A stretch of 34,567 bases of DNA, taken from the NCBI GenBank assembly GCA_947623665.1, contig CANQHJ010000008.1, positions 1 through 34,567 of the forward strand, given 5' to 3'. The position numbers and the translations under genes were made by a program. The notes beneath the pieces are model-generated. The model was not told where the DNA came from. It saw only the letters and a list, made by a program, of their open reading frames with translations, and ran no database searches. How positions within the stretch are numbered: the first letter of the stretch is position 1; every line of letters starts with the position of its first letter. Positions 1 to 34,567 of the stretch are shown piece by piece. The DNA comes from an uncultured Bacilli bacterium. Its GTDB lineage: Bacteria > Bacillota_I > Bacilli_A > RF39 > UBA660.

Positions 1-31
1 TAATTTTATCTTCATAAGTTAATTTTCCCAT
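1..31 (-). CDS. IS3-family transposase OrfA, N-terminal fragment
   Basis: An ATG at 31-29 opens a frame reading MGKLTYEDKI before the window ends. This is the typical opening of the helix-turn-helix OrfA protein of IS3-family elements, which binds the element ends and is joined to the OrfB integrase domain by frameshifting. The start lies just inside the inverted repeat, as expected. Only ten codons are visible, so the assignment leans on the repeat beside it. Confidence 0.6.
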   Translation of the reverse strand, partial: MGKLTYEDKI

Positions 32-77
32 ACAAAAACCTCGTTTCTATTTTGTCCAAGAAACGGGGTTCATATCA
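1..77 (-). mobile_element. IS3-family insertion sequence, 5' end (partial)
   Basis: The minus strand from 77 inward reads TGATATGAACCCC, then TTGGAC, which has the look of an IS3-family (IS150-group) terminal inverted repeat: a TG tip, a C-run and a TTGGAC block. A transposase-like ORF starts 46 bases inside. The rest of the element lies beyond the left edge, so the other inverted repeat and any target duplication cannot be seen. It sits about 31 bp downstream of the surface-protein stop codon. Confidence 0.7.
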
Positions 78-108
78 ATTTATTTAGACCTATTTTCTCT
101 TCTTAAAA

Positions 109-1299
109 TTAATTAAATCTTTTTCTAACAGTATAACCAAGTCCTAATCCACTTAAAGTTATAAGACTAATTAACATTAATAAATTAATATCTGCGGTAT
201 CTGGGTTTTTAGCATCTTCTTTTGGTGTATCTACGATATCTGCAGATGTTGGATTAATTACTTTTCCATTTTTATCTTGTTGTAATCCTTCTTTTATATA
301 TAAAGAAATATCTGCTGGAGTATCTCCACTTAAGAAAGTACCACCTTCAATACTTTTTTCTTTTGTAAGTATTTTATCAAAAGGAACTGAAACATCAAAT
401 ACTTCTTTCCCATCTGCAGCTTGAAAAGTACCTTCAGTAATATGAAGTCTACTTACTGCACTAGCATCACTTACTCCTTCTTTTGGATATTCTAAAAATA
501 CTACATTTGATTTACTTGTATAAGTACCACCATTAATTTCGATATCTATATTTCCATTATATGCATTATTAGTCTCCATTTGGATTGTAGCACCAGTTGA
601 TGTCATACCACCACTTCTTGGTGATGCCTCTTCTATAGCACCAGTTGCTTTAACAGTTGTACCATTAAGTACTAAATTTCCTGCTTTAGTACCAATTCCA
701 GATTCTCCCTCAATAGTTGCTTTACCAATTGTAATTTTAGAGTTCCCTGCTTGATAAATAGCAAAATCATTTTCACATTTTACAAAAGCACCATCTTCGA
801 TATTGATCTCAGGAATAGAAACAGCATCTTTAATTAAACCATTAACAGTCAAACCAACATTATTTGTAGCTGAAACAACAGCTCCACTTTTAATTGTTAA
901 ACTAGACTTGTTCTTTCCACTATTAACCTCTGGAAAATTAATAGCAGTATATGTAGCATTAACTTTAGCATTAGTACCAACTTCAACAGTTGATTCTTTG
1001 ATATTTAAAGCAATTCCTGTTGCATTAGTATTATCAATAGTACCATTTATAATATTTACTGTACTATTTGTTACTGTTAAAGTAATATTTTGACTTGATG
1101 TTAAAGTTTTTCCACCAAGGTCTAATGTAATATCCTTTCCATTAATAGTAATAGTAGTGTTTGCTGTAACAGGATCTCCACTATCCATTGTAAATTTAAC
1201 AATATCTCCCTCTCCTGCTGTATCAATTGTATTTTGTAAACTATCAATACTACTTACAGGTTTTTCACTACCTGCAGCATACACGTTTGGCATAAACAT
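109..1299 (-). CDS. Beta-helix surface protein with sortase-like C-terminal anchor; 5' end damaged
   Basis: The 396-residue frame holds many short beta-strand repeats rich in T, N, I, V and G (about 45-330), typical of right-handed parallel beta-helix surface proteins. It ends with NPDTA (365-369), a hydrophobic stretch and a KRFN tail, the layout of a sortase-anchored protein with an NPxT-type rather than LPxTG motif. The role is probably cell-surface display or adhesion; no enzyme motif is visible. The start is abnormal. The frame begins MFMPNVYAAG, which looks like the last part of a signal peptide with an AxA-like cleavage site, but there is no hydrophobic core after the ATG and no clear ribosome-binding site. 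An in-frame TAA lies at 1312-1314, and the rubrerythrin terminator fills the space above. Either the gene lost its 5' end or the signal peptide was interrupted by a nonsense change. An insertion sequence lies just downstream. Confidence 0.7.
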   Translation of the reverse strand: MFMPNVYAAGSEKPVSSIDSLQNTIDTAGEGDIVKFTMDSGDPVTANTTITINGKDITLDLGGKTLTSSQNITLTVTNSTVNIINGTIDNTNATGIALNIKESTVEVGTNAKVNATYTAINFPEVNSGKNKSSLTIKSGAVVSATNNVGLTVNGLIKDAVSIPEINIEDGAFVKCENDFAIYQAGNSKITIGKATIEGESGIGTKAGNLVLNGTTVKATGAIEEASPRSGGMTSTGATIQMETNNAYNGNIDIEINGGTYTSKSNVVFLEYPKEGVSDASAVSRLHITEGTFQAADGKEVFDVSVPFDKILTKEKSIEGGTFLSGDTPADISLYIKEGLQQDKNGKVINPTSADIVDTPKEDAKNPDTADINLLMLISLITLSGLGLGYTVRKRFN

Positions 1300-1318
1300 T
1301 AACCCAAAAATTTACAAC

Positions 1319-1355
1319 ACAAAAAAAGAAGTAAAAACGTCTGTCTTTACTACTT
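1319..1355 (-). terminator. Rho-independent terminator after rubrerythrin
   Basis: On the minus strand AAGTAGTAAA pairs with TTTACTTCTT (ten positions, one mismatch) across an 11-base loop, followed by a T-rich run. The hairpin overlaps the rubrerythrin stop codon and leaves almost no room for a promoter or leader for the surface-protein gene below it. Confidence 0.6.
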
Positions 1356-1892
1356 ATAATTTTCACTACGAACTTCCATAAAACTTTGTTTATGTGCACA
1401 TACTGGACATACTTCTAAAGCATCACGTCCTGTATAAACATGCCCACAGTTACGGCAAATCCAAATCTTATCTCCATCTTTATGGAATACTCTATCATCT
1501 TCAACATTCTTAAGTAATGTTAAATATCTTTCTTCATGTTCTTTTTCAATCTTTCCTACTTCTTCAAATAAGTAAGCAATATGATCGAATCCTTCTTCTT
1601 TTGCAACTTCAGCAAACTCTTTATACATTTCAGTCCACTCATAGTTTTCACCACCAGCAGCATCTTTTAAGTTTTCCTCAGTTGTAGGAATTCCTCCATC
1701 ATGAAGTTGTTTAAACCAAAGTTTAGCATGTTCCTTTTCATTATTTGCAGTCTCTTCAAAGATTGCAGCAATTTGTTCATAACCATCTTTTTTAGCTTTA
1801 CTAGCATAAAAAGTATATTTGTTTCTTGCTTGACTTTCTCCAGCAAATGCTGTCATTAAATTTTGTTCAGTTTTTGATCCTTTTAATTCCAT
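1350..1892 (-). CDS. rbr: Rubrerythrin
   Basis: Rubrerythrin reduces hydrogen peroxide in the cytoplasm of anaerobes at a non-heme di-iron site fed by a rubredoxin centre. The 180-residue protein has the usual family length. An N-terminal four-helix ferritin-like domain carries two E-rich ExxH motifs (NNEKEH near residue 53 and KIEKEH near 115). A C-terminal rubredoxin-like domain has two CxxC pairs (CRNC and CPVC, about 146-164). The gene overlaps the 3' end of the hydrogenase-like gene by 10 bp, and its GAAGGAG ribosome-binding site lies inside that gene, so the two are very likely translated from one message. The PerR-like gene heads the operon, which fits a peroxide-response unit in which the hydrogenase-like protein might supply electrons. 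That electron link is inference. The family call is firm. Confidence 0.96.
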
Positions 1893-3241
1893 AATTTCTC
1901 CTTCTTTCTACTACGTTTATTTTTATCTATATCAAAAGAATTATCTTCTTTTAATACCCTCTTTTTCTTGAAGCTTCTATGAAGAATTTTTTCTGCTTTT
2001 TCTCCCAGAACATCTCCCATATAGCTTCTATATAATTCACTAATATTTTTATTGGCATAAGAGAACTTAACATCAACCTCATCATTTTCTTTATATAAAG
2101 CATCACTACGTCTTTTATTAATATCATCAACCTTAGCAATCACTCCTAAAGGTTGTCCTCCACCACCAATACAGCCACCAGGACAATTCATAACTTCTAT
2201 AAAGTCATAATTAATCCTACCATTCTCAATATCTTGTAAAATATCTTCTATATGTTTAAGTCCATGACAAACTAAAATTCTAAATTCATCATCTTTAATT
2301 TTAACAGTGGCTTCTTTTAGATTATCATAACCTCTAACTTTTTTAAAGTCTAAAAATTGTTTTGTAGGTCTTCTTCCTGTCAATACGTAATAACAATTAC
2401 GAAAAACAGATTCACAAACACCTCCACTAGTACCAAATATAACTCCACCACTGCTTCCTCTTCCCATTAAAGCATCAGCTTCACTATCTTTTAAGTTTTC
2501 AAAATCAATACCACACTCTTTAATCATTAAAGCAGCCTCTACTGTTGTAAGAGAAAAATCTCCATCTTTAAAATCCTTTTGCATACACTCTGCTTTTTTA
2601 GCAGTACAAGGTGCAATAGATACTGTGATTATATTTTCTGGATCTATTTCTTCCATCTCGCTAAAATAAGTCTTTATACATGAGTTTTGCATACCAATTG
2701 GACTCTTACAAGTTGATAAGTTATCAATTAACGAAGGGTGAAACGTTTCTACATATTTAACCCAAGCTGGACAACAACTAGTAAATTGTGGAAGTCTTTT
2801 TTTATTTTTATAACGAATAACAAATTCACTTGCTTCTTCTACAACTGTAAGATCAGCTCCAAAAGTAGTATCAAACACATAATCAAAACCTACTTTTTTT
2901 AATGCTGTAACTATCTTACCCTCAACATTTTCTCCAAAATTCATACCAAATGCTTCACCTAAAGATACTCTAACAGAAGGTGCAATATGACATACAACGC
3001 ATTTCTCTGTATCATTTATATAATCTAGTACCTTCTTATAATTATATTTTGTAACTAAAGCACCTGTTGGACAATTAATAATACACTGCCCACAATTAAG
3101 ACATACATGCTTATCTTTTGGAACTCCAACAACTTCACTACAAATATAACTACATCTACCACATTTAATACATCTAGACTCTACTCTTGCAATTGATGGA
3201 TTATCACTTTTAATAACAACCGGCTTTTTATTACTTTTCAT
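1883..3241 (-). CDS. [FeFe]-hydrogenase-like protein, ferredoxin-domain type
   Basis: This 452-residue cytoplasmic protein has two N-terminal 4Fe-4S clusters ([11 protein letters not shown] at 24-34; [11 protein letters not shown] at 47-57), then a hydrogenase H-cluster domain. All three signatures are present: L1 TSCCPAW (154-160), L2 APCTAKKAE (210-218) and L3 [16 protein letters not shown] (349-364). The cysteines that hold the H-cluster are kept, so it can plausibly evolve or oxidise H2. In L2 the usual methionine of MPC is alanine, and L1 has PAW rather than PGW; these variants occur in the less-studied group B-type enzymes, so activity may differ from the well-known clostridial enzyme. 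A basic tail rich in K and R follows about residue 415. The gene overlaps the PerR-like gene upstream (11 bp) and rubrerythrin downstream (10 bp). Its placement suggests a role in oxidative stress rather than bulk fermentation, which is inference. Confidence 0.9.
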
Positions 3242-3620
3242 ATTTCAAACACTTATCACAAATACCCTTAAATAAAACAGTACAATCATCTATTTTAATA
3301 GAGTATTCCTCCTCCATTCTTCTAGTTAACTTCATATATTTATCATCGTAAATGTCCATAATCCTACCACATTTACTACACTCTAAATGATAATGGTTAT
3401 TACAATCACAATCATATCTAATACCACTATCAGTAATTATCCTTTTTATTTTACCTTCATCCAAAAGTTTATTAACATTTCTATATACAGTTGCTTGTCC
3501 AATACTAGGATCAACTTCTTTTACTTCTTCATATAAATCTGAAATAGTTGGATGATTCTTTTCTCTTTTTATTACTTCTAAAATAAGTTGTTTTTGTTTA
3601 GTGTTACGACCAAGTTCCAT
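3231..3620 (-). CDS. perR: Fur-family regulator, PerR-like
   Basis: The 129-residue protein is a Fur-family metalloregulator, a dimer that binds DNA through an N-terminal winged helix (about 1-75, with PSIGQATVYRNVNKLLDEG as recognition region). A C-terminal metal-binding domain follows, with HYHLECSKC (His and CxxC) and CDKC, the two CxxC pairs of the structural zinc site. It represses its targets when loaded with Fe or Mn, and in PerR peroxide oxidises the metal ligands. The PerR call rather than Fur or Zur comes from the neighbours: the gene leads an operon with a hydrogenase-like protein and rubrerythrin. Its own promoter carries a matching palindrome, so self-regulation is likely. The stop overlaps the hydrogenase-like start. 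Fur-family membership is certain; the PerR subtype is probable. Confidence 0.85.
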   Translation of the reverse strand: MELGRNTKQKQLILEVIKREKNHPTISDLYEEVKEVDPSIGQATVYRNVNKLLDEGKIKRIITDSGIRYDCDCNNHYHLECSKCGRIMDIYDDKYMKLTRRMEEEYSIKIDDCTVLFKGICDKCLKYEK

Positions 3621-3639
3621 AAATCACCTCAATTCTTAT

Positions 3640-3683
3640 TGATAACTATTATCATTATAACACAAGTTTTAAATATACATCAA
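3640..3683 (-). promoter_or_regulatory. perR operon promoter with Fur/PerR-type operator
   Basis: The minus strand has TTGATG (3683-3678), an 18-bp spacer and TATAAT (3659-3654). Immediately downstream of the -10, and sharing one base with it, lies TGATAATAGTTATCA (3654-3640), a 7-1-7 inverted repeat with one imperfect position that fits the Fur/PerR box. Its position over the start site would block initiation, so self-repression by the PerR-like protein is expected. Confidence 0.75.
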
Positions 3684-3702
3684 GAAAGTTTTTTAAATTA
3701 AC

Positions 3703-3731
3703 AAAAAAAGAAATTTATTTTTATTTCTTTT
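3703..3731 (-). terminator. Terminator at the end of the pseudopilin gene
   Basis: AAAAGAAAT (minus strand, 3731-3723) pairs perfectly with ATTTCTTTT (3714-3706) over an eight-base loop and runs into a T-tract. The 5' arm lies in the last codons of the pilin gene. It isolates that gene from the perR promoter. Confidence 0.65.
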
Positions 3732-4215
3732 CTTTAACAGGTTTTAATTTATTAGAACCACACTCTAAACCATTAACTTTATAACTTATCTTTTTATTTT
3801 TAATACTACTATCCTTTTTAGAAACTGTTCTTGTCTCTGTAATCGTTATACTAACAGCATCAGGATTTATACTAGTATTACACTTCTTTTTACTACCTCT
3901 TTCAGTCGGAGAAAAATCTTTAATATAATTAGCACTAACTAAATCAGAATAATTTATTTTAGCTTCTACCACATCTTTTCTTGTATTAGCATCAATATTA
4001 GTAGAACTAACATTATTCCATCCACTTATATCATCATATTTTTGTCTATAATAAAGTTTAGCACCATACACAATAGATTCCATATACTCTTGATATTCTT
4101 CATCTTGTGTATCACCACTAATATTATTAATAGATGGTATTGCCATTATCAAAATAAGTGCTGAAATTGCCAAAACAACTAAAAGTTCAACTAATGTAAA
4201 TCCTTTATTATTCAT
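3721..4215 (-). CDS. Type IV pilin-like (prepilin) protein
   Basis: The 164-residue protein begins MNNKGFTLVELLVVLAISA, a class III prepilin signal: a short basic leader, cleavage before F6, a glutamate at mature position 5, and a hydrophobic helix (about 6-28) that anchors the subunit and packs the pilus core. The rest is a small soluble domain with two cysteines (KKCNTS and LECGS) that could form an outer disulfide. The length fits major or minor pseudopilins such as those of the competence (Com) pilus or type II-like systems. No prepilin peptidase, assembly ATPase or platform protein lies nearby, so it is an orphan here and its machinery must be elsewhere. A TATAAT-like -10 (near 4237-4242) and an AAGTG ribosome-binding site precede it; a terminator follows. 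The pilin class is clear, the specific role is not. Confidence 0.85.
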   Translation of the reverse strand: MNNKGFTLVELLVVLAISALILIMAIPSINNISGDTQDEEYQEYMESIVYGAKLYYRQKYDDISGWNNVSSTNIDANTRKDVVEAKINYSDLVSANYIKDFSPTERGSKKKCNTSINPDAVSITITETRTVSKKDSSIKNKKISYKVNGLECGSNKLKPVKEKK

Positions 4216-4323
4216 ATAATCACTTCCATAATCTTATATTTATTATACACTATTTTTAATATATTTTTCTAAATTTTTATAACAAAAGACAATATTTAAC
4301 ATAAAATATTATAGGTGAATATA

Positions 4324-4542
4324 ATGTTTAAAGGATCTAAACACTCATTTTTTTGTAGATGCTCATCTTGTAAACAAAAAAGAAGAAGTTCTATCTTCTA
4401 TTTAGCACTTATAGGTATAACTTTTATAGTATCACTATATCAAATGATTTTAATTATTTTTATAACTACTAGAATAAACGCTATTATATTGTTATTTTTA
4501 TTCTGTTTGTGTTACTTTTTCATATTTCTGGTTCTGTTTTGA
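4324..4542 (+). CDS. Small membrane protein with a Cys motif (uncertain gene)
   Basis: This is the only plausible plus-strand gene in the left half: 72 codons from ATG 4324, with AGGTG six bases upstream. The product has an N-terminal basic, cysteine-bearing stretch (CRCSSCKQKRR, a possible small metal-binding knuckle) followed by two hydrophobic segments (about 26-50 and 53-72) that would span the membrane. A GTG at 4315 lies in the ribosome-binding site and is less likely. The last 45 bases overlap the convergent coat-kinase gene, so the end of the second hydrophobic segment may be coincidental antisense of that gene. No family is recognised. The ribosome-binding site, the ordered Cys/basic/hydrophobic layout and the otherwise empty gap favour a real gene, but only modestly. 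Confidence 0.4.
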   Translation: MFKGSKHSFFCRCSSCKQKRRSSIFYLALIGITFIVSLYQMILIIFITTRINAIILLFLFCLCYFFIFLVLF

Positions 4543-5403
4543 AATAAGCTCATTACATTTTTCCAAATATTCAACCCATTCATAAACTTTTATACATCCA
4601 TCTAAAGTATTATCAATAGTAATCTTCCAAGATATTGTAATCTTAGCAAAAAATAAAAGTTCTTCTTCTTTTGTAAATTTGTATCTACTTTGATATATCT
4701 CATAAAGCCTAGAAGTATCTACATTTAAATATTCGTTTTTAAAAAAATCTAAAAAATCATATATAACCATACCAAATCTAGCTTTATCCCAACTAATAAA
4801 ATATTGTACATCACGCCCTATTAAAAAATGATCTAAACATACATTACCATGAAGTAGAACATAACGAGAACTTTTTTGCCTAACTTTTTCTTCATACCAA
4901 AGGGTTATAGTCCTACGAGAAAATTCAAGAGATTTGTATACTTTACTAATATTTCTAATAAGTAAATATTCAGAAGGAGACATATATTCACGTCTTTCAA
5001 TAGAATCTTGTAAATCCAAATAATACTTATTTAAACTATCAATTTCTTTTAAAGTATCTTCGTATATTTTTTTAATATCATCTAAATTATTCTCTTTATA
5101 AAAAGTTGTCTTAACATGTAAAAAGGAAAGCATTACAATTAAATCCATAGCTTTAGCATCTTTCATAACAGAAACTTCTTCTATATAAGGATACACTTCA
5201 AAATCTCTATATTCTCTATTGCAAAGTAAAAAATGATTAAATTTACGAGAAAGAAGATAATTATATATTTTATTTTTATCTTTCTTTTTTTCTTTAATCA
5301 CCACTTTACCCTCTTTAGTATCTAATATTCTAGTATTATTTTTGTATGTATAAACATCAGAATATAAATTATACTTATCAATTATATCTTTTATATTACT
5401 CAT
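4498..5403 (-). CDS. Spore coat kinase-like protein, CotS/YutH type (likely pseudokinase)
   Basis: The 301-residue protein has the layout of the CotS/YutH group of spore-coat proteins, which have an aminoglycoside-phosphotransferase/choline-kinase fold. The catalytic loop reads HGNVCLDH (185-192) where active kinases have HGDxxxxN, so the catalytic Asp is Asn and the metal-binding Asn is His. A later ISWDKA (D206) stands where the Mg-binding Asp is expected. The loss of the catalytic Asp suggests a structural or scaffold role. It overlaps the SpoVID-like gene upstream by 8 bp (ATG inside the end of that gene), so the two are translationally coupled; both would act in the mother cell during coat assembly. 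The assignment rests on motif layout and the SpoVID-like partner and is probable, not certain. Confidence 0.65.
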   Translation of the reverse strand: MSNIKDIIDKYNLYSDVYTYKNNTRILDTKEGKVVIKEKKKDKNKIYNYLLSRKFNHFLLCNREYRDFEVYPYIEEVSVMKDAKAMDLIVMLSFLHVKTTFYKENNLDDIKKIYEDTLKEIDSLNKYYLDLQDSIERREYMSPSEYLLIRNISKVYKSLEFSRRTITLWYEEKVRQKSSRYVLLHGNVCLDHFLIGRDVQYFISWDKARFGMVIYDFLDFFKNEYLNVDTSRLYEIYQSRYKFTKEEELLFFAKITISWKITIDNTLDGCIKVYEWVEYLEKCNELISKQNQKYEKVTQTE

Positions 5404-6106
5404 TACTACAAGGAATAATCAATTTACTACCTATCTCTATAGAATCTAAATCATTATAATTAGAAAGTTCTTCACGTGTTATACCATACATGTCTAATAC
5501 TTTTTCAATAGAATCATTTTTTCTCATAATATAAACAAGATATGTAGAGAATGTTTCATCTTCTTCAGTAAGACTCATAAAAAGAGAATTTATAGATTTA
5601 CTCTGTTCTTCTACTTTTTCTTCTGTATTAGAAATTTTAATATCTTCTTTTTCATCACTATCTAATATTTCTATATTATTATCAACTGGAACAACTTCTT
5701 TTACTTCTTCTTTCAAAGGAATTTCTTCATCTTTTTCCTCTTCTCCATCACATTCACGAACCTCTTCTTTTTCTACTAACACTTCTTCTACTCCCTCAAG
5801 CAAAATATCAATCTTTACACTAAGAGTATCGTCTCCTACAACTTCATAAGAAAAATCATCTATTTCAACTTCAGAAGTTGATAAAACATAATTCTGCGTA
5901 GTAGTAATCGAAACAGGAATTTTATATTCAAACTCTTCTTCTAATCTACTAGCCTCAGTCATTTTATAAGTTCCACTAAGAACTAAATCTCCCTCAATAC
6001 TATTATTTGATACAAACTTCAAAGTATGATCAAGACAAATACTAGTAATTTCTTTAATCATAGTTGTAAAAGATATTTCTCTATCAATAGATATTATTTT
6101 CTTCAT
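5396..6106 (-). CDS. SpoVID-like spore coat morphogenesis protein with C-terminal LysM
   Basis: The 236-residue protein starts with a beta-rich domain (about 1-110) of the type found at the N terminus of SpoVID, the protein that drives encasement of the forespore by coat proteins. A long acidic, Glu/Lys-rich low-complexity linker (about 112-178) follows, then one LysM motif (about 188-233, YIMRKNDSIEKVLDMYGI through SKLIIP). SpoVID of Bacillus has the same order but is much longer. No signal peptide is present, as expected for a mother-cell protein. It is the first gene of a two-gene unit with the CotS/YutH-like protein. Its ribosome-binding site forms the 3' arm of a terminator-like hairpin, discussed separately. 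Confidence 0.7.
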   Translation of the reverse strand: MKKIISIDREISFTTMIKEITSICLDHTLKFVSNNSIEGDLVLSGTYKMTEASRLEEEFEYKIPVSITTTQNYVLSTSEVEIDDFSYEVVGDDTLSVKIDILLEGVEEVLVEKEEVRECDGEEEKDEEIPLKEEVKEVVPVDNNIEILDSDEKEDIKISNTEEKVEEQSKSINSLFMSLTEEDETFSTYLVYIMRKNDSIEKVLDMYGITREELSNYNDLDSIEIGSKLIIPCSNE

Positions 6107-6152
6107 AAAAAATCTCCTTTTCTATTTCATAATATGAAAAAAGGAGATTTTT
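6107..6152 (-). terminator. Terminator after parC whose 3' arm holds the SpoVID-like ribosome-binding site
   Basis: On the minus strand AAAAATCTCCTTTT pairs with AAAAGGAGATTTTT, and the loop itself can extend the stem (TTTCAT with ATGAAA). A T-run follows directly. The 3' arm contains the AAAGGAG ribosome-binding site and the T-run ends at the ATG of the SpoVID-like gene. Readthrough from parC would end here, or its ribosome-binding site would be sequestered. Confidence 0.7.
6129..6152 (-). promoter_or_regulatory. Possible mother-cell promoter inside the hairpin loop
   Basis: CATATTAT (minus strand, 6136-6129) sits in the hairpin loop and resembles the -10 of sigma-E promoters (CATACAAT). 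Start about seven bases later (near 6122) would give a leader that lacks the 5' arm, leaving the ribosome-binding site free. The -35 match (ATA-rich, near 6150) is weak, so this is a hypothesis. Confidence 0.3.
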
Positions 6153-6160
6153 ATACCTAA

Positions 6161-8674
6161 TTAATTTAGGAAATCATCAATTGTCATTAATTTATCATCT
6201 ATTTCATTTAAATCTATAGTTTTCTTTTTTACTGGTTTAACTTCTTCTTTTGGTATTTCTTCATGTTCTTCTTCTAAAGAGACAACAATAGAAGCATCAC
6301 TTAAATTACTCTTAGATATTTCTTTACCAGTAGAATAACGATCAGCAATAGATAAAGCAGTTAATTTAATTTCTTCTAAAGAACCATTCTTTAAAACTAA
6401 ATGATTACGACTATCAGTAATAAATGTCTTTAATACTTTATAAGGATTAGTCTTAACTTCACGAATAATTAAAAGTCCTCTACGTGCTCTTGATGAGAGA
6501 TCAAACTCATTAAGTCTAATTCTCTTACCAGTACCTCTATCTGTTATAACAGTTAAAAATTCATCTTCTGTATAAGAGAAATTATTAGCAGATACCACTA
6601 AATCATCTTTTAATTTAATACCTTTAACACCTTTAGCTTTAACACCAACAATAGGAATATCAGAAGCACTAAAAGCAAGTCCATAACCAGAATCGGTTGC
6701 TAAGAAAACATTTGGCTTATTATTTACAAAAGCACTAACTAATTTGTCTGTCAAATCTATTTTCATACATAAAGTAGGACGAGAATATCTTGTAATATTA
6801 AAGTCTTTTACTTTAGTTCTCTTAACCAAACCTTTACTAGATACCAATACTATCTCTTCATCACTATTAAAGTCATATACAGGAATACTAGAAATAATCT
6901 CTTCTCCTTCACTTAAAGGTATAACATTACTAACATGTTTTCCCATATCTTTATATTTCATATCTGGTATAGTATGAACAGGTAAGAATAAATAATTACC
7001 TAAATTAGTAAACAGTAATAATGTATTTAAAGTACTCATCTTAACAAGACCAAGTAAATAATCTCCCTCTTTTATATCCATTCCATCTGTTGTAGATGAA
7101 TAACTTCTAAGACTACTTCTTTTTATATAACCATCTTTAGTAATAGATACTATAACATCTTCTTCATTAATCATAGAAGTCTTATCTATTTTAATATCTT
7201 CTATCTCATCTCTTACCTCAGTAAGTCTTTCTGTTTTATATTCATGTTTTACTTTACGAAGTTCATCTTTCATAACCTTCTTAAGTATTTCTTCATCATT
7301 TAATATTCTACTAAGACCATCAATAATCTTTTTTAACATATCCATCTCTTCTTGTAAAGAGACAACATCTGTATTAGTAAGTCTATAAAGTCTTAAAGTA
7401 ACAATAGCCTCAGCCTGTTCTTCACTAAAAGCAAATTCTTTAACTAAATTATCTTTAGCATCTCCTTTATTTTTACTTTTCCTAATAACTCTAATAACCT
7501 CATCTAATATAGAAATACACTTAATAAGACCTTCTACTATATGAAGTCTTGCCTTAGCATGATTTAAATCAAATTCAGTTCTTTTTCTAATAACTATTTT
7601 TTGATGTGCAATAAAAGCATCGAGTGCTTCTTTAAGTCCTAAAAGTTTAGGACGACGATTAACAATAGATACAACATTAAAGTTATAACTTATTTGTAAA
7701 TTAGTATTTTTAAGTAAGTATGCCTCTATTAACTCTTTATTACAATCTTTCTTTAAATCAATTACAATTCTAACATCATCAGTAGATTCATCTCTAACTT
7801 CTACTATTCCATCTATTTTTTTATCAATACGTATATCATCTATTTTCTTAACTAAAAGAGCTTTATTAACCTCATATGGAATTTCAGTAATAATCATATG
7901 ATTACCACTAAACTCATATCTACTTTTTATAACAACTCTACCTCTTCCACTTTTATATGCATCATTAAGTCCTTCTCTTCCACATACAATACCACCAGTT
8001 GGAAAATCAGGTCCTTTTACATATTCCATTAAAGTCTCAAGTCTACAATTAGGATTATCAATTCTATGAACTGTAGCATCTATTACCTCAGCTAAATTAT
8101 GAGGAGGAATATTTGTTGCATATCCAGCAGAAATTCCTTGTGCTCCATAAACTAAAAGAGCTGGAAATCTAGCAGGAAGTACAGTAGGTTCTTTAGTAGT
8201 ATCATCAAAGTTGGGTGCAAATAAAACTGTATTTTTATCTATATCACGAAGCATTTCATTAGAAATTTTAGAAAGTCTAGCCTCAGTATAACGATAAGCA
8301 GCAGGACTATCTCCATCTATTGATCCATTATTACCATGCATATCAATATAAGGAAGTCTAGTCTTCCAAGACTGACTCATTCTAACCATGGCATCATATA
8401 TAGAAGTATCTCCATGTGGATGATAATTACCTATAACATCTCCAACAGTTTTAGCACTCTTTCTATATCCCCTATCATATGTATTTTTCTCTTTATACAT
8501 TGAATATAAAATTCTTCTTTGAACAGGTTTTAATCCATCTCTAGCATCCGGTATAGCTCTATCTTGAATAATATATTTAGAATAACTACCAAACCTCTCA
8601 CCCATTATATCTTCAAGTGTATAATCAAAAATCTTTTCAATAACTTTTTCTGTTTCAGTTTTCTTTTTTGCCAT
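6161..8674 (-). CDS. parC: DNA topoisomerase IV subunit A
   Basis: ParC is the DNA-cleaving subunit of topoisomerase IV, which decatenates daughter chromosomes. The protein (837 residues from the second ATG) has the breakage-reunion domain with YIIQDRAIPDARDGLKPVQR (35-54), the quinolone-determining stretch HPHGDTSIYDAM (85-96) and the active-site tyrosine in AAYRYTEAR (Tyr129). A C-terminal beta-pinwheel follows (about 490-800), then an acidic/Lys tail. HGNNGSIDGD is the Gram-positive ParC form rather than GyrA. The two residues most often changed in fluoroquinolone resistance are Thr and Asp here instead of Ser and Glu, both conservative. The start is set at 8674, five bases after AGGTG; the ATG at 8677 is too close to it. 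parE ends 20 bp upstream, and the two form an operon closed by the hairpin at 6107-6152. Confidence 0.95.
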   Translation of the reverse strand: MAKKKTETEKVIEKIFDYTLEDIMGERFGSYSKYIIQDRAIPDARDGLKPVQRRILYSMYKEKNTYDRGYRKSAKTVGDVIGNYHPHGDTSIYDAMVRMSQSWKTRLPYIDMHGNNGSIDGDSPAAYRYTEARLSKISNEMLRDIDKNTVLFAPNFDDTTKEPTVLPARFPALLVYGAQGISAGYATNIPPHNLAEVIDATVHRIDNPNCRLETLMEYVKGPDFPTGGIVCGREGLNDAYKSGRGRVVIKSRYEFSGNHMIITEIPYEVNKALLVKKIDDIRIDKKIDGIVEVRDESTDDVRIVIDLKKDCNKELIEAYLLKNTNLQISYNFNVVSIVNRRPKLLGLKEALDAFIAHQKIVIRKRTEFDLNHAKARLHIVEGLIKCISILDEVIRVIRKSKNKGDAKDNLVKEFAFSEEQAEAIVTLRLYRLTNTDVVSLQEEMDMLKKIIDGLSRILNDEEILKKVMKDELRKVKHEYKTERLTEVRDEIEDIKIDKTSMINEEDVIVSITKDGYIKRSSLRSYSSTTDGMDIKEGDYLLGLVKMSTLNTLLLFTNLGNYLFLPVHTIPDMKYKDMGKHVSNVIPLSEGEEIISSIPVYDFNSDEEIVLVSSKGLVKRTKVKDFNITRYSRPTLCMKIDLTDKLVSAFVNNKPNVFLATDSGYGLAFSASDIPIVGVKAKGVKGIKLKDDLVVSANNFSYTEDEFLTVITDRGTGKRIRLNEFDLSSRARRGLLIIREVKTNPYKVLKTFITDSRNHLVLKNGSLEEIKLTALSIADRYSTGKEISKSNLSDASIVVSLEEEHEEIPKEEVKPVKKKTIDLNEIDDKLMTIDDFLN

Positions 8675-8694
8675 CATATCACCTACTTTTTGTC

Positions 8695-10602
8695 TTAAGC
8701 AATTTCATAATCATCTTCTAGTGAGAATTCAACATTCTCTTCAATCCATTCCTTACGAGGAGGAACATCATCTCCCATAAGTATAGAAACACGTTTTTCT
8801 GCTAGTTGTGCATCTTCAATATTTACTCTAATTAAAGTTCTAGAACCAGGTTTCATTGTAGTCTCACATAACTGATCAGCATTCATCTCACCAAGTCCTT
8901 TATAACGCTGTATTTCACACTTCTTACCATTTGACTTTTCTTTCATTTCTTCAACTGTATAAGCATATTCAATATTCTTACCACTTTGTATTTTAAATAG
9001 TGGTGGAAGTGCCACAAAAAGTCTACCATCTTCAATTAAAGGTCTCATATAACGATAAAAGAATGTAAGAAGTAAACATTGAATATGTCCACCATCTTCA
9101 TCAGCATCACTCATGATAATAACTTTAGAATACTCACAATCATGAATATCAAAATTAGCACCATATCCAGCCCCAATAGTATATATCATTGTATTTAATT
9201 CTTCATTTTTTAAAATATCTTCTTCACGAGTTTTCTCAGTATTTAAAACTTTACCACGTAAAGGAAGTATTGCTTGATATTTACGATCACGTCCTTGTTT
9301 AGCAGACCCACCTGCAGAATCTCCCTCCACTAAGAATAACTCTTTTTTACTTTTATCTTTACTTTGAGCAGGAGTAAGTTTACCAGAAAGAGCCCTCTCT
9401 TTAGTAGTTCTATTCTTACCCTTACGAGCCTCTTCTCTAGCACGTCTAGCAGCCTCTCTTGCCACTTTACTTTTTAAAGATTTCTCAATAACTTCTATCG
9501 CGATAGATTTATTCTCTTCTAAATAAACTCTCAATTGTTCACTAGTAATAGCCTCCACTATAGTCCTAGCCTTAGGAGTACCAAGTTTTCCTTTAGTTTG
9601 TCCTTCAAATTGTAATAAATCCTCAGGTATCTTAAGAGAAATAACCGCTGTAAGTCCTTCTCTAACATCACTACCCTCTAAAGATTTATCTTTAGCCTTT
9701 AAAAAACCATTACTCTTAGCATAATCATTAAACACACGAGTTAACGCTGTTTTAAATCCAACTTCATGACTACCACCATCAACAGTCTTAACATTATTTA
9801 CAAAACTAACAATAGTATCATTATAAGTATCAGTATACTGCATCGCAATATCTACTTCTATCTTATCCTTAACACCATTCATATTAAGAACTTTATGTAA
9901 AGTATTCTTACCCTTATTTAAATCTTCAACAAACTCTTCAATTCCTCTCTCATAACAATATACAACATCTTTTTCATCTTCTTCATCAACTACTTCAATA
10001 GTAATTCCTTTTAAAAGAAAAGCACTCTCTTGCATTCTCTCACAGATTGTTGTGAATGAAAAATTAGTATGAGAAAAAATAGTATCATCTGGTAAGAATC
10101 TAACTTTAGTACCAGTACGATTAGTAGTACCTATCTTTTTAAGTCCACCATCTACAACATGACCACCATCTTCAAAACGAATAAAATATTCTCCCTTATC
10201 ATGTTTAATAGTAACTTCACACCATTTAGACAAAGCATTAACAACACTAGCACCCACACCATGAAGTCCACCAGATACTTTATATCCACCAGACTCAAAC
10301 TTACCACCAGCATGAAGTACAGTAAAAATAACCTCAGGCGTACTCTTACCAGTTTTATGGACACCAACAGGAAGACCACGACCAAAGTCCTCAACACTTA
10401 TACTCTTATCACGATGTATAACTATTTTTATATAATCTCCAAAGCCATTAATAGCCTCATCAATAGAATTATCAACTATCTCCCACACTAAATGATGAAG
10501 CCCTCTTTTATCAGTAGACCCAATATACATACCAGGTCTCTTACGTACAGCCTCTAACCCTTCTAAAACTTTTATAGAATTTTCATCATATTTTAAAGCC
10601 AT
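8695..10602 (-). CDS. parE: DNA topoisomerase IV subunit B
   Basis: ParE is the ATPase subunit of topoisomerase IV. The 635-residue protein has a GHKL ATPase domain (EIVDNSIDEA near 41-50; DFGRGLPVG; the glycine-rich VSGGLHGVGASVVNALS lid), a transducer domain, and a TOPRIM domain with EGDSAGGSAKQGRDR, PLRGKVLN and the acidic DADEDGGHI Mg site. The length matches ParE; GyrB is similar in length but carries different TOPRIM context. The partner gene directly downstream is clearly ParC, which supports ParE. A strong promoter lies about 30-60 bp upstream, and an AAGGA sequence precedes the ATG. The call is firm. Confidence 0.95.
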   Translation of the reverse strand: MALKYDENSIKVLEGLEAVRKRPGMYIGSTDKRGLHHLVWEIVDNSIDEAINGFGDYIKIVIHRDKSISVEDFGRGLPVGVHKTGKSTPEVIFTVLHAGGKFESGGYKVSGGLHGVGASVVNALSKWCEVTIKHDKGEYFIRFEDGGHVVDGGLKKIGTTNRTGTKVRFLPDDTIFSHTNFSFTTICERMQESAFLLKGITIEVVDEEDEKDVVYCYERGIEEFVEDLNKGKNTLHKVLNMNGVKDKIEVDIAMQYTDTYNDTIVSFVNNVKTVDGGSHEVGFKTALTRVFNDYAKSNGFLKAKDKSLEGSDVREGLTAVISLKIPEDLLQFEGQTKGKLGTPKARTIVEAITSEQLRVYLEENKSIAIEVIEKSLKSKVAREAARRAREEARKGKNRTTKERALSGKLTPAQSKDKSKKELFLVEGDSAGGSAKQGRDRKYQAILPLRGKVLNTEKTREEDILKNEELNTMIYTIGAGYGANFDIHDCEYSKVIIMSDADEDGGHIQCLLLTFFYRYMRPLIEDGRLFVALPPLFKIQSGKNIEYAYTVEEMKEKSNGKKCEIQRYKGLGEMNADQLCETTMKPGSRTLIRVNIEDAQLAEKRVSILMGDDVPPRKEWIEENVEFSLEDDYEIA

Positions 10603-10631
10603 TTATTATCACGTCCTTACTCTCAATAATA

Positions 10632-10661
10632 ATTATATCAAAAATTGTCAAAGTCTTTCAA
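10632..10661 (-). promoter_or_regulatory. parE-parC promoter
   Basis: TTGAAA (minus strand, 10661-10656), an 18-bp spacer and TATAAT (10637-10632) preceded by TG one base upstream (extended -10) match a vegetative sigma-A promoter. A TTGACA inside the spacer is too close to the -10 to serve as its -35. Confidence 0.7.
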
Positions 10662-10685
10662 TTAATTTTACTAATTTTTACACAT

Positions 10686-10713
10686 AGAAAAAGAATAGTA
10701 ATTATAACTATTC
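10686..10713 (-). terminator. Terminator of the LysM/SleC operon
   Basis: GAATAGT pairs with ACTATTC over a seven-base loop on the minus strand, followed by TTTTTC. The 5' arm includes the stop codon of the SleC-like catalytic gene. Confidence 0.7.
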
Positions 10714-12057
10714 CCTTGATAATTCTACTATAGACTTCCAAGTAGAGGGATTAATAACACCAGTTTGTTCATAACCAAATCTCTTTTGTAAATCTATAAC
10801 AGACTCTCTTGTTAATTCATCAAAATCCCCATTAATAACAACACCAGGAATACTTTTAGTTTTAATACATATTTGATAAAGTAACATTTGAAGACGAATT
10901 ACATCTTCTCCTCTCATACCATAAAGTAAATATCTTCCTGGAAAAAATAAATCTTCATATTCTCTATATTCAAAAGGAAGTGTATCTACAATATCTTTAT
11001 ATACTTCTTTTAACTTAATCCAAACAGCAGCATCAACAACACCATCAGCCTCAAGTCCATTAGCATTCTGAAAAGCAATAACCATAGTCTTCAAATTATC
11101 ATCAAACACTTCATCACTAACTTCTAAATAAGGAACATCAGGATTAAAGTATGCAACTGCTTGTAGATAATAAGCAAGAGAATTTATATAATCTCCTGTA
11201 TCTCCATATTTTAAAGACGATGGATACTTCTTAGTAGCCTCTTCTACACTAATACCCTCAGAATAAATATCACTTATTTTTTTTACACTATTATAAACAT
11301 ATTTTATCTTATACCAAGTAGCACTATCAACAACTCCTGTAACATTTAAGTTAAAAACCTCTTGAAAAGCCTTTATACTATCTTCAAGATCCTTAGTAAA
11401 ATAAATATTCTCCTCTTCTATTACTGGAATAGCTGGATAATTTTGAGAAATCCTATTAAGTTCTCTTTTCAACTCTAAAACCATATCCCCAGCAATTCCT
11501 TCTTTTACCTCATATCCAGGGTAAGACTGCGTTCTATCTTCAAGTGGAGCATTATAAAAGAAATTAAGATCATCTCCATAATAATATTTAAGTATTTCTT
11601 GAAAAGATTTCCCTTGATTTGCAAGTTCTACACTACCCCATTGAGAAAGTCCATCACACATAATAACCTTACCATCACAATAAGAAGCAAAAAAAGGTTG
11701 TACTTGATCTCCTTTAGTAAAATAAGTATTAAAAAGTTCATCTACTAATTTAGATATAGTATCATATACCTCTCTATCTTTAATATAAGTTTGATCATAA
11801 TTAGGAAGAGATGTTATATCAAAGTTATAACCATTAGATCTATACCATTCATTATAAACTCTATTAAGAGCAAAATTAATTTGTGCTAAAATATTTGCTT
11901 TAAGAGCATCAATAGGCCAATTAGCATACAACTCACTGGATGCTACATTTTTTATATAATCTCTAAATGACACTGTAACGTTTTCTACCGCCTCATTAGG
12001 TTCTCCTAAATGAACAGTAATATTTTTAGGAATAGTAGGATAATCAATTCTAGCCAT
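10708..12057 (-). CDS. SleC-like spore cortex-lytic enzyme, catalytic part (SpoIID fold plus three peptidoglycan-binding domains)
   Basis: The 449-residue protein begins MARIDYPTIPKN and continues with RDYIKNVASSELYANWP (32-48) and ALNRVYNEWYRSNGYNFDIT, the hallmark of the SpoIID-type lytic domain of clostridial SleC, which digests spore cortex during germination. Glu42 in ASSE is at the position of the SpoIID catalytic acid. GLSQWGSVELANQG follows. Three C-terminal peptidoglycan-binding modules sit at roughly 185-257, 283-355 and 380-447, each ending in a TGVxxxxTW-type motif; some clostridial relatives also carry such modules. The upstream 135-residue ORF encodes what in SleC is the N-terminal domain of the same polypeptide. 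The two overlap by 8 bp (ATG GCTAG), with GGTGGTG just before the ATG, so coupled translation of two chains is likely. An ATG at 12141 extends the frame, but only as the shadow of the other gene. Confidence 0.8.
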   Translation of the reverse strand: MARIDYPTIPKNITVHLGEPNEAVENVTVSFRDYIKNVASSELYANWPIDALKANILAQINFALNRVYNEWYRSNGYNFDITSLPNYDQTYIKDREVYDTISKLVDELFNTYFTKGDQVQPFFASYCDGKVIMCDGLSQWGSVELANQGKSFQEILKYYYGDDLNFFYNAPLEDRTQSYPGYEVKEGIAGDMVLELKRELNRISQNYPAIPVIEEENIYFTKDLEDSIKAFQEVFNLNVTGVVDSATWYKIKYVYNSVKKISDIYSEGISVEEATKKYPSSLKYGDTGDYINSLAYYLQAVAYFNPDVPYLEVSDEVFDDNLKTMVIAFQNANGLEADGVVDAAVWIKLKEVYKDIVDTLPFEYREYEDLFFPGRYLLYGMRGEDVIRLQMLLYQICIKTKSIPGVVINGDFDELTRESVIDLQKRFGYEQTGVINPSTWKSIVELSRE

Positions 12058-12454
12058 CAACACCACCACTAGGTACAATATTAACATTTTGTATTGCCTT
12101 AACATCACCATAAGCTTGCAATACAAACTCTTTAATAACATTATGTTTTTTACAAATAATACTTAAATCATAATCAGTATGGCCAGGAAACTCTTTAAAA
12201 GAAAAATCCGTTATTGATTTGGGTGCTGGTACTTTAATATTATCAATCATTCCACTATCATCAGTCTCTCCTTTAAAAAATAAAACTTTCTTACCATTAA
12301 TATCTTTAGTAACTAAAACCTCAACACCATCAACAGGAATACCCCCACTTCCCATACTAACTTGTACTTTAAAGTTTCCTAAACTAGGATTATCTTTTAT
12401 AAAACTCTCATAATCATCACTATCTTTAAACTCATCAAATGTAATAAAATTCAC
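12050..12454 (-). CDS. SleC-like N-terminal domain encoded as a separate protein
   Basis: This 134-residue protein has a beta-sandwich pattern (VQVSMGSGGIPVDGVEVLVT through GETDDSGMIDNIKVPAP) like the Ig/carboxypeptidase-regulatory-like N-terminal domain of SleC, including the ALPAP-type turn and a final strand ending QNVNIVP. In known SleC this domain is joined to the SpoIID-type domain in one zymogen. Here it ends with TAG at 12050-12052, and the catalytic protein starts inside its last codons. The start is GTG at 12454, seven bases after AAGGGG. It follows the LysM gene directly (1 bp gap). The likely role is folding or pro-domain control of the catalytic chain. The domain assignment is by sequence pattern and gene order. 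Confidence 0.65.
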   Translation of the reverse strand: MNFITFDEFKDSDDYESFIKDNPSLGNFKVQVSMGSGGIPVDGVEVLVTKDINGKKVLFFKGETDDSGMIDNIKVPAPKSITDFSFKEFPGHTDYDLSIICKKHNVIKEFVLQAYGDVKAIQNVNIVPSGGVDG

Positions 12455-12455
12455 A

Positions 12456-13283
12456 TCAAGACCCCTTTCTTATTTTTAATATTTGACCTATATCTAAATC
12501 ATCACTTTTTAAATCATTAATCTCTTTAATACTATTAACTGAAGTAGAATATTTACTAGCAATAGAATATAAGTCATCCCCTTTTTTAACTATATAAGTA
12601 ATCAAATCAGAATCATTCCCATAACAAGAAAGCCCTAAAACACTATCAGGTATAAATATTCCAATAAGTAATACCTCTCCAATAGTTAAATTATTATTAT
12701 CGAGTTTATTAACTTTTTTAATATCATCAACTGATACTCCAAAAGACTGGGCAATCGAATATAAATTATCTCCTGGCTTAACAGTATATTCTTTATAATT
12801 TTTCTTAAATATTGAAACTTCATCTACTAACACTGTAGGAATTTTAATAACCTCTCCAATACTTAAATCAGAACTTTTAAGATTATTTAATGATTTAATT
12901 GCATCTACTGTTGTATTATAAGTACTTGCTAAATCATATAAATTATCTCCTTTTTTAATTTTATAATTTATAAAAGAAGGATTACTTCCACTAGATGGTA
13001 TAGTAAGTATCTCTCCTATCATTAACATATCACCATTCAAATCATTAGCATTTATTATCTCATCTGTTGTTACTCCAAAATTTCTAGCAATAGAATAAAT
13101 ACTATCACCAGACTTTACTGTATATGTTGAAACAGAAGTATCAGGAATAATCATAACAGAGCCTAACGTAACAACATTATCAGTCATATCATTTGCTTTT
13201 TTCAAATCATTAACAGAAACTCCAAATTGTTTACTAATACCATATAAAGTATCCCCAGGTTTTACTGTATACTCTTTATCCAA
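12456..13283 (-). CDS. Five-LysM peptidoglycan-binding protein of the SleC operon
   Basis: The protein (275 residues) is built from five LysM motifs at about 4-48, 53-97, 104-147, 163-205 and 224-267, each with a YTVKxGDxLYxIA-type opening and an IGxxLxIP-type end. LysM binds N-acetylglucosamine in peptidoglycan or cortex. No signal peptide is present, so if it is secreted it is not by the Sec route; mother-cell expression would fit the SleC-like genes it precedes. The fourth and fifth repeats are joined by a short hydrophobic linker (IGIFIPDSVLGLSCYG). The likely start is TTG at 13283, five bases after GAGGTGG; the GTG at 13292 falls inside that ribosome-binding site. Its promoter, leader and first codons are duplicated 4.5 kb upstream (see the 72-bp repeats). 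Confidence 0.8.
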   Translation of the reverse strand: MDKEYTVKPGDTLYGISKQFGVSVNDLKKANDMTDNVVTLGSVMIIPDTSVSTYTVKSGDSIYSIARNFGVTTDEIINANDLNGDMLMIGEILTIPSSGSNPSFINYKIKKGDNLYDLASTYNTTVDAIKSLNNLKSSDLSIGEVIKIPTVLVDEVSIFKKNYKEYTVKPGDNLYSIAQSFGVSVDDIKKVNKLDNNNLTIGEVLLIGIFIPDSVLGLSCYGNDSDLITYIVKKGDDLYSIASKYSTSVNSIKEINDLKSDDLDIGQILKIRKGS

Positions 13284-13330
13284 AAAATCCACCTCTATAC
13301 ATTATATGTAAAGCCAAAAGAAAAAGACAA
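13259..13330. repeat. 72-bp direct repeat, copy 1 (LysM 5' end, native)
   Basis: A 72-bp stretch beginning GTTTTACTGTATACTC and ending GAAAAAGACAA (plus strand) is repeated without mismatch at 17775-17846. It covers the first codons, ribosome-binding site, -10 and -35 of the LysM gene and one arm of the restriction-cassette terminator. The 4,444 bp between the copies is exactly the DpnII-type cassette. Confidence 0.97.
13301..13330 (-). promoter_or_regulatory. Promoter of the LysM/SleC operon
   Basis: TTGTCT (minus strand, 13330-13325), 18 bp, then TATAAT (13306-13301), within CATATAAT, which also resembles a sporulation sigma -10. The -35 hexamer doubles as the 3' arm of the preceding terminator. 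The whole element is inside the 72-bp repeat. Confidence 0.5.
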
Positions 13331-13340
13331 CCTATTGTCT
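13320..13340 (-). terminator. Terminator of the restriction-modification cassette
   Basis: AGACAA, a TAGG loop and TTGTCT, followed by TTTTCTTTT on the minus strand, form a short terminator. Its 3' arm and T-run belong to the 72-bp repeat, while the 5' arm overlaps the DpnII-like stop codon. Confidence 0.55.
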
Positions 13341-14195
13341 AATTACTTTTTCTAAAACTCCATTTTCAAGATCACTAATATTATACATAGTATCTAATTC
13401 ATTAAATGTTTCTTCCAAATTCTTTCTAGCATTTTTCCAACCTATACCATCAGTAAACCATATAAAAGTTACACCATCAACATTTTTAGCCTCTTGTGCT
13501 AACATTTTATAGCTTCTAGCAGTCTCGTTTAATTTAGAACCACCACTAGAATAAAAATTAGTTTCTATTACATAAACCTGTTTATCTGTTTTTATTACAA
13601 AATCAAACCTTTTAGTAGATGTATTATTTCCTGACATAGCACTCAAATCAAGATTCCACTTTTTTTCTATATCTTTTAAATACATCTCTTTAAAATAATT
13701 AATATCTTTTTTATAACCTGCTTTAATTATATATGACTCAACCAAATTTTCCATAAGATGTCCACCACGATTTTTTCTACCATTTGAATCAAGACCTACT
13801 TCAATCCCCAAAACATAATCATATAGATTATTTATAATATGATTTTGTAACAGATCAAATAATCCACTTTCTTTCATAAATCTAATATAATCATTCATAG
13901 AATATACTATTTTATCAAATTTAAATAAATATTCATTTATTTCATCTTTTATAAATATTTCTCTCGAGCGCACCGCAAGCAATAATGGTATGCATTCTAA
14001 TGTTTCAGGATATTTTATAACAATATTTTTAAACTCTTCTTCTATATTATTACTTCCAACTAAAGAATTCAAAATATTAAGTTCAACTTTTACTTTATCA
14101 ATATTTTTATATATTTTTTCAAAATCAACATAATATGTATAATCTGATATACTAGTTTTAAATTTACTAAGCCATTTATTAAAATCTCTATTCAC
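13332..14195 (-). CDS. dpnII: DpnII-family type II restriction endonuclease (GATC)
   Basis: The 287-residue protein matches DpnII/MboI-type enzymes over its whole length, with shared blocks NILNSLVGSNNI, the ESGLFDLLQNH core (109-119), GLDSNGRKNRGG (134-145), KRFDFVI (195-201), ETNFYSSGGSKLNETARSYKML (from 211) and WFTDGIGW. D198 and E211 form the PD-(D/E)xK-type acid pair, with N213 in place of the usual lysine as in the family. These enzymes cut unmethylated GATC in foreign DNA. The start is GTG 14195, directly after the stop of the 180-aa gene, with GGAGGTAG seven bases upstream. It is the last gene of the cassette, so both methyltransferases are made first. The specificity is inferred from the family and from the two DpnM/DpnA-type methyltransferases beside it. 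Confidence 0.92.
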   Translation of the reverse strand: MNRDFNKWLSKFKTSISDYTYYVDFEKIYKNIDKVKVELNILNSLVGSNNIEEEFKNIVIKYPETLECIPLLLAVRSREIFIKDEINEYLFKFDKIVYSMNDYIRFMKESGLFDLLQNHIINNLYDYVLGIEVGLDSNGRKNRGGHLMENLVESYIIKAGYKKDINYFKEMYLKDIEKKWNLDLSAMSGNNTSTKRFDFVIKTDKQVYVIETNFYSSGGSKLNETARSYKMLAQEAKNVDGVTFIWFTDGIGWKNARKNLEETFNELDTMYNISDLENGVLEKVIRQ

Positions 14196-14738
14196 TTAAA
14201 ATCTACCTCCAAAGCCTGATGCCGACATTATTGCAAAAATATCCAATTCATCTTCCAAAAGAGAATCTAATACTTTTCCAAACATATATGCATCCTTTCT
14301 ATTGGTTTTTTCTTGAGTCATCAACAATACCATCAATACAGTTAAAAATTCAACATCGTATTCTCCATAATTACTAATTTTCCTATATTTTGATACATCA
14401 GTTATCTCAACATAATTATCAACTAATGTCACTAACGTCATGTAATCATTACTATTTAATGGCTTACAATCCTGCCATTCCTTTCGTATTTCCTTAATAA
14501 AACTTCTCGTTAACTCTCTTTCGGCTTGCAATTTTAACAATAAATCTACAGCCCAATGAATATGTTTAGGAGTTCTAAGCCTTCGTCCTTTTTCAGAATA
14601 TTTAATTATTATATCATTTTCACTCAAACCACCTTGGAAAACATATATTACATATTTATTATCAAAAATAATATCTATTATTGATGTTAATTCATTTCCT
14701 CTTATTTTATTATTTTTTGTACCCTTAATTACTTTCAT
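14196..14738 (-). CDS. Uncharacterised DpnII-cassette protein
   Basis: I do not recognise a named family for this 180-residue protein. It has no signal peptide or membrane segment. The first ~60 residues look like mixed alpha/beta (NKYVIYVFQGGLSENDIIIKYSE), the middle is basic (GRRLRTPKHIHWAVDLLLKLQAERE) and the rest is helical, ending with a small FGGRF tail. It overlaps the DpnA-like gene by 14 bp and abuts the DpnII-like gene, so it is translated between methyltransferase and endonuclease. The classical DpnII operon has only the three R-M genes. Possible roles are a regulator, an assembly partner or an inhibitor of the endonuclease; nothing in the sequence decides. The start is ATG 14738, with AAAGGAG upstream. 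Confidence 0.85.
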   Translation of the reverse strand: MKVIKGTKNNKIRGNELTSIIDIIFDNKYVIYVFQGGLSENDIIIKYSEKGRRLRTPKHIHWAVDLLLKLQAERELTRSFIKEIRKEWQDCKPLNSNDYMTLVTLVDNYVEITDVSKYRKISNYGEYDVEFLTVLMVLLMTQEKTNRKDAYMFGKVLDSLLEDELDIFAIMSASGFGGRF

Positions 14739-15492
14739 AAATTCTCCTTTTAGTTAAATCCAAAAATTCTTTTTCTTTTTCAATCCCAATATACTTTCTT
14801 TTTAATTTTTTCGCAACAACTCCTGTTGTTCCACTACCATTAAATGGATCTAATATCAAATCTCCTTCATCAGTAGACGAAAGAATAACTTTTTCAAGTA
14901 TAGCTATTGGCTTTTGTGTTGGATGCTTACCACATTTTTTCTCACTAGGTTTAGTAAGTGAAGTTTCCCAAACATCCTTAGCTTGCTTACCACCATTCAT
15001 CTCTTTCATTAAAGAGTAATTAAATTTATGTTTAGCTTTCTTACTATTTTTCTTAGCCCAAAGAATAGTCTCTGTAGAATGAACAAAATATCTACAGCTC
15101 ATATTAGGAGGTGGATTTAACTTTTTCCAAGTTATATTATTAATTATCTTAAACCCTTCTTGTTCAAGTGCCATACCTATTGAATAAATATTATGCATAG
15201 TGCCACTAATCCATATAGTACCATCATCTTTTAAAACTTTATGACAAAGTCTAATCCATTCTCTATTAAATTTATGTTTTTCTTCTATACTAATAGACTT
15301 ATCCCAATCTCCTTTATTAACAGATACAATTTTTCCACCACTACAAGTTATTCCTCCACTAGACAAAAAGTAAGGAGGATCTGCAAAAATCATATCAACA
15401 CTTTTAGATTCAATATTTTTCAACACTTCAAAAGAGTCACCTTGTATAAGTTTAAAATCTTTATCTTCATAATAACATTCTAAATTTTTCAT
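14725..15492 (-). CDS. dpnA: DpnA-type N6-adenine methyltransferase (GATC, second enzyme)
   Basis: This is a beta-class amino-methyltransferase: DPPY catalytic motif first (38-41) and the S-adenosylmethionine-binding DPFNGSG motif late (215-221). Blocks such as FADPPYFLSSGG, NKGDWDKS, GTMHNIYSIGMALEQEGF and HSTETILWAKKN match DpnA (M2.DpnII), which methylates adenine in GATC and also acts on single-stranded DNA, protecting incoming transforming DNA. The size is 255 residues, close to the 268 of DpnA. The start is ATG 15492, seven bases after GGGAGG; the GTG at 15510 is part of that ribosome-binding site. It lies 51 bp after the DpnM-type gene. Confidence 0.93.
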   Translation of the reverse strand: MKNLECYYEDKDFKLIQGDSFEVLKNIESKSVDMIFADPPYFLSSGGITCSGGKIVSVNKGDWDKSISIEEKHKFNREWIRLCHKVLKDDGTIWISGTMHNIYSIGMALEQEGFKIINNITWKKLNPPPNMSCRYFVHSTETILWAKKNSKKAKHKFNYSLMKEMNGGKQAKDVWETSLTKPSEKKCGKHPTQKPIAILEKVILSSTDEGDLILDPFNGSGTTGVVAKKLKRKYIGIEKEKEFLDLTKRRIYESN

Positions 15493-15543
15493 AATAAATC
15501 CTCCCTCCACTTATATTATAATAGTTTTTTTTTAAATTTTTTT

Positions 15544-16380
15544 CTATTTTTCAAAATTTGTAATAATAACTTCTTCTACTTTACCCCTTTTACTTCCATT
15601 TGCATTAATATTTCTTTTTGCTTTAATAACATGTATATTAAAATCTTTATACAACTCATTCACAAGTTTCGTATTATGATTAGAAAGCATCACAAAACAA
15701 CCTTTATTAGACAAATTTCTAAACACTTTGGAAAGCCTAATTTGCTCTTCTTTACCAAATCCATTTTCAGTATAACTATTAAATGTAGTAGTATCAGAAT
15801 CGTATGGAGGATCAAAATAAACAAAATCATTCTTTTTAGCATCTTTTACTGCCTCTTCAAAATCTACTGAAAGTATTTTTATATTATTATAATTAAGATA
15901 TCCACAAATAACACCTAAGTTCTGTCCTTCATAAGTATTTACTTTTTCTTTTTTTCCAAATGGTACATTAAATTCATTTTTACTATTAACTCTATAAAGT
16001 CCATTAAAACATGCTTTATTTAAATAAATTGTACGTGCTGCCCTTTTATAATCAGAAAGCCTATTAAATCTATTTTTATCTCTGTCTAGATCTCTAATTT
16101 TATAATAATATTCTTCACAGTGTTCTCTTTCATGCTTATTTAATTCATGACACATCAAATCAAACTTTTTATCATCTTTAATGCACATATAAACATTCAT
16201 AAGTTCTTTATTAGAATCATTTATAACCGCATTTTTAGGAGATAATTCAAATAGTAATGCTCCTCCACCTACAAATGGTTCATAATAAGCATTAAATTCA
16301 TCTGGAACATATTGTTTTAATTTATCTATTATTTGTCTTTTTCCACCAGCCCATTTTACAAATGGTTTTCCCTTAATCAT
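15544..16380 (-). CDS. dpnM: Dam/DpnM-type N6-adenine methyltransferase (GATC)
   Basis: An alpha-class Dam-family enzyme of 278 residues: WAGGK (10-14) and PFVGGG (35-40) bind S-adenosylmethionine, a target-recognition region lies in the middle, and DPPY (190-193) is catalytic. LSNHNT and the basic KRNINANGSKRG loop are typical of DpnM and related M.MboI-type enzymes. It protects host GATC sites in double-stranded DNA. The ATG at 16380 follows AGGAAGTGAG; the GTG at 16389 is less likely. Eight bases overlap the end of the 420-aa gene upstream, so translation is coupled. Confidence 0.93.
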   Translation of the reverse strand: MIKGKPFVKWAGGKRQIIDKLKQYVPDEFNAYYEPFVGGGALLFELSPKNAVINDSNKELMNVYMCIKDDKKFDLMCHELNKHEREHCEEYYYKIRDLDRDKNRFNRLSDYKRAARTIYLNKACFNGLYRVNSKNEFNVPFGKKEKVNTYEGQNLGVICGYLNYNNIKILSVDFEEAVKDAKKNDFVYFDPPYDSDTTTFNSYTENGFGKEEQIRLSKVFRNLSNKGCFVMLSNHNTKLVNELYKDFNIHVIKAKRNINANGSKRGKVEEVIITNFEK

Positions 16381-17635
16381 TGTTCTCACTTCCTATTTTA
16401 TCATAACTAATGACACCAAATTGCTCCCTAAATATTTTAATAATTTCTTCTTTAGATATTTTTTTATTTAAAAAATCTTCATAAATGTTTAAAAATGTTG
16501 GGGTATCTATAATTAAAGTATTATTCCTTTTTGCTATCGTTTCTTGTCTAGAATTAATCTTCTTTCGTTCGTTTATAGTCTTTTTTCGTTCCCCTGCAAC
16601 AAAAAACAAACATTTTGTATTTTCTTTTCTATTTTCCTTTTCTAATTTATCTTCATAAATGGTTAAATGAGAGAATGCATCTGTAACATTTTGACCTGAT
16701 ACTTCATTATTCAATCCTTTTGTTTCTACTATAAATGTAGTATTATCACTTATGAATTTATAATCCTCTTCGAAAACATCTTCAAAATCATTATGTTCTT
16801 TTAGAATATCCTCTAAAATATTAACAATTTCTTCATTTAACTCATTACCAGTTTTATATAAAATACTCTTTATTTTATTATTTTTTTCTAATTTTAATCG
16901 ATTTTCTTGTATTTCTTTTTCTAATTTTTTTATTTCATTTTTTGAATGTTCTATTTTATCAATATATAATCCATCATCAAAAAAAATTATGTCGTCTATC
17001 CAAGATGGGGGTATTTCTTGACTTTCACCCTTAAATATAACATTAATAAATGAGTTCAATCTTTCATAAGCATTTTCTTTCATTTTTAAATCAAATAAAT
17101 TAATTGTAGTTATTACTACATTATTATCGATATAAGTATTTACCTTATTACCATTATTAGAAACTAATAATTCTTTTTCTTTATCAATATTGCTAAAATA
17201 AAAATCTGAATCAAATATAAAACCATTAATTGTAGTTTTACATTTGTCGTAAGTGTACTTCAAAATTTCATCAGAAATATATTCATTTAGTAATTTAGTT
17301 ATTTCTATATTTAAATTTTTTAATTCTTTACTATTATAAAACTGTTTTCTATAAGAAGAATAATCATAATATAAAGTATAATTAATTGGCATTGCAATTA
17401 CAGTTTTAGTATTGCTTGACTTAATAGACTGTTTTAAAGGAATCAAATCGTCTTTTATATTTAGTTTTGTAATTTTTGAATTATTACATTTCCAAATATC
17501 AGGCGAATTTAAATTAAGAATATTAATATCATACATATCAAATGATTGATAATCAGAAAAAGTATTAACTATTATATCTTTATTATCCAAATAAATGTTT
17601 TTTAAATTATCATATGAAGAAATTATTTGTATCAT
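16373..17635 (-). CDS. PD-(D/E)xK nuclease-like protein leading the DpnII cassette
   Basis: I do not recognise a named family for this 420-residue protein. Three parts can be seen: an N-terminal alpha/beta region (1-220); a charged coiled coil (about 224-256, KNEIKKLEKEIQENRLKLEK); and a C-terminal region (265-385) with the order of the restriction-endonuclease-like fold. That order is a conserved acidic helix (NEEIVNILEDIL), D291 in a strand, FIVETKG (E304, K306) and Q315 in a following helix, then a strand CLFFVAGE. This is the E..D..ExK..Q layout of Mrr/RecB-like nucleases. It is transcribed first in the cassette and its end overlaps the DpnM-type gene by 8 bp. The promoter and GGGAGGT site are strong. 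Possible roles are a second, different DNA- or RNA-cleaving defence effector or a modification-dependent nuclease. The nuclease assignment is inference. Confidence 0.7.
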   Translation of the reverse strand: MIQIISSYDNLKNIYLDNKDIIVNTFSDYQSFDMYDINILNLNSPDIWKCNNSKITKLNIKDDLIPLKQSIKSSNTKTVIAMPINYTLYYDYSSYRKQFYNSKELKNLNIEITKLLNEYISDEILKYTYDKCKTTINGFIFDSDFYFSNIDKEKELLVSNNGNKVNTYIDNNVVITTINLFDLKMKENAYERLNSFINVIFKGESQEIPPSWIDDIIFFDDGLYIDKIEHSKNEIKKLEKEIQENRLKLEKNNKIKSILYKTGNELNEEIVNILEDILKEHNDFEDVFEEDYKFISDNTTFIVETKGLNNEVSGQNVTDAFSHLTIYEDKLEKENRKENTKCLFFVAGERKKTINERKKINSRQETIAKRNNTLIIDTPTFLNIYEDFLNKKISKEEIIKIFREQFGVISYDKIGSENND

Positions 17636-17672
17636 TTTATTACCTCCCTGATAGTTTCTATTAACATTAAAT

Positions 17673-17702
17673 ATTATATCATATAAAAAGGCATTTTTTC
17701 AA
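17673..17702 (-). promoter_or_regulatory. Promoter of the restriction-modification cassette
   Basis: TTGAAA (minus strand, 17702-17697), 18 bp, then TGATATAAT with an extended -10 (TATAAT at 17678-17673). The -35 lies within the hairpin of the preceding terminator, so the cassette carries its own start signal immediately behind an insulator. Confidence 0.65.
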
Positions 17703-17710
17703 AATGCCTT
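17685..17710 (-). terminator. Perfect hairpin terminator shielding the cassette
   Basis: AAGGCATTTT and AAAATGCCTT form a perfect 10-bp stem with a three-base loop (17688-17710). On the minus strand it is followed by TTTTTATAT, so it should stop transcripts coming from the right. Confidence 0.75.
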
Positions 17711-17748
17711 AAATTTTAACAATATTTTTATACTATACTCATTATTCC

Positions 17749-17799
17749 TTATAAAAAATGTTGTCCCCCCCAAAGTTTTACTGTATACTCTTTATCCAA
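17749..17799 (-). pseudogene. LysM gene 5' remnant in repeat copy 2
   Basis: The second repeat copy has the TTG start and eight codons of the LysM gene (MDKEYTVK). It then leaves the homology at a run of seven C (plus strand 17765-17771) and stops after 16 residues (LWGGQHFL*). It is a non-functional fragment produced by the duplication. Confidence 0.8.
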
Positions 17800-17846
17800 A
17801 AAATCCACCTCTATACATTATATGTAAAGCCAAAAGAAAAAGACAA
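17775..17846. repeat. 72-bp direct repeat, copy 2
   Basis: Identical to 13259-13330 over 72 bp. It retains the -35, -10 and ribosome-binding site of the LysM gene, now driving only a 16-codon remnant. It marks the right edge of the restriction cassette. Confidence 0.97.
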
Positions 17847-17856
17847 TAACTTGTCT
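17836..17856 (-). terminator. Terminator of the ASCH gene
   Basis: AGACAA, a GTTA loop and TTGTCT followed by TTTTCTTTT on the minus strand. The 3' arm is the edge of repeat copy 2, exactly as in the terminator at copy 1, while the 5' arm overlaps the ASCH stop. Confidence 0.55.
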
Positions 17857-18197
17857 CAAATCAATTCTATTCTTATTCCTAAAACTCCATATTTCTCTTG
17901 CTTCTCTTTAGTATAAAATTTTTCTAAAACAGAAATTAATTCTTCTTTAGTCATAGAGCTGTCTGCTAAAACAGAAATATCAAAATCTTTAAACATATCT
18001 TCAAAAGTATCATATCTTAACAAACCAATAACTTTCACTTTAAAAGATTCTTTAAGTTCAGGTTCTTTTAAAAATTTAATAGTATCTCCAATTTTAATTT
18101 GCCTTCTTTTCTCATCATTAAGTCTAATTTCAATTCTTTTTGTACCATTAAGTATAAAATCATAATACTCAGGTTGTAATTTCATTTCATGTTCCAT
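17856..18197 (-). CDS. ASCH-domain protein
   Basis: The 113-residue protein is a single ASCH domain, a small PUA-like beta-barrel that binds RNA or nucleic-acid bases: MKLQPEYYDFILNGTKRIEIRLNDEKRRQIKIGDTIKF shows the conserved GxKxxExR-like helix-strand and the IGDxIxF strand, and GVLGIRIELI ends the barrel. Members are linked to translation, RNA modification or nucleotide salvage, but no specific role follows here. The start is ATG 18197 with AAAGGA upstream; the longer ATG at 18245 would run into the promoter of the divergent gene. The stop is TGA. It diverges from a GNAT gene, and the pair lies between repeat copies 2 and 3. Confidence 0.8.
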   Translation of the reverse strand: MEHEMKLQPEYYDFILNGTKRIEIRLNDEKRRQIKIGDTIKFLKEPELKESFKVKVIGLLRYDTFEDMFKDFDISVLADSSMTKEELISVLEKFYTKEKQEKYGVLGIRIELI

Positions 18198-18258
18198 ATT
18201 ATTTTTCCTTTCTTTTTTATCCACTATATTATCTCTCACGAACATATTGTAACATAAT

Positions 18259-18287
18259 TTGACATACTTTGCAAAATATAGTATTAT
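18259..18287 (+). promoter_or_regulatory. Promoter of the GNAT gene
   Basis: TTGACA (18259-18264), 17 bp, then TATTAT (18282-18287): a near-consensus sigma-A promoter. An AAGGGGGAG ribosome-binding site follows before the ATG at 18320. Confidence 0.8.
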
Positions 18288-18319
18288 ATTTGCAATTTCA
18301 AGAAAGGGGGAGAAAAAAT

Positions 18320-18889
18320 ATGATAAAAGTAGAAAGTTTAAAAGATTATCTTGGAATTATAAGTGATGAAGAGTTTATTAATTTAGCAACAAGAATTTAT
18401 ATGATAACTGACTTTATTTGTGAAGACTATCCAAAACATAAAGAATGGTATTTTACAAAACAACTACCTGCAATATCTGGTGAAGAAAGAAATATTTTAT
18501 TTGTTAGAAATCTAAAAAATCAAAATGAAATTATTTCAATGGCATGTTTGAAAAAAGATGAAGAAGAACAAAAAATATGTACTTTATATGTTTCAGATAA
18601 GTGTAGAGGATTAGGAGTAGGAACAGCTATTGTAGAAAAATCTATGAAATGGTTAGGAACAACAAAACCATTTATAACATTAGCAGATTATAAACTAGAA
18701 ATGTTTAAACCAATAATAAATAAATATAATTGGGAGTTAACAGAAATTGTTTCTGGATTATATAATGATAGATCACAAGAACTATGTTTTAATGGAACTC
18801 TTACTAAAAATAATGAAACCACTTTAGAACAACAATTACATAAAAAACTAATAAGAATACTAGAATGTAAAAAAAATCAAAAAAAATAA
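18320..18889 (+). CDS. GNAT-family N-acetyltransferase
   Basis: This 189-residue plus-strand protein is a GNAT acetyltransferase, using acetyl-CoA to acetylate an amine. The acetyl-CoA pyrophosphate loop CRGLGVGTAIVEKSM (residues about 101-115) follows the CTLYVSDK strand, in the R/QxxGxG/A motif A layout. The substrate cannot be told from the sequence. The C-terminal tail (from about 160) is a short, charged helix, with a lysine-rich end. The start is ATG 18320, six bases after AAGGGGGAG; the earlier ATG at 18269 lies inside the promoter. A strong terminator follows. It is the only confident plus-strand gene of the window, and faces the ASCH gene head to head. Confidence 0.88.
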   Translation: MIKVESLKDYLGIISDEEFINLATRIYMITDFICEDYPKHKEWYFTKQLPAISGEERNILFVRNLKNQNEIISMACLKKDEEEQKICTLYVSDKCRGLGVGTAIVEKSMKWLGTTKPFITLADYKLEMFKPIINKYNWELTEIVSGLYNDRSQELCFNGTLTKNNETTLEQQLHKKLIRILECKKNQKK

Positions 18890-18893
18890 TTTG

Positions 18894-18930
18894 AGTAAGT
18901 ATTAAATATTATACTTACTTTTATTATTCA
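18894..18930 (+). terminator. Terminator of the GNAT gene
   Basis: AGTAAGTAT and ATACTTACT form a perfect 9-bp stem (18894-18902 with 18911-18919) followed by TTTTATTATT. Confidence 0.8.
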
Positions 18931-19000
18931 TTATTTCTAATAAAAATACCCCTTAAAAATCTCCTATATACATTTATAAAGCAAAAAAAGACAATAACTT
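18930..19000. repeat. Decayed third copy of the LysM-promoter repeat
   Basis: This gap holds a diverged copy: CTCCTATATACATTTATAAAGC then AAGACAATAACTT matches copy 2 (CACCTCTATACATTATATGTAAAGCC ... AAGACAATAACTT) with small gaps. The flanking sequence also resembles copy 2's left flank (TCATTATTTCTAATAAAAA and a C-run). It therefore marks the far edge of the ASCH/GNAT module. It was aligned by eye. Confidence 0.6.
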
Positions 19001-19067
19001 ATATTTCATTAATTATTTTAGTATCATTAAATATGAATAATTATTTTTTCTTCTAAATACCTCAGTA

Positions 19068-20060
19068 TTAATTTAAAATGTCTATTATATTGTTTAATAT
19101 ATCATTTTTTATTTTATCATAATAAACAATATGATTTATTGTCTCTTCAACTTCTTTTATACCTATTTCCTGTTCTTCTTTTGTATCACACTCTATCATT
19201 AATGATCTTTTAATATTAAACTCTAACCATTCTAATCTACCATTATTAGCATAATAAATACTTTCCCAATCTATATTCTTATCTAAATCAATATTATCAA
19301 AATATATTTTAAAAAATGTTTTAAATAAATCAAAATCTATATTACATTTCTCATAACCAGACCAACATAAAGCAATCTCATATAATTCCAAATAAGGATT
19401 AGAATACCCTAAACATTCTAAATCAATTATTTTATATTGATCATTCAACCACATTACATTTTTACTATCCAAATCATTATGACATATTGCCCTAACTTTA
19501 TCTAACTTAGAAATTGCAATATTACCTTTATTAATACTTTCATTTAATATATCTAATTTATCATATAGCATTTCATAAATTAAAGAATTTTCATCTTTTG
19601 CAAGATTAATATAATATTCAAAATCTATATATTTCTTTTTTAGTTCTACTCCTTTATGTTTTAAATCTATTTTGTGAATGCTTGCTAATGCTTTTCCTAT
19701 TTTTTCACAATGATATTTAGTTATTTCATCATCTTTTAAAACTTTACCATCAAACCAATCATAAACATAAAAATATCTACCATCTATATTTTGCATTTTT
19801 CTATCATTAAATTTTAAAGAATATATAGCCTTAATATTATTATCTTTTAATATTTCCTCAAATTTTTCTGCTTTATTAAAATTATCCATAGCAGTAGTTC
19901 TTTTCATAATATTAGGATTTAATAACTTAACAATATATTTTCCTTTATCAGTAACAACTTTAAACATACGATGGGTTAAACCACCAGTAACCTTTAAAGG
20001 CTTTTCAATTATATTACCCAAATCAAGTTCTTTAACCATCTTATTAAAAAATAAATCCAT
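19068..20060 (-). CDS. APH/choline-kinase-fold phosphotransferase
   Basis: The 330-residue protein has the aminoglycoside-phosphotransferase/choline-kinase fold with an intact active site: the N-lobe lysine in YIVKLL (about 42-47), the catalytic loop CHNDLDSKN (193-201; HxDxxxxN) and IIDLECLG (D214) for Mg. Family members phosphorylate aminoglycosides, choline, thiamine, homoserine or sugars, and the sequence does not choose between them; resistance should not be assumed. The start is ATG 20060, six bases after AAGGTG. The GTG at 20069 lies in that site. It follows the Fic gene after 18 bp and shares its promoter. Confidence 0.8.
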   Translation of the reverse strand: MDLFFNKMVKELDLGNIIEKPLKVTGGLTHRMFKVVTDKGKYIVKLLNPNIMKRTTAMDNFNKAEKFEEILKDNNIKAIYSLKFNDRKMQNIDGRYFYVYDWFDGKVLKDDEITKYHCEKIGKALASIHKIDLKHKGVELKKKYIDFEYYINLAKDENSLIYEMLYDKLDILNESINKGNIAISKLDKVRAICHNDLDSKNVMWLNDQYKIIDLECLGYSNPYLELYEIALCWSGYEKCNIDFDLFKTFFKIYFDNIDLDKNIDWESIYYANNGRLEWLEFNIKRSLMIECDTKEEQEIGIKEVEETINHIVYYDKIKNDILNNIIDILN

Positions 20061-20078
20061 ATCATTCACCTTTTAAAT

Positions 20079-21077
20079 TTAATCTTTATAATACATCTGA
20101 TTACTACTATTAGGTTTATCTGGAATAGTTAATTTAACTAAACCTTGTTCTATAGCAGGATGTAAATACTTATTTCTTAAAGTATCTTTTGACTTAATAT
20201 TTAACTTATCCATTATTTCATTAGCACTAAGTGGAATATTCTTTTCTAAACAATCTAACAATTTATTTATATTAATTGTCTCTTGATTTATTGGCTCAAT
20301 AGGAACTTTCAAAACCTCTTCAATTGTCTCATCTATCATTTTAAGCATAAACTCTATAAATTCAGTAGAATCCCCTTTACTATTACAATTAGCAATAGCC
20401 CTATAATAATCATCTTGATATTTATGAATTTGAGATTCTATCGGTAAATATAAGAAAATATCTTTCCAATTATAAAGTAAAATATTTTGCCATAACCTTA
20501 CTGTTCTACCATTACCATCAGAAAAAGGATGAATAAAAACAAATTCATAATGAAACACAGTTGATAATATTAAAGGATGTATTTTATCTTTATTTTCTCT
20601 CATCCAACTAAATAATTGCCTCATCAAATCATCCACTAACTTAGGCAAAGGACACATAAAAATACATTTATCGTTATCAAAAACACCCTCGTTACCACTT
20701 CTAAATTTTCCTGCTTCTTCAACAGTTAAAAAAGTCATAACACCATGTACCTTTTTTAAATCTCTAATAGAATATGGATTAACTTCCATTATCATATCAT
20801 AAGCCTTATAAGCATTCTTAACTTCTTGTATATCTTTTTTAGATCCCATTACTAATTTTCCATCAATAACATCTTTAACTTGTTCTAATGTTAAATCATT
20901 ATTTTCTATTGCCAGTGATGAATGAATAGAATTAATTTTAGTTTGTTTCATGAAATGTGGTTTTTTATTAAAATTAGAAAAATTATCTAACTTAGTAACT
21001 TTTTCAGAAATTTCAGCCACTCTCAATAACATTTCTTGTGTTATTTCAAATGGTGGAAAATACTTATCTTTTTTCAT
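20079..21077 (-). CDS. Fic-family AMP-transferase-like protein
   Basis: Fic proteins usually transfer AMP from ATP to a hydroxyl side chain of a target protein. The 332-residue protein has an N-terminal helical region with SSLAIENN (53-60), the S/TxxxE(G/N) self-inhibitory motif, and the core HPFSDGNGR (183-191), a full HPFx(D/E)GNGRxxR-type active site with R194. A C-terminal winged-helix-like segment (about 250-330, LSANEIMDKLNIKSKDTLRNKYLH) may bind DNA. With the inhibitory helix N-terminal to the core it is a class II Fic. The start is ATG 21077 after AAAGGTGAG; the ATG at 21143 is upstream of the -10 and not used. It leads a two-gene operon with an APH-fold kinase. Confidence 0.9.
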   Translation of the reverse strand: MKKDKYFPPFEITQEMLLRVAEISEKVTKLDNFSNFNKKPHFMKQTKINSIHSSLAIENNDLTLEQVKDVIDGKLVMGSKKDIQEVKNAYKAYDMIMEVNPYSIRDLKKVHGVMTFLTVEEAGKFRSGNEGVFDNDKCIFMCPLPKLVDDLMRQLFSWMRENKDKIHPLILSTVFHYEFVFIHPFSDGNGRTVRLWQNILLYNWKDIFLYLPIESQIHKYQDDYYRAIANCNSKGDSTEFIEFMLKMIDETIEEVLKVPIEPINQETININKLLDCLEKNIPLSANEIMDKLNIKSKDTLRNKYLHPAIEQGLVKLTIPDKPNSSNQMYYKD

Positions 21078-21102
21078 AAAACTCACCTTTTTCTCTACAT
21101 AT

Positions 21103-21131
21103 ATTATACTACTAATAGTAATTTTATTCAA
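21103..21131 (-). promoter_or_regulatory. Promoter of the Fic-kinase operon
   Basis: TTGAAT (minus strand, 21131-21126), 17 bp, then TATAAT (21108-21103). The spacer contains the palindrome TACTATTAGTA, a possible operator, perhaps for the winged-helix part of the Fic protein itself (inference). Confidence 0.7.
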
Positions 21132-21166
21132 TACGGCTTGCATAAAACTTACCTAATTTAATAACA

Positions 21167-21191
21167 GAAAAAGCAGAAATAAATCTGCTTT
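21167..21191 (-). terminator. Terminator of the TetR/YugP-like operon
   Basis: AAAGCAGA and TCTGCTTT (8 bp) flank a six-base loop, followed on the minus strand by TTTTTC. It lies directly after the YugP-like stop. Confidence 0.75.
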
Positions 21192-21206
21192 CCTTTTATT
21201 ATAAAT

Positions 21207-22013
21207 TTAATTATTACTATTCTGTTGAACTGCCGCAATTAACTCTAAAACCCTATAAATGAATTCTAGTAATGCTATAACCATATTGTTTACATATTCT
21301 ATATTATATAGTTTAAATAATTCTTTTAGCATTTCCAATTCTTCATCAGTTGCCATATCATTATTCTTTAAAATTTCATATGCTCTATTTTGAGCTTTAA
21401 TTTCAGTCTTTAATACTTTTAAAGACATAACAAACGCTATTAAATAAAGTAATAATCCTAAAACTGTACAAATAATAGTAAATGTTGCTGTTCCACTTCT
21501 TAAAACTAAAAAGTCTAAAATTATACCTATAATAACTAAAGGAATAAATAAAAGTGGTCCAAAATAAATAAATGGTGTTAACCTAATTCTAGTTTTCATA
21601 TCTGGATCTTTTTCTTTATCTAATATTGCAAGAGCTGACTTTTGTGAAGCCATTGCAAGAGATGCAACAGAGTTTTTCTTCCAAGTAAGTCTTCTCAATC
21701 TAACTTTTTTAAAGAAATGACTATAACTATTACCAAAAAGAATTGACCCACTACATTTAACTTTAATTTTTTCAAGTCCATTATCATCAAGTATTTTTCT
21801 TGCTATATTTTCTCCAGTCATATCTATATTATTTTTCTTTTTATTATATTTATGATATTTAATTGCTAAATATATTTGCACACACAATGCAAAAACAGAT
21901 ACGATTAAAATCAATACTGCAACAATCATCATTGAACAAATAACAACATCTGATACATTACTTAAACTAACATCATATGATGCCTCTAATATTTTTCTAA
22001 ATTCCTCTACCAT
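21207..22013 (-). CDS. YugP-family membrane protein lacking the zinc-peptidase motif
   Basis: The 268-residue protein follows the YugP family along its length: an N-terminal membrane helix (about 22-50), the TGENIARKILDDNGLEKIKVK block, VASLAMASQ, two membrane helices (about 149-170 and 176-205), and a final amphipathic TDEELEMLKELFKLYNIEYVNN region with a last hydrophobic helix. In family members the block after KNSVA reads AAHEAGHAIQ. Here it is MASQKSALAIL (121-131), so both zinc His (to Q124 and L128) and the catalytic Glu (to K125) are lost. It cannot be a zinc peptidase of that kind and is probably a structural or regulatory relative. It is third in a unit with a TetR regulator and a 62-residue membrane protein, the start being ATG 22013 after AGAGGTAG. 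Confidence 0.75.
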   Translation of the reverse strand: MVEEFRKILEASYDVSLSNVSDVVICSMMIVAVLILIVSVFALCVQIYLAIKYHKYNKKKNNIDMTGENIARKILDDNGLEKIKVKCSGSILFGNSYSHFFKKVRLRRLTWKKNSVASLAMASQKSALAILDKEKDPDMKTRIRLTPFIYFGPLLFIPLVIIGIILDFLVLRSGTATFTIICTVLGLLLYLIAFVMSLKVLKTEIKAQNRAYEILKNNDMATDEELEMLKELFKLYNIEYVNNMVIALLEFIYRVLELIAAVQQNSNN

Positions 22014-22065
22014 TTTACTACCTCTTTTTAAATATGTTTAAAAACAAATTTTTACTTGCTTTATT

Positions 22066-22254
22066 TTATTTTTTATTATTTTTATTTCTAATTCTTATAT
22101 ATTCTACAATTGCAAAAGCAACCCAAATAATTCCATCCCATAAAATAGAACTATTTTTTTGATTGCAAGCAAATTCTACAAAAAACCAAATTGCTGCACA
22201 TAATTGCCATAATACTATTTCATATTTCTCACAAAATTCATTAAATTTGTCCAT
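22066..22254 (-). CDS. Small membrane protein
   Basis: This 62-residue protein has two hydrophobic segments (about 12-30 with WQLCAAIWFFVEF, and 38-54 with DGIIWVAFAIVEYI), then a basic RNKNNKK tail. No family is recognised. A strong GGAAGGAG ribosome-binding site lies eight bases upstream of the ATG at 22254. It lies between the TetR gene and the YugP-like gene, with no terminator seen between, and may partner the latter in the membrane. Confidence 0.75.
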   Translation of the reverse strand: MDKFNEFCEKYEIVLWQLCAAIWFFVEFACNQKNSSILWDGIIWVAFAIVEYIRIRNKNNKK

Positions 22255-22306
22255 CACTCTTTACTCCTTCCTTTATATTTTATAGTTAGTATAGGATAAT
22301 TCAGTT

Positions 22307-22873
22307 TTATTTATTTTCTAGACTCTTCATACTATTTATAAGTATATCTATCGATAAATCAAAGCTTTCCTTTATCGATAATGAATCTCCAAAAGCATCA
22401 TTATCTTCTAGTAAAGCAAATCCTTCTAAAAAACTTCTCATTAATCTAATACAATGTTTCACATTTTTTTTACTAATATTTAATGGTTCTACTATTTTAA
22501 ATATAACTTCATGTAATTTTTTTGTAGCTTCAAGACTAACTTCATTATCATACATGTTATACCACAACATTGCACTAAATATACCTTTATTATTAGAAAC
22601 ATAATCATAAAAAGCATAACACATATTTCTTATAGAATCATAACCAACAACGCCTACAGTTGACTCTATCATTTTACTTCCTACACTCATCCATCCATAA
22701 ATCATAATCTTTTCTCTGATATCACTTAAACTAGAAAAATGATTATATAAAGATGGAGATTTTATACCTAACTGTGATGCAATCATTTTCAAAGATAAAT
22801 TATCAAGTCCTACTTTATTTGCAAGCATTGCAGAAACTTCAATAATATCATCATCACTAATGCGTTTTTTCAA
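22307..22873 (-). CDS. TetR-family transcriptional regulator
   Basis: The 188-residue regulator has an N-terminal TetR helix-turn-helix (about 8-53: LSLKMIASQLGIKSPSLYNHFSSLSDIREKIM) and an all-helical ligand domain similar to the TetR C-terminal WHG group. It starts with TTG (22873), seven bases after AGGAGGG; no ATG fits. The promoter spacer is filled by a perfect 19-bp palindrome, so repression of itself and of the two membrane-protein genes behind it is the simplest reading. The effector is unknown. Confidence 0.92.
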   Translation of the reverse strand: MKKRISDDDIIEVSAMLANKVGLDNLSLKMIASQLGIKSPSLYNHFSSLSDIREKIMIYGWMSVGSKMIESTVGVVGYDSIRNMCYAFYDYVSNNKGIFSAMLWYNMYDNEVSLEATKKLHEVIFKIVEPLNISKKNVKHCIRLMRSFLEGFALLEDNDAFGDSLSIKESFDLSIDILINSMKSLENK

Positions 22874-22903
22874 GCAATCTCCCTCCTAACTAATTACATT
22901 AAT

Positions 22904-22932
22904 ATTATAACTAATCAGATTAGTTATGTCAA
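22904..22932 (-). promoter_or_regulatory. TetR operon promoter with palindromic operator in the spacer
   Basis: TTGACA (minus strand, 22932-22927), 17 bp, TATAAT (22909-22904) is a consensus promoter. TAACTAATCAGATTAGTTA (22908-22926) is a perfect 9-1-9 palindrome filling the spacer. A second half-site (TAACTAAT, 22887-22894) lies just before the ribosome-binding site. Binding would exclude RNA polymerase. Confidence 0.85.
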
Positions 22933-22967
22933 TTAAACCAATAAATAATATTTCAACTTAGAATACA

Positions 22968-23993
22968 TTATCTATTAATTTTTTCAAATTCTTTACTTAA
23001 AACTTTAATAATACCATCTTGTTTTATATTCATTCCTGTAAGTAAACTAGCATCTTTACATCTATAATGTAATCTATTAAATTTACCAAGCTCTTCTATA
23101 TTACAATTAGTTAAATAAACACCCATCATTTTACCATACGCATATAAAATCTCATGAAATGGATTAATTTTAAAACTCGAAACATCATCTTTATGTTCAA
23201 AAGATAAATATGCATTTTTCATTCTATAAGATAGCGTTCTAAGAAAGCTATATTTAAAATACTTAGACATATCAGGTTCAATATTATTATTTAACATAAA
23301 ATCATACATAGAATTTTGAAGCATATGTCCAGATGCTTCAACGAAAGCCGAAGTAGAAATATAAACTGTTTTATCAAATGAATTTAAATACATTGCATCT
23401 TCAATATGCCCTAATTCATGTGCAACACTACAACATTTTTTATAATTATTAAAGTAATTATTATCAAGTAAAATATAATCATTATTACCACAAAAATCAA
23501 AATAGGTAATACCCTTATAATCATCTACTACATTACCATTTAATATTCTTCCTTCCATCAACATTCTATTAAATGTATCTATATCCTTTACATAAATACT
23601 ATGTTTTAAAAAGTCATTTATAAAATCTTTAGAATCTTCTTCTGAAATATCTCTATAAAATTTTTCTTTTACATTACATCTATCTAAATTATAATCTAAA
23701 TATTCTATAATTTTAGGAAATTCTTCTAAAGTAAATTTCTCTAAAGATAAAAAGTTATAAATAATAATATCATGTAAAAAATCATTATATTTTATTGCAC
23801 TATTATAAAAGTTTGGTCTTAGTACTTGAAATAATCTTTCATCAAATATATTTTCACCAGTAATAGATTTATGCAAATCATCAAATCCACATAAACTAAG
23901 ATAAGCCCTCTCAACATCTTCTCCTCTATAAAGTTTTGCTTCATAACTTGCCATTAAATACTCTAATTTTTCTAAGGCTTCTTTACTATACAT
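22968..23993 (-). CDS. Compact M3-like zinc metallopeptidase-like protein, paralogue 3
   Basis: The 341-residue protein carries HELGH (192-196) and a Glu 23 residues later in FVEASGH (E219), the zinc site layout of M3-type gluzincins such as oligoendopeptidase F. A C-terminal YAYGKMMGVYL helix (about 292-302) resembles the helix after the M3 active site. It is about half the usual M3 length, lacking most of the N-terminal part, and has no signal peptide. It is 30-40% alike by eye to the two genes before it in the operon, mainly in the N-terminal KLYRG/SLxxLxxxH region, the zinc motif and the end. The start is ATG 23993, eight bases after AAAGGTG; the TTG at 24026 is not needed. The substrate is unknown. 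Confidence 0.7.
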   Translation of the reverse strand: MYSKEALEKLEYLMASYEAKLYRGEDVERAYLSLCGFDDLHKSITGENIFDERLFQVLRPNFYNSAIKYNDFLHDIIIYNFLSLEKFTLEEFPKIIEYLDYNLDRCNVKEKFYRDISEEDSKDFINDFLKHSIYVKDIDTFNRMLMEGRILNGNVVDDYKGITYFDFCGNNDYILLDNNYFNNYKKCCSVAHELGHIEDAMYLNSFDKTVYISTSAFVEASGHMLQNSMYDFMLNNNIEPDMSKYFKYSFLRTLSYRMKNAYLSFEHKDDVSSFKINPFHEILYAYGKMMGVYLTNCNIEELGKFNRLHYRCKDASLLTGMNIKQDGIIKVLSKEFEKINR

Positions 23994-24006
23994 ACTTAAT
24001 ACACCT

Positions 24007-25023
24007 TTACTTTCTAACTTTTTCAATTTCCTTAGACAATACCTTTATCATTTTATCTTTATTAAAATCTATTTGCTTAAATAATCCTATATTAAAATTA
24101 TCATAATGAAGTCTTCTAAATAATTCATACTCTTCTTTACTACAATTATTTAAATAAAAACCTAACATCATACCACAAGAATAAACAACTTCTTGAACTG
24201 GGTTAATTTCTTCTCCACTAATATTAGAAAAATATCTAATACTATTCATAGAATGATTAAGTAAACAACTAATTGCATTACTCTTTAAAAGTTGTCCTGT
24301 ATCTTTAGAAATACCTTCTTCTATCAAGAAATCATGCATTAAAAATTCCCAACTATGAGAAAAGCTTTCTTTATAAGGAGACAAATCTAAAAATCTAGAT
24401 TTAACTGGTAAATCAATTCCTAACAATTCATCTACATGTCCTGACTCATGAACAATAGAACAACCCTTCTGATAATTATTACTATGTTCTCCAATACATA
24501 CATAATCATTATTTTTAGAATAACTATCAAAAAAAGTAATTCCAGAAAAACCATTTAATCTACCATCCATTATTCTTTTTTCTCTACATAACCTATCAAA
24601 TATATCTTTATTACCTATTTTAGGATTATATCTAAAAAAATCATTAACCAAAACTCTAACATATTTATTTTCTATATCCTTAGTTTGTTTTTCTTCTAAA
24701 TTATCAAAATTTCTAGCAATAAACTCACAAACAGATAAAACATCATTTAAATAAAATTCTCTAAAACTATCTATATTATTATTTAATATTATATTATTTT
24801 CTAAACTTATATTATTAATATGTTCTGCAAAACTCATATGTTTAAAAACAAAATCATCATAATCAAACATATACCCAAAGCCACAAGAATTATGCATCTC
24901 ATCAAGTCCTAAAAGTGAGAACATAAGTCTATCAGAATATTCTCCATTATAAAGTTTTTCCTTATAATTTAATATACTACTTTCTAATTTTTTTAAAAAT
25001 TCTTTTTCATATTCAAAATTCAT
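24007..25023 (-). CDS. Compact M3-like zinc metallopeptidase-like protein, paralogue 2
   Basis: The 338-residue middle member of the tandem set. It has HESGH (192-196) with E219 in YKESFSH at the same spacing as its neighbours, and the same terminal arrangement (NPVQEVVYSCGMMLGFYLNNCS then RRLHYDN). The N-terminal 60 residues share KLYNGEYSDRLMFSLLGLDEMH with paralogue 3. No secretion signal is present. The ATG at 25023 follows AGGTGA, which overlaps the end of the previous gene; the GTG at 25032 lies in that site. It is most like paralogue 3 (shared NP.xE, LxNC and RLHY motifs). Confidence 0.7.
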   Translation of the reverse strand: MNFEYEKEFLKKLESSILNYKEKLYNGEYSDRLMFSLLGLDEMHNSCGFGYMFDYDDFVFKHMSFAEHINNISLENNIILNNNIDSFREFYLNDVLSVCEFIARNFDNLEEKQTKDIENKYVRVLVNDFFRYNPKIGNKDIFDRLCREKRIMDGRLNGFSGITFFDSYSKNNDYVCIGEHSNNYQKGCSIVHESGHVDELLGIDLPVKSRFLDLSPYKESFSHSWEFLMHDFLIEEGISKDTGQLLKSNAISCLLNHSMNSIRYFSNISGEEINPVQEVVYSCGMMLGFYLNNCSKEEYELFRRLHYDNFNIGLFKQIDFNKDKMIKVLSKEIEKVRK

Positions 25024-25028
25024 ATAAA

Positions 25029-26036
25029 TCACCTATCTAACTTTCGTATTTCTTTTTTTAAACTCTTAACAAGTTTTTCTTTATTAATATCCATTTCTTC
25101 AAATAATTTGAAATCGTATACACTACGATGAAGTACATCAAACTTTAAGAAATTCTTCTCATCACTATTACAAAAATACAAAGCAAGCAAAATCCCATAA
25201 CTATAAAGTACAGCTTCTTTCATTTCCTCATATTTTCCTTCATTTAAAAGTTTTAAATAATCATTTGAAAAATCATACAAATCTTTTAACAATTCTATCT
25301 TATTAGAAATAGCCTCTTCTTTAATAATATTTTTTCTTATCAAAAAATCATAAGCTTTATTTTCAAAATAATGTGATTCTACTTCACTAAATAAAGATAA
25401 CATATCATATTCTAATTTCAAATCACCATCCATTTCTAATTCTTCATAAAAATGCCCATCTTCATGAAAAAAATCAAAAGCATTTTCATTATTATCACCA
25501 TTACTATCAATATAAATAAAATCATTACCTCTAATATAATCAGATAAAGTTTCAGAACAGCCAAAATATACTGCATCATGTCCTGTTATAATCTTTAAAT
25601 CTTTAACCATTTTATTCAAATGATTTTTATCAATATGCATCTCTTCTTCACTAAACTCTTTTATAATATCAATCCATTGTTCTCTAGAAAGTTCATCATT
25701 TAAAACAACTTCTCTATTTAGCAAATCAGAATAATCATCTAAAACTTCTAAAATAGCAGGAAAAACTTCTAAAGAAAACTCATCTAAAGATTTAATATTT
25801 TCAATATAATTACCTCTATATTTATCACTTTCTCTCATAACCATTCTATAAATTATAGGACTCTTATTTTTAAGTATAATATCATTAAATAATTCATAAC
25901 CAGTAATATAACTATAAATATCATTTAAATTTGTCAAAGACAAATAAGCCTTATAAGTATCTTGATTCCTATAAAGCTTATTTTCATATAAATATATTAA
26001 AAATTTTATTCTATCAAAAACATTTTTTCTATACAC
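25029..26036 (-). CDS. Compact M3-like zinc metallopeptidase-like protein, paralogue 1
   Basis: The first and most diverged of the three tandem paralogues (335 residues). It keeps HEDGH (191-195) with E218/E220 in FSEVESHYFENKAYDFL. It also keeps the KLYRNQDTYKAYLSLTNLNDIYSYITG N-terminal block and the YSYGILLALYFCN helix. It is more acidic than the others and has lost the NP motif. The likely start is GTG 26036, eight bases after AGGTGG, giving MYRKNVFDRIKF, which aligns with MYSKEALEKLEY of paralogue 3; the GTG at 26048 lies within the ribosome-binding site. hisS ends 18 bp upstream, so it belongs to the same operon. Confidence 0.68.
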   Translation of the reverse strand: MYRKNVFDRIKFLIYLYENKLYRNQDTYKAYLSLTNLNDIYSYITGYELFNDIILKNKSPIIYRMVMRESDKYRGNYIENIKSLDEFSLEVFPAILEVLDDYSDLLNREVVLNDELSREQWIDIIKEFSEEEMHIDKNHLNKMVKDLKIITGHDAVYFGCSETLSDYIRGNDFIYIDSNGDNNENAFDFFHEDGHFYEELEMDGDLKLEYDMLSLFSEVESHYFENKAYDFLIRKNIIKEEAISNKIELLKDLYDFSNDYLKLLNEGKYEEMKEAVLYSYGILLALYFCNSDEKNFLKFDVLHRSVYDFKLFEEMDINKEKLVKSLKKEIRKLDR

Positions 26037-26054
26037 AACCTTACCCACCTATTA

Positions 26055-27356
26055 TTAATTATCTAAATTATAAATATCTTCTAATACTTCATCTGTTGAT
26101 TTTTCTTCTAAATAATAAATTAAAGCATCTAAATTAATAATTTCCTCTTCTTTTGTTTTATTATTTTTTATCTTTATTTCATTATTATCTAAATCATTAC
26201 TATTTAACACACTAATAAATTTACTTTTTAATCTATCTGCTTGTCTAAATTGTGCTTTTAATGATCTATTTAAATATTCTGTTTCAACAATAAATCCACT
26301 CATACGTAATTCTTGAGCTAAATAAAGAGCATAGTTTTTTTCTGTATCATTAACATAAAGTAAAAATAAATCTATATCATCTCTAATATCAAGTTCAACT
26401 TCTTCCGACTCGAGTGCTAAAAGAACTCTAGAAATTCCTGAAGCAAAACCAACTGCAGGTATATCTCTACCACCAAGTTCATTAACGAGATTATTATATC
26501 TTCCTCCACCACCAAGTACATTAGCATTACCTTCCATAGAATTATCTACAAATTCAAACACAGTATGATCATAATAATCAAGTCCACGAACAATACTTGA
26601 ATTAATAGAATAAGGAACTTGTAATACATCCAAATATTCACATACCTTATCAAAATGTTTACGAGATTTCTTATTCAAACTATCCAAAATTTTTGGAGCG
26701 TTCTTCATTATTTTGCTATCTTTATCAACCTTACAATCAAGTATTCTAAGAGGATTACTATCAAGTCTTCTCTTACAATCATCACATAAACTATCTATAT
26801 GAGGAGTAAAATAATCTACTATCAACTTTCTATAATTATCCCTTGATTCAGTATCCCCCAAAGAATTAATATTTACAACAACATTAGAAAGGCCTAACAT
26901 TTTATAAATATTATAAGCAAGAGAAATAACCTCTGCATCAACAAGCGCATCATCACTACCTAAAACTTCAACACCAAATTGAGAAAATTGTCTATCTCTT
27001 CCTGCTTGAGGTCTTTCATATCTAAACATAGGACCATTATAATAAAGTTTAATAGGTTGATCTGCCATACCATACATTTTATTTTCAATATAACTTCTTA
27101 CAACACCTGCAGTTCCTTCAGGTCTTAAAGTCATTTCTCTTCCTCCACGGTCAGTAAAGTCATATGTTTCTTTAGTAACTATATCTGAGACTTCTCCAAC
27201 ACTTCTATGATATAATTCAGTAGATTCAAATATTGGAGTATCAATATAATTATAATTGTATTTCTCCATTACTTCATCAATAATATTTTCAATATATTTT
27301 ATTTTTTTAGCATCAGAAAAAATTATATCTTCACAGCCCTTAGGTTTTTTTATCAT
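26055..27356 (-). CDS. hisS: Histidyl-tRNA synthetase
   Basis: The class II synthetase charging tRNA-His, 433 residues, the usual size. Motif 1 lies in the N-terminal PIFESTELYHRSVGE region; motif 2 is LRPEGTAGVVRSYIE through MFRYERPQAGRDRQFSQFGVE; the histidine-specific RGLDYYDHTVFEF and GGGGRYNNL are present, and motif 3 is GFASGISRVLLALE. The motif 3 Glu of GxERL is Ser here while Arg is kept, a minor variant. An anticodon-binding domain occupies about 330-420. The start is ATG 27356 with GAGGTG upstream. It lies in the long rel-dtd-hisS operon. Confidence 0.96.
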   Translation of the reverse strand: MIKKPKGCEDIIFSDAKKIKYIENIIDEVMEKYNYNYIDTPIFESTELYHRSVGEVSDIVTKETYDFTDRGGREMTLRPEGTAGVVRSYIENKMYGMADQPIKLYYNGPMFRYERPQAGRDRQFSQFGVEVLGSDDALVDAEVISLAYNIYKMLGLSNVVVNINSLGDTESRDNYRKLIVDYFTPHIDSLCDDCKRRLDSNPLRILDCKVDKDSKIMKNAPKILDSLNKKSRKHFDKVCEYLDVLQVPYSINSSIVRGLDYYDHTVFEFVDNSMEGNANVLGGGGRYNNLVNELGGRDIPAVGFASGISRVLLALESEEVELDIRDDIDLFLLYVNDTEKNYALYLAQELRMSGFIVETEYLNRSLKAQFRQADRLKSKFISVLNSNDLDNNEIKIKNNKTKEEEIINLDALIYYLEEKSTDEVLEDIYNLDN

Positions 27357-27367
27357 AATTTACACCT

Positions 27368-28417
27368 CTATTCTTCTTTCAATTTTTTAGATACTTCTTT
27401 AATATCACTTTTAAAGAAATGATAAGTACTTCTAATAAGCAAATAAACTGGAAGTGCCGCAATTATTCCTAGAACTCCAGCAAGACTTCCCCCAATAGAT
27501 ACAGCCATAATTGTAATTAAAGGATTAACATTATTAGTTTTACCATAAATTTTAGGTGATATAAAATATCCATCTAATTGTGGGAAAATTAAACATATAA
27601 TTATTGTTCCAATAAATACTTGAGTAGATACAACAGAGCCTGTAATAACTGCAATTATATTAGTAACGAGTCCACCAAAATAAGGAATAACTGTTGTAAC
27701 GGATGCAAGTATTCCAAGAAGTAACCAGTTAGGATGTCCAACTAAGAAAAACACAAGTGAATATTCAAAAAGTTGAATAACCATAAATATAACTAGTCCT
27801 CTTAAATAATTACCAATCTCTACATCCAAACATTTCAAATAATTATAAGTTTTCTCTTTTGTACTTTTAAGAGTATCTCTTAATAATTTTCTAATTTTTT
27901 GCATATCTAAAAGAAAGTATATCCATGCAATAAAGCCTACTATAATAGTACCAATAACACTAACAGAAGAAAAAACAAAATCAATTGCACCATCAGATAC
28001 AAAATCCCCTAGTTTTTCTAAATAAACTTCTATATACTTATCAACTTCAAACGTAAACTTACCAATAGTAATACTACCTTGCATATCATTAGTAAGTTCT
28101 AATATTATTTCATACAAAGATGAAAGCTGATCATAAACAAGTGGCAAAGTTACAGCTACCAACGAAATTAAGAACAATAAAATGGCAACTACAACAATAG
28201 TAACGGCTAAACCATGCTTAATATTTTTTTCTTCCAGCCATCTAACAACAGGAGATAAAGCATAAGCAAGAACAAATGCTACTAAAAATGGCATAAGTAC
28301 TGTAATAACTTTATCTAACACACCTATCCATAATCCAACATTAGAAAGACCAATATATAAAAATAACATCAAAACAGTTAAATTTATAAGTTTATAATTA
28401 AGCTTACTTTTAAGCAT
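27368..28417 (-). CDS. AI-2E family permease
   Basis: The 349-residue integral membrane protein of the AI-2E/PerM transporter family (YtvI/TqsA type). About seven to eight hydrophobic segments, with the conserved PFLVAFVLAYALSPVVRWLEE near the N terminus, a large central extracytoplasmic-type region (about 95-145) and a C-terminal LISIMAVSIGGSLAGVLGIIAALPVY-type re-entrant block (written here as GGSLAGVLGIIAALP). Members export autoinducer-2 or small solutes or act in sodium/proton exchange; the substrate here is not determinable. It lies between dtd (5 bp) and hisS (11 bp). Confidence 0.88.
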   Translation of the reverse strand: MLKSKLNYKLINLTVLMLFLYIGLSNVGLWIGVLDKVITVLMPFLVAFVLAYALSPVVRWLEEKNIKHGLAVTIVVVAILLFLISLVAVTLPLVYDQLSSLYEIILELTNDMQGSITIGKFTFEVDKYIEVYLEKLGDFVSDGAIDFVFSSVSVIGTIIVGFIAWIYFLLDMQKIRKLLRDTLKSTKEKTYNYLKCLDVEIGNYLRGLVIFMVIQLFEYSLVFFLVGHPNWLLLGILASVTTVIPYFGGLVTNIIAVITGSVVSTQVFIGTIIICLIFPQLDGYFISPKIYGKTNNVNPLITIMAVSIGGSLAGVLGIIAALPVYLLIRSTYHFFKSDIKEVSKKLKEE

Positions 28418-28422
28418 TCATC

Positions 28423-28857
28423 TCACCTCTCTAATATAATTGTTGTTGGTCCAATATTGCAAATACTAACATTCATATCAGATCCAAACTTTCCTGTTAC
28501 AACATCACAGTACTTAGAAAGTTCCTTATTAAACTCATCATATAATAAAGATGCCTCATCTCCACCCAATGCCTTCATATAACTAGGACGATTACCTTTC
28601 TTACAATCTGCATATAAAGTAAATTGTGAAATAGATAAAATACTTCCTCCAAAATCAAGTAGTGATTTATTCATAACATCATTATCATCAGGAAATATTC
28701 TAAGATTAACTATCTTTTTTGCTAAATAAACTATTTTACTAATATCATCTCCATCAGTAAAACCAACAAATACTACAAGTCCAGAAGAAATACCTTTTTC
28801 TTCTTTACCATCTATCAAAACAGAAGCTTCACTACTTCTTTGTATTAAAACTCTCAT
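28423..28857 (-). CDS. dtd: D-aminoacyl-tRNA deacylase
   Basis: Dtd hydrolyses D-amino acids wrongly attached to tRNA, acting on the ester in the cytoplasm. The 144-residue protein is of normal length. It begins MRVLIQRSSEASVLIDG, has LLDFGGSILSISQFTLYAD and KKGNRPSYMKA (the SQFTL and RPS/x motifs of the active site), and ends in NIGPTTIILER where the family has the Gly-cis-Pro motif (GP, matched). It overlaps rel by 4 bp (ATGA), as in many Bacillota where the two genes are adjacent. Confidence 0.96.
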   Translation of the reverse strand: MRVLIQRSSEASVLIDGKEEKGISSGLVVFVGFTDGDDISKIVYLAKKIVNLRIFPDDNDVMNKSLLDFGGSILSISQFTLYADCKKGNRPSYMKALGGDEASLLYDEFNKELSKYCDVVTGKFGSDMNVSICNIGPTTIILER

Positions 28858-31001
28858 CTTATTAACCTCTCTACTTTATCAATATATGAGATTTTATCAA
28901 GTTGAAGTAACAAATTATTTAACTGTTTTAATCCACTAACATAAACAGTTATTTCGTATACTGCAACTTCTTGTTGAAAAACCATATTAATTCTTTCTAT
29001 ATTAATATCTTGCTTACTAATTTTTTGAACCAAATCTACCATATTATTATCACGACTATTAGAATATATAACCAAATTAGAAACATATTTTTTATTAGTA
29101 TTTTCATTCCAACTAACATTAACAGTCCTATCATCAAGTGCTGCTAAATTATGACAATTACTTCTATGAACAGTTATTCCATTTCCTTTAGTAATATATC
29201 CTATAATATCATCTCCTAAAATAGGATTACAACAATTTGCAAGTGATACTTTAACATTATCTATACCAGATACTATAACATCTGCATTATTATCTATTTT
29301 TAAAGATGGTTTTTTCTTTATATTTTTCTCTTCAGGTTTATAAATTATATGAATAACAGAATTAACAGATGTTTTTCCATTACCTATATTAAGATATAAA
29401 TCATCAAGTTTTTGTATCTTTAACTCATCAAATATAATCTTAGTATTTTCTGTACTAAACATCTCATTAAAAGGTATCTTCTTTTTACGAAGAGCCTTTT
29501 CAACAAGATACTTACCTCTTTCTATATATACTTCTCTTTCATTTTTTGTAAAAAAGCTTTTAATTCTATTTCTTGCACCAGCTGTTTTAACAAAATTAAT
29601 CCATTCTTTAGAAGGTGTAGAATTCTTATTAGTATTTATTTTAACTATATCATTATTTTGAAGTTCATAATTAAGAGGTACTATACAATTATTAACAATT
29701 GCACCTACTGTAGTCTCTCCTACTTTAGTATGAACTTTATAAGCAAAATCAATAGGAGTTGCCCCACGAGGAAGTTCAATAACATCTCCCTTTGGAGTAA
29801 ATACATAAATATTATTATTTAAAACTTCTTCTTTAACACTATTAACAAACTCTTCATTACTTAACTTCTCATTAGAAAGTTCCATAATAGCCTTAAAGAA
29901 TTGTAACTTCTGTTCAGTAGTAGACTTCATTGCTTCTTTAGCATCTTTTTGTTCCTTATATGCCCAATGGCTTGCAATACCATTTTCTGCAACCTCATCC
30001 ATCTCATGAGTTCTAATCTGAATCTCAAATAAATATCCATCTATACCAAAAACAGTAGTATGTAAAGATTGATACATATTAGGTTTAGGCATTGCAATAT
30101 AATCCTTAAAACGCTTAGGAAGAGGTCTAAATTTAGAATGAATAATACCTAAAGCAAGATAACATTCTTGTTCTGTATTAACTATAATTCTAAGAGCAAG
30201 TAAATCATAAATATCACTAAACTTTTTACCCCTATTAAGTTTATTATAAATACTATAAATACTCTTAGCACGTCCCTTAATCTCATGATTAATCTCATGT
30301 TTATTTAAAAGATTAGAAACCTCTTGAAGCATCTCATTAACAGTAGCATTCCTCTCTAACTTCGACTTATTAAGTTTTTCTGCAATATCATAAAATACTT
30401 CTCCTTTTAAATAACGTAAAGATAAATCTTCTAACTCACTTTTAATTTTATGAATTCCTAAATGATCTGCAATAGGAGCTAAAATCTCAAGAGCCTCACG
30501 TGCTTTTACTTTTTGACGTTCTTTAGAAAGAGCCCATAAAGTTTTCATATTATGAAGACTATCCGCAAGTTTTATAATAATTACTCTAACATCCTCACTC
30601 ATACCTACAATTATTTTTTTATAATAATCTATTAAATATTCATTCTCAGTTGAAAAATGAATATTAGAAAGTTTAGTTACACCCAAAACTAAAGATGTAA
30701 CCTCACGTCCAAATTCACGTTCCAACTCTTCAGCACTACAATTACAATCTTGTTCTAAAACATCATGCAAAAAAGCCGCTTGTAAAGTCTCAACATCAGC
30801 AAAAACTCCAGTTAGTATCTTAACAACATTAAGAGGGTGAGATATATAATCTTCACCCGTTTTACGAACTTGACCAGTATGTTTTTCTTTAGCATATAAA
30901 TAAGCATTTTTAATTTTTAAAAAGTCATCTTCATCTGTAATATACTTTTTTATTGCTTCCATAACTTCTTTTGATGTAATACGGTCTCTTGTTTTAGTCA
31001 T
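28854..31001 (-). CDS. rel: Bifunctional-type (p)ppGpp synthetase/hydrolase Rel
   Basis: Rel makes and degrades the alarmone (p)ppGpp during starvation. The 715-residue protein has the full domain order: HD hydrolase (about 30-190; H55 in YISHP, H79-D80), synthetase (about 230-345, with GRAKSIYSIYNKL, RFKDYIAMPKPNMYQSLHTTV and FEIQIRTHEMDEVAENG), TGS (about 400-460, YVFTPKGDVIELPRGATPIDFAYKVH), zinc-finger/helical region with C-C-N near CCNPILGDD, and ACT (about 640-715). In the HD motif the usual HDxxED is HDVLEQ, so the second acidic residue is Gln84; hydrolase activity may be reduced. The synthetase motifs look intact. It is followed by dtd with a 4-bp overlap and preceded by secDF. Confidence 0.94.
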   Translation of the reverse strand: MTKTRDRITSKEVMEAIKKYITDEDDFLKIKNAYLYAKEKHTGQVRKTGEDYISHPLNVVKILTGVFADVETLQAAFLHDVLEQDCNCSAEELEREFGREVTSLVLGVTKLSNIHFSTENEYLIDYYKKIIVGMSEDVRVIIIKLADSLHNMKTLWALSKERQKVKAREALEILAPIADHLGIHKIKSELEDLSLRYLKGEVFYDIAEKLNKSKLERNATVNEMLQEVSNLLNKHEINHEIKGRAKSIYSIYNKLNRGKKFSDIYDLLALRIIVNTEQECYLALGIIHSKFRPLPKRFKDYIAMPKPNMYQSLHTTVFGIDGYLFEIQIRTHEMDEVAENGIASHWAYKEQKDAKEAMKSTTEQKLQFFKAIMELSNEKLSNEEFVNSVKEEVLNNNIYVFTPKGDVIELPRGATPIDFAYKVHTKVGETTVGAIVNNCIVPLNYELQNNDIVKINTNKNSTPSKEWINFVKTAGARNRIKSFFTKNEREVYIERGKYLVEKALRKKKIPFNEMFSTENTKIIFDELKIQKLDDLYLNIGNGKTSVNSVIHIIYKPEEKNIKKKPSLKIDNNADVIVSGIDNVKVSLANCCNPILGDDIIGYITKGNGITVHRSNCHNLAALDDRTVNVSWNENTNKKYVSNLVIYSNSRDNNMVDLVQKISKQDINIERINMVFQQEVAVYEITVYVSGLKQLNNLLLQLDKISYIDKVERLIR

Positions 31002-31022
31002 ATATCTTACACCCTCTCTTTT

Positions 31023-33320
31023 CTAACAATTAACTCCTTTTATTTTTTTCTCTTCAATATCATCAGTATAAATCTTTTTAGGTTTACGCTTTTTACCTAC
31101 ATTCTTTCTTTCTAATAATAAGAAAATATAACTTGCAATAAAAAGTGATGAATAAGTTCCTGCAATAAGTCCAAATAACATTGCTAAATTAAATGTAAGT
31201 ATTCCACTAGATGCAAATATTATTAAAGCAAGAACAGGAAGTAAAGTTGTAAGTGATGTATAAATTGAACGTAAGAATGTATCTGCAATACTCTTATTAG
31301 CAGCCTCATATAATTTTTCTCGTGTAAGTTTTTTATCATCTATCTTACTTAAGTTTTCTCGAATTCTATCAAAAGTAACAATAGTATTATTTATAGAATA
31401 TCCAATGATTGCTAAAATAGCTGCAATAAACATAACAGATATTTCAAGTCTAAATATACTAAACAAAGCAAATATCACTAAAACATCATGTACAAGAGCA
31501 CTAACTGATGCTATTGCGTAACTAAATTTAAAACGAATTGAAATATAAATAATTATACCAATCATAGAAATAAGTACTGAAAGTATAGCATTCTTAGTAA
31601 GTTCCTCTTTAACTATATTACTTATAACACTAATATCAACTTTAGCCTCATACTTATCCTCAAAATGTTTAGTTACATCTTTAATGTCTTTAGCATCAAG
31701 AACATCTTTAACATTCATTGTAACTTCATCATCATTTCTTTCAATATCACGAACATTTAACTTTAATTCTTTTAAATCATTTTTTAATTTATTATTAGAA
31801 ACTTTATCTTTAGTAACAACTGTAATATCACTACCAGCTTGATAATCAATTCCTAAATTAAATCCCTTAACAGCAAAGAATATTCCACCTATAACAATTA
31901 TAACAATTGAAAACATAGTAAACTTAGGACCAAATTTAACAAAATCTATCTTATCTATTTTTCTATCTACTACTTTTTCTCCCTTACTTACATTAGGAAC
32001 TTTCTTAGGATCTACATTTATAAATAATTTTAATTTATCATTAAAGTAACCATTCTTAACAAAAAGTCTCATAATAACTCTAGTAAGTAAAACCATTGTA
32101 AACATTGTTACAATAACAGTAATAATTAACATAGTAGCAAACCCTTTAACACTACTCTCACCAAATATAAACATAATTATTGCAACAAGTAATGTTGTAA
32201 GATTTGAATCAAGTATAGTTCTAAAACTTGACTTGCTTCCGTTTTTAAATGCTAATTGTAAATCTCTACCATGATAAAGTTCATCTTGAATTCTAGAGAA
32301 AAGTAATACATTAGCATCCACTGCCATTCCAATACCTAAAACAAGTGCCGCAATACCTGGAAGAGTCAAAACACTTCCAATAACCCAACTTGTAAAGAAT
32401 ACTAAGAATGTATAAAATACAAGTGAAAATGCTGATATAACTCCAGAAAAATGATAAATAATAATTAATAAAAGAAATATAAGAACAATTCCTACTACAC
32501 CAGCAGTAAATGTTTTCTCTAAAGTCTGATCTCCAAAAGATGCCCCTACTGTTTTAGATGAAACTTCTGTAAGTTTAGAAGGAAGTGAACCAGAATTAAT
32601 TAAATCAACTAAATTTTCTACTTCTTCTTTCGTAAAATCACCTTGAATTATAACATCACTAGCAAATCCTTGTGAAACAGCAGCAGCTGATAAACAATTA
32701 GATTCACTAGTTCCACAAGAACTACCCTCAGCAGCATAACTATTTTCTTTTTCATCATAATCAAGCCAAATAACCATTAATTTATCATCTTGTTTAGAAA
32801 GCTTATTAGTAGCAGCAAAAAATTTATCTTTATCTTTTACAGAAAGTGCAACAGCAGGATTACCATTTGCATCTTGACCAACTTTAGCACCACCAGCTTT
32901 TAATACATTAGATTCCATTAAAAGATTATCTTTTGTATCTCTAAAAGAAAGTGTAGCCACTGTAGAAAGTTGTTTTCTTGCACTATCAGCATCCTTAACA
33001 CCAGCAAGTTTAACACGTATCTTATCCCCTTCAATAATTATCTCAGGTTCATTAACACCCAAACTATCAATTCTTTTACTCAAAGTTTTATAAGTTGCAG
33101 TAACTTTCTCACTTGTCATAGGAGAACCATCAACACTCTCAACTTTATATAAAACTTCAAAACCACCCTTTAAATCAAGTCCAAACTTTAAATCTTTAAA
33201 TATAGGAATAAGACATAAACAAACTCCAATACATAAAGCCAAAACCATTAAAGTAGTACTAATAACACCCTTTTTATTTCCATTATTTTTTGTCTTTTTC
33301 TTGCTTTTTTCTTCTTTCAT
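31023..33320 (-). CDS. secDF: SecDF protein-export subunit (SecD-SecF fusion)
   Basis: SecDF uses the proton gradient to pull preproteins out of the Sec channel. The protein (765 residues from the ATG) is a fused SecD and SecF, as in Bacillus. SecD has an N-terminal helix, FGLDLKGGFEVLYKVE (near 48-62), a P1 region (about 60-270) and six membrane helices with GIAALVLGIGMAVDANVLLF. SecF restarts at FNLGIDYQAGSDITV (about 483), with its own helices and IIGYSINNTIVTFDRI. In the P1 region, an extra Cys pair (SSCGTSESNCLSAA) might form a disulfide. The basic KKKNNGNKK start is typical. The ATG at 33320 is chosen; a GTG at 33329 with AGAGGA upstream is possible. It overlaps comN and is part of the long operon. 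Confidence 0.95.
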   Translation of the reverse strand: MKEEKSKKKTKNNGNKKGVISTTLMVLALCIGVCLCLIPIFKDLKFGLDLKGGFEVLYKVESVDGSPMTSEKVTATYKTLSKRIDSLGVNEPEIIIEGDKIRVKLAGVKDADSARKQLSTVATLSFRDTKDNLLMESNVLKAGGAKVGQDANGNPAVALSVKDKDKFFAATNKLSKQDDKLMVIWLDYDEKENSYAAEGSSCGTSESNCLSAAAVSQGFASDVIIQGDFTKEEVENLVDLINSGSLPSKLTEVSSKTVGASFGDQTLEKTFTAGVVGIVLIFLLLIIIYHFSGVISAFSLVFYTFLVFFTSWVIGSVLTLPGIAALVLGIGMAVDANVLLFSRIQDELYHGRDLQLAFKNGSKSSFRTILDSNLTTLLVAIIMFIFGESSVKGFATMLIITVIVTMFTMVLLTRVIMRLFVKNGYFNDKLKLFINVDPKKVPNVSKGEKVVDRKIDKIDFVKFGPKFTMFSIVIIVIGGIFFAVKGFNLGIDYQAGSDITVVTKDKVSNNKLKNDLKELKLNVRDIERNDDEVTMNVKDVLDAKDIKDVTKHFEDKYEAKVDISVISNIVKEELTKNAILSVLISMIGIIIYISIRFKFSYAIASVSALVHDVLVIFALFSIFRLEISVMFIAAILAIIGYSINNTIVTFDRIRENLSKIDDKKLTREKLYEAANKSIADTFLRSIYTSLTTLLPVLALIIFASSGILTFNLAMLFGLIAGTYSSLFIASYIFLLLERKNVGKKRKPKKIYTDDIEEKKIKGVNC

Positions 33321-33582
33321 TTTTATCACTTCTTCCTCTTCTTGTTTTTCTAACTATTAAATAAGAATTAAATCTTTTATTATCAACATGTAATATATCA
33401 CTAACTACATCAGATAACATTAAATCACGACCAGATGACCATTTAACATTAATTAAATAATTCCAAATATCTTCTATTTTAACATTTCTTACACCCAATC
33501 TATTTAATTCTACTTTCTTTGCTTCCAAAGCTGGTTTTACTCTTTTAAATAACTCTTCTTGACTATTAAATTCAAAATCCAT
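33283..33582 (-). CDS. comN: ComN/YrzD-like post-transcriptional regulator
   Basis: The 99-residue protein resembles ComN (YrzD) of Bacillus, whose gene also neighbours secDF. There ComN controls the late competence operon post-transcriptionally and localises to division sites. The core, EELFKRVKPALEAKKVELN (9-27), VKIEDIWNYLINVKWSSGRD (35-54) and LSDVVSDILHVDNKRFNSYLI, has the family's pattern; a basic RKTRRGRSDKNERRKKQ tail is extra and overlaps the secDF start. The start is ATG 33582 after AAAGGAAG. It heads the long operon. A TATAAT lies at 33614-33609, with a poor -35. The call rests on pattern and synteny. Confidence 0.7.
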   Translation of the reverse strand: MDFEFNSQEELFKRVKPALEAKKVELNRLGVRNVKIEDIWNYLINVKWSSGRDLMLSDVVSDILHVDNKRFNSYLIVRKTRRGRSDKNERRKKQEKDKK

Positions 33583-33608
33583 AAAACCACTTCCTTTGAA
33601 CTAAAAAT

Positions 33609-33614
33609 ATTATA
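33609..33614 (-). promoter_or_regulatory. -10 element of the comN-secDF-rel-hisS operon
   Basis: A TATAAT (33614-33609) sits about 27 bp above the comN start. The sequence 17 bp upstream has only a weak TTTTAA-like -35. It is the only promoter-like signal seen before the nine-gene run. Confidence 0.45.
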
Positions 33615-33645
33615 CTAAAAAATAAGAAAAATTAAAAGTAAAACA

Positions 33646-33684
33646 GAAAAAATCTCTTAATTCTTAAACAAGAATAAGAGATTT
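33646..33684 (-). terminator. Strong terminator of the 252-aa gene
   Basis: AAATCTCTTATTCTT pairs with AAGAATTAAGAGATTT (15 bp, one bulge) around a four-base loop; TTTTTT follows on the minus strand. It separates the gene from comN. Confidence 0.85.
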
Positions 33685-33693
33685 ATATCAATA

Positions 33694-34452
33694 TTATTTA
33701 ACTGTTTTTCTATTTTTTATTGCATCTAGAGCTTTAGCTTCTTCTTCTTTTGCATCCCTTACAGTATAACCAGCAACCTTATCAATACTAATTCCATTTT
33801 CTTTTACTGTTTGTAATAATGCAGAGAAAACACTTAAATCTTGAGCTTGTGTCCATTCATCTAATTCATTATAAGGAACTTTTAAACTATCATTAGGATG
33901 TTCTGGATTTCTTTTTAACCAATCAGCATGAATAGCAACACCTATTTGCTCTTTTATTTTTGGATCATTTTCCATAGAAGAAACACTAACACCTGCTTTT
34001 GAATAATCTTCAAAAACATTATAAGCACCAATTGCAGCATCTAAATTTTCTTTCTTAGAATCACCAGATAATTCAAGAAAAGATCTTAAAATATTTTCTC
34101 CCTTTTCTAAATCGTAATTTCCAGTAGGTAAATCTCTTACAATTTCCTCATCCGTTAAATCTCTTTTTGCAAATCTTTTTACAGTAATATCCCCTGACTT
34201 AACTGCTTTCATAAAATTATCAAAACTATCTAAACAACTCTCAGGAAACTTACCATCCTTAACAGATACTTCATTTCTAACTTCGTCTCCCTTTATACAA
34301 GCATATAACAAAGCTTCTCCTTCATTTTTACCTTCTTTTACTGCAGCAACTGCTCTATTATAGTATCCTTCTAATTCTCCATTACACCACTCTTCATGAA
34401 CTTTAGAAGCTGCTCCTATAATTAATTCATCTTTTATTTCATTATTTTTCAT
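33694..34452 (-). CDS. Uncharacterised acidic protein with a RyR-domain-like C-terminal part
   Basis: No family is recognised with confidence. The 252-residue protein is soluble, acidic, helical and without a signal peptide. A segment about 175-220 (VAIHADWLKRNPEHPNDS then KVPYNELDEWTQAQDLSVF) resembles RyR domains, which have a helix with xHxxW, then a VPYxxLxExxKxxD helix; RyR-domain proteins are known in phage and bacteria, some as nucleotide sensors. The N terminus has a similar xxKVHEEWCNGEL start (about 15-28), possibly a partial second copy. It is a monocistronic gene with a good promoter (TTACTA, 17 bp, TATAAT) and a strong terminator; ATG 34452 with GGAGG. The function is open. Confidence 0.75.
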   Translation of the reverse strand: MKNNEIKDELIIGAASKVHEEWCNGELEGYYNRAVAAVKEGKNEGEALLYACIKGDEVRNEVSVKDGKFPESCLDSFDNFMKAVKSGDITVKRFAKRDLTDEEIVRDLPTGNYDLEKGENILRSFLELSGDSKKENLDAAIGAYNVFEDYSKAGVSVSSMENDPKIKEQIGVAIHADWLKRNPEHPNDSLKVPYNELDEWTQAQDLSVFSALLQTVKENGISIDKVAGYTVRDAKEEEAKALDAIKNRKTVK

Positions 34453-34483
34453 ATTATACCTCCATTAAAATAATACGTCCTAT

Positions 34484-34512
34484 ATTATAGCACGTATAAT
34501 ACTGATTAGTAA
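34484..34512 (-). promoter_or_regulatory. Promoter of the 252-aa gene
   Basis: TTACTA (minus strand, 34512-34507), 17 bp, then TATAAT (34489-34484), 31 bp above the ATG with GGAGG between. Confidence 0.55.
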
Positions 34513-34522
34513 ATAGATGAAG

Positions 34523-34550
34523 TTGCAAGTCATTTATTTATTAGTATAAT
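34523..34550 (+). promoter_or_regulatory. Possible outward promoter at the right edge
   Basis: TTGCAA (34523-34528), 16 bp, TATAAT (34545-34550) on the plus strand; the rest of any gene lies beyond the window. It may also be chance in AT-rich DNA. Confidence 0.3.
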
Positions 34551-34567
34551 ATTATTACTCTTTTGAG

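Follow-up and report, generated by a model that had tools for sequence, protein, structure and literature searches.

The window, i.e. the whole stretch of 34,567 nucleotides that was analysed (contig CANQHJ010000008.1 of an uncultured Bacilli bacterium), carries an open reading frame for a membrane protein which we refer to as pseudo-YugP. In the window's genus, a tetR gene, a gene for a small protein of 63 aa and the pseudo-YugP gene form a co-directional operon closed by a terminator-like hairpin. The features of this locus are the following:

22904-22932, minus strand: sigma-A-type promoter, TTGACA-17-TATAAT, 12 of 12 matches
22907-22927, no strand assigned: probable TetR operator ATAACTAATC-A-GATTAGTTAT, a perfect 10-bp inverted repeat in the promoter spacer
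22307-22873, minus strand: TetR-family regulator (Pfam: TetR_N, TetR_C_33; PF00440), conserved in all three genomes of the genus
22066-22257, minus strand: two-helix membrane protein of 63 aa, also present in G002 (72%) and absent beside the gene in the third genome, G001
21207-22013, minus strand: pseudo-YugP gene, 268 aa (P0001), an ORF with a PF04298 match and 38 genome loci at 55-94% identity
21717-21731, minus strand: NSYSH, codons 95-99, aligned to DHYDP
21630-21644, minus strand: QKSAL, codons 124-128, aligned to HE(C/V)GH
21390-21413, minus strand: LKTEIKAQ, codons 201-208, aligned to LPVEFxAS with E204 retained
21168-21193, minus strand: intrinsic terminator-like hairpin 3' of the pseudo-YugP gene

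Directly 3' of the terminator lies a gene for a Fic protein (20079-21143, minus strand; PADLOC SoFic match, E=1.8e-42), with a promoter-like site at 21131-21103.

The relationship to the YugP family claimed for this ORF in the first-pass annotation is borne out by the Pfam profile PF04298 (Zn_peptidase_2, YugP family), which matches pseudo-YugP with E=2.6e-34 and 119 bits, passing the curated cut-off of 27, and of which positions 3-215 out of 218 are covered by residues 33-256. The likeness to Bacillus subtilis YugP and PF04298 extends over nearly the whole profile length, with the same order of helices, and includes the near-invariant residues Y97, A129, E204, A207 and Y240. As had been predicted, the membrane helices and the C-terminal region are retained; the location of pseudo-YugP in the membrane is well supported, and its strongly basic segment 51-148 (23 K+R vs 9 D+E) is consistent with the cytoplasmic side. 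Compared to YugP, the protein contains an additional N-terminal stretch of ~20 residues, ~11 residues between helices 2 and 3, and a Ser/Asn-rich tail. Its AlphaFold model (mean pLDDT 88, pTM 0.80) yielded no significant match among solved structures in a fold search, and neither the zinc-less clade described below nor an intact YugP relative was matched among solved sequences.

Where pseudo-YugP departs from YugP is in the zinc site. The MAFFT alignments, which at first comprised 30 intact relatives from the window's bacterial family and later 71 intact YugP members (17 of them from other families of the class), place QKSAL in the columns of the HECGH/HEVGH block, so that the zinc-binding and catalytic HExxH motif is missing, as had been proposed for the HEAGH-type block of the family. 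The loss goes slightly further than was stated, in that the DHY(D/N)P motif is gone as well, with NSYSH in its place, and the LPVEFxAS motif is altered, of which the Glu (E204) is nonetheless kept in 100% of both the intact and the zinc-less groups. A true HExxH elsewhere would have undone this interpretation; the 268-aa protein contains no HExxH, HxxxH or HxxEH, and since its only histidines are His54 and His99, no HExxH can be hidden at another position. Relatives of the QKSAL type were to be looked for as well, and 46 relatives share a Q/E-K-x-x-L/I/F state at the HExxH site, from which it follows that QKSAL is neither a sequencing error nor a chance occurrence. The loss of the zinc site is thus well supported. 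Because the zinc ligands are absent, zinc-dependent peptidase activity is not expected, and pseudo-YugP is likely to be devoid of proteolysis.

Pseudo-YugP and all these relatives form a single clade (SH-aLRT 99), whose support is 100 in an alignment stripped of the three motif regions and of the most divergent member; it is characterized by a long stem (2.34 changes per column) and short internal branches. The titles of the 38 loci identified in the genome-contig scan point to gut Bacilli, Erysipelotrichaceae or Clostridia, many of them from rabbits and ruminants. According to profile searches, the zinc-less gene is carried by some 15 of the 386 genomes from the window's family (by one as a fragment), by 12 of 385 from the order and by 14 of 395 from the class, the last including 11 genomes from six other families; the subfamily therefore occurs in at least seven families of the class. 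The dN/dS values between its members are about 0.01-0.23, and the maintenance of pseudo-YugP by purifying selection is well supported.

The changes in the active site characterize the clade: DHYDP is exchanged for NSYSH, HExGH for (Q/E)KxxL, and LPVEFxAS for LKTExKAQ. Thirteen columns (N95, S96, S98, H99, R107, K125, L128, L131, D136, K202, Q208, Y236 and N237) show one fixed or nearly fixed residue in the intact YugPs and a different one in the zinc-less clade, and nine of these 13 lie inside the three active-site motifs. Among the conserved motif columns, 9 of 14 are fixed to another residue, compared to 4 of 20 conserved columns elsewhere (Fisher p=0.014). Neither K125, which has taken the place of the catalytic Glu, nor E204 varies among the 47 members of the clade; S96 and H99 each reach 0.92 across these members, and S98 reaches 1.00. 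Judged from these sequence patterns, the former active-site pocket appears to be rebuilt rather than merely lost, and a putative Lys-Glu pair, K125-E204, may have replaced the zinc.

Within genera the zinc-less gene is distributed patchily, and the extent to which it has diverged between genomes does not accord with the divergence of the intact YugP that they carry. G239 and G006, which belong to different genera, share 93% identity in the zinc-less protein vs 54% in the intact YugP; G310 and G231, from one genus, share 78% vs 93%; and between G105 and G483 dS is 0.21 in the zinc-less gene vs 1.02 in intact YugP. In G483, the zinc-less gene and an AAA/DUF4143 gene sit between two genes that abut each other in G305, which thus represents the empty site. 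In most loci the gene is located between opposite-strand genes or well apart from its neighbours, and in most rabbit-type loci it has its own promoter, TTGACTAA...TATAAT, about 50-58 bases 5' of the start codon. The patchy distribution together with the discordant divergence points to horizontal exchange, and several lines support the proposal that the zinc-less gene spreads horizontally, mostly as a single gene, with the intact YugP alone serving as the reference for this comparison.

The slot that holds the zinc-less gene in G254 is occupied in G009 (L194, 3526-4212) by a uracil-DNA-glycosylase-like gene, and may be a spot of gene exchange. At another locus (L048, 8881-9061), ~180 bp 3' of the zinc-less gene repeat a part of the preceding gene, as if the target had been duplicated by an insertion. 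A partner identified by linkage was considered and rejected, as the loci compared share no constant gene neighbour and contain no toxin partner. Among viral contigs there is no relative of pseudo-YugP, and phage and plasmid records gave weak matches only, none above about 30% identity; where a feature is listed for such a match, the annotation is zinc metallopeptidase.

The zinc site is also degenerate in 11 further PF04298-like sequences from the window's family (L106, L107, L108, L109, L110, L111, L113, L114, L177, L178 and L179), which have HQAGH, NECGH, REAVS, FIAMQ or other variants in place of the intact site and fall outside the zinc-less clade, on long branches. Since they are differently degenerate, the site seems to have been lost more than once among the YugP homologues of these bacteria, the number of losses being blurred by the long branches. 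In L114 (HQAGH) the catalytic Glu is changed and both His residues are kept.

The absence of every catalytic residue, and the much greater divergence of other YugP copies in the window's family, might suggest that pseudo-YugP is a relic under decay. For this clade such a view is refuted by the reading frames, which are intact in the relatives searched, and by the low dN/dS values that reveal strong purifying selection, and its probability is negligible. A dead but conserved member of a peptidase family brings to mind the iRhoms, pseudoproteases of the rhomboid superfamily (PMC3149277, PMC6451368), which are likewise conserved, peptidase-derived membrane proteins that have lost catalysis, albeit from an unrelated family and acting on active partners. 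By analogy, pseudo-YugP could be a dominant-negative or adaptor partner of intact YugP, binding it or shielding its substrates. Intact and zinc-less copies do occur together in 9 of 28 carrier genomes, all nine in the window's family (9 of 17 there), but this co-occurrence appears to be no commoner than the family background. Moreover, the intact YugP that was to be sought elsewhere in the genome was not found: there is no second PF04298 gene in the window's genome (90.85% complete) or in the two other genomes of the genus, and none of the 11 carrier genomes from other families possesses an intact YugP. That the zinc-less gene is so often found without it speaks against YugP being its target in the manner of the iRhoms and disfavours a regulator of the intact enzyme, and we regard this explanation as improbable.

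At the outset a sensor or scaffold function was suggested on the grounds that the protein has its own regulator. Either is conceivable, but a sensor that acts through TetR is even less probable than the partner role. In this reading, pseudo-YugP would perceive a signal and feed it to TetR via the small membrane protein, in agreement with the operon and operator shared in this genus. Control by TetR together with the small protein does stand for the window, where a predicted operator palindrome overlaps the promoter of the tetR gene, as expected for a TetR-repressed operon, and the palindrome is conserved in the sister species (L034) and partly in the third one (L038), which lacks the small protein beside the gene. 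Elsewhere it does not hold: a relative of this TetR is found beside the zinc-less gene in 3 of 39 loci, only within the window's genus, and the small protein in 2 of 39, the gene usually standing alone. The TetR neighbour, being confined to one genus, informs on expression rather than on the basic function of the protein, and the phrase "own regulator" is thus apt for this genus but not as a description of function. TetR proteins, besides, usually sense their ligands directly. Somewhat less remote, yet still improbable, is the conversion of the pocket into a catalytic or transport site of another kind, independent of zinc and composed of K125, E204 and H99 together with the NSYSH serines. The replacement of two motif sites in concert and the near-fixation of these positions in the 47 members would agree with such a site; however, neither the fold nor the sequence matches an enzyme of this kind, and binding alone suffices to explain the conservation.

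We consider it reasonably probable that pseudo-YugP is a dead descendant of YugP, conserved and exchanged, which binds without cutting and perhaps serves as an envelope-protective accessory. According to this scenario, the subfamily would go back to a single ancient event in which the zinc site was lost, after which the pocket would have been rebuilt with N95/S96/S98/H99, K125, L128 and K206/Q208 around the retained E204. Purifying selection would then have held the subfamily while it passed from one gut Bacilli lineage to another, in most cases as a lone gene. The protein would most likely bind, but not cut, a ligand or a partner protein in the rebuilt pocket on the cytoplasmic side of the membrane, and could act as an accessory factor protecting the envelope, of the immunity or exclusion type, the expression of which would be controlled in this genus by a self-repressing TetR operon. 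The immunity- or exclusion-type role taken on its own is unlikely; it is suggested only because the gene is single, mobile, membrane-bound and here TetR-controlled, and pseudo-YugP matched no immunity family, nor did P0001 match any PADLOC defence model at E<=0.01. A broader version, which combines an exchanged subfamily with a new K-E-H-S pocket (for binding or for new catalysis), envelope protection and repeated zinc-site losses in the lineage, is tentative and, as a whole, rather doubtful.

YugP is widespread and little understood; the one paper found that tests it in detail reports a small delay of germination, seen only when htrC is deleted as well (PMC13393411). A precedent for substituted zinc-peptidase sites is provided by the zincins of the CLCA family, a family different from YugP, some of whose members carry substitutions at their catalytic residues (PMC3650047); our literature search turned up no report of such a counterpart for YugP. 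With a subfamily that is dead yet conserved, the binding role of the YugP fold can be told apart from its cutting role, and such a subfamily serves as a warning for annotation that not all PF04298 matches are peptidases. Its apparent movement among gut bacteria as a lone gene suggests that it confers a benefit which is selectable and can be transferred.

Two other groups of genes were observed on the minus strand of the window. A restriction-modification system of the DpnII type (13332-16389) consists of a DpnII nuclease, an N6_N4 methylase, a D12 methylase and an unnamed ORF of 180 aa. The region 22968-26048 contains a tandem array of three paralogous ORFs (339-352 aa), all of which carry an HExGH motif (HELGH, HESGH and HEDGH); two of them match Peptidase_M78 weakly, below the cut-off, and the three are candidates for a new family of zinc peptidases.
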